This document shows, piece after piece, positions 1 through 64,000 of a stretch of DNA of 64,000 nt (the first letter of the stretch is position 1; the number at the start of each line of letters is the position of its first letter). This stretch comes from Blattabacterium cuenoti (GTDB lineage Bacteria; Bacteroidota; Bacteroidia; Flavobacteriales; Blattabacteriaceae). Under the pieces are notes generated by a model that made no database searches, was not told the origin of the DNA, and saw only the letters and a program-made list of their open reading frames with translations. Made by a program: the position numbers and the translations under genes. The stretch is from positions 62,001 through 126,000 of the forward strand of contig NZ_CP059183.1 in NCBI RefSeq assembly GCF_014251275.1. Reading direction: 5' to 3'.

Positions 1-2445
1 TATCCTAACACAAAATGGATAACTTACGATGCAATATCTTATTCAAAGTTTTTAGAATCATCAGAAAAAATTTTTGGAATTAGAGGTATCCCATCATTTG
101 ATTTAAATGAAATTGAATTAATAATATCATTCGATTCTGATTTTTTAGGAGATTGGAGCCCAGAAAATATGGGAAAAAATTATGTAAAAAACAAAAATCC
201 AAAAGAAACAATGATAAAACATATTCAAATAGAAAGTAATATGACAATTACTGGGGCAAATGCAGATGTTAGGATATCAAAAAAACCTTCAGAAATAAAA
301 AAAATGTTAATTGAAGTTTATAATAACTTATTTTTTAACATTAAATCTGAAGATAAATATGTTAATACTATAGTAAAATTAATTAATAAAAAAAAATCAA
401 AAAGTGTAATTTTTTCAGATGGAGATCAAGAATCTTATGATATATCTTTTTTAATTAATAAAAAAATTAAAAGTAAATCTATAAACAAAAAAAATTACAT
501 TTTTTTAAAAAATAGTAATGATAATGAGTTTGAAATGTTTATTAACAAACTTAACACAAATAATGTAGGGGCTTTATTTTTTTGTAATGTCGATCCAATG
601 TATAGTCTTCCTGTTAGAATACTAGATAAAATAAAAAAAAATATAAAAAAAATTCCAATAAAAGTTTCATTTACTATTAGTAAAAATGAAACAAGTCAAT
701 TATCAGACATTATAATTCCTGTTCCACATTGGCTAGAATCCTGGGGGGATACACATCCTTTATCTAACTATTATACATTAATTCAACCTACTATAAATCC
801 TATTTTTAATACAAGACAATTACAAGATTCTTTAATGACTTGGATAAATGTAAAAGAAAATAATTATTACGAATTTTTAAAAAAAATATGGGAAAAATAT
901 ATAATTCCTAAATCAAATGTATCATCTTTTAATGAAGCATTATTTTATGGTTTTGTAGAAAAAAATAACAAAAATGAAAATATAAAAAAAAATACAAAAT
1001 TATATCCCATATACAAAAAAAACTATATAAATAATAAAGTAAAAAAAGAAAAATATCTTTCTTTTGAATTAAGATTATATACAAAAATAAGTATGGGAGA
1101 CGGTAGTCAATATAACAATCCATGGTTGCAAGAACTACCAGATCCTATTACTAGAACTACATGGGATAATTATTTGACAATGTCTTTTTTAGATGCAGAA
1201 AAAACTGGAATTAAAAATTGGAATTCTATTAATGGATCTTTGAAGGGTAATTGTGTAAATTTGATAAAAAATAAAAAATTAATTATTAAGGATTTACCAG
1301 TATTTATACAACCTGGCCAAGCATTAGGATCTATTGGATTAGCTTTTGGATATGGACAAAGAATAGGTAAATTATGTAATGGAAAAAATGCATATAAACT
1401 ATACGAAAATTTTAAAATTGTACAAGAAAATATAGAAATACAAAAAACTACTAAAATACATAAATTTGCATGCATTCAACTACAAAATACTACATTAAAA
1501 AGAAATTTAACTAGAGAAACAGATATAAATACTTTTTTAAAAAAACCCAAATCTGTTTGGAATATAGAAGAAAATATTTACACTAATGATAATAAAAATA
1601 ATGTAAAAAAAATTCCATTAGAACAAATTTCTATTTGGGAAAATTTAAAAAAAAAAAACAAAAAAGGACATCATTTTAATTTATCTATAGACTTAAATTC
1701 TTGTATTGGTTGTGGATCTTGTGTAATTGCATGCCATTCTGAAAACAATGTACCTGTTGTAGGAAAAGAAGAAATAATTAATTCTAGAGATATGCATTGG
1801 ATACGTGTAGACAGATATTATTTTACAAACGAAAAAAAAATAAAAAATAATATCAAAAAAGAAAAAAATTATTTTTATAATCCAAAAGTTTCTTTTCAGC
1901 CTGTAATGTGTCAACATTGTGAATATGCACCTTGTGAAACGGTATGTCCAGTAGGTGCTACTACTCATGGGGAACAAGGTCAAAATATGATGACTTATAA
2001 TCGTTGTGTAGGAACTAGATATTGTGCTAATAACTGTCCTTATAAAGTCAGACGTTTTAATTGGTTCAATTATGTAAACAATAAAAAATTTGATTTCAAT
2101 ATGAACAATTCATTAGGAAGAATGATACTGAATCCAGATGTAGTTGTAAGAAGTAGAGGTGTTATGGAAAAATGTTCTTTATGTATACAAAGAACACAAT
2201 ATGCAATTGGAATTGCTAAAAAAGAAAATAGAACAGTAAAAGATAAAGAATTTAATACAGCTTGCAGTATATCTTGTCCTACAAGTGCTATTACCTTTGG
2301 AGATGTAAATGATAAAGAAAGTACTATAAATAAAAAAATAAAAAATACTAGATCTTATAAACTTCTAGATTTTCTAGGTGTTCATCCTAATGTCTCCTAT
2401 CTATTAAAGATAAGAAATGATAGTAAAAATAATGATGAAAAATGA
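1..2445 (+). CDS. actB: Alternative complex III subunit B, molybdopterin-like/Fe-S protein (5' end outside window)
   Basis: The frame is open from base 1, so this is the C-terminal ~814 residues of a protein that starts upstream. The first part resembles the molybdopterin-oxidoreductase fold seen in ActB; the family is known to lack the Mo cofactor. The last ~250 residues are a ferredoxin-like domain with clustered cysteines: CIGCGSCVIAC (about nt 1699-1735), CQHCEYAPCETVC (about 1909-1950), CVGTRYCANNC (about 2005-2040) and CSLC...ACSISCPTSA (about 2173-2290). Family knowledge says these hold three 4Fe-4S and one 3Fe-4S cluster that pass electrons from quinol toward cytochrome c. It is followed at once by actC-F, so it belongs to one operon. 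A 12-A run at 1647-1658 lies in frame inside the gene. Confidence 0.93.
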   Translation, partial: YPNTKWITYDAISYSKFLESSEKIFGIRGIPSFDLNEIELIISFDSDFLGDWSPENMGKNYVKNKNPKETMIKHIQIESNMTITGANADVRISKKPSEIKKMLIEVYNNLFFNIKSEDKYVNTIVKLINKKKSKSVIFSDGDQESYDISFLINKKIKSKSINKKNYIFLKNSNDNEFEMFINKLNTNNVGALFFCNVDPMYSLPVRILDKIKKNIKKIPIKVSFTISKNETSQLSDIIIPVPHWLESWGDTHPLSNYYTLIQPTINPIFNTRQLQDSLMTWINVKENNYYEFLKKIWEKYIIPKSNVSSFNEALFYGFVEKNNKNENIKKNTKLYPIYKKNYINNKVKKEKYLSFELRLYTKISMGDGSQYNNPWLQELPDPITRTTWDNYLTMSFLDAEKTGIKNWNSINGSLKGNCVNLIKNKKLIIKDLPVFIQPGQALGSIGLAFGYGQRIGKLCNGKNAYKLYENFKIVQENIEIQKTTKIHKFACIQLQNTTLKRNLTRETDINTFLKKPKSVWNIEENIYTNDNKNNVKKIPLEQISIWENLKKKNKKGHHFNLSIDLNSCIGCGSCVIACHSENNVPVVGKEEIINSRDMHWIRVDRYYFTNEKKIKNNIKKEKNYFYNPKVSFQPVMCQHCEYAPCETVCPVGATTHGEQGQNMMTYNRCVGTRYCANNCPYKVRRFNWFNYVNNKKFDFNMNNSLGRMILNPDVVVRSRGVMEKCSLCIQRTQYAIGIAKKENRTVKDKEFNTACSISCPTSAITFGDVNDKESTINKKIKNTRSYKLLDFLGVHPNVSYLLKIRNDSKNNDEK

Positions 2446-2446
2446 A

Positions 2447-3817
2447 ATGAAAAATAAATGTGAATATACTATAAGAGATTCCCTAATTTTAGGGGGGGTA
2501 AAAACTGTAAAAGATATAACTAATGACATATTAAAACCAATAGAAAATAAAGCTGGTAAATTATGGTGGATTTCTTTAGTAATATCTATTTTAGCATTTT
2601 TTTGGGGTTTAGTATGTATTTTATATACTATTGGAACTGGTATTGGAGTATGGGGTTTAAATAAAACAATTAATTGGGCATGGGATATTACTAATTTTGT
2701 TTGGTGGGTTGGAATAGGACATGCTGGAACTTTAATTTCTGCTGTATTGTTATTATTCCGTCAAAAATGGCGTTTGTCAATTAACCGTTCAGCAGAAGCA
2801 ATGACTATTTTTGCAGTGATACAAGCTGGACTATATCCTATTATTCACATGGGAAGACCTTGGAATGCATATTGGGTATTACCCATTCCAAATCAGTTTG
2901 GATCTTTATGGCCAAATTTTAATTCTCCTTTATTATGGGATGTATTTGCAATTAGTACTTATTTTTCCGTATCAACTGTATTTTGGTATATGGGATTAAT
3001 TCCAGATTTTGCCATGATACGAGATAAAGTAAAAAATACATTTAAAAAAAAAATTTATAACATATTAAGTTTTGGATGGAGTGGAAGTGCAAAAGAATGG
3101 AAAAGATTTGAAGAAATTTCATTAGTTTTAGCTGGATTATGTACTCCTTTAGTCTTTTCTGTACATACAATAGTTTCATTTGATTTTTCAACTTCTGTAA
3201 TAAAAGGATGGCATAGTACAATTTTCCCTCCTTATTTCGTCGCAGGAGCTATATTTTCAGGTTTTGCTATGGTCCAAACATTATTAGGAGTAGCTAGAAA
3301 AGTCCTATCATTGGAAAACTATATTACTAGAAATCATGTTGAATATATGAATTTAATTATTTTATTTACTGGTGGAATAGTAGCTATAGCTTATATATCT
3401 GAATATATTCTAGCATGGTATTCTGATAATGAGTTCGAAAGGTTTATTTATTTTTCAAAGAATGCTTCAATAGGGCCATTTTGGTGGGCATTTTGGGCAT
3501 TAATTATATGTAATGTTATTATTCCACAATTTTTATGGTTTAAGTATATAAGAAGAAGTTTTTTTTGGTCTTATGTAATAGCAATAATAATAAATATTGG
3601 AATGTGGTTTGAAAGATTTGATATTATTGTTTTAAATCTTAGTAGAGATTATTTACCTTCATCTTGGACAGGTTTTATCCCTTCATTTGTAGATGTTGGA
3701 ATTTTTATAGGAACAATTGGCTTATTTTTTATTTTGTATTTACTCTATATTAGAGTATTCCCAGTTATTTCACAATCAGAATTAAAAACTATATTAAAAG
3801 ATGAATTGAAAAAATAA
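2447..3817 (+). CDS. actC: Alternative complex III subunit C, NrfD-like quinol-binding membrane protein
   Basis: Polytopic membrane protein of the NrfD/PsrC family with about ten hydrophobic segments. In alternative complex III this subunit binds menaquinol and contributes to proton handling. Recognisable family stretches include the N-terminal IRDSLILGG block, WWVGIGHAGTLISA and IHMGRPWNAYW. Three earlier in-frame ATGs (2417, 2432, 2435) overlap actB. The ATG at 2447 is chosen because it lies just past the actB stop and gives the usual short N-terminus before the RxPL-like block; the start is uncertain by up to 10 codons. An A10 run sits at 3044-3053 in frame. Confidence 0.92.
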   Translation: MKNKCEYTIRDSLILGGVKTVKDITNDILKPIENKAGKLWWISLVISILAFFWGLVCILYTIGTGIGVWGLNKTINWAWDITNFVWWVGIGHAGTLISAVLLLFRQKWRLSINRSAEAMTIFAVIQAGLYPIIHMGRPWNAYWVLPIPNQFGSLWPNFNSPLLWDVFAISTYFSVSTVFWYMGLIPDFAMIRDKVKNTFKKKIYNILSFGWSGSAKEWKRFEEISLVLAGLCTPLVFSVHTIVSFDFSTSVIKGWHSTIFPPYFVAGAIFSGFAMVQTLLGVARKVLSLENYITRNHVEYMNLIILFTGGIVAIAYISEYILAWYSDNEFERFIYFSKNASIGPFWWAFWALIICNVIIPQFLWFKYIRRSFFWSYVIAIIINIGMWFERFDIIVLNLSRDYLPSSWTGFIPSFVDVGIFIGTIGLFFILYLLYIRVFPVISQSELKTILKDELKK

Positions 3818-3832
3818 ATGTTAGTTTTTATG

Positions 3833-4360
3833 GAAAGATTAGAATTGCAAATAATGTATGATAATGAAAAAAATCTTATTGAAAGTATTAAAAATTTACA
3901 TAAAAGAAGAAACAATATTATTATGCGTAACATATATTCTCCTTATCCAATACATAATATTGATAAAATTATAAAATTAAAAGAAACAAATTTGTCTTTC
4001 TTGTCTTTTTTATATGGAACATTAGGTTTTATTCTGTCAACTACATTAATATGGTATATAATGATTTTAGATTGGCCACAAAATATTGGAGGAAAACCAT
4101 CATATTCATGGGTTAAAAATTTTCCATCTTTCATTCCTGTTATATTTGAATTTACAATATTTTTTTCTGCACATATTATGTGTATAACTTATTTAATTCA
4201 ATGTAAATTATTTCCAGGATCTAAAGCCAAAAATCCAGATCCAAGAACTACTGATAATATGTTCATGGTAAAAATTTATGTAGAAAATATAAATATAAAA
4301 GAATTAAAAATTTTTCTTAAAAAAGAAGGTGCAATAAAAATAAATGTGATAAATAGATAA
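3833..4360 (+). CDS. actD: Alternative complex III subunit D (DUF3341)
   Basis: DUF3341-type membrane subunit of alternative complex III. After a cytoplasmic N-terminal part containing the family signature YSPYPIHNID there are two transmembrane helices (roughly residues 40-65 and 90-115), then a short soluble tail with PGSKAKNPDPRTTDN, typical of ActD. The ATG at 3818 directly abuts the actC stop, but the ATG at 3833 (MERLELQIMYDNE) fits the family N-terminus better. ActD is thought to anchor and stabilise ActB/ActE on the membrane core; it binds no cofactor. It is co-oriented and tightly packed in the act operon. Confidence 0.88.
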   Translation, partial: ERLELQIMYDNEKNLIESIKNLHKRRNNIIMRNIYSPYPIHNIDKIIKLKETNLSFLSFLYGTLGFILSTTLIWYIMILDWPQNIGGKPSYSWVKNFPSFIPVIFEFTIFFSAHIMCITYLIQCKLFPGSKAKNPDPRTTDNMFMVKIYVENINIKELKIFLKKEGAIKINVINR

Positions 4361-4367
4361 TATAATT

Positions 4368-4985
4368 ATGAAAAATTTTAATAGGTTTACAAAAATAATA
4401 TTTACAATTGTTATTGTAATAATAATACTTTATTGTAATTTATTACGTAGAAAAAAAATAATACATACCACACCTAATATAGTATATATGCCAGATATGT
4501 ATTATTCATATGCATATGAACCATATTCTGATCCTTATTTTCACGAAGAAAATAAAAAAATTAAAATTCCTATTTTTTTAAAGGGGAATACTTCTTCTTT
4601 ATTTCCAGTAAAAAATACTATTCCAAGAATAGGAAATTTTTATGAAAAAATTTCCTATACAATATCTGAAAAAGGTTTTAATTATTCTAAAAAAATTAAA
4701 AATTCTCCTATAATTAGGACAAAAAAATTAATTAAAGAAGGTAAAAATATATATAAAATAAATTGTTCTATATGTCATGGAGATACCGGAAATGGTAAAG
4801 GTATATTAGTAAAAAAAGAAAAAATACTAGGTGTTCCAGATTATAAAGATAGAGAACTTTCTATTGGTAGTGTATATTATGTTGTTACACATGGAAAAAA
4901 TAATATGAATTCTTATTCTTCCCAATTAAATAAAATTGATAGATGGAAAGTATCAGAATATGTAATGTATTTAAAAAATAAATAA
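4368..4985 (+). CDS. actE: Alternative complex III subunit E, monoheme cytochrome c
   Basis: A 205-residue protein with one N-terminal hydrophobic helix (about residues 9-24) ending in a cysteine (ILYCN), a possible degenerate lipobox, then a periplasmic domain. One heme c site, CSICHGDTGNGKG, lies near residue 138, and later methionines (for example in GKNNMNSY) may supply the axial ligand. In the family this cytochrome passes electrons from the Fe-S subunit to the terminal oxidase. It lies 7 bp after actD and 2 bp before actF, so co-transcription is very likely. Confidence 0.9.
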   Translation: MKNFNRFTKIIFTIVIVIIILYCNLLRRKKIIHTTPNIVYMPDMYYSYAYEPYSDPYFHEENKKIKIPIFLKGNTSSLFPVKNTIPRIGNFYEKISYTISEKGFNYSKKIKNSPIIRTKKLIKEGKNIYKINCSICHGDTGNGKGILVKKEKILGVPDYKDRELSIGSVYYVVTHGKNNMNSYSSQLNKIDRWKVSEYVMYLKNK

Positions 4986-4987
4986 AA

Positions 4988-6172
4988 ATGTATAAATTTT
5001 CTTATAGGGAAAAAAATAATTTACTATTTATAATAATTACCGGAATAATATTTATTTTATTTCATAGTTTATATAATTTTAATAATAAAGAAAATATTTG
5101 TATAAAATTATATATATCTGCTTTTTATTTTACATCAATTTCTATAGGTGCTTTAGTTTTTTTGTGTATTCAGCACATATCAAAATCAGGATGGTCTGTT
5201 GTAATACATCCAATTATTGAAAAAATATCTTTTTTTATACCTTATGGATTTTCAATTATTTTACTTGTATTGATGTTAAATATTATGGGTTTTATTAATA
5301 TGTTTTCTTGGATGAAAGATAATAATAATCTTTCTGAAAATAAAAAATTTTTACTAAATATTCCTTTTTTTTTAATTAGAAGTCTTATTTACATTTTAGG
5401 ATTTATTTTATTCTACTTTAAAATAAAAAAAGCATCTAAAATATTAAATAAAAATATAAATAAAATTAATAATATTAAAAATTATAAAAATTTATATCGT
5501 ATTTCAGTTTATTTTATTATATTTTTTTCTATTATATCTACATTAATGTCATGGGATTGGATAATGTCTATAAATCCAAATTGGATAAGTACTATATTTG
5601 GATGGTATATATTAAGTAGTTTTTTAACAATTGGAATAGGAACAATATTAATAGTTTCAATTTATTTAAAGAAAAAAGGAGTACTTCCATTATTCAATGA
5701 TAATCACTTACATGATTTAAGTAAATATTTATTCTCTAGTAATTTATTATGGACATATTTTTGGTTTTGTCAATTTCTATTGTATTGGTATAGTAATATT
5801 CCAGAAGAAGTATATTATTTCATAAAAAGAGAAAAGTTTTATAATTATATTCATATAATAATTCTTATTCCAAATTTTTTAATACCTTTTTTTCTATTAA
5901 TGAGTAAAAAAAATAAAACAAATTCAAAAATTGTATTATTAGTATCTATAATTACACTTATAGGTCATTATGCAGATATTTATAATTTAATATATCCAGA
6001 AATAAGTAATAATATTAAATTTAATATATTAGATATAGGAATAATATTAACAATAGGTGGAATATTTATTTATATTTTATTATATAAATTAAGTTTAAAC
6101 AATATAAAATTTATGGATAAAGGAAATCCATTTTTTACTGAAAGTGTAAAATATAAAAATCCTCATATATAA
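4988..6172 (+). CDS. actF: Alternative complex III subunit F, membrane quinol-binding protein 2
   Basis: Polytopic 394-residue membrane protein of the ActF family, a divergent NrfD-like relative of ActC with about ten hydrophobic segments. Family-like features include the SWDWIMSINPNW stretch (about residue 188) and the C-terminal ...DKGNPFFTES tail. It completes the act operon; genes for cytochrome oxidase, which often follow actF in Bacteroidota, are not present, and the next genes point the other way. The C-terminus lies 6 bp from the convergent ktrA stop. Confidence 0.87.
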   Translation: MYKFSYREKNNLLFIIITGIIFILFHSLYNFNNKENICIKLYISAFYFTSISIGALVFLCIQHISKSGWSVVIHPIIEKISFFIPYGFSIILLVLMLNIMGFINMFSWMKDNNNLSENKKFLLNIPFFLIRSLIYILGFILFYFKIKKASKILNKNINKINNIKNYKNLYRISVYFIIFFSIISTLMSWDWIMSINPNWISTIFGWYILSSFLTIGIGTILIVSIYLKKKGVLPLFNDNHLHDLSKYLFSSNLLWTYFWFCQFLLYWYSNIPEEVYYFIKREKFYNYIHIIILIPNFLIPFFLLMSKKNKTNSKIVLLVSIITLIGHYADIYNLIYPEISNNIKFNILDIGIILTIGGIFIYILLYKLSLNNIKFMDKGNPFFTESVKYKNPHI

Positions 6173-6178
6173 AATTTT

Positions 6179-6865
6179 TTATTTTTTATCTTTTACAAAA
6201 TTCATTATAGATTTATTAGTACCAAAAAGTGTTAAAATATCACCTTTTTGTAAAGTAGTATCTCCAGTAACTAGTCCTATTACCTTTCTTGTATCATTAT
6301 GTTTATTAGACATAGGATTTTTTAAATCTCTTATAACAGTAATTAAGGAAACTGAATATTGTTGTGTTAATTTTAAACTTTTTACTGTTTTCCCATTAAA
6401 AGATACAGGAGAAAAAACTTCTGCTATAGAATATTTTCTGTCTATTTTAAAATAATCTAATGCATAGTTGAAAGATATTTGTTTTGTTAATCTAAATGCT
6501 GCATCTTTTTCTGGATGTATAACATCTATAATTCCCATAGCTTCTAATATAGTGTCATGTATTTTAGATAGAGATCTACTTACAATTCTAAGATTTTTAT
6601 ATTTTTTTAGTATTGCAGTAGTTACTATTGACGCTCCTTCATTTTCTCCTATAGCAACAATACCTAGATTAGCTTGTTTTATAGGTAAAACTTTGTAAGC
6701 TGATTCATTATTTGCATCCATACATACTACATTTGCTATATGATCTTTTAGTAAATCTACTTTTTCCATTTTTTGATCTACTCCAAAAACTTCATGCCCA
6801 TTATCTGTTAAATTAAGTGCTAAAGATCTTCCAAAATTTCCTAATCCAATAATTATAATCTTCAT
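6179..6865 (-). CDS. ktrA: Potassium uptake regulatory subunit, RCK/TrkA family
   Basis: A 228-residue RCK protein. The N-terminal Rossmann domain begins with a GLGNFG dinucleotide-binding loop at residues 7-12 and an acidic residue at the end of strand 2 (VFGVDQ). A C-terminal TrkA-C domain (about residues 140-225) follows. It gates the membrane translocator encoded just upstream on the same strand (21-bp gap) in response to nucleotides. Having one RCK unit rather than a tandem TrkA fits the KtrAB type. Name and pairing are by family and context. Confidence 0.88.
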   Translation of the reverse strand: MKIIIIGLGNFGRSLALNLTDNGHEVFGVDQKMEKVDLLKDHIANVVCMDANNESAYKVLPIKQANLGIVAIGENEGASIVTTAILKKYKNLRIVSRSLSKIHDTILEAMGIIDVIHPEKDAAFRLTKQISFNYALDYFKIDRKYSIAEVFSPVSFNGKTVKSLKLTQQYSVSLITVIRDLKNPMSNKHNDTRKVIGLVTGDTTLQKGDILTLFGTNKSIMNFVKDKK

Positions 6866-6886
6866 AAGATAATTATATATTTATTT

Positions 6887-8647
6887 TTATGTTATAAGAA
6901 TATTTCCTTTAGGAAATTTATAATAATAATTATAATTAATTTTATTTCTTTTTGACAAACTAATCATTACATTAAAAATTCCTATTCTACCTAATAACAT
7001 TAATAAAATTAAAATTAATTTGCTCCCAATTGATAAATTTTTAGTAACTCCTAAAGATAATCCTGAAGTAGAAAATGCCGAAAACACTTCAAAAAAAATT
7101 GATAATATGTTTTCTTTTGGATCTAGAAAAAGAATAAATAAAATACCAATATAAATTGTAATTAAAGATAAAATAATAATTGAAAAAGCTAATTGTATAT
7201 AATATGAAGATATTTCTCTTTTTTGTATTTCTAGTCTATTTTTACCTTTAATTAAAGAAATAACATTCATTATTGCCAAAGCAAATGTACTTGTTTTTAT
7301 TCCTCCACCTGTAGAAGATGGAGATGCTCCTATCCACATTAAAAATATAGTAAAAACTATAGTAGTTGAAGTAATTTTATCCATATTTAATACATTAAAA
7401 CCTGCTGTTCTAGGAGTAGCTGATGAAAAGAATGATACAGTTAGTTTTCCAATAACAGTAGGATGTTCTAAAAGAGTGGTATTATACTCACTTATATAAT
7501 AAAAAATAGTTCCAAAAACTAGTAAAAGAATAGTAGTGTATACTACTATTCTTGTATTTAAAGTAACTATATGTACTGGTGATCTAATATTTTCATCTTT
7601 AAAAAATTTGTAAAAATACTTTTTCAATGTTAACCATATATATGTAAAAAAATTAAACAAAATATTAAAACCAATTCCCCCTAATATTAATAAAATAGAA
7701 ATAATAGTTTGTAATAAATAGTTAAATCTAACTGGTAAAGAATATAAACCCTTACTAAGAGTTGAAAATCCGCTATTACAAAAAGCAGAGATTGAATGAA
7801 AAATTGAAAAAAATATTGGACTATCAAATCCTACTATATCATGTTTTATGTTCTTTATGGATAAATAAATTAATATTGTACCTATAAATTCTACAAAAAG
7901 AGTAAATAATACTACTTTTACTGCAAAATTTAATACATTATTAGTAGTTTTTATATTTAAAAAATTACTAATAAATACTGCTTCTTTAAAGGAAAAGCCA
8001 TCTTGAAAAAAATAATTTAGAAATGAAGTAATGGTTAAAATACCTAAACCTCCTAATTCTATTAATATTAATAGAATAACTTTTCCTAAATGTGTAAAAT
8101 CCTTGGCTGTATCTAAAACAATTAGCCCAGTGACACAAACTGCACTTGTAGAAGTAAATAATGCATCTATAAATGATATTTTATTTACAGTTGATGCTGG
8201 TAACATTAATAAAATAGCACCTAGTAAAGATAAAAAGAAAAAACTTATAACAAATATTATGATTGGATTATTCATATTAATATAAATTATTCTCATAAAA
8301 TATGCAATACGAATTAATGAATATAAAATTAAGCTAACAAATAAAAATATTTTATAATCAACAAAATATTTATTAAAAATAAAATTTTTCAAAAAATAAA
8401 AAATAATAGGAGTAATTAATATTGCAAGAGAAAAAAAAGTCATAGACTTATAATTTTCTTCTATTCTTTTGTCAAAGAAAACAAAAAAATGTAATATACT
8501 TGTAAAAATACCAATACTTATTAGAAATTCTACATTAAAAACACTGTTAATTGAATTTTCCCATCCTAGATAAATTATGATATAAAAAAAAATTATGAAA
8601 GTTGTAATATCTAAAATATTTTTGAATTTAATTTCTTTCATATACAT
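6887..8647 (-). CDS. ktrB: Potassium uptake transmembrane subunit, TrkH/KtrB family
   Basis: A 586-residue polytopic membrane protein of the TrkH/KtrB/HKT superfamily. Selectivity-filter-like P-loops are visible: TSTSAVCVTGL, SISAFCNSGFS, TPRTAGFN (with GASPSSTGGGIKTST following) and FSAFSTSGLSLG. It has extra N-terminal hydrophobic segments before the first pore repeat. It forms the K+ channel-like translocator with the RCK subunit downstream. An ATG two codons in (8641) is an equally good start. Confidence 0.88.
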   Translation of the reverse strand: MYMKEIKFKNILDITTFIIFFYIIIYLGWENSINSVFNVEFLISIGIFTSILHFFVFFDKRIEENYKSMTFFSLAILITPIIFYFLKNFIFNKYFVDYKIFLFVSLILYSLIRIAYFMRIIYINMNNPIIIFVISFFFLSLLGAILLMLPASTVNKISFIDALFTSTSAVCVTGLIVLDTAKDFTHLGKVILLILIELGGLGILTITSFLNYFFQDGFSFKEAVFISNFLNIKTTNNVLNFAVKVVLFTLFVEFIGTILIYLSIKNIKHDIVGFDSPIFFSIFHSISAFCNSGFSTLSKGLYSLPVRFNYLLQTIISILLILGGIGFNILFNFFTYIWLTLKKYFYKFFKDENIRSPVHIVTLNTRIVVYTTILLLVFGTIFYYISEYNTTLLEHPTVIGKLTVSFFSSATPRTAGFNVLNMDKITSTTIVFTIFLMWIGASPSSTGGGIKTSTFALAIMNVISLIKGKNRLEIQKREISSYYIQLAFSIIILSLITIYIGILFILFLDPKENILSIFFEVFSAFSTSGLSLGVTKNLSIGSKLILILLMLLGRIGIFNVMISLSKRNKINYNYYYKFPKGNILIT

Positions 8648-8687
8648 TTAAATTTTTCTTAATACAAAGTATTTTTAGTTAATTCAT

Positions 8688-9341
8688 TTATAAATAAAAT
8701 GGAAAAAATTTTTCAATTTTGTTAAATTTTTTTTCATTAAATTTTATATAAGAAATTAAAGACATATTTTTTGCCGAAGGATAAGTATTAGGAATGAAGT
8801 TTTTTTTATTTTTAATAAATTCTTTATTAAAAGAATTAAAAGAAAAAAAATCTACATTTCCTATGTATATATTTTTTTCTTCATTTTTTTCTTTTTTAGG
8901 AAAAATATCATTAATGTTTTTTAAACAAATTGGAGATAATCTATTTTTATATTTATCAAACATAGAAGTATAAAAAAAATCAGATTTAGCATGGATCATT
9001 GGATGTATATATCCATTTTTTACATTAATAGATTGAATAATAACTGTTAAAGAATCTACAGATAATAAAGGTATTCCTAAAGAAATACAAAAACCTTTTG
9101 CAGCATTTACTCCTACTCTTAAAGAAGAATAAGATCCTGGCCCTTTACTCACACAAATAGATTGTAAATCTGTAAGATTTATTTTAGAAATTTTTATAGC
9201 ATTTTCTATAAAAATATGTAATTTTTCTATATGTAAATATTGTTTCGAATACTCTTCTAAAGAAACTAAACATTTTCCACTATTAGATATGCTTACTGAA
9301 CAATTTTTGGTTGAGGTTTCTAAATTTAATATTAATGACAT
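8688..9341 (-). CDS. tsaB: tRNA threonylcarbamoyladenosine biosynthesis protein TsaB
   Basis: ASKHA-fold partner of TsaD in making t6A37 on ANN-decoding tRNAs. The N-terminus ILNLETSTKNCSVSIS and the later SICVSKGPGSYSSLRVG and AAKGFC blocks are TsaB hallmarks. The frame extends upstream to 9413, but the added residues are only a hydrophobic run overlapping nadE; the ATG at 9341 (MSLILNLETS) gives the normal family N-terminus and 217 residues. It is divergent from nadE with about 45 bp between starts. Confidence 0.9.
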   Translation of the reverse strand: MSLILNLETSTKNCSVSISNSGKCLVSLEEYSKQYLHIEKLHIFIENAIKISKINLTDLQSICVSKGPGSYSSLRVGVNAAKGFCISLGIPLLSVDSLTVIIQSINVKNGYIHPMIHAKSDFFYTSMFDKYKNRLSPICLKNINDIFPKKEKNEEKNIYIGNVDFFSFNSFNKEFIKNKKNFIPNTYPSAKNMSLISYIKFNEKKFNKIEKFFPFYL

Positions 9342-9386
9342 ATAAAAAATTTTTGAAATTATAAATAAAATAGTAAATAAAAATAT

Positions 9387-10205
9387 ATGAAAGTAAAAAA
9401 AGTAATAAAACATATTGTACTATGGTTAAAAGAGTATATAAAAAAATATAAATTAAATGGATTTGTTATAGGAATTTCTGGTGGTATTGATTCATCTGTA
9501 AGTTCTTGTTTAACTGCAATGACAAATTATCCAACATTAGTGTTAGATATTATTTTTTCAAAAAAAATAAATCTTTTATCAGAAAAACATGCAAAATTTT
9601 TACTTTCTAAATTTAGAAATGTTTTTTTTATTAAAAAAAATATAAAAACGGTACTTGATACCTTTTGTGATTGTGTATATGTATCTTCAAATAAAAACAA
9701 TATAAAAAATTACAATAAAAAAAAATTTTTAGCATTAGCTAATATAAAATCTAGATTAATAATGTTAACTTTATATTATTATGCAAATATAAATAATTAT
9801 TTAGTAGTTGGAACAGGAAATAAAATAGAAGATTTTGGAGTAGGATTTTTTACAAAATATGGAGATGGAGGAGTAGATTTATTACCAATTGCAGATTTAA
9901 ATAAATCTGAAATTGGTCTATTAGCAAAAGAATTAAACATTATAAATGATATTCAAAATGCAAAACCAACTGATGGATTATGGGATGATAGACGTTCAGA
10001 TGAAGATCAATTAGGAGCTACTTATGAAGAATTAGAATGGGCTATGAAATATTCAAATGAAAATTATTATGATAATTCAAATTTATCAAAATTATCAAAA
10101 AACAAATTAAATATATTAAAAATATACAAAAAATTAAATAATAAAAATTATCATAAGTTTGTGCAAATACCAGTTTGTAAAATTCCGCATAACATTTTAA
10201 AATAA
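9387..10205 (+). CDS. nadE: NAD+ synthetase, ammonia-dependent type
   Basis: Converts nicotinic acid adenine dinucleotide to NAD+ with ATP and ammonia. A 272-residue protein with the N-type ATP pyrophosphatase P-loop GISGGIDSSVSS (residues 29-40), then GTGNKIEDFGVGFFTKYGDG and the DLNKSEIGLLAKEL block near residue 170, all typical of NadE. No glutaminase domain is present, so it is the short ammonia-using form. It is followed by a 348-bp non-coding gap. Confidence 0.93.
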   Translation: MKVKKVIKHIVLWLKEYIKKYKLNGFVIGISGGIDSSVSSCLTAMTNYPTLVLDIIFSKKINLLSEKHAKFLLSKFRNVFFIKKNIKTVLDTFCDCVYVSSNKNNIKNYNKKKFLALANIKSRLIMLTLYYYANINNYLVVGTGNKIEDFGVGFFTKYGDGGVDLLPIADLNKSEIGLLAKELNIINDIQNAKPTDGLWDDRRSDEDQLGATYEELEWAMKYSNENYYDNSNLSKLSKNKLNILKIYKKLNNKNYHKFVQIPVCKIPHNILK

Positions 10206-10553
10206 TAAGTGTAAAAAAATTTATCGTTTAGGGTATAAATACCTATAGCCTATAATATAATACTATATCCCTAGACCTATAAAATGTAGTAAAACTTCCG
10301 TATAAGTCCGTACAATCCGTATCAGTCCGTATAAGCAATAGCTATAATTATGAATAATAAAAATTTACATAAAACATTATAATATAGGCAAAAAAAATGT
10401 TTTTATAAGATATATTTAATTGATTAAATAAAAAATTATTTCCTAAACCTTAAACTTTCAATAAGTATTTTGAAAATAAATATAAATATAACTATATTTT
10501 ATTTTAACAAAAAAAAAAGTAAAAATGCATAATTAAGAAAAAAACTTTTATTA
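10206..10553 (+). other. 348-bp non-coding gap with short repeats
   Basis: No coding frame or recognisable pseudogene was found on either strand. The first ~130 bases are richer in G+C (about 32 percent by hand count over 10221-10340) than the surrounding DNA. They hold a small inverted repeat GGTAT-AA-ATACC at 10232-10243, several CTATAG/CCTATA words, and the four-copy 10-bp array described separately. The rest is plain AT-rich sequence leading to cysS. Function unknown. Confidence 0.6.
10297..10335 (+). repeat. Four-copy ~10-bp tandem repeat (TCCGTA core)
   Basis: Consecutive units read TCCGTATAAG (10297-10306), TCCGTACAA (10307-10315), TCCGTATCAG (10316-10325) and TCCGTATAAG (10326-10335). 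The first and last units are identical and the core TCCGTA is invariant. The period is close to one helical turn, so the cores lie on one DNA face. It could be an iteron-like protein-binding array, a regulatory site or a relic microsatellite; nothing in the window identifies a binding protein. Confidence 0.85.
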
Positions 10554-12041
10554 ATGATAAACAATAAAATAAACAATATAATAAGTATAATAAAAAATAA
10601 TATTAAGATATATAATTCTTTGACTAATAGAAAAGAATTATTCATTTCTATACATAAAGATTATATTGGAATATATGTATGTGGCCCAACTGTATATAAT
10701 CATTTACATATAGGTAATATAAGAACTTTCATATTTTTTGATGTTGTTTTTAGATATTTTAAACATTTAGGATATAAAGTAAGATATGTTAGAAATATTA
10801 CTGATGTAGGGCATTTAGAAAGAAATGTAAATAAAAATAAATTAGAAGAAGACAAAATACTAAAAAGATCCAGAATTGAAGGATTGGAACCAATGGAAAT
10901 AGTACAAAAATATACTATATCGTTTCATAATATTTTAAGAATATTAAATGTACTTCCACCTAATATAGAACCATATGCAACCGGTCATATAATAGAACAA
11001 ATAGAAGTAATAAAAAAATTAATTTCCAAAAAACTAGCATATGTAACAAATGGATCTGTTTATTTTGATGTAAAAAAATATATGAAATATTACTCTTATG
11101 GAATTCTTAGTAAGAATAAACTTGATAAACTTTTAAAAAAAAAATCTCCTTTTATAAAAGAAAAAAAATATTATAGTGATTTTTGTCTTTGGAAAAAATC
11201 TAATACAAATCATATTATGAATTGGCAATCTCCATGGAGTATTGGATATCCAGGTTGGCATATAGAATGTACTACAATGAGTATAAAATATTTAGGAAAT
11301 ATTTTTGATATACATGGTGGAGGGATAGATTTAAAATTTCCACATCATGAATGTGAAATTGCTCAATCTACTGGTATATGTAATGATGAAAATAATTTTG
11401 CTCGTTATTGGATCCATGTTAATATGTTAACTATAAATGGAAAAAAAATGAGCAAATCTGATACAAATAAACTAATTTTGCAAGATTTAATTGAAAAATA
11501 TAATATATCTTCAAATGTTTTCAGATTTTTTGTTTTAAAATTTCATTACAGAAATATTCTAAATTTTTCTATTGAAAATCTTATTAATTCAAAAAAAAGT
11601 TATAATAAACTATATAGATCTATAGAAAAATTAGATGAATTTAATGTAAGTAAAATAAATAATAATAAAAGTCCATTTGATGTATTTGACTGGATTTATA
11701 ATTGTTATAATGCAATAAACGATGATTTTAATACTCCTTTATTAATTTCTTATTTATTCAAAATAACTCATATTACTAATTCTAATTTTATAATGGATAA
11801 ATTAAGTGAAATACACTTATTTTTTTTAAAAAAATATATGAAATATTTTATTTTTGATATTTTAGGATTTGATAAAAAAAATATAAATGAAGTAGATAGT
11901 TATAAAAAATTTGAAATACTTGTTAGAAATTTAATAAGTTTTCGTAATGAAATGAGAGTACAAAAAAATTGGATAATTTCAGATAGAATTAGAGATGAAT
12001 TAAATTACATAGAAATACCTGTAAATGATAAAAAAAATTAA
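10554..12041 (+). CDS. cysS: Cysteinyl-tRNA synthetase
   Basis: Class I synthetase charging tRNA-Cys. Visible signatures are YVCGPTVYNHLHIGN (HIGH motif HIGN, with the first zinc cysteine), the zinc-site stretches WHIECTTMS and FPHHECEIAQS, and KKMSKS (the KMSKS loop). The length of 495 residues is normal. The N-terminus carries about 17 residues before the usual KIYNSLT start, but 10554 is the only nearby ATG. An A10 run lies in frame at 11145-11154. Convergent with the next gene with no gap. Confidence 0.95.
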   Translation: MINNKINNIISIIKNNIKIYNSLTNRKELFISIHKDYIGIYVCGPTVYNHLHIGNIRTFIFFDVVFRYFKHLGYKVRYVRNITDVGHLERNVNKNKLEEDKILKRSRIEGLEPMEIVQKYTISFHNILRILNVLPPNIEPYATGHIIEQIEVIKKLISKKLAYVTNGSVYFDVKKYMKYYSYGILSKNKLDKLLKKKSPFIKEKKYYSDFCLWKKSNTNHIMNWQSPWSIGYPGWHIECTTMSIKYLGNIFDIHGGGIDLKFPHHECEIAQSTGICNDENNFARYWIHVNMLTINGKKMSKSDTNKLILQDLIEKYNISSNVFRFFVLKFHYRNILNFSIENLINSKKSYNKLYRSIEKLDEFNVSKINNNKSPFDVFDWIYNCYNAINDDFNTPLLISYLFKITHITNSNFIMDKLSEIHLFFLKKYMKYFIFDILGFDKKNINEVDSYKKFEILVRNLISFRNEMRVQKNWIISDRIRDELNYIEIPVNDKKN

Positions 12042-13208
12042 TCAAATAATCATAATCAAAGCTTGACTAATATCTTCGATTAAATCTTCTACATTTTCTA
12101 TTCCAACTGATAATCTAATAAGAGAACTTTGTATCCCAGATTTTATTCTAATATCAAATGGTATTGATTTATGTGTCATAGTTGATGGATTACAAATTAA
12201 ACTTTTTGTTCCACCTAAACTTTCCGCTAATTTAAATAATTTAGTAGAAGTAACAACTTTTCTTGCCATTTCTTCTGTATCTTTTATAAGACTAAAAGAA
12301 ATAATACTTCCAAAATATTTTTGTTGTTTTAATGCTATATCATGATTTTTATGGTAATATAATCCAGGATAATAAATTTTATCTATACCTAATTTTCTTT
12401 TTTTATCATTTAAATAATTAGAAATTTTAAATGCATTTTTAGATTGTTTTTTTACTCTTAAATACAAAGTTTGTATTCCTCTTATAGTTAACCATGAATC
12501 AAAAGGGGATAGGACCCCACCAGTAGAATTTTGAATATATTTTAATTCTTCATATATATTTTGATCTTTAACTATAACCAATCCAGATAGTACATCTGAA
12601 TGTCCAGATAAATATTTAGTTGCACTATGTATTACTATATCTGCACCTAGTTTAATTGGATTTTGAATTACAGGAGATGCAAATGTATTATCAACAACTA
12701 TCAAAATATTTTTATTTATCTTTTTAGATCTTTTACTGATTTCTTTTATATCAGATATTTTTAATGTAGGATTTGTAGGAGTTTCTAACCAAATTAATTT
12801 AGTTTTTTTAGTAATATTAGTTATTGCATTATTTGATTCAGTAGTATCTATAAACTTAGTAATAATTCCAAATTTATTATATAATTTCATAGTTCTAAAT
12901 GTTCCTCCATAAATATCGTCTACTGCTATTATTTCTTCTTTACTTTTTAATAATTTTAAAACTGCATCAATCGCTGCTAATCCAGATGAAAATGCAATAC
13001 CAGAAAATCCATATTCCATTTTTGAAATTAGTTGTTCCAATATTTTTCTTGTAGGATTATTTGTTCTAGTATAATCAAATCCTTTATGAACTCCTGGAGA
13101 TTTTTGAACATAAGTTGATGTCTGATATATTGGAGTAGAAATTGCTCCAGTAAGTGGATCAGATAAAATATTCTGAATTATTTTTGTTTCTTCCTTCATT
13201 TTCATCAT
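12042..13208 (-). CDS. Trans-sulfuration PLP enzyme (cystathionine gamma-synthase/lyase family)
   Basis: Cys/Met metabolism PLP-dependent enzyme of 388 residues. Family marks: TGAISTPIYQTSTY near the N-terminus, YTRTNNPTRK, the glycine-rich phosphate-binding region around FSSGLAAIDA, the VVDNTFASP block and the PLP-lysine motif SATKYLSGHSDVL. The C-terminal SLGGTKSLICNPSTMTH and IRLSVGIE blocks are also present. The family includes cystathionine gamma-synthase, gamma-lyase and beta-lyase; sequence reading alone does not settle the reaction, so no gene symbol is given. Likely role in cysteine/methionine interconversion. The start could be the ATG two or four codons in. Confidence 0.85.
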   Translation of the reverse strand: MMKMKEETKIIQNILSDPLTGAISTPIYQTSTYVQKSPGVHKGFDYTRTNNPTRKILEQLISKMEYGFSGIAFSSGLAAIDAVLKLLKSKEEIIAVDDIYGGTFRTMKLYNKFGIITKFIDTTESNNAITNITKKTKLIWLETPTNPTLKISDIKEISKRSKKINKNILIVVDNTFASPVIQNPIKLGADIVIHSATKYLSGHSDVLSGLVIVKDQNIYEELKYIQNSTGGVLSPFDSWLTIRGIQTLYLRVKKQSKNAFKISNYLNDKKRKLGIDKIYYPGLYYHKNHDIALKQQKYFGSIISFSLIKDTEEMARKVVTSTKLFKLAESLGGTKSLICNPSTMTHKSIPFDIRIKSGIQSSLIRLSVGIENVEDLIEDISQALIMII

Positions 13209-13426
13209 TTTGTAAAATATTGTACTCGTACATTAATATTAATGCAAAGAACAACTACATTAAAATGCAAAATTACTATTTTCCTAATAAAAAAAAAATG
13301 AAAAAAATTATATATATTTCATTAATTTTAATTATAATTATAATTATAATGTAAATTATAATTTTTTAGTTAAAAAAATTAAACATAAAACATTTAAATT
13401 AAAACTATTATTATTATAACTATAAA

Positions 13427-14491
13427 ATGAGGAGAATTATAGAATTATATTTATTTTTTTCTATTTTTCTACTTTTTATTTGTGCAGACAATATAAACGT
13501 AGACAAAAAAAATAATTTATACAAAGAAAAAAGTAATAGTGATGAACTTAACTTGTCTAATATAATTCTTGAACATGTAACTGATTCTTATGATTGGCAT
13601 ATAATTGGAAAATATAAATTATCTCTTCCAATAATATTATGGAATAATGGATTAGAATTTTTTTCCTTTTCTAATTTTTTTAGAGGAAATGTAGTAAAAG
13701 GAAAGAATGGATATTACAAAATGTTTAAAAAAACGATATACGTAACTAATTCTTTAGGAAAATTATATTTAGACAAAAATTATTTTGTTTTAAATAAAAT
13801 TCCAGTAAATTTTTCTATTACAAAAAATGTAATTTCAATTTTTATTTCTTTTTTAATTTTATGTTTTTTATTTATAAATATGAAAAATAGTTATGTAAAT
13901 CATGAAATTAAATGGAAACTAGGAATATTTTTAGAGTATATTATTTTATTTATTAGGGATGAAATTGCAATACCTTATATAGGAAAAGAAAAACATGAAA
14001 CATATTTTCCTTTTTTATTAACATCTTTTTTTTTTATATTAATTAATAATTTAATGGGGATTATTCCTGGATTTCCTAATGTAACTGGAAATATAAATAT
14101 TACATTTGTATTATCTTTAATTACATTTTTTATAGCAAATATAAATAGTAGTAAAAGCTATTGGAAACATATATTTTGGATGCAAAACGTACCAATAATT
14201 GTAAAACTATTATTAGCACCTATAGAATTTGTTGGAATTTTAATACGTCCATTAACTTTATGTATTAGATTATTTGCAAATATAACTGCTGGTCATATAA
14301 TAATTATCAGTTTTATTTGTCTTATTTTTATTTTTAAAAATATTCTTGTAATAAGTTTTTCTTTAACATTTGGACTATTTATTTCAATTTTAGAAATTAT
14401 GGTAGCTTTTTTACAAGCTTTTATTTTTACTACTTTATCTGCTTTATTTATAGGAACCTCTATAAAAAATTATGAAAATAAAACACATTAA
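13427..14491 (+). CDS. atpB: ATP synthase F0 subunit a
   Basis: Proton-channel subunit of the F-type ATP synthase. It has an N-terminal signal-like hydrophobic stretch and about 130 extra residues before the first conserved helix, which is usual for Bacteroidota AtpB. The helix with the essential arginine reads RPLTLCIRLFANITAGH (about residues 277-293), and the C-terminal helix LQAFIFTTLSALFIG is typical. It is first in a co-directional atpB-E-F-H-A-G cluster. The 218-bp region upstream is the divergent promoter region shared with the trans-sulfuration gene. Confidence 0.94.
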   Translation: MRRIIELYLFFSIFLLFICADNINVDKKNNLYKEKSNSDELNLSNIILEHVTDSYDWHIIGKYKLSLPIILWNNGLEFFSFSNFFRGNVVKGKNGYYKMFKKTIYVTNSLGKLYLDKNYFVLNKIPVNFSITKNVISIFISFLILCFLFINMKNSYVNHEIKWKLGIFLEYIILFIRDEIAIPYIGKEKHETYFPFLLTSFFFILINNLMGIIPGFPNVTGNINITFVLSLITFFIANINSSKSYWKHIFWMQNVPIIVKLLLAPIEFVGILIRPLTLCIRLFANITAGHIIIISFICLIFIFKNILVISFSLTFGLFISILEIMVAFLQAFIFTTLSALFIGTSIKNYENKTH

Positions 14492-14511
14492 AAATAAAAA
14501 AAAATTATCTT

Positions 14512-14739
14512 ATGAATATAGATTTAACATACTCAGGATTAGCTGCTTTAGGAGCAGGATTATCTGTAATTGGGGCAGGATTAGGAATTGGAAAAATTGG
14601 AAGTTCTGCAATGAATGCTATTTCTAGACAACCTGAAGCATCAGATAAAATTCAAAATGCAATGATTATTGCATCAGCTCTTATTGAAGGAGCCTCTTTA
14701 TTTGGAATAGTTACTGCATTATTAGCTGTATTTAAATAA
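14512..14739 (+). CDS. atpE: ATP synthase F0 subunit c
   Basis: A 75-residue two-helix proteolipid that forms the rotor ring. Helix 1 is glycine-rich (LGAGLSVIGAGLGIGKIG), the polar loop is SRQPEA, and helix 2 carries the ion-binding carboxylate in ASALIEGASLFG. The gene lies 20 bp after atpB and 32 bp before atpF. A potential stem-loop spans the atpE-atpF junction. Confidence 0.96.
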   Translation: MNIDLTYSGLAALGAGLSVIGAGLGIGKIGSSAMNAISRQPEASDKIQNAMIIASALIEGASLFGIVTALLAVFK

Positions 14740-14771
14740 ATAATGAAAAATTAAAAATTTTTTTATTTATT
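14735..14771 (+). promoter_or_regulatory. Possible stem-loop between atpE and atpF
   Basis: AATAAATAA (14735-14743, covering the atpE stop) is the reverse complement of TTATTTATT (14763-14771, ending one base before the atpF ATG). An inner AAAAA/TTTTT pairing (14746-14750 with 14758-14762) can extend it. It could adjust the ratio of subunit c to subunit b. All pairs are A-T, so chance occurrence in this AT-rich DNA is quite possible. Confidence 0.35.
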
Positions 14772-15254
14772 ATGGATTTAGTTACACCTTCTGTTGGATT
14801 AATATTTTGGCATACAATAATATTTTTAATGTTAATGTGGGTTCTTAATAAATTTGCATGGCATCAAATAATAAATTTTATAAATGAAAGAGAAAATAAG
14901 ATTAGTATGTCTATGAAACATGCAAAAAAACTAAATGAAGAATTAAGATATGTAGAATCAAAAAAAAATAAAATTTTGAAGTATGCATCTCTTAAAAAAG
15001 ACTTAATGTTAAAAGAAGCTATTCAAATAAAAAATAAAATTCAATCTGAAGCTAAAAAAGAAGGGTTAATTGAAAAAAATAAAATCATTGGTCATGCAAA
15101 AAAAATTATTGAAAAAGAAAAAAAAGAGGCAATTTTTAAATTAAAAAAAGAAATAGCAAACATTTCAATAAATATAGCTGAAAAAATATTAAAAAAAAAA
15201 TTAGAAAAAGATGACGAACAAAAAAAATTTATGGAAAAAATTATTAATAATTAA
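14772..15254 (+). CDS. atpF: ATP synthase F0 subunit b
   Basis: Peripheral-stalk subunit of 160 residues. One N-terminal membrane helix (about residues 8-28) is followed by a long lysine/glutamate-rich coiled coil, as expected for subunit b, which dimerises and holds F1 against the rotor. The family pattern NKFAWHQIINFINERENKI follows the helix. It sits between atpE and atpH. Confidence 0.93.
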   Translation: MDLVTPSVGLIFWHTIIFLMLMWVLNKFAWHQIINFINERENKISMSMKHAKKLNEELRYVESKKNKILKYASLKKDLMLKEAIQIKNKIQSEAKKEGLIEKNKIIGHAKKIIEKEKKEAIFKLKKEIANISINIAEKILKKKLEKDDEQKKFMEKIINN

Positions 15255-15310
15255 TAATTAAAATTTGTAATAAATATTATAACATAATTACACAATTAAT
15301 AATTATTTAA

Positions 15311-15853
15311 ATGTTTTTAGAAAAAAAAATAATTGAACATTACGCAAAAATTTTATTTGAATCTTCATCAAATTTAAAAAATAAATCTTCTGTTTATTAC
15401 TATAAAGAAATAAAAGAAATATATTTTACATTTTTTAAAAATATATGGATAAAAAAGATATTATCTACACACTTATTAACAAGTGAAAAGAAAATTTTTT
15501 ATTTAGAAAAAATATTATTTTATTTTGATCCATTACTTTGTAATTTTATAAAATTGGTCATTTTAAAAAAAAGAGAAATATTACTTAAAAAAATACTATT
15601 TAGATATAAAGAAATATATGAAGAAAATGAAAAGAACATGAATACTTGTATAATAACTACTTCTATTCCTTTAGATAAAAAAATTAAAAATAAAATATTA
15701 AAAAAAACAAATTTTTTTGTAGGAAAAAACGTTAAAATAATAAATAAAATTGATAAATCTATTATTGGTGGGTTTTTAATACAAACACAATATAAAAAAT
15801 TTGATTTTAGCATTAAAAATAAACTTGAAATTATTAGTAAAAAATTTAATTAA
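15311..15853 (+). CDS. atpH: ATP synthase F1 subunit delta
   Basis: A 180-residue delta/OSCP-type subunit linking the peripheral stalk to F1. The sequence is diverged, but the N-terminal helix with YAKILFES, the length, the C-terminal block KIDKSIIGGFLIQTQYKKFDFS (residues near 150-172) and the position between atpF and atpA identify it. Spacers around it (56 and 98 bp) are non-coding AT-rich sequence. Confidence 0.9.
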   Translation: MFLEKKIIEHYAKILFESSSNLKNKSSVYYYKEIKEIYFTFFKNIWIKKILSTHLLTSEKKIFYLEKILFYFDPLLCNFIKLVILKKREILLKKILFRYKEIYEENEKNMNTCIITTSIPLDKKIKNKILKKTNFFVGKNVKIINKIDKSIIGGFLIQTQYKKFDFSIKNKLEIISKKFN

Positions 15854-15951
15854 AAATAAAATATATTAATATTATATTAAAAGTAAAATAACAATAAAAA
15901 AAGTAAAAATAAATTAAATAAAATATAACAAAATAGTTAATAAATTATCTT

Positions 15952-17541
15952 ATGTCAGATTTAAAATACTCTGAAATATCATCAATATTAAAAAAACAAT
16001 TATCTGATTTAAAATTTGAATCTGAATTATATGAATATGGAATAGTTGTACAAGTAGGAGACGGAATTGTAAGAGCTTTTGGGTTGAATTATGCATTTTA
16101 TGGAGAATTAGTTGAATTTAAAATGGGTATTAAAGGAATAGTTCTTAACCTTGAAGAAGATCATGTTGGAATAGTTTTACTTAAATTATGTAGAAATATA
16201 AGAGAAGGAGATACTGTAAAAAGAACAAAAAAAATTTTTTCTATAAAAGTAGGTGAAGGGATGTTAGGTCGTGTTATAGATGTTTTAGGTGATCCTATAG
16301 ATGGAGAAGGCCCAATACTAGGCGATATGTTTGAAATGCCTGTAGAAAGAAAAGCTCCTGGAGTAATTTATAGAGAGCCAGTAACAGAGCCATTAGAAAC
16401 TGGTATAAAAATTATAGATTCTATGATACCTATAGGAAAAGGCCAAAGAGAATTAATTATAGGAGATAGACAAACTGGAAAAACAACAATTGCTATTGAT
16501 ACTATAATAAATCAAAGGAAATTCTTTTTAAAAAAAACTCCTGTTTATTGTATTTATGTAGCAATTAGTCAAAAAAAATCTTCAATAGCAAGAATAAAAA
16601 AGATATTAGAAGAACAAAAAGCTATGGATTATACTGTTATTGTTGCTTCTAGTCCATCAGATTCAGCTACTTCACAAGTTTATGCTCCATTTTCTGGGAC
16701 TTCTATTGGAGAATATTTTCGTGATACAGGTAGATCTTCTTTGATTATATATGATGACTTATCAAAACAAGCAGTATCATATAGAGAAATTTCTTTATTA
16801 TTAAGAAGACCACCTGGAAGAGAAGCATATCCAGGAGATGTTTTTTACTTGCATTCACGTCTTTTAGAAAGATCATCAAAAATTATAAAAGATGAAAAAA
16901 TGGTAAAAAGAATGAATGATGTACCAAATTCAATTAAAAAAAAGATAAAAGGTGGAGGATCTTTAACTGCATTACCAATTGTAGAGACACAATCTGGAGA
17001 CATTTCTTCTTATATTCCTACAAATGTTATATCTATTACAGACGGACAAATTTTTTTAGAAAAAGAATTATTTAATTCTGGAATTCGTCCAGCAATAAAT
17101 GAAAGTATTTCAGTTTCAAGAGTAGGTGGGGCAGCGCAAATTAATTCTATGAGAAAAATATCTGGAACCCTAAAATTAGATCAAGCACAATTTAGAGAAT
17201 TAGAATCATTTTCAAAATTTGGTTCTGAATTAGATCCTTCGACTATTAGTATTTTACAAAAAGGAAAAATAAATACAGAAATTTTAAAACAAGGGGCACA
17301 CCAACCATATGACATAGCAGATCAAATTGCAATTTTATATATTGGAACTAAAAATTTGTTAGTAAATGTTCCAATTTCTAATATTTCATTTTTTGAAAAA
17401 GAATATCTTAATTTGTTAAATAATAAGTATAATAAATATTTAAATGATATAAGAGAAGGTATTTTTAATAAAGAAACGTCAAAATTACTAGAAAAAATAG
17501 CTATTGAAATAAAGAATAAATATATAAAAATAAAAATATAA
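15952..17541 (+). CDS. atpA: ATP synthase F1 subunit alpha
   Basis: A 529-residue non-catalytic nucleotide-binding F1 subunit. Walker A is GDRQTGKT (about residues 171-178); further family blocks are [40 protein letters not shown] and the signature [11 protein letters not shown]. Conservation is high and the length normal. It is followed after 36 bp by atpG. Beta and epsilon genes are not in the window. Confidence 0.97.
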
Positions 17542-17577
17542 TAAATAATAAACAGTATAGATAATATAAACTTATTT

Positions 17578-18450
17578 ATGTCCAATACAAAAGAAATTAG
17601 AATAAAAATATCTTCTATTGAGTCTGTTATTAAGACAACAGAAGCTATGAAAATGATTTCAATAGTAAAATCAAAAAAAACTAAGGATATTTTATTACAT
17701 ATTAAAAAATATATTAAGTATATAAAATCTATTTTGTCATATGTATTATTCACAATAAAAAAAGAAGTTTATATAAAAAATAAATTTTTTTTAAAAAAAA
17801 ACAAAAATGAAAAATTATTTATTATTATAACCTCCGATAGAGGATTGTGTGGATCTTTTAATAATTATATTTTTGAAAGATTACATAATATTATACAAAA
17901 AAAACATTACGAATCCAAAAATTATACTTTTTTTCCTATAGGAAAAAAAGGATTAATATATTTACAAAAAAAAAAATATAACATTTGTAATATTCCTAAT
18001 ATTAATAATTGTTTTTATTCATTGGAAAAAATGGAGTTTTTTATAAAAAACATAACTTCTCTTTTTTTTGAGAGATTTTCTTCAGTATATGTAATATACA
18101 ATAAATTAAAATCATCAATATATCCTAAAACAGTAGTTTATAAACTACTTCCAATATCAATAAAAAATTTTTTTAAAAAAGAATATAAAATTTCACCTAT
18201 TTTAGAACCATCTGAAGAAAAAGTTTTACACTTTTTAATAAAAAAATTTTTAAGTTTAAAATTTAATAAAATTTATTTAAAATCTTCTTATTCTGAACAT
18301 AACTCACGTATGATAGCAATGCATAAAGCTTCTGAAAATGCTAAAAATATTAAGAATAATCTAATATTAAATTATAATAAAGAAAGACAAACTATTATAA
18401 CTAAAGAAATTCTTGAAATCATAAGTAGTTTAGAATCTTTAAAATTTTAG
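17578..18450 (+). CDS. atpG: ATP synthase F1 subunit gamma
   Basis: Central rotor shaft of F1, 290 residues. The N-terminal coiled-coil helix IKTTEAMKMISIVK and C-terminal helix SEHNSRMIAMHKASENAKNI are the conserved parts; the middle Rossmann-like part includes TSDRGLCGSFN. It is last in the local atp cluster. An A11 run occurs in frame at 17966-17976. Confidence 0.95.
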   Translation: MSNTKEIRIKISSIESVIKTTEAMKMISIVKSKKTKDILLHIKKYIKYIKSILSYVLFTIKKEVYIKNKFFLKKNKNEKLFIIITSDRGLCGSFNNYIFERLHNIIQKKHYESKNYTFFPIGKKGLIYLQKKKYNICNIPNINNCFYSLEKMEFFIKNITSLFFERFSSVYVIYNKLKSSIYPKTVVYKLLPISIKNFFKKEYKISPILEPSEEKVLHFLIKKFLSLKFNKIYLKSSYSEHNSRMIAMHKASENAKNIKNNLILNYNKERQTIITKEILEIISSLESLKF

Positions 18451-18494
18451 ATTTATCAATTTAAAAACTTAAAAATAAAAAATATAACTTTTAT

Positions 18495-19508
18495 ATGAAC
18501 AAAATGTTAACAGGAATAAGAAGTACTGGTGAACCACATTTAGGAAATATTTTAAGTGTTATAATTCCATCTGTAAAAATGGCAAATGAAAATAAAAAAT
18601 TTTCGTCTTTTATCTTTATAGCAGATTTACATTCATTAATAAAAAATGATAACTTAAATATAAAAGAAATTAAATGTAATACTTATAAAATAATATCTGC
18701 TTGGTTAGCATTTGGATTAGATATAAATAATTGTTTTTTATTTAGACAATCAGATATTTCAGAAGTTACAGAATTAGCTTGGTATTTTAGTTGTTTTTTT
18801 CCATATAATAGATTAACATTAGTTCATTCTTTTAAAAAAAATTATAAAAAAAATAATATAAAAAAAACTATAAAAAATTCAATAAATGTTGGTTTATTTA
18901 CTTATCCTATTCTAATGGCTGCTGATATATTATTATATGATGCTGAAATTATTCCAGTAGGAAAAGATCAATTACAACATATTGAAATTACTCGTACTAT
19001 AGCAAATAGTATTAATAGAAAAATAAAAAAAAATATATTTGTTATACCTAAAGTTTTTTTACAAAAAAAAAATCAATTGGTTATTGGTACAGATGGGAAT
19101 AAAATGAGTAAATCAAAAAACAATTGCATAAATATATTTTCTTCAGAAAAAATATTAAAAAAACAAATAATGAATATAAAAACGGATAACAAATCTATAG
19201 AAGATAAAAAGGATCCAGATAAAGATTATATTATATCTATATACAAATTAATAGCTAATGAATATAAAGTAGATGTAATGAAGAAAAAATATTTAAATGG
19301 AGGATATGGTTATTTAGAAGCTAAAATTGAATTATATGAGCATATAATGAAAAAATTTTCAAAAGAAAGAAAAATGTTTTTTAAATTTATGAAAAATATA
19401 GATTTTTTAGATAAAATATTATTTTATAATGCTAAAAAAATAAAAAAAATAGCACATAAAAAATTGAATTGTATTAGAGAACATTTTAATTTCAATTCTT
19501 TATTTTAA
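18495..19508 (+). CDS. trpS: Tryptophanyl-tRNA synthetase
   Basis: Class Ic synthetase charging tRNA-Trp, 337 residues. GIRSTGEPHLGN contains the HIGH-equivalent motif; GTDGNKMSKSKNN carries KMSKS. The stretch MAADILLYDAEIIPVGKDQLQHIE is the conserved specificity region. An A10 run lies in frame at 19063-19072. Confidence 0.95.
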   Translation: MNKMLTGIRSTGEPHLGNILSVIIPSVKMANENKKFSSFIFIADLHSLIKNDNLNIKEIKCNTYKIISAWLAFGLDINNCFLFRQSDISEVTELAWYFSCFFPYNRLTLVHSFKKNYKKNNIKKTIKNSINVGLFTYPILMAADILLYDAEIIPVGKDQLQHIEITRTIANSINRKIKKNIFVIPKVFLQKKNQLVIGTDGNKMSKSKNNCINIFSSEKILKKQIMNIKTDNKSIEDKKDPDKDYIISIYKLIANEYKVDVMKKKYLNGGYGYLEAKIELYEHIMKKFSKERKMFFKFMKNIDFLDKILFYNAKKIKKIAHKKLNCIREHFNFNSLF

Positions 19509-19552
19509 ATTTATAACTAAATTATTTAGTTTGGTAAAAACATAATATTATT

Positions 19553-20158
19553 ATGAATAATATGAATATTAATATTAGTAATAATCAAGAAAACACTGTA
19601 AAAAACTCTTCTAATAATAAAAAAAATTGTGAAACTAAATCAAATAAAGAAGAAAAATCTTTTTGTATTAATGAAAAAGAAAAAACCGAAAGTTTAAAAT
19701 TAATATCTAAAGAAATAGACATATTAAAAAAAAATTTAGAAGAAGAAAAAAATAAATTTTTGAGATTATTTGCAGATTTTGAAAATTATAAAAAACGTAT
19801 TAAAAAAGAAAGATACGAAATATTTAAAGTAGTACATGAACAAATTATTATAGATTTAATTCCAGTTTTAGATGATTTCGAACGTGGATTAAAAGAATTA
19901 AAAAAATATAAAGGGGAAGGATTTATTAAAGGAATTTATCTTATTCAAGATAAATTAATTAAAATTTTAAAAGAAAAAGGATTGAAAAAAATGGAAATAA
20001 AAATAGGAGATAATTTTAATACAGATTTTCATGAAGCAATTACACAAATTTCAGCAAATACAGAAAATCTAAAAGGTAAAATAATAGAAATAATAGAAAA
20101 TGGATATTCTTTAAAAGAAAAAGTAATAAGACATGCTAAAGTGATTACAGGAAAATAA
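19553..20158 (+). CDS. grpE: Nucleotide exchange factor GrpE
   Basis: DnaK cochaperone that releases ADP. The 201-residue protein has an Asn/Lys-rich disordered N-terminus, a long coiled coil from about residue 45 to 90 with [18 protein letters not shown], and the C-terminal beta domain including FHEAITQ and a final block ending ...[11 protein letters not shown]. It lies 22 bp before dnaJ; dnaK is not in the window. A second ATG three codons in is possible as start. Confidence 0.94.
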
Positions 20159-20180
20159 TTGGATAATTATCAATATTTTT

Positions 20181-21299
20181 ATGGTTAAAAAAGATTATTA
20201 CGAAATATTAGGTGTATCTAGAAATTCTTCTAAAGAAGAAATTAAAAAAGCTTATAGAAAATTAGCAATAAAATATCATCCAGATAAAAATTTAGATAAT
20301 AAAAAAAAAGCAGAAGAAAAATTTAAAGAAGCTGCAGAAGCTTATGAAATATTAAGTAATCGAGAAAAAAGGCAATCTTATGATAAGTTTGGACATTCTG
20401 GAGTAAAAGGTAATACTACTGGAACCGGAATGAATATGGAAGATATTTTTACAAATTTTGGTGATATTTTTGCTGATGCATTTGGAGAAGGCTTTTCTAG
20501 TTTTGGTTTTGGAAAATCTAGTATAAATAGGAGTATTAAAGGAAGTGATTTAAGAATTAGAGTAAAATTATCATTAGAAGAAATAGCTAATGGAATAGAA
20601 AAAAAAGTTAAAGTAAAAAGACTAAAAATAGCTAAGGGAATAAAATTTAGAAATTGTTCATATTGCAATGGAACTGGACAAATTACACGTATAACAAATA
20701 CTATACTTGGAAGAATGCAGACTACTTCTCAATGCAACACATGCTCTGGATCTGGAAAAAACATTGAAAATACTCCTCGTGGAGCTAACAAATATGGATT
20801 AATTAAAGAAGAAGAATTAGTAAATATAAAAATCCCTGCAGGTCTTACAGAAGGAATACAATTAAAAGTCTCTGGAAAAGGAAATGAGGCCCCTTTTGGA
20901 GGTATTTCAGGTGATTTAATAGTATTAATAGAAGAAATTCCTCATACAAAATTAAAAAGGGAAGGAATTAATCTTCATTATGATTTGTATATATCATTTC
21001 CAGATGCAATATTAGGAGCTTACAAAGAAGTCCCTACTATAAATGGAAAAGCTAGAATTAAAATAGATCCAGGAACACAATCTGGAAAAACACTCAGATT
21101 AAGAAGTAAGGGTTTACCTAATATAGAAGGATATGGTTATGGTAGTTTATTCATTCATGTAAATGTATGGACTCCAAAAAAAATAAATGATGAACAAAAA
21201 AAATTTTTTGAAAAAATGAGGAAAAATGAAAATTTTCTTCCTCATCCTGGAAATTCAGAAAAATCTTTTTTCGATCGTGTAAGAGAAATGTTTTCATAA
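20181..21299 (+). CDS. dnaJ: Chaperone DnaJ with only two of four zinc motifs
   Basis: Cochaperone of DnaK, 372 residues. The J domain has YHPDKN (HPD at residues 33-35), and the Gly/Phe region covers about residues 81-112. The zinc domain normally has four CxxCxGxG motifs. Here only CSYCNGTG (159-166) and CNTCSGSG (185-192) remain; where motifs 1 and 4 should lie, the sequence reads KIAKGIKF and TPRGANKYG with no cysteines. In DnaJ, motifs 1 and 4 form zinc site I and motifs 2 and 3 form site II, so site I is lost as a unit. The C-terminal substrate-binding domains look complete. Confidence 0.95.
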
Positions 21300-21398
21300 T
21301 AAAATATATAATAGAATTTTTAATAATTTTATTAATATTTATATTATTTTATTTTCTTATATAATTCTTTTTTAAAATATTTTCATATTTATTAATAT

Positions 21399-22577
21399 AT
21401 GAAAAAAAAAGTGGCAGTTGCCTTATCAGGTGGAGTAGATTCAAGTGTAGCAGCTTTAATTCTAAAAGAAAAAGGATATGATGTAATTGGATTATTTATG
21501 AACAATTGGGAAGAATCAATTTCAAAAAACTGTATACATACTATAGATAGTATTGATGCTATGTTAGTAGCTAATAAATTAAATATTCCATTTCAAATTT
21601 TAGAAATAAAGAAAGAGTATAAAAAACATGTACTTAATTACATGTTCAATGAATATAAACTTGGATCTACTCCAAATCCAGATGTTTTATGTAATAAAAA
21701 AATAAAATTTAATTTATTTTTAAAAATTGCAACAAAATTAGGTGCAGATTATATAGCTACTGGACACTATGCTAATAAAAAAAAAATTATAAAAAATAAT
21801 GAAAAAATATACCGTTTGTTAATAGGAAAAGACAAAAAAAAAGATCAATCATATTTTTTGTGTCAATTAACACAGGATCAATTAGAAAAATCTTTATTTC
21901 CATTAGGATTATTAACTAAAAAACAAGTTAGAAAAATAGCAGAAAAAAACAATTTAATAAATGCATTTAAAAAAGACTCTCAAGGATTATGTTTCGTAGG
22001 AAAAATAAAATTATACAAATTTCTAAAAAAAATAATCCCTCCAAAAAAAGGAAAAATTATTTATATTAGTTCTAATTCACAAATATATAAGGTAAAAAAA
22101 AATTTTTCTTCTAAAGAAGAAAAATTACTATTCTTTTCTAAAAAGAAAAAATATAAAAAATCAGACGGAGAATTAATTGGATACCATAAAGGGGCACATT
22201 TTTTTACTATAGGACAAAGAAAAGGTATTTCTATAGGAGGATACAAAAAAGCTTTATTTGTTATAGATATAAATACAAACGAAAATATTATTTATACTGG
22301 TATGGGAAATTTACACCCAGGATTATATAGAAAATACTTATTTATTAAAGAAAAAAATATTCATTGGATTAGAAAAGATTTTATTTTATTTAATGGAGAA
22401 AATATGGAAGTATTTTGTAAAATACGTTATAGACAACCATTGCAAAAATCTAAATTATATAAAATAAAAGAAGGAATATTAATTAAATTTGAAAATATGC
22501 AAAGAGCAATAACAAAAGGACAATTTGCGGTTTGGTATATTAAAGAAGAACTAATAGGATCCGGAATTATTTCATAA
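21399..22577 (+). CDS. mnmA: tRNA-specific 2-thiouridylase MnmA
   Basis: Thiolates U34 of tRNA-Lys, Glu and Gln. The 392-residue protein starts with the PP-loop ALSGGVDSSVAALILK (residues 8-23). The two active-site cysteines appear in NPDVLCNKKIKF (nucleophile) and SQGLCFVGK (persulfide cysteine). GQRKGISIGG is another family block. The 234 bp downstream carry no gene. Confidence 0.94.
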   Translation: MKKKVAVALSGGVDSSVAALILKEKGYDVIGLFMNNWEESISKNCIHTIDSIDAMLVANKLNIPFQILEIKKEYKKHVLNYMFNEYKLGSTPNPDVLCNKKIKFNLFLKIATKLGADYIATGHYANKKKIIKNNEKIYRLLIGKDKKKDQSYFLCQLTQDQLEKSLFPLGLLTKKQVRKIAEKNNLINAFKKDSQGLCFVGKIKLYKFLKKIIPPKKGKIIYISSNSQIYKVKKNFSSKEEKLLFFSKKKKYKKSDGELIGYHKGAHFFTIGQRKGISIGGYKKALFVIDINTNENIIYTGMGNLHPGLYRKYLFIKEKNIHWIRKDFILFNGENMEVFCKIRYRQPLQKSKLYKIKEGILIKFENMQRAITKGQFAVWYIKEELIGSGIIS

Positions 22578-22811
22578 ATTTCATTTCATAACTTATAATT
22601 AATATAACATAATATAATTATTTTTATAATAAATTTTATTTAATACTAATATAAATAAATATTATATAATAAATATTATTAAAAATCTATAATAATAAAT
22701 TATTTATGTAATATAATTTTTTATATTTTTGCATACTATATAATTTTTATTATAAAAAAATTATTATTCCTAATAATGGAATAAAATATTTTTTGATTTA
22801 TAAAATTTTTC
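22578..22811 (+). promoter_or_regulatory. Leader region of the ilv cluster
   Basis: This 234-bp gap between mnmA and ilvD contains only very AT-rich DNA. TATTTTTG at 22724-22731 matches the Bacteroidota -7 consensus TAnnTTTG, but no convincing -33 TTTG was seen at the right distance. A small hairpin ATTATT-CCT-AATAAT lies at 22763-22777. No leader peptide with Ile/Val/Leu codon runs and no riboswitch was recognised. Promoter call is tentative. Confidence 0.25.
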
Positions 22812-24506
22812 ATGAAAGAGGAAAAAATTAATAATTTTAGTAAACAAATAACAGAAAATTCAAGTTTACCTGCTGCACATTCTATGTTATATGCAATAGG
22901 GATGAAAGAAACAGATTTTAAAAAAGCTCAAGTTGGAATAATAAGTAATTGGTATGAAGGAAATCCTTGTAATATTCATTTAAATTCTCTTGCTAAAAGG
23001 GTAAAAAATTCAATTAAAAAAAATAATTTAATAGGTTTTCAAATTACTACTATTGGAATTAGTGATGGAATTACTATGGGGACTCCTGGAATGAGATATT
23101 CTCTTCCTTCTAGAGAATTAATAGCAGATAGTATAGAAAGCGTAGTTGAATCTCATTGCTATGATGGAGTAATAGCAATTCCAGGATGTGATAAAAATAT
23201 CCCAGGTGTTATGATAGGATTACTTAGATTAAATAGACCTTCTATAATTGTGTATGGAGGGACAATAGCTTCTGGATATTATAATGGAAATAAACTAGAT
23301 ATAGTTTCTTCTTTCGAAGCATTAGGAAAAAAAAATAATTCTATAATAACTGATGAAGAATATAAAAATATTATAAAAAATTCTTGTCCAGGTCCTGGAG
23401 CATGTGGAGGAATGTATACTGCAAATACTATGGCTACTGCACTAGAAGCAGTAGGAATGTTGTTACCTTATTCATCTTCTTCTCCGGCTAAAAGTAATGA
23501 AAAAAAAAAAGAATGCAAACAAGTTGCTATATATATAAAAAAATTATTGAAAAAAAATATAAAGACAAAAGATATAGTTACAAAAAACTCTGTAGAAAAT
23601 GGAATAAAATTAGCTATATGTTTAGGAGGATCTACAAATTTAGTTTTACATTTTCTGGCAATTGCTAAAGCAGCAAATTTGAATATTACATTAAAAGATT
23701 TTCAAAAAATTAGTAACGAAACACCTTTTATAGGAAATTTAAAACCTAGTGGAATTTTTTCAATGGAAGATCTTCATGTTAATATAGGAGGAATTCCAGT
23801 TATTATTAAGTATCTTATTAAAAAAAAAATATTATTAGGGGATTGTTTAACAGTTACTGGAAAAACATTATATGAAAATGTTAAAGACGCACAAGATTTA
23901 ACTTTTACTAAAAAAATAATTTATCCTATTGAAACTCCTATAAAAACAAAAGGTCACATTAGGATTTTATATGGGAACATTTCTCCAGAGGGTTCAGTTG
24001 CTAAAATAACAGGAAAAGAAGGTACTAAATTTCGTGGGAGAGCAATGGTTTTTAATTCAGAATATGAAGCAAACAAATCTATAATAAATAATCAAATAAA
24101 ACCTGGAACAGTAATTGTAATTAGATATGTAGGGCCAGTAGGAGGTCCAGGTATGCCTGAAATGTTAAAACCTACTTCCTATATTATGGGAAGTGGATTA
24201 GGAGATAAAGTTGCACTTATAACAGATGGTAGATTTTCAGGAGGTACTCATGGATTTGTTGTAGGACATATTACACCTGAAGCTCAAAATGGTGGAACAA
24301 TAGCTATAATAAAAAACGGAGATTTTATTAAAATAGATTCAGAAAATAATACAATTACTCTAGAAATAAAAGAAGAAGAAATAAGAAGAAGAAGAAGATT
24401 ATGGAGTCCTATTAATTCCTTTAAAAAAATAAATAAAGGATATTTATATAAATATACAAAAATAGTCTCTTCAGCATCTACAGGATGTGTTACAGATGAA
24501 TTTTAA
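22812..24506 (+). CDS. ilvD: Dihydroxy-acid dehydratase
   Basis: Fourth-stage enzyme of Ile/Val synthesis; dehydrates dihydroxy acids to 2-keto acids using an Fe-S cluster. The 564-residue protein shows IPGCDKNIPG and CPGPGACGGMYTANTM (cluster cysteines) and the C-terminal TDGRFSGGTHG and VGPVGGPGMPEM blocks. First gene of ilvD-ilvB-ilvN-ilvC-ilvA, with ilvB starting 5 bp after its stop. An A11 run is in frame at 23500-23510. Confidence 0.96.
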   Translation: MKEEKINNFSKQITENSSLPAAHSMLYAIGMKETDFKKAQVGIISNWYEGNPCNIHLNSLAKRVKNSIKKNNLIGFQITTIGISDGITMGTPGMRYSLPSRELIADSIESVVESHCYDGVIAIPGCDKNIPGVMIGLLRLNRPSIIVYGGTIASGYYNGNKLDIVSSFEALGKKNNSIITDEEYKNIIKNSCPGPGACGGMYTANTMATALEAVGMLLPYSSSSPAKSNEKKKECKQVAIYIKKLLKKNIKTKDIVTKNSVENGIKLAICLGGSTNLVLHFLAIAKAANLNITLKDFQKISNETPFIGNLKPSGIFSMEDLHVNIGGIPVIIKYLIKKKILLGDCLTVTGKTLYENVKDAQDLTFTKKIIYPIETPIKTKGHIRILYGNISPEGSVAKITGKEGTKFRGRAMVFNSEYEANKSIINNQIKPGTVIVIRYVGPVGGPGMPEMLKPTSYIMGSGLGDKVALITDGRFSGGTHGFVVGHITPEAQNGGTIAIIKNGDFIKIDSENNTITLEIKEEEIRRRRRLWSPINSFKKINKGYLYKYTKIVSSASTGCVTDEF

Positions 24507-24511
24507 TTAAT

Positions 24512-26212
24512 ATGGAAGGAAATTTAACTTCTGGTTCTGAAATAGTTATAAAATCTCTCTTAAACGAAAAAGTAAGGTATATTTTTGGATATCCTGGTGG
24601 AGCAATAATGCCAATATATGATTCTTTACATGATTATTTGAACATAATTTCGCATGTACTAATGCGTCATGAACAAGGGACAATTCATGCAGCACAAGGT
24701 TATGCTAGAGTAACAGGTGAAGTTGGAGTTTGTTTTACTACTTCTGGTCCTGGAGCTACTAATTTAATTACAGGATTAGCTGATGCATTAGCTGATAGTA
24801 CCCCAGTTGTGTGTATTACAGGTCAAGTATTTTCTCATCTTTTAGGTACTGATGCTTTCCAAGAAACAAACATTATTGATATTTCTCTTCCTGTAACTAA
24901 GTGGAATATTCAGGTTTTACAAGCAAAAAATATTTTTAACGCAATTAAAAAAGGATTTGTCATAGCAAAACAAGGTAGACCCGGCCCAGTATTAATAGAT
25001 ATAACTAAAGATGCTCAATTACAAAAAGAAAAGTTAACTAAAAATTTTTTTAGAAAAAAAATAAATATTTATTATAAAAAATCAAATTTTATTATAAATG
25101 ATAATATAATAAAAGCAGCTAATTTAATAAATTCATCTAAAAAACCATTAATTATAATAGGTCATGGTATTATATTGGCTGAAGCAGAAGATGAATTTAA
25201 AATATTTGCTGAAAAGACTGGAATTCCAGTAGCAAGTACTTTATTAGGATTAGGGGCATTAGATAGTACACATTATTTATATGTAGGGATGTTAGGTATG
25301 CATGGAAATTATGCTCCTAATGTATTAACAAATCAATGTGACGTCCTTATTGCTATAGGAATGAGATTTGATGATAGAGTAACAGGAAACATAAAAAAAT
25401 ATGCAAAAAAATCTAAAATTATTCATTTAGAAATAGATTCTTCGGAAATTAATAAAAATATATCGTGTAATATATCCATATTAGGTAACTGTAAAACTTC
25501 TTTAAAAAAATTAATTCATTATGTAAATAAATCAAATCACAAAAAATGGATAAAAAAATTCTTTTCTCTTAAAAAAGAAGAAGATAAAATAGTTATACAA
25601 AAAGACCTTAATCCAAAAAGTGGAGGAATTACTATGGGTGAAGTTTTAAAATGGATTAATTTATATAAAAAAAAAAATGCAATACTTGTAACAGATGTTG
25701 GCCAGCATCAAATGATAGCTTCTAGATATTTTAAATTTACATGTAAAAAAAGTCAAATAACTTCTGGAGGCTTAGGTACTATGGGTTTTGCATTACCTGC
25801 TTCAATAGGAGCAAAATTAGGAGCAAAAAATAGACAAGTATTATGCATAGTAGGAGATGGAGGGATTCAAATGACCATTCAAGAAATGGGGACAATACTA
25901 CAATATAGGATATGTATAAAAATTATATTATTAAATAATAATTTTTTGGGAATGGTAAGACAATGGCAACATCTTTTTTTTAATAAACGTTATTCATGTA
26001 CTAAATTAGTAAATCCAAGTTTTACTAAATTAGCCAATGCATACAATATTGAGTCTAAAAGAGTAGATAAAAGAGAAAAATTAAAAAATTCTGTAAAAGA
26101 AGCTTTATACAAAGAAACTCCATTCTTATTAGAAGTAGTTGTAGAAAAAGAAAACAATGTTTTCCCTATGATTCCTTCAGGTGCAGCAGTAGATGAAATT
26201 CGTTTGATTTAA
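24512..26212 (+). CDS. ilvB: Acetolactate synthase large (catalytic) subunit
   Basis: ThDP enzyme that makes acetolactate or acetohydroxybutyrate. 566 residues with the ThDP glutamate in MRHEQGTIHAAQGYAR, GPGATNLITGLADA, the FAD-region GMRFDDRVTGN, and the Mg/ThDP motif GDGGIQMTIQE...NNNFLGMVRQW. The regulatory subunit partner, normally needed for full activity and valine feedback, is frameshifted just downstream. An A11 run lies in frame at 25667-25677. Confidence 0.96.
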   Translation: MEGNLTSGSEIVIKSLLNEKVRYIFGYPGGAIMPIYDSLHDYLNIISHVLMRHEQGTIHAAQGYARVTGEVGVCFTTSGPGATNLITGLADALADSTPVVCITGQVFSHLLGTDAFQETNIIDISLPVTKWNIQVLQAKNIFNAIKKGFVIAKQGRPGPVLIDITKDAQLQKEKLTKNFFRKKINIYYKKSNFIINDNIIKAANLINSSKKPLIIIGHGIILAEAEDEFKIFAEKTGIPVASTLLGLGALDSTHYLYVGMLGMHGNYAPNVLTNQCDVLIAIGMRFDDRVTGNIKKYAKKSKIIHLEIDSSEINKNISCNISILGNCKTSLKKLIHYVNKSNHKKWIKKFFSLKKEEDKIVIQKDLNPKSGGITMGEVLKWINLYKKKNAILVTDVGQHQMIASRYFKFTCKKSQITSGGLGTMGFALPASIGAKLGAKNRQVLCIVGDGGIQMTIQEMGTILQYRICIKIILLNNNFLGMVRQWQHLFFNKRYSCTKLVNPSFTKLANAYNIESKRVDKREKLKNSVKEALYKETPFLLEVVVEKENNVFPMIPSGAAVDEIRLI

Positions 26213-26287
26213 TAATTAATAATTCAAAAAAAAATAAAAAATAATAATTTTATATTATATACATACAATACATACAATTTATATTAT

Positions 26288-26553
26288 ATGAAAAAATATG
26301 AATTTAGAATTAAAATTTTAGTAGAAAATGATATAAGATTGCTAAGTAAAATACTTATTATATTAAATAGAAAAAATTTAGATATAAACTATGTAAATGT
26401 ATGTAAAAAAAAAATAATTTTTACATAACTAATCAACAATATATTTTAGATGTAGTATGCGAAGAAAAACAATTCATTAAAATAAAAAAAATAATACAAA
26501 AATTTATTGGAATAATAAATATTTATTCTTATAAAAAAAGAATAATGTTTTAA
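26288..26553 (+). pseudogene. ilvN: Acetolactate synthase small subunit, frameshifted at an A10 tract
   Basis: From ATG 26288 the frame reads MKKYEFRIKILVENDIRLLSKIL..., an ACT-domain start as in IlvN, and stops at 26426-26428. The A10 run 26405-26414 lies just before. If one A is added (or two removed), the frame continues as ...NNFYITNQQYILDVVCEEK...IIQKFIGIINIYSYKKRIMF and ends at TAA 26551-26553, giving about 88 residues. The position between ilvB and ilvC supports the identity. The homology of both halves to one small ACT protein suggests a single recent frameshift. It may be rescued by transcriptional slippage, be a real pseudogene, or be a sequencing error. Confidence 0.8.
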
Positions 26554-26621
26554 TTAACCATTATATTTCTATTATAGAATATATATATAAAAATATTAAA
26601 TTAGGAAAATAAATAACAATT

Positions 26622-27662
26622 ATGAAAATTAAAATCGGATCTGTAGAAGAAAATATCATTACAAGAAATGAATTCTCTATAGAAAAGGCAAGGGAAATTT
26701 TAAAAAATGAAAAAATTTCCGTTTTGGGTTATGGGGTCCAAGGCCCTGCGCAAAGTAAAAATCTAAAAGATAATGGATTTAATGTAATAATAGGACAAAG
26801 AAAAAATACTTTATCTTGGAAAAAAGCATTAGATGATGGGTGGATAGAAGGAAAAAATCTTTTTTCCTTAGAAAAAGCATCTGAGTTAGGGTCTATATTA
26901 ATGTATTTATTGTCAGATGCCGGACAAATATCTTTTTGGAAAACTATTAATAAATATTTAACAAAAGGAAAATCCCTATATTTTTCACATGGATTTGGAT
27001 TGACTTTTTATAAAAAAACTAAAATAAATCCACCTAATAATATAGATATTTTTTTAGTAGCACCTAAAGGTTCAGGTACTAGTTTAAGAAGACTTTTTAA
27101 ACAAGGAAATGGAATTAATTCTAGTTATGCTATATATCAAGATTATAGTGGTAAAAGTTTAGAAAAAGTATTATCAATTGGAATAGGAATAGGTTCTGGA
27201 TATTTATTTAAAACAAGTTTTAAAAATGAAGTCTATTCAGATTTAGTAGGAGAGAGAGGGACATTAATGGGGGCAATTCAAGGAATATTTTCAGCACAAT
27301 ATCAAATATTAAGGGAAAATGGGCATTCTCCATCAGAAGCTTTTAATGAAACTGTAGAAGAATTAACTCAAAGTTTAATGCCTTTAGTATCTGAAAAAGG
27401 AATGGATTGGATGTATAAAAATTGTTCTACTACTGCTCAAAGAGGGGCGTTAGATTGGTGGAAAAAATTTAAAGAAGCTACAATACCAGTATTCAGAGAA
27501 TTATACAATGAAGTAGCATCTGGAAATGAAGCAAAAAACATTATAAAATCAAATATTAGAAAAGATTATAGATTAAAATTAGAAAAAGAATTAAAAGACT
27601 TACATGATAGTGAATTATGGGAAGCTGGATCTGTTATTAGAAAATTACGTCCAGAAAAATAA
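26622..27662 (+). CDS. ilvC: Ketol-acid reductoisomerase
   Basis: Isomerises and reduces acetolactate or acetohydroxybutyrate with NADPH and Mg. 346 residues, the short Bacteroidota-like form: the NADPH loop GYGVQGPAQ, then VAPKGSGTSLR and the C-terminal helical domain with DLVGERGTLMGAIQG and ETVEELTQSLMPLVSEKG, which carry the metal-binding acidic residues. It follows the broken ilvN after 68 bp and precedes ilvA by 21 bp. Confidence 0.95.
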   Translation: MKIKIGSVEENIITRNEFSIEKAREILKNEKISVLGYGVQGPAQSKNLKDNGFNVIIGQRKNTLSWKKALDDGWIEGKNLFSLEKASELGSILMYLLSDAGQISFWKTINKYLTKGKSLYFSHGFGLTFYKKTKINPPNNIDIFLVAPKGSGTSLRRLFKQGNGINSSYAIYQDYSGKSLEKVLSIGIGIGSGYLFKTSFKNEVYSDLVGERGTLMGAIQGIFSAQYQILRENGHSPSEAFNETVEELTQSLMPLVSEKGMDWMYKNCSTTAQRGALDWWKKFKEATIPVFRELYNEVASGNEAKNIIKSNIRKDYRLKLEKELKDLHDSELWEAGSVIRKLRPEK

Positions 27663-27683
27663 GTTAATAAACTTTTTAATAGA

Positions 27684-28949
27684 TTGAAAAACAAATTTAT
27701 AGGATATTTTCCGCAATACAAAGAAATAATTAAGGCTAAAAAAATATTAAAAAATATTATTTACGAAACTCCTCTACAAAAAAACTATTTTCTATCAGAA
27801 AAATATAAAGCTAATATTTATTTAAAAAGAGAAGACTTACAAATAATACGTTCTTACAAAATTAGAGGAGCATATAACAAAATAATAAATTTATCTAATG
27901 AAGATTTAAAAAAAGGAATAGTTTGTGCAAGTGCTGGTAATCATGCACAAGGAGTAGCATATTCTTGTAATATACTGAAAATATCAGGTAAAATTTATAT
28001 GCCAAATACTACTCCTAAACAAAAAGTAGAAAGAGTTAAAATGTTTGGAAAAAAATTCATAAAAATTATTCTTACTGGAGATACTTTTGATACAGTAAAT
28101 GAAGTAGCAATGGAAGAATGTAAAAAAAATGAAAAAATATTTATTCATCCTTTTGATGACGATAAAATTATTGAGGGACAAGCTACTGTAGGTATGGAAA
28201 TATTAAAACAATATAATTCATGTATAGACTATATTTTTATTCCTGTTGGAGGTGGAGGATTAATTTCTGGAGTTGGTAGTTATTTTAAACAAACTAGTCC
28301 TAATACAAAAATTATAGGTGTAGAACCAAAAGGAGCTCCATCTATGAGTTATTCTTTGAAAAAAGGAAAAATAGTAAAATTGAAAACAATAGATAGATTT
28401 ATTGATGGAGCATCAGTAAAAAAAGTAGGTAAATTAAATTTTCATATATGTAATCAAATATTACATGATATGGAAACAGTTTCAGAAGGAAAAGTATGTA
28501 CAACTATTTTAGACTTATATAATTTAGAAGCTATAGTAGCAGAACCTGCAGGAGCTTTATCAATAGCTGTTTTAGATTGTTATTCTGATAAAATAAAAAA
28601 TAAAACTATTGTTTGCATTTTAAGTGGAGGAAATAATGATATAACTAGAACAGAAGAGATAAGAGAAAAGTCTCTTTTATATGAAGGTAAAAAACATTAT
28701 TTCATAGTAAAATTTCCACAAAGAGCAGGATCTTTAAAAGAATTCGTAAATAATATTTTAGGACCTAAAGATGATATTACTTATTTTGAATATTATAAAA
28801 AAACCTCTAAAGAAGAAGGCCCAGCAATTATAGGAATAGAACTATCAAGAAAAAATGAATTTTCTACTTTATTAGGAAAAATGAAAAAACATAAAGTACA
28901 TTTTCAATATTTAAATAAAAATCCAGATTTATTTCGTATACTTATTTAA
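27684..28949 (+). CDS. ilvA: Threonine dehydratase, biosynthetic
   Basis: Deaminates threonine to 2-oxobutyrate, the entry to isoleucine. The 421-residue fold-type II PLP enzyme has the PLP lysine in SYKIRGAYNK, phosphate-binding glycines in PVGGGGLISGVG and an ILSGGNND block. A single C-terminal ACT-like regulatory domain (about residues 330-421, from YFIVKFPQRAGSL) is kept, so isoleucine feedback may persist. The start is TTG at 27684; no ATG lies near the family N-terminus. Confidence 0.94.
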   Translation: MKNKFIGYFPQYKEIIKAKKILKNIIYETPLQKNYFLSEKYKANIYLKREDLQIIRSYKIRGAYNKIINLSNEDLKKGIVCASAGNHAQGVAYSCNILKISGKIYMPNTTPKQKVERVKMFGKKFIKIILTGDTFDTVNEVAMEECKKNEKIFIHPFDDDKIIEGQATVGMEILKQYNSCIDYIFIPVGGGGLISGVGSYFKQTSPNTKIIGVEPKGAPSMSYSLKKGKIVKLKTIDRFIDGASVKKVGKLNFHICNQILHDMETVSEGKVCTTILDLYNLEAIVAEPAGALSIAVLDCYSDKIKNKTIVCILSGGNNDITRTEEIREKSLLYEGKKHYFIVKFPQRAGSLKEFVNNILGPKDDITYFEYYKKTSKEEGPAIIGIELSRKNEFSTLLGKMKKHKVHFQYLNKNPDLFRILI

Positions 28950-28969
28950 AAAAATATTTTATTAAATTG

Positions 28970-29057
28970 TACCCACGACTGGATTCGAACCAGCATATTC
29001 TTATTATAGAATACCACCACCTCAAAGTGGCGTGTATACCAATTTCACCACGTGGGT
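28970..29057 (-). tRNA. tRNA-Leu (anticodon GAG)
   Basis: On the minus strand the 5' arm ACCCACG pairs with CGTGGGT, with discriminator A at 28970. The anticodon loop TTGAGGT gives GAG, reading CUU/CUC leucine codons. A long variable arm (ATTCTATAATAAGAATAT) and the T-loop GGTTCGAATCC fit a class II tRNA. CCA is not encoded. It lies between ilvA and dapB. Confidence 0.95.
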
Positions 29058-29145
29058 AATTTATTTATTTTATACAAACAAAATACGAATTTTTTATAAT
29101 ATAATTATAAAAAAAATATAAGTTAATTTATAAAAACAATTCATT

Positions 29146-29850
29146 ATGAATATATCTATAATAGGTTATGGAAAAATGGGTAAAACTGTAGAGAAAATAG
29201 CAAGAAATAGAGGTCATAACATATCTTTATGTTATGATCATACTCCATCACCTAATTTATTAAAAAACACAGATATAGTAATAGAATTCAGTCAACCTAA
29301 TTCTGTTGTTAAAAACATAATAATATGTATGGAAAATAACATACCTATGGTATGTGGAACTACAGGTTGGTTAGATAAACTTGAATATATAAAAAAAATG
29401 TGCATAGAAAAAAAAGGGGCTTTTTTACATTCTTCTAATTTTAGTATTTCAATGAATATATTTTCTGCTATTAACAGAAAATTATCAAAATTATTACGGG
29501 CATATTCAAATCAATATAATATAATAATAGAAGAAGTTCATCACAAAAAAAAATTAGATAATCCTAGTGGAACATCTATTTCATTAGCGAATGATATAAT
29601 AAATAACAATATGAAAGATACCTGGGTTTTAGGAGAAGGAAATAAAAAAAACATTATTTCAATAATTTCTAAAAGATTAAGTGATGTTATTGGAACACAT
29701 TCTGTAATATTTAAATCAAAAATAGATGATATAAAAATAGAACATAAAGCACATAATAGAAATGGATTTGCACTTGGAGCAGTAATTGCTGCAGAATGGA
29801 TAAGAAATAAAAAAGGATTTTTCTCAATGAGAGATGTTTTAGATATATAA
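29146..29850 (+). CDS. dapB: 4-hydroxy-tetrahydrodipicolinate reductase
   Basis: NAD(P)H-dependent step of the lysine/diaminopimelate pathway. 234 residues, with the dinucleotide loop IIGYGKMGKTV at the N-terminus and the DapB signature EEVHHKKKLDNPSGT (catalytic His pair and Lys) near residues 130-145, plus a final HKAHNRNGFALGA block. lepB starts 9 bp after its stop. Confidence 0.95.
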   Translation: MNISIIGYGKMGKTVEKIARNRGHNISLCYDHTPSPNLLKNTDIVIEFSQPNSVVKNIIICMENNIPMVCGTTGWLDKLEYIKKMCIEKKGAFLHSSNFSISMNIFSAINRKLSKLLRAYSNQYNIIIEEVHHKKKLDNPSGTSISLANDIINNNMKDTWVLGEGNKKNIISIISKRLSDVIGTHSVIFKSKIDDIKIEHKAHNRNGFALGAVIAAEWIRNKKGFFSMRDVLDI

Positions 29851-29859
29851 GATTTTTTT

Positions 29860-31329
29860 ATGTTAAAATATTTTATTTTTAATAGCATTTTTTTACTTAT
29901 TGAAAATTTTATTCATATTCTTGTTACTTGTAGACTTTATAAAAAAATAAAAGTTGACTGTTGGAAAATTTATATTCCTATTTATAATGTTTTTATTTTA
30001 TTAAAAATAAATAAACTACCCAAATGGTTTATTTTATTTTTATTTATACCACTTACAAGTTTAATTTTATTCATTATTTTATGGATTTATCTAATTCGCT
30101 CCTTTGGAAAAAACAAATCAGAAGATATTTTATTATTTTTCTTATTTTTAGGTATTTTTTATATGTTTTATATTAATTTTTTTTCAAATGAAAAATATAT
30201 AAAAATAAATAAAATAAAAGAAAATAACATAGGTTGTTTATTAGCTATAATAATTTCTTTCATTACACATACCTATATTATCCAACCATTTGTAATTCCT
30301 ACGTCATCAATGGAAAAAACTTTGCTAGTAGGAGATTTTATATTAGTTAGTAAAATACATTATGGATTAAGATTACCTATAACTCCTATTTCTATTCCTT
30401 TTTTTCACAATAATACTTTTTTTGGAATAAAATCTTATATTTCTCTTTTTAAATTTCCATACTATCGTTTTCCACCTATAAAATCTATACAAAGAAATGA
30501 TCTTGTTGTTTTTAACTTTCCTAAAGATTATAATAACATAATAGTAGATAGAAAAGATTATTATGTAAAACGTTGTGTAGGGCTACCTGGTGATACTATT
30601 TATATAAAAAATGGAGTTTTGTTTGTAAACAATAATAAAGAAAAAAATAACCTAAAAAAACAACAATCTTATTTTGTAAAAACAATTGACATGCCATTAA
30701 ATATAGAATTTCTTAATAATAAAATGGATATTAAAGATATTAAATTAATAGAAGAAAATTATAATGAATATTTTTATTATATTATTATGACTAATAAAAA
30801 TGCAGTTAAAATAAAAAATATATTCAAAAATATAGTTTTACTAAAAAAAAATATATTTTCTAAATCTTTTAAAGAGATTGGAATATTTTCTAATAATTGT
30901 AATCGTGATTTTTTTGGACCTATGTATGTACCCAAAAAAGGAGATATTTTTAAATTGAACAATAAAAATTATCATATATATCATGATATACTTTCTTATG
31001 AAAACGTAAAATATTCATATATGAATTATAATAAATATTATAAAATAAAAAATAACTATTATTTTATGATTGGAGATAATAGACATAATTCATATGATTC
31101 TCGTTATTGGGGTGTAGTCCCAGAGGATCATGTAGTAGGAAAACCTATATTTATATGGATGAGTATAGATTGGAATAGAAAATTACCATTTAATTTTTTT
31201 GATTGGAAAATTCGTTGGCAACGAGTAATGACACCTGTAAATGAAAAAAATTCTTATTTTTCTTTGTTATTTTTAATATCATTTATTAATGTATTATACT
31301 GTTTCTTTTTTTATAAAGAAAAACATTAA
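29860..31329 (+). CDS. lepB: Signal peptidase I
   Basis: Membrane serine protease that removes secretory signal peptides. 489 residues: several N-terminal hydrophobic segments, then the catalytic-serine motif FVIPTSSMEKTLLVGD (about residues 146-161), the lysine region YYVKRCVGLPGDTIY, and the box MIGDNRHNSYDSRYWG near the C-terminus. A roughly 150-residue divergent insert between the last two boxes is common in Bacteroidota LepB. The stop overlaps the convergent rhomboid gene by 4 bp. Confidence 0.94.
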   Translation: MLKYFIFNSIFLLIENFIHILVTCRLYKKIKVDCWKIYIPIYNVFILLKINKLPKWFILFLFIPLTSLILFIILWIYLIRSFGKNKSEDILLFFLFLGIFYMFYINFFSNEKYIKINKIKENNIGCLLAIIISFITHTYIIQPFVIPTSSMEKTLLVGDFILVSKIHYGLRLPITPISIPFFHNNTFFGIKSYISLFKFPYYRFPPIKSIQRNDLVVFNFPKDYNNIIVDRKDYYVKRCVGLPGDTIYIKNGVLFVNNNKEKNNLKKQQSYFVKTIDMPLNIEFLNNKMDIKDIKLIEENYNEYFYYIIMTNKNAVKIKNIFKNIVLLKKNIFSKSFKEIGIFSNNCNRDFFGPMYVPKKGDIFKLNNKNYHIYHDILSYENVKYSYMNYNKYYKIKNNYYFMIGDNRHNSYDSRYWGVVPEDHVVGKPIFIWMSIDWNRKLPFNFFDWKIRWQRVMTPVNEKNSYFSLLFLISFINVLYCFFFYKEKH

Positions 31330-32036
31330 TCAAATAAAATTTTGAATTTTTTTTTAAAAAAATATCCGATAAAATATCCAGAAACAATTCCACCTATATG
31401 AGCAAAATGTGCTACTCCTGGAGCTAAATTAAAAATAGCAGAAATTAAACTACCAAAAACAAAAATTATAATAGCTTTCCTTACAGGAATTGGAAAAGGA
31501 AAAGGTAAAATAAATATTTTATGTTCTGGAAAAAATTTTGCAAATGCACCTACTAATCCACTTACAGCTCCAGATGAACCCATCATTGGAGAATACATAG
31601 AACTATAAATAGCCATTTTTTGATCTTCATTTAAATATAAATAATCTATAATTTTACTTACTTTATAAAAATCCCAAGTTTGAAAAAAATAGTATATAAT
31701 TCCAGTATTAAACAAAATTTGAAATGTAGCAGCAAATATTCCAGATAAAAAATATAAAATAATAAATTTTTTTATTCCTAAAATAGTTTCTATTTTTCCA
31801 CCAAACATAAATAAAGCTAACATATTAAAAATAATATGAAAGAAAATTCGTTTAGAATGAACAAACATATGAGTTAAAATCTGATGAAATTGAAAACGAT
31901 CATCAAGTGGATGATACAAAGAAAATATATTTTCTATGTTATATTGAGAAAATACAAATGTAGCTGTATACACAAGTATATTAATACTAATTAAATGTTT
32001 TACTGCCTCTGAATTAAAATTATAATACAAATTCAC
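31326..32036 (-). CDS. Rhomboid-family intramembrane serine protease
   Basis: A 236-residue polytopic membrane protein. The catalytic serine is in MGSSGAVSGLVGAFA (GxSG motif) and the catalytic histidine in HFAHIGGIVSGYFIGYF; the typical HILFNMLALFMFGG-like stretch appears as HIIFNMLALFMFGG. Substrates are unknown. It sits just downstream of mutL on the same strand (3-bp gap). Confidence 0.9.
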   Translation of the reverse strand: MNLYYNFNSEAVKHLISINILVYTATFVFSQYNIENIFSLYHPLDDRFQFHQILTHMFVHSKRIFFHIIFNMLALFMFGGKIETILGIKKFIILYFLSGIFAATFQILFNTGIIYYFFQTWDFYKVSKIIDYLYLNEDQKMAIYSSMYSPMMGSSGAVSGLVGAFAKFFPEHKIFILPFPFPIPVRKAIIIFVFGSLISAIFNLAPGVAHFAHIGGIVSGYFIGYFFKKKFKILFD

Positions 32037-32039
32037 TTT

Positions 32040-33740
32040 TTAGAAAATTTTTTGAAAAAAATTTTTGTTAAATACAAAAAATATAGGTTTTCCTGAACTT
32101 GTATAAGTTGGATTTTTGCAGGAAAAAATATCTCTTATTAAAGTTTCCATTTTTTTTGAACATAATATTGTTCCATGTTTTATAGATGAAAATATAGATA
32201 TAAATTCTACAAACATTTTTTTATTTTTTTTCATGTTTTCTACAATATAAGGAGATATTAATATATTTTTAAACATTTTATATATTGTACTCTTTTCTAT
32301 TTTTTTAGGAATTTTATATAAGTAAATATGTTTATCTAAAATAGATAAATAAAATCCAAAATTTTCCAGATAAATTTTAAAATTTTTAAAGAAATACAAT
32401 TCTTTTTTCAAAAATTTTATTTTAATAGGAGGAAAACATTTTTCACTTATTATATTTTTTTGTACAAGAAAAAATTCAAACAATATATGTTTATGAGCTC
32501 TATGTTGATCTACTAAAACCATATTATCATTTTTAAAAGTAAAAAGTATATATTTTTTATTTACTTGAAAAGTTTCTATTTTTTTCTTTTGTAAAACGTA
32601 AAAACACAATTTTTTTACATTAACATTAGTATGATAATTTATGCAATAACTTTTTTTATTTTCATTAATTTTTATGTTTCTATAAAGAAAGTTTTTTTCT
32701 ATATTAATATAATTATGTAAAATACTATAATTATTTAATATTCCTTCATTTACTTTATATTGAAAAAATAGTATATTTTTTATCTCTCTTTGAATTAAAA
32801 TACCTATATCATTTTCTGTTTCTATTATAACTTTTTTTTTTGATGGATGAATATTATAATTAATTATACTTGGATTAGCACATATAAATATAAAATAAGA
32901 AATTTTATTAAAATCTTTTATTATTCCATTATAAGCGTGAATAATTTTTTTATGTAAAAACATATATGTAACACATCTTTCATTAACCAAAATAAATTGA
33001 TTACCTTTTTTTACAGAAGTTCCTGGAATAGTAATAAATCCTCTTACAGAAAATTTTTTTTTATTTATTGAAATGTATTTTAAATTTTTGTCTTTTTCAT
33101 TAAATATTTCTTGTATTCTTTTTTTTAATGAATTTTTTTCAAAAAAAAACATAATTTTATCATTATGATAAAATCTATAGACAATGTCTCTATGAGCTAA
33201 AACTATCTTATAAAATTCCTTAATTATACTATTAAATTCAACATTATAAGATTTTAAAAACCTTCTTCTTGCAGGAAATTTATAAAAAATATTTTTTACA
33301 GTTACTCTAGTTCCAGATTTCATATTTATAGGAATTTCTTTTTTTATAGATCCATCTTCAACGAAGAGATGAATTCCCATAAAACTTTTTTTGTCTTTAG
33401 TTTGTATTTCTAATTGAGAAATCAAAGCAATAGAAAATAGAGCTTCACCTCTAAATCCTTTTGTTTTAATATTAAACAGATCATCTATATTTTCTATTTT
33501 AGAAGTTGCATGTTTTTTTATACTCATTCTTGCATCATTAATATTCATTCCTTTTCCATCGTCTACCAATTGAATAAATATATTTCCTGAATCTTTAATA
33601 AAAATATCAATTTTTTTTGCGTTTGCATCTATTGAATTTTCTAATAATTCTTTAAATATAGAAGATGGACGTTCTATTATTTCTCCTGCAGCTATTTGAT
33701 TTATAATTTTTTTAGGTAAAACTTGTATTAAATTTTTCAT
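32040..33740 (-). CDS. mutL: DNA mismatch repair protein MutL
   Basis: GHKL ATPase that couples MutS mismatch recognition to strand removal. 566 residues: the N-terminal ATPase motifs NSIDANAK, DDGKGM, HATSKI and GFRGEAL are intact. The C-terminal dimerisation domain contains DQHRAHKHILFE, corresponding to the DQHAxxExxxxE metal motif of endonuclease-type MutL but with Lys where the first Glu is expected. mutS is not in the window. Confidence 0.93.
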   Translation of the reverse strand: MKNLIQVLPKKIINQIAAGEIIERPSSIFKELLENSIDANAKKIDIFIKDSGNIFIQLVDDGKGMNINDARMSIKKHATSKIENIDDLFNIKTKGFRGEALFSIALISQLEIQTKDKKSFMGIHLFVEDGSIKKEIPINMKSGTRVTVKNIFYKFPARRRFLKSYNVEFNSIIKEFYKIVLAHRDIVYRFYHNDKIMFFFEKNSLKKRIQEIFNEKDKNLKYISINKKKFSVRGFITIPGTSVKKGNQFILVNERCVTYMFLHKKIIHAYNGIIKDFNKISYFIFICANPSIINYNIHPSKKKVIIETENDIGILIQREIKNILFFQYKVNEGILNNYSILHNYINIEKNFLYRNIKINENKKSYCINYHTNVNVKKLCFYVLQKKKIETFQVNKKYILFTFKNDNMVLVDQHRAHKHILFEFFLVQKNIISEKCFPPIKIKFLKKELYFFKNFKIYLENFGFYLSILDKHIYLYKIPKKIEKSTIYKMFKNILISPYIVENMKKNKKMFVEFISIFSSIKHGTILCSKKMETLIRDIFSCKNPTYTSSGKPIFFVFNKNFFQKIF

Positions 33741-33759
33741 TTAATATTTTTTAATAAAA

Positions 33760-34395
33760 TTATGAAAATTTATTTTCAATTAACATAAGATATTTTTCTA
33801 CATTTTCTTTGTAAAAAAAAGTAGGATATTCTTGCTCTATTTTTTTTAAATATCTTTTAGAATCTTTATATTTTCCCATAGAGTAGCTTAATAAAGCTGC
33901 TTTATAACAAAATATTGGAGTAAAAATTTTATTATTATTTATTTTAGAAGCTATTATATAATTTTTCAAGGATTGTTCTTTTTTTTTCATTTGTAAATAC
34001 GCATCACCTATTATTCCATATTTTATAAAATATAAAACATTATCTTTTGTTTTAAATTTATTCATCATTTCTATAGATTTTACGTAATTTCCTATATTAT
34101 AATAACAAATACTTGCATAAAATATAGATATATTTCCTATTTTAGTTAAAGGAGTTTTAGAAATAATTCCCAAAAATCCCAAATGTGAATTATTACTTTC
34201 TTTGTTTAATGCTTTTTCTATAAATCCTTCGTTAAGCAATTTTCTAGCGTAATTTAATTCTTCCAAATATTTTATTTCTAATTTATTAGATATAAAAAAT
34301 GTAGTGAAAAAATACATATAAAATATACTTGATATTAATATAAAAACACTAGAAAGTATTATAATAAAATATTTTTTATTTTTACTGCGAGTCAT
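33760..34395 (-). CDS. TPR-like membrane-anchored protein
   Basis: About 211 residues starting at ATG 34395 (MTRSKNKKYF), which avoids the overlap created by the longer frame to 34434. One N-terminal transmembrane helix (about residues 10-32) is followed by helical repeats resembling tetratricopeptide units, for example YASICYYNIGNYVKSIEMM and YKAALLSYSMGKYKDSKRYL. The layout resembles YfgM-like ancillary periplasmic TPR proteins, but function is not known. It lies 1 bp downstream of the CBS-domain gene and upstream of mutL, all co-directional. Confidence 0.75.
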   Translation of the reverse strand: MTRSKNKKYFIIILSSVFILISSIFYMYFFTTFFISNKLEIKYLEELNYARKLLNEGFIEKALNKESNNSHLGFLGIISKTPLTKIGNISIFYASICYYNIGNYVKSIEMMNKFKTKDNVLYFIKYGIIGDAYLQMKKKEQSLKNYIIASKINNNKIFTPIFCYKAALLSYSMGKYKDSKRYLKKIEQEYPTFFYKENVEKYLMLIENKFS

Positions 34396-34396
34396 A

Positions 34397-35779
34397 TTAA
34401 TTAAATGAATTTTTATTGTATAATTTATTATCATTTTTTTTTCTAACTACTTCTACAGTCTTAATTCTTTTATTATTAATATTTTTAATAATAAAAGAAT
34501 AATTTAAAAAATTTATAATTTGTTTTTTTTTTGGAAATTCATTACATATTTCCATTATAAATCCACCTAGTGTATCAGCATCTCCTTTTTTCTTTTCAAA
34601 TTCAAATGAAATTTGTTCTTTTATTTTCATTATACGATAAAAATTAATTAGAGATGTTTTTCCATCAAACAAATAATTATTTTTACTTAATTTTGAATAA
34701 GATGTATCATCTTCATCAAATTCATCAAAAATTTCTCCTACTATTTCTTCTACAACATCTTCAAGAGTTACTAAACCACAAGTTCCACCATATTCATCTA
34801 CTACTATTGCTAAATGAATTTTTCTTTTTTTGAAATCACTTAAAAGATCTATTATTTTTCTTTTTTCTGGAACAAAATATGGTTTATGTATCAATGAATT
34901 CCACTTAAATTTTTGGTTATAAATAAATGGTAACAAGTCTTTTGCAAATAATACTCCTACTATATCATCTATACAATCTTTAAATATTGGTATTCTTGAA
35001 TATCCTTGTTTACGAATTAGTTCCAAAATATTAGTAAAATCAATTTTTTTATTTATAGCAAACATATCTATTCTAGGAGTCATAATTTGATGTATTTCAG
35101 TGTTGCCAAAATTAACAATTTTTTGTAAAAATTGACTTTCTTTAATATTCTTCTTTTTTAAATTTGAAGATGTAATTTTTAATGCTTTTGAAAGTTGATC
35201 AATAGATATCCCATTTTTTTTCTTTATTATATTTTTCTCTATAATCTCAGAAATAAATATCATTATTTCACTAATTGGATTAAGAAATTTTCCAATAAAT
35301 AATAATGGTTTAGACATGAAAATAGAAAAACTATAGTTATTTTTTCTAGCATAAATTTTAGGAATAATTTCTCCAAATAAAAGTAATACAAAAGTAATTA
35401 AAATAATTTCTAAAGAAATATTAATAAAAGTATTAATATTTTTATTAAAAATATAGATATTTTTTCCTTGTAAAAATTCTGTTATTAAATATGAAATTAA
35501 TATAACAATTCCTACATTAGAAAAATTATTAGAAATTAAAATTATAGCTAAAAGTTTTTTTTTATTTTCTAAAATTTTAAAAAGAAGATTTTTTTTTATA
35601 ATATTATTTTTCGTTTTTTTATCAATAGTCTTTTTATCAAGACAAAAAAAAGCGGTTTCTGATCCAGATATTAATGCAGAAAATAATAATAGAATTACTA
35701 TAAATACAAAATATAATATTAAATATAAAACATTTCCTAAAATAATATTCGTAGAATATTCATAATATTCCCTTTCCAA
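34397..35779 (-). CDS. CNNM/CorC-HlyC family membrane protein (DUF21 + CBS pair)
   Basis: A 460-residue protein with an N-terminal DUF21 region (about four hydrophobic segments, residues 15-180, including ISGSETAFFCLD), a CBS-domain pair (about 215-335, with IMTPRIDMFAI and IVDEYGGTCGLVTLEDVVEEIVGEIFDE) and a C-terminal CorC/HlyC transporter-associated domain. Members are linked to Mg/Co efflux or membrane integrity, and GldE of Flavobacteria belongs to the family. The label hemolysin is historical; the substrate is unknown. Confidence 0.85.
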   Translation of the reverse strand: MEREYYEYSTNIILGNVLYLILYFVFIVILLLFSALISGSETAFFCLDKKTIDKKTKNNIIKKNLLFKILENKKKLLAIILISNNFSNVGIVILISYLITEFLQGKNIYIFNKNINTFINISLEIILITFVLLLFGEIIPKIYARKNNYSFSIFMSKPLLFIGKFLNPISEIMIFISEIIEKNIIKKKNGISIDQLSKALKITSSNLKKKNIKESQFLQKIVNFGNTEIHQIMTPRIDMFAINKKIDFTNILELIRKQGYSRIPIFKDCIDDIVGVLFAKDLLPFIYNQKFKWNSLIHKPYFVPEKRKIIDLLSDFKKRKIHLAIVVDEYGGTCGLVTLEDVVEEIVGEIFDEFDEDDTSYSKLSKNNYLFDGKTSLINFYRIMKIKEQISFEFEKKKGDADTLGGFIMEICNEFPKKKQIINFLNYSFIIKNINNKRIKTVEVVRKKNDNKLYNKNSFN

Positions 35780-35930
35780 AATTTATGAAATTAAATCATA
35801 TTTTATTATAAGGAAAAGTAAAAGAATATAATCTTCTTTTTTTTATAATTATAATTTTGTATCATAGATCATAGTTTTATGTAATATAAAATAAAATGAA
35901 AATTTATCTTAAATTTTATTTTAAAAATAT

Positions 35931-35965
35931 AATGTAAATTATTTTATATTATTTATATTTACATT
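35931..35965 (+). repeat. Inverted repeat, 9-bp arms
   Basis: AATGTAAAT (35931-35939) and ATTTACATT (35957-35965) are exact reverse complements separated by 17 bases. It lies in the gap between the CBS-domain gene and the HU gene. Could be a binding site or weak hairpin; chance is possible at this base composition. Confidence 0.5.
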
Positions 35966-36014
35966 TCAATTGTATTAATTTAATATCTAAAATAAACATA
36001 TACATATATTTATT

Positions 36015-36071
36015 TGTACTTAAGTTTAAGTTATATTGAATAGTATATTTACATTAAATAAATTAAGTACA
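36015..36071 (+). repeat. Inverted repeat, 9-bp arms with nested hairpin
   Basis: TGTACTTAA (36015-36023) and TTAAGTACA (36063-36071) are exact reverse complements about 39 bases apart. The left arm can instead form a small hairpin CTTAA-GT-TTAAG (36019-36030), so two mutually exclusive structures are possible. Located about 180 bp upstream of the HU gene. Confidence 0.5.
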
Positions 36072-36249
36072 TGAATAATTTATAGTAATTTTTCCAAATT
36101 TTATATACTAATTATATATACTACTTTTATAAAAAGAATATTTTCTTTTATTACAAAAAAACTCATTATTATTTAGATTTAAAGCAATTTTATAAAAAAT
36201 TGGTATATTTAATAAATTAAATTTTGTTATTTGATTATAATGGTTTAAC

Positions 36250-36543
36250 ATGACAAAAGCAGATATAATAACAGAAATCATATCCGAAACTGGATCTGAA
36301 AGAACAGACACACAAAAGGTAATAGAAACATTTATGAAAAAAATTAAGCAAAGTTTAACTTCAGGAGAAAATGTTTATTTAAGAGGTTTTGGATCATTTA
36401 TCATTAAATATAGAGCAAGAAAACTTGGTCGTCATATATCAAAAGATCTATCTATTGTAATTCCAGAGCATAACATTCCAGCATTTAAACCCGCAAAATC
36501 TTTTACTGAATTAATAAAAAAAAATGTTCCTATAAAAAAATAA
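36250..36543 (+). CDS. HU/IHF-family DNA-binding protein
   Basis: Histone-like dimeric DNA-bending protein, 97 residues. The N-terminal helices (MTKADIITEIISETG) and the beta-arm region with GENVYLRGFGSFIIKYRARKLGR are the family core, and the C-terminal VPAFKPAK-like stretch reads IPAFKPAKSF. It lies 33 bp before the tiny basic-protein gene. Confidence 0.93.
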   Translation: MTKADIITEIISETGSERTDTQKVIETFMKKIKQSLTSGENVYLRGFGSFIIKYRARKLGRHISKDLSIVIPEHNIPAFKPAKSFTELIKKNVPIKK

Positions 36544-36576
36544 CGCATTATATAAAAAAAAATAAAACATAAAATT

Positions 36577-36666
36577 ATGCCAAACGGAAAAAAAAGAAAA
36601 AGACGAAAAATAGCCACTCATAAAAGGAAAAAAAGAAACAGAAAAAATAGACATAAGAAAAAATAA
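36577..36666 (+). CDS. 29-residue basic protein, AURKAIP1/COX24 (mS38/bS22-like) type
   Basis: A short frame from ATG 36577 to TAA 36664-36666 encodes MPNGKKRKRRKIATHKRKKR followed by NRKNRHKKK. This closely matches the tiny Lys/Arg-rich proteins annotated in Bacteroidota as AURKAIP1/COX24-domain proteins. Mitochondrial AURKAIP1 is ribosomal protein mS38, and the family is thought to sit on the small ribosomal subunit; a ribosomal role here is inference. Nearly half the residues are lysine and a quarter arginine or histidine. The stop codon is part of a perfect hairpin. Confidence 0.85.
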   Translation: MPNGKKRKRRKIATHKRKKRNRKNRHKKK

Positions 36667-36687
36667 ACATTTTAAAAAAAATGTTTA
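36664..36687 (+). terminator. Hairpin at the end of the HU / basic-protein unit
   Basis: TAAACATTTT (36664-36673) and AAAATGTTTA (36678-36687) form a perfect 10-bp stem with an AAAA loop, starting at the stop codon of the 29-residue gene. A T-rich stretch follows some 10-25 bases later rather than immediately. It may end transcription or protect the 3' end; the stem is A-T rich with one G-C pair. Confidence 0.5.
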
Positions 36688-36747
36688 TAATTTATAAAAA
36701 TTAATTTTATTTTATTTTCCAATATAAATATATATATATATATATTG

Positions 36748-36829
36748 GTGGGTGTGGTGAAACAGGTATACACGTCAGAATTAGGATCTGATGCTAACTA
36801 GCATAAGGGTTCGAATCCCTTCGCCCGCA
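36748..36829 (+). tRNA. tRNA-Leu (anticodon UAG)
   Basis: Acceptor arm GTGGGTG pairs with CGCCCGC, with discriminator A. Anticodon stem TCAGA/TCTGA encloses loop ATTAGGA, giving UAG for CUN leucine codons. The variable arm TGCTAACTAGCA and T-arm GGGTTCGAATCCC fit a class II tRNA-Leu. CCA is not encoded. A simple (AT)n tract lies just upstream. Confidence 0.96.
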
Positions 36830-36847
36830 CAAAACTTTTATTTTTAA

Positions 36848-38113
36848 TTATAAATTTCTTACTATATTTCTTTTTTTATATCCTGTATAAACCTGTCTAG
36901 GTCTACATAATGGATCTTTGTTTGATATTGTTTCTTTCCAATGAGCTATCCATCCTGGTAATCTACCTATTGCAAACATTACTGTAAACATGTCTTTGGG
37001 AATTCCTATAGCTTTATAAATAATTCCAGAATAAAAATCAATATTTGGATAAAGTTTTTTTTCTATAAAATACGAGTCTTTTAATGCTTGTTCTTCAATA
37101 TTTTTTGCAATTTCTAAAATTGGATCTGATATTTCTAATTTATTTAATAAATTTTCTGCAAGTTTTTTTGCTATTTTTGCTCTAGGATCAAAACTTTTGT
37201 ATATACGATGCCCAAACCCCATTAAACGAAATGGATCTTTTTTATTTTTTGCTTTATTAATCCATTTTTTTATATTACCTCCACTTTTTAAAATATATTC
37301 TAACATTTCTATTACAGCTTGATTAGCTCCGCCATGTAGTCTTCCCCATAATGCAGTTATACCAGCAGATATAGAAGAAAATAAACCAACATGAGCAGTC
37401 CCTAATAAACGTACTGTTGTTGTAGAACAATTTTGTTCATGATCTGCATGTAAAATGAATAATTTATCTAATGAATCTATAACTATTTTATTATTAAAAA
37501 ATGATTTATTTTTACTTGAAAAAAACATTTTCAATATATTAGAAGTATAACATATTTTTTCTTTTGAAAAAGATAAAGGTAATCCAAATTTTTTTCTATA
37601 AGTTATAGCTGCTAACATAGGAAATTTTGCCAATAAACTCAAATACATTTCTTCATTATTTGTTAAATTATTGTAATTTTCAAATGTAGTTAATATATGA
37701 GTTAAAGATGACAAAATTTCCATTGGATGATAAAATTTTGGAAATTTTTCTATAATTTGATAAATTTCTTTATTAATAAAATTTAATTCTCTTACTTTTT
37801 TAGAAAATGATTTTAATTGTACAATATTAGGTAATTCACCATTTAAAATAAGATAAATTGTTTCTAAAAAAGAACATTTATCAGTAAGGTCTTCAATAGA
37901 ATATCCTCTATATAAAAGTTCTCCTTTATCTCCATTTATAAAACTAATAGAACTTTTAGTAATACTTGTATTTTTAAAACCAGGATCAAAAGTAATAAAA
38001 CCTGTATTTTCTCTCAATTTTGAGATATTAATATATTTATTAAAAAAAGTATCATAAACTACAGGAAAATCATAATTGGTCCCACTTATATCTATATGAA
38101 TAATACTGCACAT
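36848..38113 (-). CDS. gltA: Citrate synthase
   Basis: Condenses acetyl-CoA and oxaloacetate. 421 residues, hexameric-type bacterial enzyme. Conserved catalytic blocks: ILHADHEQNCSTTTVRL (His), GRLHGGANQAVIEML (catalytic His), MGFGHRIYKSFDPRA and the late catalytic Asp in YPNIDFYSG. Monocistronic-looking, with an 82-bp gap to the next upstream gene. Confidence 0.96.
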   Translation of the reverse strand: MCSIIHIDISGTNYDFPVVYDTFFNKYINISKLRENTGFITFDPGFKNTSITKSSISFINGDKGELLYRGYSIEDLTDKCSFLETIYLILNGELPNIVQLKSFSKKVRELNFINKEIYQIIEKFPKFYHPMEILSSLTHILTTFENYNNLTNNEEMYLSLLAKFPMLAAITYRKKFGLPLSFSKEKICYTSNILKMFFSSKNKSFFNNKIVIDSLDKLFILHADHEQNCSTTTVRLLGTAHVGLFSSISAGITALWGRLHGGANQAVIEMLEYILKSGGNIKKWINKAKNKKDPFRLMGFGHRIYKSFDPRAKIAKKLAENLLNKLEISDPILEIAKNIEEQALKDSYFIEKKLYPNIDFYSGIIYKAIGIPKDMFTVMFAIGRLPGWIAHWKETISNKDPLCRPRQVYTGYKKRNIVRNL

Positions 38114-38195
38114 AACAAATTAATTTTTCTTAAATAAATATCAATAAAATTAAATAAATAAAAAACATCATTATTATATTTACTAATTAAGTATT

Positions 38196-39131
38196 TTAAA
38201 AAATCATTTTATTAAATGGGATTAATGTATTAAATCCTTTTTTATAAAAATAATTTTTCATTCCTTTTCTATAACTTATTAATACAAAATCTCCGCCCCA
38301 AGTCCCTAAACTTTTTACTAATCCTAAATAATCTGGAAAGTATATTTCCTTAATAGTAGGAATATTTAATATTTTTGAAATTATTATTTCATGTTGTAAT
38401 AGTAATTCTTCAAATTCTTTTAAATTATTGCAAAAAGAAATTTTTAAAGTAATAGAGGATATTAAATTTATACTTTTATTCAAAAATTTTTTTTTTATTT
38501 TTGAGTAAAAAGATTGTATTCCATCGTAAGTACTCTTTTTTTTATTAAGATGTAAAAAAAAAAGTTTTTCTTTAAACTTAGGATTAAATTTTATAGGAAA
38601 GACATAAGGTCTTTTATTATAAATTCTATATATTATTGGTTTAGACTTATACACACAAGCTATATCATAACCACTTCCATTAAAATAATTACTTATCAAA
38701 AAATAAGGATTTATTTTAGCCCATTTAGCAATGTTATTTATTAGAGTAGAACTACTTCCTAAACCCCAATTTATTGGAAATTCTAAATGTGTTTTTACTT
38801 GTATTTCATAATTTTCTGTAAGAAATTTTTTTTGAATTTTTTTAGACTTTAATAATAAACTTTTTAACCTAATAGCTATTTTTTTTTCTGTTTCATAAAA
38901 AATATCTAAATAAGGAAGTTTAAAAATAACTTCAAACCAAATATTATTAACTTCATTAAAACTCTTCCAATGTAAAATAGAAGAAAAATTACTATTTTTA
39001 TTTTCTGTAATAGTTAATGATTGACCTCTAATTGTAGGAAGTGCTAAACCAAATGCTCCACATAAAATTAAATATTCTCCTGTTAGTAGCAATTTTCCAT
39101 TACTATAAAAAGATTTTTTATTCTTATACAT
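38196..39131 (-). CDS. GYDIA-family GHMP kinase
   Basis: About 311 residues. YSNGKLLLTGEYLILCGA at the N-terminus and WGLGSSSTLINN (the GHMP ATP-binding motif) place it in the GHMP superfamily. SGYDIAC is the motif that gives the Bacteroidota GYDIA subfamily its name. It resembles mevalonate kinases, but the substrate is not established. Start at 39131 (MYKNKKSFYSNGK) is preferred over the ATG at 39149, which would overlap fabD. Confidence 0.85.
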   Translation of the reverse strand: MYKNKKSFYSNGKLLLTGEYLILCGAFGLALPTIRGQSLTITENKNSNFSSILHWKSFNEVNNIWFEVIFKLPYLDIFYETEKKIAIRLKSLLLKSKKIQKKFLTENYEIQVKTHLEFPINWGLGSSSTLINNIAKWAKINPYFLISNYFNGSGYDIACVYKSKPIIYRIYNKRPYVFPIKFNPKFKEKLFFLHLNKKKSTYDGIQSFYSKIKKKFLNKSINLISSITLKISFCNNLKEFEELLLQHEIIISKILNIPTIKEIYFPDYLGLVKSLGTWGGDFVLISYRKGMKNYFYKKGFNTLIPFNKMIF

Positions 39132-39133
39132 TA

Positions 39134-40015
39134 TTACATAATTTTGCATTTTTTTTTATTAAACTCTATTAATATTTTTTTTACCATTCCTTTTAAAATA
39201 CTTTTTGGGCTAATTTCTTCGAATGAACTAACTCCAACAGAAATCATGTTTTTTATGGTTTGTTTCCATTTTACTGGTGATGTAATATGTTTTATAATAT
39301 TTCTTTTTATTTCTCCACAATTTGTTACAGAATTACCAGTTACATTTTGATAAATTGGACATTTTGGTTTTTTAAAAGTTATATTTTTTATAATATTTTC
39401 TAATTTTTTTTTTGCTGGTTCCATAATTGGAGAATGAAATGCTCCATGAACAGGAAGATAAATAATTTTTGTTGTTCCTATTTTTTTTAAATGTGAGCAA
39501 ATTTTTCTTAAAAATTTCAATTCTCCAGATATTACTATTTGTTTAGGTGCATTATAATTAGATGGGACAACATTTCCATTTTTTTCTTTACAAATAGATT
39601 CAACTATTTTATCTTCTAAACCAAAAATTGCTGCCATACCTCCATCAGTATTTTCACAAATTTCTTGCATAATGTCAGCTCTTTTTTTTACTAATCTTAA
39701 TCCATCTTCAAAAGAAAGTACTCCAACTGAAGACAAAGCAGAAAATTCTCCAAGAGAATGCCCAGCTACCATATCTGGATTAAAATTATTTAATATTTTA
39801 GTTTTTATTACTGAATAAATATATATTGCTATTTGTGTATATCTTGTATATTTTAATATATTTTTTTTATCTTCAAACATTACAGATGTAATTGAAAAGT
39901 TTAGAATTTTATTAGATAATTGAAATAATCTTTTAGCTAAAAAACTTTTATCATACAAATCTTTTCCCATTCCTACAAATTGTGACCCTTGACCGGAAAA
40001 TAAGTAAGCTTTCAT
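39134..40015 (-). CDS. fabD: Malonyl-CoA:ACP transacylase
   Basis: Loads malonyl groups onto acyl carrier protein for fatty-acid synthesis. 293 residues with LFSGQGSQFVGMG at the N-terminus, the nucleophile serine in AGHSLGEFSAL (near residue 92), and the catalytic histidine in HGAFHSPIM (near residue 200). Complements accB/accC found further along. Confidence 0.95.
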   Translation of the reverse strand: MKAYLFSGQGSQFVGMGKDLYDKSFLAKRLFQLSNKILNFSITSVMFEDKKNILKYTRYTQIAIYIYSVIKTKILNNFNPDMVAGHSLGEFSALSSVGVLSFEDGLRLVKKRADIMQEICENTDGGMAAIFGLEDKIVESICKEKNGNVVPSNYNAPKQIVISGELKFLRKICSHLKKIGTTKIIYLPVHGAFHSPIMEPAKKKLENIIKNITFKKPKCPIYQNVTGNSVTNCGEIKRNIIKHITSPVKWKQTIKNMISVGVSSFEEISPKSILKGMVKKILIEFNKKKCKIM

Positions 40016-40068
40016 AAAAGATTTTTATTAAAAATTTACTTAATATTATACAATTATAATTACATATT

Positions 40069-40848
40069 ATGAATATTACTGATACTCATACACATTTATA
40101 CATGGATATATTTGAAAAAGATTTAGATGTCATTATTAAAAATTCTTTATCACAAGGAATAGTAAAATTTTTTCTACCTTCTATTAATAAAATTAGTGTA
40201 AAAAAAATAATTAAATTAAAGAATAAATACCCCAATATTATTTATCCAATGATAGGACTACATCCTAACTATGTTCATCCAAGTAATATTGAAAAAGAAT
40301 TGGATTTTATACAAAAATTTATAAATAAATACTCTTTTATTTCTATAGGAGAAATTGGAATGGATTTTCATTTAAGTAATAAATTTGAATATGAACAAAA
40401 ATATGTTTTTAAAACTCAAATAAAATTGGCACAGAAAAAAGAATTACCAATAGTAATTCACTGTAGAAAAGCATTTAATCAAGTTTTTGATATTCTTTCA
40501 AAAGAACCTTTTTATAATTCTATAAAAGGAGTATTTCATTGTTTTACTGGAAATTTAGAAGAAGCAATTAAAATTACAAATATAGGAATGAAATTAGGAA
40601 TAGGAGGAATAATAACTTTCAAAAATAATAGTATTGTAAATTTTTTACATAAAATAAAATTAGATAATATTTTATTGGAAACAGATTCTCCATATTTATC
40701 ACCACATCCTTTTAGAGGAGAAAGAAATACTCCAATAAATATAAAAATAGTTTTGAAAAAATTATCTCAAATTTATATGATGCCAGAAAATGAAATAGCC
40801 AATATTATTGAAAAAAACGTAAAAAATTTATTTTTTCAAAAAGATTAA
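40069..40848 (+). CDS. tatD: TatD-family metal-dependent deoxyribonuclease
   Basis: A 259-residue TIM-barrel metal hydrolase. Metal ligands are seen in DTHTHL (residues 5-10), [25 protein letters not shown] and [15 protein letters not shown]. Family members act as 3'-5' DNA or RNA exonucleases or in quality control; the cellular role here is not determined. Its stop overlaps the convergent fumC stop by 4 bp. Confidence 0.92.
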
Positions 40849-42233
40849 ATCATTTTATATGGATTTACATATTTATCAAATTCTTCAGAAGTTAAATAAC
40901 CTAAACGAACTGCCTCTTTTTTTAAAGTACTATTATTTAAATATGCTTTTTTTGCTATAATAGATGATTTTTCATATCCAATATGAATGTTAAGTGCAGT
41001 AACTAACATCAATGATTTATCTAATAATTCCTTAATCCTTTTGTAATTTGGAGTAATTCCATTAACACAAAAAGAAGTAAAAGAACATATAGAATCTGAT
41101 AACAATTTTGATGATTGCAAAAAATTATATATGATTAATGGTTTACAAACATTTAATTCACAATTTCCTGAAGCCCCTGCCATAGAAATAGTAACATCAT
41201 TTCCTATTATTTGCATACAAACCATAATAATTGCTTCACATTGAGTAGGATTTACTTTTCCAGGCATAATAGATGAACCAGGTTCATTCTCAGGTAAATG
41301 AATTTCATTAATTCCTGATCTAGGTCCGGATGATAAAAATCTAATATCATTAGATATTTTTATTAATGATACAGCAACCCTTTTTATAGCTGAATGAGTT
41401 TCAACTATAGCATCATGAGATGCTATAGATTCAAATTTGTTATCTGCTACTTTAAATGGGAATCCAGTATATTTTGATAAATATTTTATAACTTTTTTAT
41501 CATAACCTTTGGGACAATTTAATCCAGTACCTACAGCAGTTCCACCTATAGCTAATTCTGATAAATTTTGTAAAGTTCTTTTTATAGAATTTAATCCATG
41601 TAATATTTGAGATGAATATCCTGAAAATTCTTGTCCTAAAGTAATAGGTATAGCATCCATAAAATGTGTCCTTCCTATTTTTACAATATTTTTAAATAGT
41701 AAAGATTTTTTTTGTAAAGATTTTTTTAATTTTTCAATAGAAGGAATAGTTTTTTCCAATAAAATTTTATAAGATGCAATATGCATGGCAGTAGAAAAAG
41801 TATCATTAGATGATTGTGACATGTTTACATCATCGTTTGCATGTATAAATCTCTTTTCACTATTTTCCAATTTTTCTCCCATTTTTACATGACATCTGTT
41901 GGAAATTACTTCATTAACATTCATATTAGTATGTGTACCAGAACCAGTTTGCCATACAACTAAAGGAAATTGATCATCTAATTTTCCATTTATAATTTCA
42001 TCACAAACTTCTGATATAATGTTTCTTTTTTTTTCAGATATAATTCCTAAGTCAAAATTTGCATTAGCAGAAGCTTTTTTTAATAGACCAAAAGAACGAA
42101 TAATTTCTATAGGCATTGAATTAGGATTTCCAATTTTAAAATTTATTCTTGATCTTTCTGTTTGTGCCCCCCAATATTTTTCTACCGGTATTTTAACAGT
42201 TCCTAGTGTATCTTTTTCTTCTCTAAAAATCAT
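40845..42233 (-). CDS. fumC: Fumarate hydratase class II
   Basis: Iron-independent fumarase of the TCA cycle, 462 residues. Family marks: [15 protein letters not shown], the catalytic HxxxxxS region in [16 protein letters not shown], and the superfamily signature [13 protein letters not shown]. It supplies or uses fumarate, which may matter because PyrD in this window looks fumarate-dependent. Confidence 0.96.
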
Positions 42234-42286
42234 TTTTTTTGTTATATTTTTATAATTTAGTTAAAAAAGTATTAATTATTTCAAAA

Positions 42287-42454
42287 ATGACAATTAAATT
42301 CATAGGATTTTTATTATTTTTAATAATATTTATATCTGGATTTTGGTGTATAATTTTTTTATCTATTTTTATTATCTATTGGATATTGAGTTGGTTAACA
42401 AATATTATTATAGAACATTATCAATATGGTAAAAATATCAAAGAAAAAAATTAA
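42287..42454 (+). CDS. Small hydrophobic protein, unrecognised
   Basis: A 55-codon frame starting at ATG 42287 (MTIKFIGFLL) with one long or two short hydrophobic segments, GFWCIIFLSIFIIYWILSWL being the main one, and a polar tail. It overlaps the 5' end of the ftsB-like gene by 29 bp in another frame, as coupled small genes sometimes do. No family was recognised and it could be spurious. Confidence 0.35.
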   Translation: MTIKFIGFLLFLIIFISGFWCIIFLSIFIIYWILSWLTNIIIEHYQYGKNIKEKN

Positions 42455-42752
42455 AAAAATATTAATAAATAAATATTTTTTGATTAGTTTTTCTTTTATA
42501 ATATGGATATGTTTTTTTGATACTAATTCTTTAATTCTTCATTATAAATTTAAAATAACCATTGATAAAATGATGTTATATAGAAATTTTATTAAGAAAA
42601 AAATTTTACATGAAAAAAAAATTGTTAAGAAACTGTCTACTGATTTAAAATTCATAGAAAAATATGCTAGAGAAAAATTTTATATGAAAAAAGAAGATGA
42701 GGATTTATTTGTTTATAAAGATGACAAAGAAATATCATCTATTAATATGTAA
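42426..42752 (+). CDS. FtsB/DivIC-like septum formation initiator
   Basis: A 108-residue protein with a basic N-terminus, one transmembrane helix (about residues 17-32), then a coiled coil ending in the family block LKFIEKYAREKFYMKKEDEDLFVY. FtsB/DivIC proteins bridge early and late division proteins at the septum. The FFDTNSL stretch after the helix is typical of Bacteroidota members. Its 3' end overlaps convergent mnmG by 18 bp. Confidence 0.85.
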   Translation: MVKISKKKIKKILINKYFLISFSFIIWICFFDTNSLILHYKFKITIDKMMLYRNFIKKKILHEKKIVKKLSTDLKFIEKYAREKFYMKKEDEDLFVYKDDKEISSINM

Positions 42753-44609
42753 TAATAAAATACTTAAATCAGAAGGAGATACTCCACTAATTCTAGAAGC
42801 TTGTGCTAAAGAAGTTGGTTTATAATAAGTTAATTTTTCTCTAGCTTCTATAGATAAAGAATTAATATTTTTATAATTAAAATTATTTGGAATTTTAATA
42901 TTTTCTAATTTCAATAGCTTTTTTGCATTTCTTTTTTCTCTATCAATATATCCTTTATATTTAATCTTTATTGATACTGCTTCTAATATTTCTTTATCAA
43001 AATCATTTTTTTTTATCTGATCTATTACTAATGGAATAGATTTTATATCTTCTATACTTACTTCAGAACGAGACAATATTGATTCTATTGTTTTTTTATC
43101 ACTTATTATAGGAAAATTTTTATTTTTTAAAATAAAATTAATATCTATTGGATTAATAAAGTAATTTCTAAATAAATGTAAACATTTATTTATTTTATTT
43201 TTTTTTTCATTTACTATTCTAATTTTATTTTTTGATATTAATCCTATTTTATATCCTATATGTGTTAATCTTTCATCTGCATTATCTTGACGTAATAACA
43301 TTCTGTATTCGGCTCTTGAAGTAAACATTCTATATGGTTCTTTTGTTCCTTTTGTTACTAAATCATCTATCAAAACTCCAATATAAGCTTCATTCCTTTT
43401 AAGAATAAAAGATTCTTTTTTTTTAATTTTCAAACTTGCATTAATCCCAGCTATTAATCCTTGAGCAGATGCTTCTTCATACCCTGTTGTTCCATTTATT
43501 TGTCCAGCAAAAAAAAGATTATCAATATATTTACTTTCTAATGTAAGTTTTAACTGTTCAGGATAAAAATAATCATATTCAATCGCATAACCTGGTCTTA
43601 ATATTTTTATTTTTTCAAAACCTTTTATTTTTTTCAAAGATTCATATTGTATTTTTTCTGGAAATGAAGTAGAAAATCCATTAACATACATTTCTACTGT
43701 ATTCCACCCTTCTGGTTCAACAAATATAGGATGTCTATCTTTATTTGTAAACCTATAAATTTTTTCTTCTATAGATGGACAATATCTAGGACTTACTCCA
43801 TTTATTGATTTAGAAAAAATTGGAGATGATCCTAAATTATCTTTAATAATATCATGAACAATTTTATTTGTATAAGTTATATAACATTTACATTGTTTTA
43901 TCAATTTATTTGTCTTATAAAAAAAAGAAAATTTCTTTGGATTAATATCTCCATACTGTACTTCCATTTTTTCATAATTTAAAGACCTTCCATCAACTCT
44001 AGGAGAAGTACCTGTTTTCATTCTTCCATGTTTAAATCCAAAACATTTACTTAATTGTTCTGTTATTCCTTTAACTCCACTTTCTGATATTCGTCCTCCT
44101 TTAATTTTTTTTTTACCAATATGAATTATTCCATTCAAAAAAGTTCCATTTGTTAGAATAACTGTATGAGTTTTAATTTTAATTCCAAAATAGGTAATTA
44201 CTCCTTTAACTTTGTATTTTTCTACAATAAGAGAAACTACAGTATCCTGGTAAATATCTATTTTATCATTCTTTTCTAAAAAAAATCTCCAATAATAGGA
44301 AAATAATCTTCTATCACATTGAGCTCTAGGACTCCACATAGCCGGTCCTTTAGATGTATTTAGCATTCTAAATTGAATACTACTACAATCTGTAATTATT
44401 CCGGAAAAACCACCTAAAGCATCTATTTCTCTAACAATTTGTCCTTTTGCAATACCTCCAATTGCTGGATTACAAGACATTTGCCCTATTGTTTGTAAAT
44501 TTGAAGTTATAAGTAATGTGTTACATCCCATATTTGCAGAAGCAAAAGAAGCCTCTAATCCTGCATGACCTCCCCCTACTACTATTATGTCGTATGTATT
44601 ATTAAACAT
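42735..44609 (-). CDS. mnmG: tRNA uridine-5-carboxymethylaminomethyl modification enzyme MnmG
   Basis: FAD enzyme that with MnmE modifies wobble U34. 624 residues; FAD-binding VVGGGHAGLEASFASANMG at the N-terminus, the conserved CNPAIGGIAKGQIVREIDALGG, FLNGIIHIG and C-terminal SRAEYRMLLRQDNADERL. An A10 run lies in frame (minus strand) near 43198-43207. mnmE is not in the window. Confidence 0.96.
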   Translation of the reverse strand: MFNNTYDIIVVGGGHAGLEASFASANMGCNTLLITSNLQTIGQMSCNPAIGGIAKGQIVREIDALGGFSGIITDCSSIQFRMLNTSKGPAMWSPRAQCDRRLFSYYWRFFLEKNDKIDIYQDTVVSLIVEKYKVKGVITYFGIKIKTHTVILTNGTFLNGIIHIGKKKIKGGRISESGVKGITEQLSKCFGFKHGRMKTGTSPRVDGRSLNYEKMEVQYGDINPKKFSFFYKTNKLIKQCKCYITYTNKIVHDIIKDNLGSSPIFSKSINGVSPRYCPSIEEKIYRFTNKDRHPIFVEPEGWNTVEMYVNGFSTSFPEKIQYESLKKIKGFEKIKILRPGYAIEYDYFYPEQLKLTLESKYIDNLFFAGQINGTTGYEEASAQGLIAGINASLKIKKKESFILKRNEAYIGVLIDDLVTKGTKEPYRMFTSRAEYRMLLRQDNADERLTHIGYKIGLISKNKIRIVNEKKNKINKCLHLFRNYFINPIDINFILKNKNFPIISDKKTIESILSRSEVSIEDIKSIPLVIDQIKKNDFDKEILEAVSIKIKYKGYIDREKRNAKKLLKLENIKIPNNFNYKNINSLSIEAREKLTYYKPTSLAQASRISGVSPSDLSILLLHINR

Positions 44610-44615
44610 AATAAT

Positions 44616-45029
44616 TTATTTAAATAAATTTAAATAAAAATTTTCCTTTTTTTCCATTATTTTTTTATCTGATTTTTTTTTATCATTATATCCTAAAAAA
44701 TGTAACAAAGCGTGAATCATAACTTTATTTAATTCAAAAATAAATAATTGATTCCATTTTTTTGAATTATATAAAACTTGTTCCACACTAATAAATATAT
44801 CTCCTGATATACATTTATTTTTTGAATAGTTAAATGCAATTACATCAGTATAAAAATTCTTTTTAAGGTACTTATTGTTTAAATCTAAAAGATAATCATT
44901 ACAACAAAAAATATAATTTATATTACCTACAATTCCACCTTCATTTTTTAACAAAATAGGAATTTCATTTAAAAAAAAATATTTATTTTTAATTCTAAAA
45001 TATGGAATTTCATAGAATAATTTAATCAT
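44616..45029 (-). CDS. ybeY: Endoribonuclease YbeY (rRNA maturation)
   Basis: Metal-dependent RNase involved in 16S rRNA 3'-end maturation. About 137 residues from ATG 45029 (MIKLFYE); the frame continues six codons upstream. The zinc motif reads HALLHFLGYNDKK: the first two histidines are present and Asp replaces the third histidine of the classical HGxLHLxGYDH form. As far as I recall, Bacteroidota YbeY often has Lys-Asp here, so this is not taken as loss of function. Also visible is TDVIAFNY and GDIFISVEQV. Confidence 0.88.
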   Translation of the reverse strand: MIKLFYEIPYFRIKNKYFFLNEIPILLKNEGGIVGNINYIFCCNDYLLDLNNKYLKKNFYTDVIAFNYSKNKCISGDIFISVEQVLYNSKKWNQLFIFELNKVMIHALLHFLGYNDKKKSDKKIMEKKENFYLNLFK

Positions 45030-45081
45030 TATCATTACATATAACAAACATATAATACATAAAAATATAAGAGAAATAAAA

Positions 45082-45774
45082 ATAAATAAGATAATACCTA
45101 ATATACTAACATTACTAAATCTATTTTTTGGATGTGTGTCTATAATATTTTTGAATTATAAAAATTTTTTTAATTATTCTGTAATATTTACTTTACTATC
45201 CATAGTATTTGATGTACTAGATGGATATATTTCTAGAATAATGAAAAATACAGATAATAAATTTGGTAGAGAACTAGATTCTCTTGCAGATATGGTCTCT
45301 TTTGGAGTAGTACCTACATTAACTACCTACTTATTATTGAAAAAGTTAAATATTAATTTTTATATAGAATGGATTTCTATATCAATAGCTATTTTTTCTG
45401 CATTACGTTTGGCTAAATTTAATACTTATAATAATAAAAAAGGGTTGAAAACCCCAATAAATACATTATTTTTTTATTCTATTTTTATTATTATAAATAC
45501 AAAAACTTCTTTTTTTATAAAAAAAATTATTATCAATAATCCAATTATTATAATAATTTTACTATTTTTTTCATGTTATTTTTTAATATCTAAAATATCA
45601 ATGCTGTCTTTAAAATTTCAAGGTTTATCTTGGAATAAAAATAAAATTCGTTATATTTTTATATTTTCTAGTTTATTTTTATTTATGATTTTACAAGTAT
45701 TTTCTTTACCATGTATTATTATTAATTACATAATTATCTCTATTTTATTTAAAAATAAAAAAAATTGTATATGA
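45082..45774 (+). CDS. pssA: CDP-diacylglycerol--serine O-phosphatidyltransferase, unusual start
   Basis: CDP-alcohol phosphatidyltransferase making phosphatidylserine. The active site is D-x2-DG-x2-SR...G-x3-D-x3-D: VLDGYISRIM followed by FGRELDSLADMVSFG. About seven hydrophobic segments are present. The first in-frame ATG/GTG/TTG is GTG 45136, but the family N-terminus IPNILTLLNLFFGC is encoded upstream of it in the same open frame. No ATG, GTG or TTG lies between the in-frame stop at 45013 and 45136, so an ATA at 45082 (NKIIPN...) or nearby ATA/ATT is proposed; the start is uncertain. Confidence 0.85.
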   Translation: MNKIIPNILTLLNLFFGCVSIIFLNYKNFFNYSVIFTLLSIVFDVLDGYISRIMKNTDNKFGRELDSLADMVSFGVVPTLTTYLLLKKLNINFYIEWISISIAIFSALRLAKFNTYNNKKGLKTPINTLFFYSIFIIINTKTSFFIKKIIINNPIIIIILLFFSCYFLISKISMLSLKFQGLSWNKNKIRYIFIFSSLFLFMILQVFSLPCIIINYIIISILFKNKKNCI

Positions 45775-46550
45775 AACTAAAACTTTATCGTCCTATTTGT
45801 TTTTTTGATATAGAAGCCACAGGAATAAACATAGGAAAAGACAGAATTATAGAAATATCTATATTAAAAATTTTTCCTAATGAAGATAAAGAAAGTAAAA
45901 CTTGGCTAATTTGTCCTGGAATTCCTATTCCTCCACAAGCTACTGCTATACATGGAATTAAAGATGAAGATGTAGAAGACAAACTAAAGTTTAAAGATGT
46001 AGCATTTTCTATTTTAAAAATGATTGAAAATACTGATTTAGCTGGATATAATTCTAATAGATTTGATATTCCAATATTAGCTGAAGAAATTCTACGTGCA
46101 GGATTATCTTTTGATATAAAAAAATTCAAAACTATAGATGTACAAGTTATTTTTCATAAAATGGAACCTAGGACACTTTCTGCTGCTTATAAATACTTTT
46201 GCAAAAAAAAACTTGTAAATGCTCACAGTTCTAGAGAAGATGTATTTGCTACATATGAAATATTACTATCACAACTAGAAAAATATGATAATCTGAAAAA
46301 AGACGTAAAAAGTCTAAATCAATTTTCCAATCATAAAAACATAGTAGATTTAGCAGGATTTATAAAAATAGATGAAAATAGCAATGAAATATTCAATTTT
46401 GGAAAATATAAAGGTCAAAAAGTAATTGATATTTTCGATAAAGATCCAAATTATTATGGATGGATACAAAATTCACATTTTCCGTTATATACAAAAAAAA
46501 TATTAATGGAAATAAAATTAAGAAAATTTAATGATAATAAAAAAAATTAA
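45771..46550 (+). CDS. DnaQ-like DEDDh 3'-5' exonuclease
   Basis: A 259-residue exonuclease domain protein. Catalytic acidic residues are seen in FFDIEATGINIG (Exo I), LAGYNSNRFDIPIL (Exo II) and NAHSSREDVFATYEI (Exo III, with the His of DEDDh). A C-terminal extension with FNFGKYKGQKV...PNYYGWI resembles the exodeoxyribonuclease X-like tail. Could be a proofreading or repair nuclease; not assignable to DNA polymerase III epsilon with certainty. The ATG at 45771 overlaps the pssA stop by 4 bp (ATGA). Confidence 0.87.
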   Translation: MKLKLYRPICFFDIEATGINIGKDRIIEISILKIFPNEDKESKTWLICPGIPIPPQATAIHGIKDEDVEDKLKFKDVAFSILKMIENTDLAGYNSNRFDIPILAEEILRAGLSFDIKKFKTIDVQVIFHKMEPRTLSAAYKYFCKKKLVNAHSSREDVFATYEILLSQLEKYDNLKKDVKSLNQFSNHKNIVDLAGFIKIDENSNEIFNFGKYKGQKVIDIFDKDPNYYGWIQNSHFPLYTKKILMEIKLRKFNDNKKN

Positions 46551-48400
46551 TTATTCATTAAATCTTTTAATTTATTTGCAATAAATATAGAAAGATTTTT
46601 TCCACGTAATAAATTTTTTGATAGACAAGCAAGGTTTAAAACTTCTTTAAATATTTTTATTCTTCTTTTTTCTGGAATAATTTCTTGTAACATTTTTTTA
46701 ACTAATAAATGATTTGTATTTACTATTAACTGATAATCTTTGCTAAAAGATTCATCATCTTTATTTTCTTTATATACTAAGTTATTAATTTCTTTTATTC
46801 TTCTAATAAATTCAGGGACAACAATGGTAAATGGGGTCTCATTTTCAGAAAAATTTTCTAATTTAATAGTAGTAAACATTGAATTATCCTTAATAAAATT
46901 TCTCAATTTATTTTCTTCTTCTTCAGAAATAGTAGATGGATAATATATTTTATTTCTCTTATGTATAATATTATCAACATGATCAGAATCAACTCTAACG
47001 AAAGAAATTTCTTTATAAGAAATTTCTAATTTTTGTATTAAATGAACTGATAGTGGACTATTCATAAACAAAATTTCATAATTCTTATTTTTTGCTTCTT
47101 CAATAGAATTATACTGATCTTCTTTATTTGTAGCATAAAGGAAAATTATTTTATCATCTTTATTTGTTTGACTTTCTTTTACTTTATTTTTAAAATCTTG
47201 TAAAGTAAAATAATGTTTTTCAATTGTTGTGAATAAATAAAAATGTATTGCTCTATCAAAAAAGTCTTGTGTACTTATCATTCCATATTCTATTATAATT
47301 TTTATATCCTCCCATTTTTTTTTAAAATCTAGTATATTATTTTTAAATATAAAATTTAATCTATCAGAGACTTTCCTAGTTATATATTTTGATATATTTT
47401 TTATTGTACTATCAGATTGTAAATAAGAACGTGATACATTAAGTGGAATATCGGGTGAGTCTATTACTCCTCTTAATAAACTCAAAAAATCAGGGACAAT
47501 TCCTTCTAGATTATCAGTTATATAAACTTGATTTTGATATAAATGTATTTTGTCTTTTTGTACACTTAAATTTTTTTCTATTTTTGGAAAAAATAAAATT
47601 CCTGTTAATTTAAAAGGATAATCAATATTGAGATGTATCCAAAATAAAGGGACTTCTATTTGATTAGGATATAATTCATTATAAAAATTTGTATAATCTT
47701 TATTATTTAATTTAGAAGGATTTTTTTTCCATGCTGGAAGTATATTATTTATAAGAATTTCATTATTATCTTTTTCTTTTGAAGAAAAATAAATTTCTAC
47801 TGGCATAAATTTACAATATTTTTTTAGTAACTTTAAAATACTATTATACTCCAGAAATTCATTATTTTCTTCATTATCACTTATATAAAGAATAATTTCA
47901 GTTCCTATGTTTCTTTTGCTTATTTTTTTCATAATAAATTTTGGTGAGCCATCGCAAGACCAAAATATAGAAGAATATTGTCTTTTATAAGACTGTGTAC
48001 GCATAACTACTTTACTTGCTACCATAAATGAAGAATAAAAACCTAATCCAAAATGACCTATTATATTTGAAGAAGTATTTTCGTATTTTTGAATAAATTC
48101 TTCAGCCCCAGAAAAAGCTATTTGATTAATATATTTTTTAACTTCTTTTTCATTCATTCCAATTCCATTATCAACAATATTAATTGTTTTTTTTTCTTTA
48201 TCTAAAAAAACTTTAATTATTAATTTTTCGTCAATTTTTTCTTCTGTTTTAGATACATTATATATTGTTTTTAATTTTAAAATAGCATCTACAGAATTGG
48301 AAATAAGTTCACGCAAAAAAATATCTCTATTTGAATAAAGAAATTTTTTTATAATAGGAAAAATATTTTCAGAAGTAACACTAATTTTATTTTCTTCCAT
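46547..48400 (-). CDS. htpG: Chaperone protein HtpG (Hsp90)
   Basis: Bacterial Hsp90, 617 residues. N-terminal GHKL ATPase motifs: RELISNSVDA, VDNGIGMNEKE and GHFGLGFYSSFMVA. The middle domain has VPDFLSLLRGVIDSPDIPLNVSRS; the C-terminal dimerisation domain is present. Its stop overlaps the convergent exonuclease stop by 4 bp. Confidence 0.96.
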   Translation of the reverse strand: MEENKISVTSENIFPIIKKFLYSNRDIFLRELISNSVDAILKLKTIYNVSKTEEKIDEKLIIKVFLDKEKKTINIVDNGIGMNEKEVKKYINQIAFSGAEEFIQKYENTSSNIIGHFGLGFYSSFMVASKVVMRTQSYKRQYSSIFWSCDGSPKFIMKKISKRNIGTEIILYISDNEENNEFLEYNSILKLLKKYCKFMPVEIYFSSKEKDNNEILINNILPAWKKNPSKLNNKDYTNFYNELYPNQIEVPLFWIHLNIDYPFKLTGILFFPKIEKNLSVQKDKIHLYQNQVYITDNLEGIVPDFLSLLRGVIDSPDIPLNVSRSYLQSDSTIKNISKYITRKVSDRLNFIFKNNILDFKKKWEDIKIIIEYGMISTQDFFDRAIHFYLFTTIEKHYFTLQDFKNKVKESQTNKDDKIIFLYATNKEDQYNSIEEAKNKNYEILFMNSPLSVHLIQKLEISYKEISFVRVDSDHVDNIIHKRNKIYYPSTISEEEENKLRNFIKDNSMFTTIKLENFSENETPFTIVVPEFIRRIKEINNLVYKENKDDESFSKDYQLIVNTNHLLVKKMLQEIIPEKRRIKIFKEVLNLACLSKNLLRGKNLSIFIANKLKDLMNN

Positions 48401-48462
48401 ATAACATATTTTTTTTAAAAAAAGAGTTTTGTTAAAGTAAAAACTAATATTATTTTAAAATT

Positions 48463-49419
48463 TTACTTGAAAAAAGAATTAATAAATTTTTTTTCATTAA
48501 AAATTTTAAAATCTTCTATTTTTTCTCCATTTCCTACATATTTAATAGGTATTTTAAATTTTTCTAATATACTTAAAATAAATCCAGCTTTAGCGGTCCC
48601 TTCAACTTTTGTTAATATTATAGAAGTAATTTTTAAAACGGAAAAAAATTTTTTTACCTGTTCTATTGCATTTTGTCCAGTAGTAGCGTCCAAAACAAGA
48701 ATTACTTCATGTGGAGCATCTATAATAATTTTTTTCATCACCCTACTAATTTTAGAAAGTTCTTCCATAAGATTAATACGATTATGTAGCCTTCCAGCAG
48801 TATCAATTATTGCAACATCAATTTTTTTTGACTTTGCTGATTCTAAAGTATCATATGCAACTGAGGCCGAATCTGCGTTTATATGTTGTTTAATTAAATG
48901 AACTTTAGCTTTTTTAGCCCATATTTCTAGTTGATCTATGGCAGCTGCTCTGAAAGTATCTGCAGCTCCTATTACTGAAGAATACCCTTTATTTTTTAAA
49001 AAAAAAGCTAATTTTCCAACAGTAGTAGTTTTTCCTACTCCATTTACACCGACTATAAGAATAACATATGGCCTACTATTTATTTTTATTTTTTCTTCTA
49101 AACATTCATTTTTAATATTTATAAATATATTTTGTATTTCTTTTTTCAAAAACTTATATAAATTTTTTTCATTATTTTTTACTGAATATTCTTGTTCTTT
49201 AATTTTTTTTTCTAAATTCCTAATAATTTTCAAAGTAGTTTTTACACCTATATCGGCTGATAATAATATACTTTCAACTTCATCAAGATCTTCTATTTTT
49301 ATAGATTTTTTTTTTGTAAAAAAATTTTTTATTTTAGAAAAAAAAGATTCTTTATTTTTATTTGTATTTGTATTTATATCTTTATTTTTATTTTTTTCTT
49401 TTTTTTTTGAAAAAAACAT
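48463..49419 (-). CDS. ftsY: Signal recognition particle receptor FtsY
   Basis: SRP GTPase receptor for co-translational membrane targeting. 318 residues: a short Lys/Asn-rich N-terminus replaces a long acidic A domain, then the N domain and G domain with G1 GVNGVGKTTTVGKLA, DTFRAAA, IDTAGR and ILTKVEGTAKAG. It is downstream of rpmB, rpmG and the DUF4295 gene, an arrangement common in Bacteroidota. Confidence 0.95.
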   Translation of the reverse strand: MFFSKKKEKNKNKDINTNTNKNKESFFSKIKNFFTKKKSIKIEDLDEVESILLSADIGVKTTLKIIRNLEKKIKEQEYSVKNNEKNLYKFLKKEIQNIFINIKNECLEEKIKINSRPYVILIVGVNGVGKTTTVGKLAFFLKNKGYSSVIGAADTFRAAAIDQLEIWAKKAKVHLIKQHINADSASVAYDTLESAKSKKIDVAIIDTAGRLHNRINLMEELSKISRVMKKIIIDAPHEVILVLDATTGQNAIEQVKKFFSVLKITSIILTKVEGTAKAGFILSILEKFKIPIKYVGNGEKIEDFKIFNEKKFINSFFK

Positions 49420-49464
49420 ATATTTAATTATTATTTTTTATTTTTTATTTAATCGAAGTTAAGA

Positions 49465-49662
49465 TTAAGATTTATTTAAGAAAAAGTTATTTATTTCTTT
49501 TTCATTAATCATTTTTTTATCAAACTTATAAATATTTTCTTTATTAGATTTTATCATTTTTATAGCCAAAATCATTTTTTTTTTCTCTATTTTTTTTTTA
49601 TTTTCCAGTTCTAATTTTTTAGATTTAGAAGGATTTTTATAAATTTTAGTTTTAGAAGACAT
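49465..49662 (-). CDS. DUF4295 small basic protein
   Basis: A 65-residue Lys-rich protein between rpmG and ftsY. The core resembling AIKMIKSNKENIYKFDKKMI corresponds to the DUF4295 pattern of small Bacteroidota proteins, which always neighbour rpmG. A ribosome-linked role is inferred from context only. The N-terminus is somewhat longer than usual members (about 50 residues). Confidence 0.8.
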   Translation of the reverse strand: MSSKTKIYKNPSKSKKLELENKKKIEKKKMILAIKMIKSNKENIYKFDKKMINEKEINNFFLNKS

Positions 49663-49671
49663 TTAATATTA

Positions 49672-49854
49672 TTATTTTATTTCTTTATGAATTGTATATT
49701 TTTTTAATATTGAATTATATTTTCTTAATTTCATTCTATTTGGTGAATTTTTTTTATTTTTCATTGTAACATATCTAGAACATCCAGATATTCCACTTTT
49801 TTTTTGTTCAGTACATTCTAATATAATTTGTATTCTATTTCCTTTCTTACCCAT
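49672..49854 (-). CDS. rpmG: 50S ribosomal protein L33
   Basis: A 60-residue L33. [12 protein letters not shown] and the [20 protein letters not shown] block match Bacteroidota L33. The CxxC pairs of zinc-binding L33 are absent (two lone cysteines), so it is a zinc-independent form. It is 12 bp downstream of rpmB. Confidence 0.93.
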
Positions 49855-49866
49855 TTTTATTTATGT

Positions 49867-50094
49867 TTATAATTTATAATTAAAACGTTTTAAAACATTT
49901 TCAATTCCTATCTTATCAATAAGTCTAATAGTAGAGACACATACTCTCAATGTAATCCATTTATTTTTACTTGTTAAAAAAAAACGTTTTCTATGCAAAT
50001 TTATATTAAAAAGACGTTTATTCTTATTATTAGCATGAGATATTTTATTTCCTATCATTGCTTTCTTTCCTGTTAATTCACATATTCTTGCCAT
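49867..50094 (-). CDS. rpmB: 50S ribosomal protein L28
   Basis: A 75-residue L28. N-terminal MARICELTGKKAMIGNKISH, then NINLHRKRFFL and the C-terminal LRVCVSTIRLIDKIG are family features. First gene of the rpmB-rpmG-DUF4295-ftsY unit, divergent from the yebC-type gene. Confidence 0.95.
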   Translation of the reverse strand: MARICELTGKKAMIGNKISHANNKNKRLFNINLHRKRFFLTSKNKWITLRVCVSTIRLIDKIGIENVLKRFNYKL

Positions 50095-50153
50095 TTTATA
50101 AGAAATTATATAATTTGTTTTAAATTAAATATATGTAAAAAGAAAGACATTTC

Positions 50154-50861
50154 ATGTCAGGACATAGCAAATGGGCAAATATTCAACACAAAAAATCTAA
50201 CAAAGATTATAAAAAATCTAAAAAATTTTCAAAATATATTAGAGAAATAGGGACAATTATTAAAGAATATGGAATAAATAATTCTCATTTTAGAAATGCA
50301 ATTATTAATGCTAAATCAATTAATATACCAAAAAAAACTATAGAAAAAACTATTAAAAAAGCATTACAAAAACAAAAAGAAAATTACTATAATTTAAATT
50401 TAGAAGGTAAAATATATGGAATTAGTATAATTATTGAATGTATAACAGATAATAATATACGTACAACTTCTACTATAAAAACCTATTTTAATAAAAGTGG
50501 AGGAAAGTTATGTAATAATGGATATCTTATTCATTTATTTAAAAAAATTGGATTATTTTCAATAAGGAAAAATTATATTAGTCAATCAATTGATGATTTT
50601 GAACTTATGTCAATAGATTTTGGGTCAAAAGAATTAATAATAAAAGATGAAACTGTATATATTCACACTGATATAGAACATTTTGGACTTATGAAAAAAA
50701 ATTTAGATAGATTGAATATTAATTATGTATGCGAAACAAAATGTATACCAAAACAAAAAAAACTATTGTTAGGTAAAAAAAAAGAAATAGTCACAAGTTT
50801 AATAAATAAACTTGAATCATACGAAGAAGTAAAAAACGTATATTACGATATGATAAAATAA
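50154..50861 (+). CDS. YebC/TACO1-family protein
   Basis: A 235-residue YebC/PmpR family member, recognised by the start MSGHSKWANIQHKKS and the three-domain length. The family includes translation factors that help ribosomes through proline stretches and some transcription regulators; which applies here is not clear. Lys-rich divergence in the middle is greater than in typical YebC. rnpB begins just downstream. Confidence 0.9.
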   Translation: MSGHSKWANIQHKKSNKDYKKSKKFSKYIREIGTIIKEYGINNSHFRNAIINAKSINIPKKTIEKTIKKALQKQKENYYNLNLEGKIYGISIIIECITDNNIRTTSTIKTYFNKSGGKLCNNGYLIHLFKKIGLFSIRKNYISQSIDDFELMSIDFGSKELIIKDETVYIHTDIEHFGLMKKNLDRLNINYVCETKCIPKQKKLLLGKKKEIVTSLINKLESYEEVKNVYYDMIK

Positions 50862-50871
50862 ATTATAAAAT

Positions 50872-51193
50872 ATGTGAAACATCCTATCGCATTTTTTTAA
50901 TTTTAAATTATTATAATGAGGAAAGTCCGGACACTATAGAGCAACATAATGGGTAATACCCATCCATCGAAAGATGAGGAAAAGTGCAACAGAAAGAATG
51001 TACATTACATATATAATTATATGCAAATGTAGTGAAATCAGGTAAACTCTATGTGGTGAAATGCCATGTATACCGAAGACTTGCTCGGTTAATTTCGGGG
51101 GGTAGGCAGATAGAGATTTATGGGTAACCTAAATTCTAGATAAATGATAGGATTATATATTATTATAACAGAATCCGGCTTATAGTTTCACTT
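50872..51193 (+). ncRNA. rnpB: RNase P RNA
   Basis: Catalytic RNA of RNase P, bacterial type. Conserved elements are visible: GAGGAAAGTCCGGACAC (about 50918-50934), AGTGCAACAGAAAG, GTGAAATCAGGTAAACTC and, at the 3' end, ACAGAATCCGGCTTATA. The ends form P1: GTGAAAC (50874-50880) pairs exactly with GTTTCAC (51185-51191). Boundaries are accurate to a few bases. The protein subunit gene rnpA, in this window at 62.7-63.0 kb, carries a frameshift. Confidence 0.95.
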
Positions 51194-51219
51194 ATTTTAT
51201 TTTTATTTTTACATTATTA

Positions 51220-51309
51220 GGAGAGATGGCCGAGGGGCTTAAGGCGCACGTCTGGAAAGCGTGTACACAAGTATAATAAGTGTCAAGGGTTCGAATCCCT
51301 TTCTCTCCG
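51220..51309 (+). tRNA. tRNA-Ser (anticodon GGA)
   Basis: Acceptor arm GGAGAGA pairs with TCTCTCC, discriminator G. Anticodon arm CACGT/GCGTG encloses CTGGAAA, giving GGA for UCU/UCC serine codons. A long variable arm (TACACAAGTATAATAAGTGT) and T-arm GGGTTCGAATCCC confirm a class II tRNA. CCA is not encoded. It lies between rnpB and convergent rmuC. Confidence 0.96.
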
Positions 51310-51311
51310 TT

Positions 51312-52451
51312 TTATATTTTATCTATATCATTTAATTTTCTTTCTATCAAATTAGTTTGTGTTCCCAATAATTTGTCTATGTCTTTAGCTGCACCCTGTA
51401 ATTTATCTTTTGCTTTATGTAACATAATACCAAATTTTGCAAATTCTTGTCTTACAGCCTCTAATGTTTTCCATACTTCAGAAGTTTTTTTTTGTATAGA
51501 TAAAGTCCTAAACCCAATTTGCAAACTGTTTAATAAAGCAGCTAACGTTGATGGCCCAGCTATTACAGTATTATAATTTATTAATAATTTTTCTAACAAA
51601 GAAGAATTTTTTGTTACTTCTGCATATATACTTTCAAAAGGTAGGAATAATATAGCAAAATCTGTAGTATATGGTGGATCAATATATTTTTCTTTAATAT
51701 CTTTGGACATTTTTTTTAATACAGATTCCATATTTTTTTTTGCTAATTCTATTAATTTCTTATCACTTTCATAATAAGCTTTTTGTAATTTTTCATATGT
51801 TTCTTTCGGAAATTTAACATCTATTGGTAACCATACATTTCCATCACCTATTCCAGGAAGTTTTATAGCAAATTCAACTACATAATTAGTATTAGTTTTT
51901 GTTATTACATTAGTATCATATTGATCTGGGGATAGAATTTGTTCTAATAACATTGATAATTGCATTTCACTAAAATTCCCACAAATTTTAACATTATTTA
52001 AAGTTTTCTTTAAAGAAACTACATCTTTTGCTAAAATTTTCATTTCTCCTAAACCTTCTTGTAAAAATAAAAGTTGATTACCTATAATTTCAAAAGATTT
52101 TTCTAAATGAATATTTAAAGATTTTTGAATTTTTTCATTTACAGATTCATTTATACATTCCAATCTTTTTTCCATAAGAATATAAAAATCTCTTTGTTCT
52201 TTGTAAATTATTTCCAATTTTTTAGAATTGTTATCAACGTAAGATTTCATTTCATTACCTATAGAATCTCTAAAATTATTTAAAGATGGGATCCATAATT
52301 CTTTTAGTTCTTTAAAAGAATTTGCATTTAATTTATATAATTCATAATTTTTATTTTTCTGATTTTTAAATTCGTATTTTAAAAAGGATTCTAATTTTTT
52401 AAAAAAATACATAATGCATATGAAAAAAAAATGCACAAGTAAATAATACAA
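51312..52451 (-). CDS. rmuC: RmuC-family DNA recombination protein
   Basis: A 379-residue RmuC domain protein. The middle is coiled-coil rich; the C-terminal nuclease-like core contains LPGIGDGNVWLPIDVKFP, DIKEKYIDPPYTTDFAILF and AGPSTLAALLNSLQ. RmuC limits DNA inversions in E. coli; its nuclease activity is inferred for the family. Starting at 52451 gives a hydrophobic anchor (YYLLVHFFFICIMYFF) as usual for RmuC; a start at 52412 would remove it. Confidence 0.88.
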   Translation of the reverse strand: MYYLLVHFFFICIMYFFKKLESFLKYEFKNQKNKNYELYKLNANSFKELKELWIPSLNNFRDSIGNEMKSYVDNNSKKLEIIYKEQRDFYILMEKRLECINESVNEKIQKSLNIHLEKSFEIIGNQLLFLQEGLGEMKILAKDVVSLKKTLNNVKICGNFSEMQLSMLLEQILSPDQYDTNVITKTNTNYVVEFAIKLPGIGDGNVWLPIDVKFPKETYEKLQKAYYESDKKLIELAKKNMESVLKKMSKDIKEKYIDPPYTTDFAILFLPFESIYAEVTKNSSLLEKLLINYNTVIAGPSTLAALLNSLQIGFRTLSIQKKTSEVWKTLEAVRQEFAKFGIMLHKAKDKLQGAAKDIDKLLGTQTNLIERKLNDIDKI

Positions 52452-52500
52452 CAGAATAATAAAAAAACATTTTTTAATATATTGAGAAGGTTAAAATAAA

Positions 52501-52573
<73 letters not shown>

Positions 52574-52641
52574 TAAAGAAAACAATATAATATTTTTCAT
52601 GTACAAAACAAAATTAAACTATAAAAAAAACAATATAAAAA

Positions 52642-54231
52642 TTATCCATTCATTGATATTAAAAATTCTTCATTATTTTTAGTTCTAGACATTCTGGACT
52701 TTAAAAATTCCATTGCTTCTACTGGATTCATATCAGAAAGATGTTTTCTTAGTATCCACATCCTTTGCAAGGTATTAGAATCAAGTAGTAAATCATCTTT
52801 TCTAGTACTAGAAGAAATAAGATCTATAGCAGGATATATTCTTTTATTAGCTATTTTTCTATCTAATTGAAGTTCTTTATTTCCAGTTCCTTTAAATTCT
52901 TCAAAAATAACCTCATCCATTTTAGATCCGGTATCAATCATTGCTGTAGCAATTATGGATAAAGAACCTCCATTTTCTATATTTCTTGCTGCCCCAAAAA
53001 ATCTTTTTGGTCTGTGTAATGCATTTGCATCAACTCCACCTGATAATACTTTACCAGATGTTGGTGCAACAGTATTATAAGCTCTTGCTAAACGTGTAAT
53101 AGAATCTAACAATATTACTACATCGTGAGAACATTCTACCATTCTTTTTGCCTTTTGTAATACAATATTTGCTACTTTTACATGTCTATCAGCTGGTTCA
53201 TCAAACGTAGATGCTATTACTTCTCCATTAACACTCCTTTGCATATCAGTAACTTCTTCTGGACGTTCATCTATTAACAAAATAATAAGATATACTTCAG
53301 GATGATTTGCAGCAATAGCATTAGCTATTTCTTTTAGTAAAGTAGTTTTTCCTGTTTTTGGAGGAGCAACTATCATTCCTCTCTGACCTTTTCCTATTGG
53401 AGTAAATAGATCTACTATTCTGGTAGAAATAGTTGAATTTTTTTGAGCTAGTTTAAATTTTTCATTAGGAAACAACGGAGTTAAATGTTCAAAAGAATTT
53501 CTTTCTCTTACCATAGATGGATTACATCCATTTATTTCAAGTATTTTTATTAATGGAAAATATTTTTCTCCATCTTTTGGAGGTCTAACTTCACCTCTAA
53601 TTGTATCACCTGTTTTCATTCCAAAAAGCCTAATTTGTGATTGAGATACATATATGTCATCAGGAGATGACAAATAATTAAAATCTGATGATCTTAAAAA
53701 TCCATAATTTTCTGGCATAATCTCTAATACCCCTTCACTAATTATAATACCTTCAAATTCATATTCCGGAACTCTGTATTTTTTGTTATAAATATTTTTC
53801 TTTTGTATTTCATTTTTACCAACTGGATGGTAAATACCGTGTTCATATCTTTCATTTTTCTTTCTATTAGGAATAGTAGAAATAGATGAACTTTGATATT
53901 TCTTTTTTGGATATTTACAAGATTTTTCAGTTGTTTTTTTTATATATTCTTTAGAATCAGTAGAATATACTTTTTTCTCTTTTGTTTTTTTAAACGAATT
54001 ATTTGTATTTACATTTTGTCTAATTTTGAATGTATTTTTTGTAATATTTTCCTTTTTCAAATTTGAATTTGAAGAAGGATTTATAGAAATATTTTTATCA
54101 TTAAAAATAGAAATAATTTTCTCAAGGAGTTCGTTTTTTCTCAATTGTGTACATTTTTTCAATCCTGAAGAACGAGCAATCTCCTGTAATTCAAAAAGTT
54201 TTTTACTTTTTAATTCAGTGATATCAAACAT
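52642..54231 (-). CDS. rho: Transcription termination factor Rho
   Basis: RNA-dependent hexameric helicase ending transcription. 529 residues: an N-terminal Rho-N helical domain ([21 protein letters not shown]), a Lys/Asn/Ser-rich linker of about 90 residues common in Bacteroidota, the cold-shock RNA-binding domain ([16 protein letters not shown]), and the ATPase with [20 protein letters not shown] and [19 protein letters not shown]. Together with few hairpin terminators it suggests Rho is important here. Confidence 0.96.
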
Positions 54232-54389
54232 AAAATAATTTTGTTAGATTTTTTTTATATTATATGTGTATGGCTAGTAATTTATTATAAAAATAACTTA
54301 GAAATGATATATGCAATTATACAAAAAAATTGAAATTAAACTGAACTTAAATTAAAGAAAGTTATTACATTTAATATATTTATTTTATT

Positions 54390-54809
54390 ATGTTATATAG
54401 AATACAAACATTATATTTATTTATTTCAACTTTTATTCATTTTATATCTATATCTATTTTTTACAATATAGATATAGTAGATATAGGAATAGTAAAAAAA
54501 GAATTTATATTAGAAAAATCAATTATTATTCTTTTATTTACATGTGTAGTAATTACTATTTTAAGCATTTGTTTATTTAGAAAGAAAAAATGGCAAATTA
54601 TAATAAACAAAATAAATATATTTATAAATATTGTAATTATCTTCACTAACATATTCATTTATTTATATTTGATAAATTCTTTTTCTTCTGAAATAAAAAT
54701 CATATTTTTTTTATTACTGTGTTTTTTGAATGTAATATTATATATTACAGCAAACAAATATATAGTTAAAGATATTAAAATAATTGATTCAATAAACAGA
54801 ATACGATAA
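54390..54809 (+). CDS. DUF4293 family membrane protein
   Basis: A 139-residue protein with four predicted membrane helices, beginning MLYRIQTLYLF, the family start of DUF4293 proteins found in Bacteroidota. Its usual neighbours rho and prfA flank it here as in free-living relatives. Function unknown. Confidence 0.82.
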   Translation: MLYRIQTLYLFISTFIHFISISIFYNIDIVDIGIVKKEFILEKSIIILLFTCVVITILSICLFRKKKWQIIINKINIFINIVIIFTNIFIYLYLINSFSSEIKIIFFLLLCFLNVILYITANKYIVKDIKIIDSINRIR

Positions 54810-54851
54810 AATTATATATAAAAATATTTAATCAATTAAAAATTATAAAAA

Positions 54852-55934
54852 ATGGAAAATTCTTCATTGATTAATAAATTAGAAAAATACAAAAAAGAAT
54901 TTTTAGAAATTTCTAAATCAATTAGAAAAGAACATTTTTATAAAAAAAAAAAATATAAAAAATTTTTAGAAAAATATTCTGTATTAGAAAAAATAGTTCT
55001 TCTTTATGAAGAATATAAAAAAATTTTACTATCTATTAAAGAAGCTAATTATATAATAAAAAATGATTCAGATTTAGAAATGAAAGAATTAGCTATTACA
55101 GAAAAATATAAAATGTTAAATACACTACGTTCTTTAGAAAAAAAATTACAAAAACTTTTCACATTTAAAAACAAAAAAGATACTGAAATAGTAGAAGATT
55201 ATAGAAATGCTATTCTAGAGTTACGAACTGGAACAGGAGGAGATGAAGCATGTTTATTTTTAGAAGATATATTAAGAATGTATACAATGTATTTTAAAAA
55301 AATAGGGTGGAAATATAAAATAATACATGCTCAAAGAGGTGGAATAAAAGGATTTAAAGAAATAATTTTAGATGTAAATGGAGATCAAGAAGTTTACGGA
55401 AATTTAAAATTTGAATCTGGAGTACACAGAGTACAAAGAATTCCAAAAACAGAATCTCAAGGAAGGATTCATACATCTGCTATTACAGTAGCTGTTCTTC
55501 CACAAGTAGATGATATAGAAATCAACATTAATTTAAATGATATAAAAAAAGAAACTTTTCGTTCTAGTGGAGCAGGGGGGCAGCATGTAAATAAAACTGA
55601 ATCTGCTGTAAGACTAACACATTTACCTAGCAAAATTATAGTAGAATGTCAAGAAGAACGTTCTCAACACAAAAATTTTTATAAAGCAATGAATGTATTA
55701 AAATCTCGTATATATAAAAATATCATGGATAAAAAATTAAAAGAAAGATCTATTAAAAGAAAATCTCTTGTTTCAACTGGGGACAGATCTGTTAAAATAA
55801 GAACTTATAATTATCCTAAAAACAGAGTAACAGATCATAGAATACATAAATCAATTTATGATCTTATTGGTTTTATGAATGGAAATATACAAAATATGAT
55901 AGATTATCTAAAAAATTATGAAAATAATATTTAG
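54852..55934 (+). CDS. prfA: Peptide chain release factor 1
   Basis: Decodes UAA and UAG stops. 360 residues: the catalytic GGQ is in [18 protein letters not shown] and the codon-recognition tripeptide region is [15 protein letters not shown] (PxT type, as RF1 rather than SPF of RF2). DLEMKELA and [21 protein letters not shown] are further family blocks. Confidence 0.95.
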
Positions 55935-55940
55935 TTATTT

Positions 55941-57299
55941 TTATTTTTTAAAAATATTGTTAAAATCTCTTTCGTTAAGAAAATTTGTATTATAAACTCC
56001 TTTTAAAAAATTTTTATTTTTCATTAATTTTTTGTAGAATGAAAGATTAGTTGGGATCCCTTCTATTATAAATTCATCTAGAGATCTACACATTTTTTCA
56101 ATAGTTTCTTTTCTACTATTTGCTGTAGTAATAAGTTTTGCAATCATAGAATCATAGTAATGAGAAACATAATAACCAGAATAAATATGTGTATCAATTC
56201 TTACACCATTTCCTCCTGGAAAATGAACTTGAGTAATTTTACCAGGAACTGGACGAAAATTTTTACATGGTTCTTCTGCATTAATTCTACATTCCATTGC
56301 ATACATTTTGGGAAATATATTTTTCCTTTCGGAAAGTTTATTTCCATATGCAATATAAATCTGTTCTCTTATCAAATCAATTCCTGTTATCATCTCTGTT
56401 ATTGGATGTTCTACTTGTATTCTTGGATTCATTTCCATAAAATAAAAATTTTTATTTTTGTCAACTAAAAATTCTATTGTTCCTATTCCTTCATAGTGAA
56501 TATATTTAACTGCTTTTATTGCATACTCACCCATTTCCTTTCTAAGAGATGAATTTAAAAATGGAGATGGAGCTTCCTCTAACAATTTTTGATTTCTCCT
56601 TTGAATAGAACAATCTCTTTCCGAGAGATGAAAAAATTTTCCATATTTATCTCCTATTATCTGAATTTCAATATGTCTTGGATTTAAAATATATTTTTCT
56701 ACATACATATCTTGTTTTCCAAAAAAAGCTAATGATTCTTTTCTAGCCTCTTCCAAAGAATTTTTTAAACAATTTTTATTAAAAACTGATCTAATTCCTT
56801 TTCCTCCACCACCATAAACAGTTTTTATCATAATAGGATATCCTATTTTTTCTGCAATTTTTTCTATTTCATTATAGGTAGGATCTATAAAACTATCTGA
56901 ACCTGGAATACATGGAATTCCAGCTTTTATCATTGTTTTTTTTGCTGAAATTTTATTTCCCATTTTTATCATATGAATAGGTTTAGCTCCTATAAACTTT
57001 ATTTTATGTTTTTCGCACATAGATGAAAAATATGGACTTTCAGACAAAAATCCATATCCAGGATGAATCGCATCAGCATTTGTAATTTCTGCAGCAGAAA
57101 TTAAATTTGGAATATTTAAATAAGATTTATTTGGATCAGGAGGACCAATACATACTGCTTCATCAGCAAAGAAAACATGAAGACTATATTTATCTGCAGT
57201 AGAATAAACTGCTACAGTCTTTATTCCCATTTCTTTTGCAGTACGTATAATCCTTAAAGCAATTTCTCCTCTATTTGCTATTAGTATCTTTCTAAACAT
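55941..57299 (-). CDS. accC: Biotin carboxylase subunit of acetyl-CoA carboxylase
   Basis: ATP-grasp enzyme that carboxylates the biotin of AccB. 452 residues: N-terminal FRKILIANRGEIALRIIRTAKEMGI, HPGYGFLSE, ATP-binding YGGGGKGIR, and catalytic region EMNPRIQVEHPITEMITG. It is third in rpmF-accB-accC, 8 bp after accB. The carboxyltransferase genes are not here. Confidence 0.96.
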   Translation of the reverse strand: MFRKILIANRGEIALRIIRTAKEMGIKTVAVYSTADKYSLHVFFADEAVCIGPPDPNKSYLNIPNLISAAEITNADAIHPGYGFLSESPYFSSMCEKHKIKFIGAKPIHMIKMGNKISAKKTMIKAGIPCIPGSDSFIDPTYNEIEKIAEKIGYPIMIKTVYGGGGKGIRSVFNKNCLKNSLEEARKESLAFFGKQDMYVEKYILNPRHIEIQIIGDKYGKFFHLSERDCSIQRRNQKLLEEAPSPFLNSSLRKEMGEYAIKAVKYIHYEGIGTIEFLVDKNKNFYFMEMNPRIQVEHPITEMITGIDLIREQIYIAYGNKLSERKNIFPKMYAMECRINAEEPCKNFRPVPGKITQVHFPGGNGVRIDTHIYSGYYVSHYYDSMIAKLITTANSRKETIEKMCRSLDEFIIEGIPTNLSFYKKLMKNKNFLKGVYNTNFLNERDFNNIFKK

Positions 57300-57307
57300 A
57301 TTTAAAT

Positions 57308-57772
57308 TTAATGGTAAGACTCTAAAAGAAATAAAGGTTGATCATAATCAACAGGAGAAGAATCTTCCACAAAAATTTTAATTATTTTACCATTAACTTC
57401 AGATTCTATATTGTTAAATAATTTCATAGATTCTATTACACAAAGCTTTGTTCCTATTTTAATTATATCTCCTATTTGAACAAATGGGGGTTTGTCTGGA
57501 TGAGGTTTCCTATAAAAAATTCCTATCATAGGAGATTTTATTGTTACATATTTATTATCAATATTTTTTATATTTTTATTTTTCATCAAATTAAGATTTA
57601 CTGATGAATGAGAAGTAAACAGATCTTTTTTATATTTCAATGTACTATATCGTTTTTTTTTGTAAAAATTATTTTTTACATAAATTTTTATATTTCCTAT
57701 TTTAATTTTTACTTCACTTATATTTGATTTTGAAATAAATTGTATAATAGACTTAATATTTTCTACATCCAT
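57308..57772 (-). CDS. accB: Biotin carboxyl carrier protein
   Basis: A 154-residue biotin carrier for acetyl-CoA carboxylase. The C-terminal biotinyl domain has IKSPMIGIFYR and the biotin-accepting lysine in VIESMKLFNNIE, close to the classical (A/E)MKM motif, and ends NGKIIKIFVEDSSPVDYDQPLF. The N-terminal part and the linker are short and lysine-rich. Located between rpmF (27 bp) and accC. Confidence 0.95.
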   Translation of the reverse strand: MDVENIKSIIQFISKSNISEVKIKIGNIKIYVKNNFYKKKRYSTLKYKKDLFTSHSSVNLNLMKNKNIKNIDNKYVTIKSPMIGIFYRKPHPDKPPFVQIGDIIKIGTKLCVIESMKLFNNIESEVNGKIIKIFVEDSSPVDYDQPLFLLESYH

Positions 57773-57799
57773 ATAATCATATAATGTTATATCATTATT

Positions 57800-58003
57800 C
57801 TATTTAAATTTTTCATTTTTTTTATATTTATATAACACAATATTACCTCTGTAATATAATTTATTTTCGTACCAATGAGCATGATGATATAAATGTTTTT
57901 TATTAGTAGAAATACATTTAACTAACATAGGTTCTTTCATTTTTAAATGACTTCTTCTATGATTTCTCCTAGATTTAGATGTTTTTCTTTTAGGATGTGC
58001 CAT
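57800..58003 (-). CDS. rpmF: 50S ribosomal protein L32
   Basis: A 67-residue L32 with the start MAHPKRKTSKSRRNHRRSH, typical of the family. One cysteine remains (LVKCIST), so no full zinc site is formed. First gene of the rpmF-accB-accC unit, divergent from proS. Confidence 0.95.
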   Translation of the reverse strand: MAHPKRKTSKSRRNHRRSHLKMKEPMLVKCISTNKKHLYHHAHWYENKLYYRGNIVLYKYKKNEKFK

Positions 58004-58108
58004 AAAATAAATTTGTATATAACATTTTTATACTAATTTAGAAATAAAAATAGATGTTTTGTATAATTTATATATAATATATTTTAACATATTTAATTTT
58101 TTTTCCGT

Positions 58109-59572
58109 ATGATAAACAAACGTGAAGAAAATTATTCTAAATGGTATACTGAAATAATAATTAAATCAGGATTAGCAGAGTTTTCAGGTATTCGTGGTTT
58201 TATGATTATTAAACCTTATGGATTTTTATTATGGGAAATGATGAAGAATGAGTTGGATAAAGTACTTAAAGATACAGGTCATGAAAATGTTTATTTTCCT
58301 ATTTTGATTCCAAAATCAATTTTTTCAAAAGAAATAAAACACACTAAAATTTTATCTGAAGGATGTGCTATTATAACTCATTCTAAAATAAAAAAAACAG
58401 AAAATAAAAAACATATAATTATTGATCCTAAGTCTAAGTTAGAGGAAGAATTAGTAGTTAGACCTACTTCAGAAAGTATAATATGGAATATATATAAGCG
58501 TTGGATACATTCTTATAGAGATTTACCTATATTATTTAACCAATGGGGAAATGCAGTTAGATGGGAAATGAAAACTAAATTATTTTTAAGGACTACTGAA
58601 TTTTTATGGCAGGAAGGACATACAGCTCATTCTAATAAAGAAGAAGCAATAAATGAAGCAAAAAAAATATTGGATATTTATACTGATTTTTCTGAAAATT
58701 TTTTAGCAATTCCTGTATTACAAGGAATAAAACCTTATATGGATAAGTTTCATGGATCAGAATATACGTACTGTATAGAAGCTCTAATGCAAGATGCAAA
58801 ATCATTACAAATTGCTACTTCTCATTTTTTGGGTCAAAATTTCTCAAAAGCTTTTAATGTAAAATTTATGAATCATAATGGAAAAAAAGAATATGCATGG
58901 GGAACATCTTGGGGAATTTCAACTAGAATAATAGGAGGATTAGTTATGTCTCACTCTGATAATAGAGGTTTAATTATACCTCCAAAAATTGCTCCAATAC
59001 AAGTAGTTATAATTCCTATTTTACATGATGAAAAATTGGATACTATTAATAATATAGCAAAAGATATATTTAATATATTGATAAAAATAGGAATACGTGT
59101 AAAATATGATAATAGGACTAATTTTACGCCTGGATGGAAATTCCACGAATATGAAATGAAAGGAGTTCCGATAAGAATTAATATTGGATTAAATGAAATA
59201 AAAAGTAAAAAAATAGAAGTTTTTAGACGTGATACCTATGAAAAAAAATTAGTTCCTATAAATGAAACAAAATATTTTATAAAAAAATTACTTAATAAAA
59301 TACAAAAAAATATTTATGAAAAAGCTGTACATCGAACTAAAAAGTTAACTATTAAAATTGATAATTATAATGAATTTAAAGAACATATAAATAATTATGG
59401 AGGCTATATATTAGCTCATTGGGATGGGACAAAATATACAGGAAAAAAAATTCAAGAAGAAACAGAAGCTACTATTAGATGCATTCCTTTTTCTTATAAG
59501 GATAAAAAAGGAAAGTGCATTTATTCTGGGAATCCATCATCTAAAAGAGTAGTATTTTCTAAATCTTATTAA
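58109..59572 (+). CDS. proS: Prolyl-tRNA synthetase, eukaryote/archaea-type form
   Basis: Class II synthetase, 487 residues. It lacks the inserted editing domain of E. coli-type ProS and has the YxxWYTEIIIKSGLAEFSGIRG start and RPTSESIIWNIYKRW, TEFLWQEGHTAH and WGTSWGISTRIIGGLVMSHSD motifs of the shorter eukaryote/archaeal-type enzyme, which is usual in many Bacteroidota. The C-terminal anticodon domain with TPGWKFHEYEMKGVPIR is complete. Confidence 0.95.
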   Translation: MINKREENYSKWYTEIIIKSGLAEFSGIRGFMIIKPYGFLLWEMMKNELDKVLKDTGHENVYFPILIPKSIFSKEIKHTKILSEGCAIITHSKIKKTENKKHIIIDPKSKLEEELVVRPTSESIIWNIYKRWIHSYRDLPILFNQWGNAVRWEMKTKLFLRTTEFLWQEGHTAHSNKEEAINEAKKILDIYTDFSENFLAIPVLQGIKPYMDKFHGSEYTYCIEALMQDAKSLQIATSHFLGQNFSKAFNVKFMNHNGKKEYAWGTSWGISTRIIGGLVMSHSDNRGLIIPPKIAPIQVVIIPILHDEKLDTINNIAKDIFNILIKIGIRVKYDNRTNFTPGWKFHEYEMKGVPIRINIGLNEIKSKKIEVFRRDTYEKKLVPINETKYFIKKLLNKIQKNIYEKAVHRTKKLTIKIDNYNEFKEHINNYGGYILAHWDGTKYTGKKIQEETEATIRCIPFSYKDKKGKCIYSGNPSSKRVVFSKSY

Positions 59573-59595
59573 GAATATATATTGTATTTTTTTTA

Positions 59596-60537
59596 CTATT
59601 TTACTTTTTTTAGATTACCTTTAAAATTATTTATTGATGAATAATCTTTATTTTTTATAAATGAAACTAGTTCATTTTTTAATCTATCAAAAATTTTTAT
59701 TCCCTCTTTAATAAATTGTGTTCCAACTTGAACAGCAGTTGCTCCACATAATATATGTTCAAAAATATCTTTTCCAGAAGTAATTCCCCCACATCCTATT
59801 ATTGATATATCTTTTCTTAGTAAAGAATAGAATTTATTTACATTAGATAATGCAAATGGTTTAATTATCTTTCCTCCTATCCCTCCAAAACCATTATTAG
59901 GTCGTATAACAGTAGATTCTTTATTTATATCAATAAAAATTCCATTAGGAATACTATTAATACAAGTAACAAAAGAAATAGGAAATTTATTTAAAATGTT
60001 TGATATTTTATTAAAATGATCATCATTAAAATATGGAGGGAGTTTAATTCCAACAGGTTTTTTATTAAATTCAAATATTTTTTCTAATAAATTTGATATT
60101 TCATTAAAATTATATCCTAATATTTTTTTATTTGTATTAATATTTGGACAAGAAAAATTTAATTCCAAAGCATCAATATTAGAAAAAGCATTAGATTTTT
60201 CAACAAGTAAAAGATTTTCTTCTGTTGATAAACCTGAAATTGATAAAAAAAATGGTTTTTTAAATTCTATATTTTCTAAAAAATATAAATAAAAATCAAT
60301 ACCAAGATTAGGAAGCCCCATTGAATTTATGCTACCTAATTTCCATTCAAAATATCTTGGTTCCAAATTACCTTTTCTTAAAATATTTGTACAACTTTTT
60401 GTAATTATAGCACCAGAAGAACTTTTTAATAGATTTAACAATTCGATTTCAGTACTACAAAGAGCTCCTGAAGCATTCATTATACATGATGAAAGTTTTA
60501 TGTTACTTATGCTAGTAGATATATCTATTTTATCCAT
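59596..60537 (-). CDS. pyrD: Dihydroorotate dehydrogenase, class 1A (fumarate-type)
   Basis: Fourth step of UMP synthesis. The 313-residue protein matches class 1A enzymes along its length: NSMGLPNLG, ALELNFSCPN with the catalytic-base cysteine at residue 130 (same number as in Lactococcus DHODA), KLPPYF, NGFGGIGGKIIKP and FEHILCGATAVQVGT. Class 1A enzymes are soluble homodimers that use fumarate; the membrane quinone-linked class 2 N-terminal helix is absent. Many Bacteroidota carry class 2, so this may be an acquired or alternative form. Divergent from the pyrE-pyrF gene, 61 bp between starts. Confidence 0.92.
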   Translation of the reverse strand: MDKIDISTSISNIKLSSCIMNASGALCSTEIELLNLLKSSSGAIITKSCTNILRKGNLEPRYFEWKLGSINSMGLPNLGIDFYLYFLENIEFKKPFFLSISGLSTEENLLLVEKSNAFSNIDALELNFSCPNINTNKKILGYNFNEISNLLEKIFEFNKKPVGIKLPPYFNDDHFNKISNILNKFPISFVTCINSIPNGIFIDINKESTVIRPNNGFGGIGGKIIKPFALSNVNKFYSLLRKDISIIGCGGITSGKDIFEHILCGATAVQVGTQFIKEGIKIFDRLKNELVSFIKNKDYSSINNFKGNLKKVK

Positions 60538-60598
60538 AATAAAAAAAACAATTAATAATAATATTCAAAAAATTTAACTTTGCTTAAATAGTTTTTTC
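60538..60598 (+). promoter_or_regulatory. Divergent spacer between pyrD and pyrE-pyrF
   Basis: This 61-bp AT-rich spacer separates two divergent pyrimidine genes and must hold at least part of both promoters. No operator palindrome or clear -33/-7 pair was recognised. The arrangement would allow shared control of the last three steps of UMP synthesis. Confidence 0.3.
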
Positions 60599-61969
60599 AT
60601 GGGAAAAAAAGAAAGATTCTTTTTAAAAATTTATAATTTAGGAATTATAAAATTCGGAAATTTTACCTTAAAAAGTGGAATTAGTTCTTCTATTTATATA
60701 GATTTTCGTCCAATAGCTTCTAGACCAGATTTATTAATAAAACTTTCAGAACTTCTTTTACAAGAAGTACTATATTATAAATTTGAATTAATTTGTGGGG
60801 TTCCTTATGCAGCTGTTCCAATTGCTACTACTTTATCCATAAGATCAAAAATTCCTTTAATAATTAAAAGAAAAGAAAATAAAGGATATGGGACAGAACG
60901 TATGATTGAAGGAATATATAAAAAAGGACAAAATTGTTTGTTAGTAGAAGATGTAATTACAAGTGGAGATAGTTTGTTAAAAACTATAGTAGACATAGAA
61001 AAAGAAGGTTTAATTATAAAAAATATTATTTCTATACTTGATAGAGAACAAGGAGGTATAGAAAATATAAAAAAAATGGGATACAAAATAAAAACTTTAT
61101 TTCGTATAGGAGAAATACTAAAGATATTAGAAGAAAAACATTTTTTGAAAAAACAAGAAATACATATAATTAGACTTTACTTTAGTAAAAAAAATAGAAA
61201 AACATTACAAAAACGAATTTCTTATGAAGAAAAAAGAAAAAAAATTTTCCATCCTATAGGAAAAAGATTAATTGATATAACATTGAAAAAAAAAACAAAT
61301 TTAATAGTCTCAGCAGATTTAGTAAATTCTAAAAAAATATTAAGTTTGGCAAATTTATTGGGCGATATAATATGTGGATTAAAACTACATGTAGATATTA
61401 TTAATGATTTTTCTCATTCATTTATTAGTTCACTAAAAAATATTTCAATAAAAAAAAATTTTTTATTATTTGAAGATAGAAAATTTTGCGATGTAGGATA
61501 TACAAATTATCTTCAATTTCATTATGGAATACACAAAATATCCTCTTGGGCAGATATTATTACTGTTCATCTAATTTCTGGAAATAGTAGCATACAAAAT
61601 TTAAATTTACCAGAGAACATAGGTTTAATAACAATATCAGAAATGTCTTCAATAGGAAAATTATTTGATGATAATTACATAAGAAAAGCATTAAATATAT
61701 CAATTAAAAATCCTAAAGTAATAGGGACTGTAGCTCAAAGAAGAGTAGATAATAGATTATTATTATTTACTCCTGGAATTAATTTTTCTAAAATTAATAA
61801 AAATAATTTCAATAATACTTATATTCATCCTAATACTGCATTTGAAAAAAATAAAAGTGATTTTATAATTGTTGGAAAAGGAATTTATAATTCTCATAAT
61901 CAAAAAAAAATTGCAGAAAAATATAGAAAAGTAGCTTGGACTGCATATGAAAATAGTATTAAAATTTAG
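60599..61969 (+). CDS. Bifunctional UMP synthase (PyrE-PyrF fusion)
   Basis: A 456-residue fusion, orotate phosphoribosyltransferase first (residues ~1-195), OMP decarboxylase second (~215-456). The OPRT part has FTLKSGISSSIYIDFR, the GVPYAAVPIAT region and the PRPP motif LLVEDVITSGDS (114-125). The decarboxylase has SADL, LKLHVDI and the catalytic motif FEDRKFCDVG (D293, K295, D298), then ISEMSSIG and SDFIIVGKGI. Domain order and wording follow eukaryotic UMPS closely, unlike the separate bacterial pyrE and pyrF. It completes UMP synthesis after PyrD across the divergent spacer. Confidence 0.93.
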   Translation: MGKKERFFLKIYNLGIIKFGNFTLKSGISSSIYIDFRPIASRPDLLIKLSELLLQEVLYYKFELICGVPYAAVPIATTLSIRSKIPLIIKRKENKGYGTERMIEGIYKKGQNCLLVEDVITSGDSLLKTIVDIEKEGLIIKNIISILDREQGGIENIKKMGYKIKTLFRIGEILKILEEKHFLKKQEIHIIRLYFSKKNRKTLQKRISYEEKRKKIFHPIGKRLIDITLKKKTNLIVSADLVNSKKILSLANLLGDIICGLKLHVDIINDFSHSFISSLKNISIKKNFLLFEDRKFCDVGYTNYLQFHYGIHKISSWADIITVHLISGNSSIQNLNLPENIGLITISEMSSIGKLFDDNYIRKALNISIKNPKVIGTVAQRRVDNRLLLFTPGINFSKINKNNFNNTYIHPNTAFEKNKSDFIIVGKGIYNSHNQKKIAEKYRKVAWTAYENSIKI

Positions 61970-62101
61970 AAACCATTTTTTTTTAAAAATTTATAATACT
62001 AATTATATTTTTATTTAATTTGTTTATAAATAATTATAATTCAATATTTAATTATATAATAAAACAAAAAACCTTTTAATTTTAATTAATTTTTTTTTAA
62101 T

Positions 62102-62674
62102 ATGAAATGGATTCATTCATTAATTAGTTGTTTTATGATACTTTTTAGTATTATAGATATATTAGGTAATGCACCTATAATTATGGGTTTTAAATCTAAA
62201 GGCAATATTATAGATAAAAAGAAAATTATAATAACATCTCTTATTATTTTTTTATCTTTTCTATTTTTAGGACAATCTATGTTAAAGATTATAGGAATTG
62301 ATGTACATTCTTTTTCTATTGCTGGATCAATTGTATTATTTATCATTGGATTAGAAATGATATTGGGAATAGATATTCATAAAATAACAGAAAATGCTCA
62401 AACTTCTATTGTTCCAATAGCATTTCCACTTATAGCTGGGCCAGGATCTTTAACGACTTTAATTTCATTAAGAACTACTTATGATGTTAATGTAATTCTT
62501 TTATCTCTTTTATTGAATATGTTAATTGTATATTTTGTTATTGATAAGTGTGATGTAATAGCAAAAACCATAGGAAATAGTGGATTGGATATTTTAAAAA
62601 AAATATTTGGGGTAGTATTACTTGCTTTTTCAGTAAAAATATTTGGTGCTAATATTTTACAACTATTTTATTAA
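62102..62674 (+). CDS. MarC/NAAT-family integral membrane protein
   Basis: A 190-residue protein with about six membrane helices of the MarC family; typical stretches include VPIAFPLIAGPGSLTTLI and the helix SIAGSIVLFIIGLEMILG. Transport function is debated and not assigned here. Its 3' end overlaps the convergent rnpA reading frame by 12 bp. Confidence 0.87.
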   Translation: MKWIHSLISCFMILFSIIDILGNAPIIMGFKSKGNIIDKKKIIITSLIIFLSFLFLGQSMLKIIGIDVHSFSIAGSIVLFIIGLEMILGIDIHKITENAQTSIVPIAFPLIAGPGSLTTLISLRTTYDVNVILLSLLLNMLIVYFVIDKCDVIAKTIGNSGLDILKKIFGVVLLAFSVKIFGANILQLFY

Positions 62675-63036
62675 TAGATTTTTTATTTTACAAAAAATAT
62701 TTTGTATGGATTGATTAATTTTTTTATACTTGTAAACTGTTGTAGATATATATATAAATATTATAAATATATTTTTTCCATTTTTATTTATAATAGAATT
62801 TTTATTTAACATGTATGAAGTTCTAAGTAATCTTTTAATTCTATTTCTTTTAACAGATTTTTTTATAATTTTTTTTTTACTAATATTCCAACTAATTCAG
62901 CGTATGAATTATTATTAATATTTAAATCTTTTATAAGGTAAACTGATATAATAGGAAAAACAAATATGCGTTTTCCATTCATTAATACATTAAGAAAAAA
63001 CTTTTTACCAAACTTTCTTTTTTCAATCTTATTCAC
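62663..63036 (-). pseudogene. rnpA: RNase P protein component, frameshifted at an A10 tract
   Basis: Reading the minus strand from GTG 63036 gives an RnpA-like start (FGKKFFLNVLMNGKRIFVFP...) ending at an in-frame TAA (62863-62865) just past an A10 run (T10 at 62869-62878 on the plus strand). Adding one A restores ...ILVKKKIIKKSVKRNRIKRLLRTSYML, containing the hallmark RNRIKRLLR motif, to TAG at 62663-62665: about 124 residues, a normal RnpA length. The GTG overlaps the fbp stop by 8 bp. Both halves are well conserved, so decay would be very recent, or the gene is expressed by slippage. Sequencing error is the alternative. Confidence 0.88.
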
Positions 63037-64000
63037 AATTTATTATAAATTCTTCTAATTTAGATACAATATTTTTCGGTCCACAAAAAAAAGGAGTTCT
63101 TTGATGCAACATTTTAGGTACTATATTTAAAATCCTATTTTTTCCATCAGAAGCTTTTCCACCTGCTTGTTCAGTTAAAAAAGCAATAGGATTGCATTCA
63201 TAAAGTAATCGTAGCTTTCCTTGTGGATATGTAGCAGTTTTTGGATAAATATAAATTCCTCCTTTAATAATATTTCTATGAAAATCACCTACTAATGATC
63301 CAATATATCTTGCTGTATATGGTCTATTACGACCTTCTTCTTGACAATATCTTAAAAATTTTTTAATTCCATCAGAAAATTTATCATAATTTCCTTCATT
63401 TATAGAATAAATTTTTCCTTTTTTTGGAAATTTCATATTAGGATGAGATAAATAAAAAGTTCCAATTGAAGGATCTAATGTAAATCCATTTATCCCATTA
63501 CCTATACTATAAACTAGTATAGTAGAAGATCCATAAATAACATATCCTGCAAGAATTTGACGAATTCCTTCTTGTAAAAAATCATCAATTGTTAAATTTA
63601 TATTAATTGAAGATTTTCTTTTGTATACAGAGAATATAGTTCCAATAGGAACATTAACATCAATATTAGAAGACCCATCAAGTGGATCTATTAAAACAAT
63701 ATATTTATTTCCGTAATAATCTTTTTTTTCATTTTTTATAACTATAAAATTTTCACTTTCTTCAGATGCAATTCCACAAACTACATTTCTACTTTTAAAA
63801 GATTCAACAAATGTTTTATGAGCAAAATTATCTAGTTTTTTCTGCCTTTCCCCATGAATATTTTTTATTCCAGAACTTCCTATAATTTTTTTTGTTATCC
63901 CAGCTTTATTAACTTCTTTATGAATGGCTTTAGATGCCAATTTTATACTACTAAATAATCGTAATATAGATTCTGTTGAATAATAAAATTCATCTATATT
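63029..64000 (-). CDS. fbp: Fructose-1,6-bisphosphatase class I (5' end outside window)
   Basis: Gluconeogenic phosphatase; the frame is open to the window edge, so the first residues lie beyond it and about 323 residues are visible. A TTG at 63940 is not the start, because family sequence ([27 protein letters not shown]) continues upstream. Metal-site motifs: [31 protein letters not shown], and the substrate-binding block [14 protein letters not shown]. It suggests gluconeogenesis from TCA intermediates. Confidence 0.94.

Follow-up and report, generated by a model that had tools for sequence, protein, structure and literature searches.

A split acetolactate synthase small-subunit gene at an A10 tract in Blattabacterium and its possible tolerance through polymerase slippage

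The ilv cluster and the split ilvN gene

The window analyzed here is a 64,000-nucleotide stretch (bases 62001 to 126000) of a Blattabacterium genome (G000; 594,902 bp in one contig, 22.9% GC). It contains a cluster of ilv genes in which ilvD, ilvB, ilvC, and ilvA are all open and of full length, as a preliminary description of this DNA had stated when it called the cluster around ilvN intact. The features of the cluster, numbered from the first base of the window, are as follows.

22812 to 24506, + strand: ilvD, dihydroxy-acid dehydratase, intact (ILVD_EDD_N and ILV_EDD_C)
24512 to 26212, + strand: ilvB, acetolactate synthase large subunit, intact (TIGR00118, 677 bits)
26288 to 26428, + strand: 5′ part of ilvN in frame 0, from the ATG to a premature stop, 46 amino acids (aa), first half of the ACT domain
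26405 to 26414, + strand: A10 tract, site of the frame break; repair requires +1 or −2 nucleotides
26407 to 26553, + strand: 48-codon 3′ part of ilvN, shifted frame, encoding the second half of the ACT domain
26622 to 27662, + strand: ilvC, ketol-acid reductoisomerase, intact (KARI_N and KARI_C)
27684 to 28949, + strand: ilvA, threonine dehydratase with a C-terminal regulatory domain, intact (PALP and Thr_dehydrat_C)

The same description had placed a split of ilvN at the A10 tract, with the remainder coding to position 26553, and these coordinates proved exact on re-examination. At A10, ilvN is one nucleotide short or two in excess, the shortest repair being +1 (or −2), and in the alignment with congeneric IlvN proteins the tract maps to a variable loop of the ACT domain. 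The 5′ part is 64% identical to residues 2 to 37 of congeneric IlvN and gives a weak Pfam hit to ACT_4. The two pieces jointly match congeneric IlvN in two frames (tblastn E value, 9e-19), and the split is therefore not a chance arrangement. The first ATG, GTG, or TTG codon in the 3′ part is its penultimate codon, which rules out re-initiation downstream of the break at any of these codons; barring rare start codons, the 3′ part can thus be expressed only via frameshifting. A genome-wide search found no second copy of ilvN. The read-through product has only weak hits to ACT, ACT_4, and ACT_AHAS_ss, under the Pfam cutoffs, and scores 16 bits against TIGR00119, for which the cutoff is 57 bits. 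Nonetheless, clear homology to congeneric IlvN, together with synteny beside ilvB, identifies the split gene as that for the acetohydroxyacid synthase (AHAS) small subunit of the IlvN/IlvH family.

In-frame A11 tracts are carried by ilvD (positions 23500 to 23510) and by ilvB (25667 to 25677). Apart from ilvN, no convincing broken gene turned up in the window; the open reading frame at one other break event, near 51.1 kb, looks spurious. A 9- to 10-bp A/T hairpin around the A10 tract was also set aside, such repeats being only mildly more frequent in this genome than under a Markov model (171 versus 111). A search of a phage collection returned generic ilvB hits only.

The part of ilvN after the tract is conserved to a degree that matches that in species with an intact gene. 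The ratio of identity to core congeners after versus before the tract was 0.82, and in 15 other lineages it ranged from 0.75 to 1.12, with about 35 residues on each side and hence low power. At that power, no accelerated decay of the 3′ part is apparent. In simulations, about 0.3 neutral substitutions per site introduced a stop into the downstream part 95% of the time. The break is either young or compensated.

ilvN and valine feedback across the genus

Forty-nine members of the genus, the study genome included, were compared. ilvN sequence is present in 44 of them, and the same 44 have ilvC. Among these 44, ilvN is open in 42, broken at A10 in the study genome, and broken at A8 in G064 (L206:1156-1480), where the gene goes out of frame near its N terminus. 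G064 also shares a frameshift in the C-terminal tail with its relatives G005 (L032) and G035 (L034), and in all three the MDLPL-type tail sequence persists in another frame. The remaining five genomes (G007, G013, G026, G036, and G060) have neither a recognizable ilvN nor an intact ilvC; what G026 retains of ilvC is an eroded piece interrupted by nine stops, and ilvB is missing from all four of the five that were tested. The joint absence of ilvN, ilvC, and ilvB suggests that branched-chain amino acid synthesis was lost as a block. The break at the A10 site was found in no other congener. In a tree based on ilv genes, the study genome is a long, isolated branch with no close sister, and the age of its ilvN break is therefore not bracketed by a sister lineage.

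Open IlvN proteins in the genus are about 80 to 113 aa long, versus 176 aa in two relatives of the same order, whose C-terminal domain is missing throughout the genus. N29, a valine contact in Escherichia coli IlvH (PMC11893703), is replaced by K, D, R, or Q in all 33 aligned congeneric IlvN proteins. G14, which the alignment equates with G20 of Corynebacterium glutamicum IlvN, is replaced by R or K in 31 of the 33; G20D/I21D/I22F is a feedback-resistant IlvN mutant of that species (PMC8709942). The study genome keeps N11 and has R at position 14 and D at position 29, residues that bear on feedback and not on family membership. Given these substitutions and the lost C-terminal domain, valine feedback was probably weak or absent before ilvN was frameshifted, which suggests that the loss of this feedback in Blattabacterium is old. 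Small subunits also raise AHAS activity, as stated for the plant enzyme (PMC5384131), and loss of IlvN would therefore be expected to cost activity rather than to cause overproduction.

nadD and other genes broken at A tracts

The conserved open reading frames of the study genome contain 133 A10 tracts, 37 A11 tracts, and 33 longer ones. About 6 of these roughly 200 long coding tracts meet a break site, as do about 10 in the congener G027. A9 tracts yielded no break site, and the sites adjoining A8 belong to a multiply broken serC-like gene or to a spurious open reading frame. All three A10 breaks of the study genome need +1. Outside the window, breaks at long A/T tracts of this genome also affect genes for a dnaX-like clamp loader (T10), a 4HBT thioesterase (A14), a TerC-family protein (A15), and an HSDR_N_2 nuclease-like protein (A10), with these four lying at about 52345, 426710, 522964, and 573135 of G000:C1. 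The approximately 10 genes out of frame at A10 to A14 tracts in G027:C1 (L076 to L107) comprise nadD and, under names assigned partly by sequence inspection, truA, an ATP synthase subunit gene, miaB, a ubiE-type methyltransferase gene, and an aroQ-like gene.

When broken genes were surveyed in three congeners, the break in nadD (TIGR00482) proved common to the study genome and G027. This gene lies outside the window:

G000:C1, 307251 to 307828, − strand: nadD, nicotinate-nucleotide adenylyltransferase (genus loci L136 to L191)

Among 48 readable Blattabacterium nadD genes, 37 are out of frame at one common A10/A11 site. Repair would take +1 in 29 of them (11 at A10 and 18 at A11) and −1 in the other 8, all at A10; in the 11 genes that are in frame, the tract is 4 to 12 nucleotides long. 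The downstream part is open over at least 141 codons in all 48. A further genome, the small genome of G020, retains only a C-terminal nadD fragment (G020:C1:288253-288357). Outside the genus, nadD was a single uninterrupted match in all 15 outgroup genomes searched. Broken states are scattered over most lineages of the ilv-based tree, and the tract differs by a single A between close relatives.

nadD is normally essential in other bacteria. With the gene broken across most of the genus and the rest of it open, assembly error or loss of an essential gene is hard to credit, and the pattern fits transcriptional slippage. It follows that out-of-frame A-tract genes persist in Blattabacterium, presumably by such slippage. 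This is evidence of tolerance by the genus and does not prove rescue of ilvN, but as a control it makes tolerance of an ilvN-type break ordinary for the genus. The nadD site is the more interesting of the two, ilvN being ordinary for such genomes. In the literature searched, no paper named both Blattabacterium and nadD, and among eight papers mentioning Blattabacterium together with slippage, none reported slippage sites in Blattabacterium, as judged by titles except for one Blochmannia paper.

Explanations of the ilvN break and comparison with known systems

The ilvN break is most likely tolerated through polymerase slippage rather than being a clean loss or a route to valine overproduction, a reading to which we assign a probability of about 50%. 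ilvN would have slipped one nucleotide out of phase in an A run within the variable loop of the ACT domain, so that the genome now encodes the truncated 46-aa product. In a minority of transcripts, RNA polymerase would add one A (A10 to A11), and these would yield an 88-aa AHAS small subunit. The break would be tolerated because this partial rescue keeps IlvB supported with sufficient amounts of a small subunit that is probably insensitive to feedback; here we infer slippage, its direction, its level, and the residual function of the product. A single indel in a long A tract, in a gene otherwise open to position 26553, supports this reading. So do the undecayed 3′ part, the lack of a re-initiation codon and of a second ilvN, and the retention of ilvN by all 44 genomes with ilvC. 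The preliminary description had raised slippage, with a small and tunable output as its conjectured result; slippage is a serious possibility, and the nadD control makes it likelier in this genus.

The published record from other insect symbionts bears on slippage in both directions. In Buchnera RNA, the most frequent homopolymer error is the addition of one nucleotide (PMC5574713), although the same study detected no frame-restoring transcript errors. According to earlier work as summarized in PMC5009743, 12 to 50% of transcripts are corrected in aphid and ant symbionts. Eight such A-tract frameshift genes occur in one Blochmannia, and several of the published Blochmannia cases are confined to one species (PMC3017870); conservation of a frameshift between lineages thus supports membership in the slippage class and does not define it. 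Further points count against slippage in ilvN. Without a close sister, the break could be very recent, and the fast evolution of ilvN, together with its break at a tract of only A8 in G064, suggests relaxed constraint.

The strongest rival, less likely than slippage but a serious one, is an artefact of assembly or population: the tract would truly or mostly be A11 (or A8), or its lengths would be mixed within one insect, and ilvN would be mostly intact. The location of breaks on long tracts, with none at A9, is what sequencing error and replication slippage would both give, and other breaks in the study genome lie at A14 and A15, lengths more prone to miscalling. The preliminary description had linked an intact ilvN in close relatives to the A10 being an artefact; the gene is indeed open in 42 of the 44 genomes that keep ilvC, which favors an artefact, but openness elsewhere does not make the A10 one. 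Moreover, breaks occur at only about 6 of about 200 long coding tracts, and nadD is broken likewise in 37 assemblies with lineage-specific tract lengths, which indicates that such breaks are often real here.

Somewhat less probable still, but likewise a serious rival, is a recent null allele, in which ilvN is a young pseudogene and IlvB functions without a partner or the pathway is being lost. The isolated long branch of the study genome is compatible with recency, and the second broken lineage (G064), the tail frameshift common to G005, G035, and G064, and the loss of ilvN and ilvC in five congeners all point in the same direction. Against this reading stand the absence of any congener that has ilvC and lacks ilvN sequence, the undecayed downstream part of the gene, and the intact state of ilvB, ilvC, and ilvD.

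Ribosomal −1 frameshifting on the A AAA AAA codons of the tract, which would yield full IlvN, is improbable. An A_AAA_AAA heptamer does lie in the in-frame sequence TGT AAA AAA AAA A, and a −1 shift by the ribosome would have the same effect as the needed +1 nucleotide. However, no stimulatory RNA structure was found downstream of the ilvN tract (z score, −0.62), and in eight nadD cases the shift must go the other way, something that slippage during transcription accommodates but −1 frameshifting cannot. Adaptive deregulation, the proposal of the preliminary description that AHAS without IlvN escapes valine inhibition and supplies the host with more, is highly improbable: point mutations in C. 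glutamicum IlvN and C-terminal truncation do relieve inhibition (PMC8709942, PMC11893703), but throughout the genus residues of the valine site have already changed and the C-terminal domain is gone, loss of an activating subunit would also be expected to reduce AHAS activity (PMC5384131), and ilvN is kept in all 44 ilvC keepers and lost along with the pathway.

Returning to slippage, the chances are about even that Blattabacterium depends on it at A tracts genus-wide, with nadD long out of frame while its tract drifted among lengths of 10, 11, and 12 and with ilvN as a later addition. Because transcription averages over such tracts, which frame they encode would be nearly neutral. In one Blattabacterium strain, gltX, atpG, and dnaN have been reported as pseudogenes (PMC6039017). 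If A-tract frameshifts are routinely tolerated, then some such reported pseudogenes may still be active in expression, and a metabolic model from which genes broken in this way had been deleted would be in error. With 48 natural variants of a single site, the nadD series allows a direct test of the time over which slippage can sustain an essential gene.

The closest known counterparts are Buchnera and Blochmannia genes that are frameshifted at poly(A) tracts and rescued by slippage during transcription, reportedly described in original papers from 2008 and 2010. The present case is like those in that an AT-rich insect endosymbiont carries a single indel in a long A tract of an otherwise intact gene (PMC3017870; PMC5009743), in that essential or nutritional genes are hit, and, among the likenesses, in that frameshifts are conserved between species. 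It differs in that slippage products were measured there, whereas for ilvN they are predicted from sequence, and in that the ilvN break is not common to a relative at the same site; that of nadD is, over most of the genus. Programmed frameshifting or transcriptional slippage of the dnaX type occurs in E. coli and Thermus. ilvN resembles dnaX in its in-frame, A-rich slippery site and differs from it in that no stimulator was found and nothing points to the use of both products. Like IlvN and IlvM of E. coli, the Blattabacterium protein is a short, single-ACT AHAS subunit encoded beside the large subunit, and AHAS II of the IlvM type is valine insensitive (PMC5727371); unlike them, it has a broken frame in the study genome. 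Since relatives of the same order have the 176-aa, two-domain type, the short IlvN of Blattabacterium is probably a reduction.
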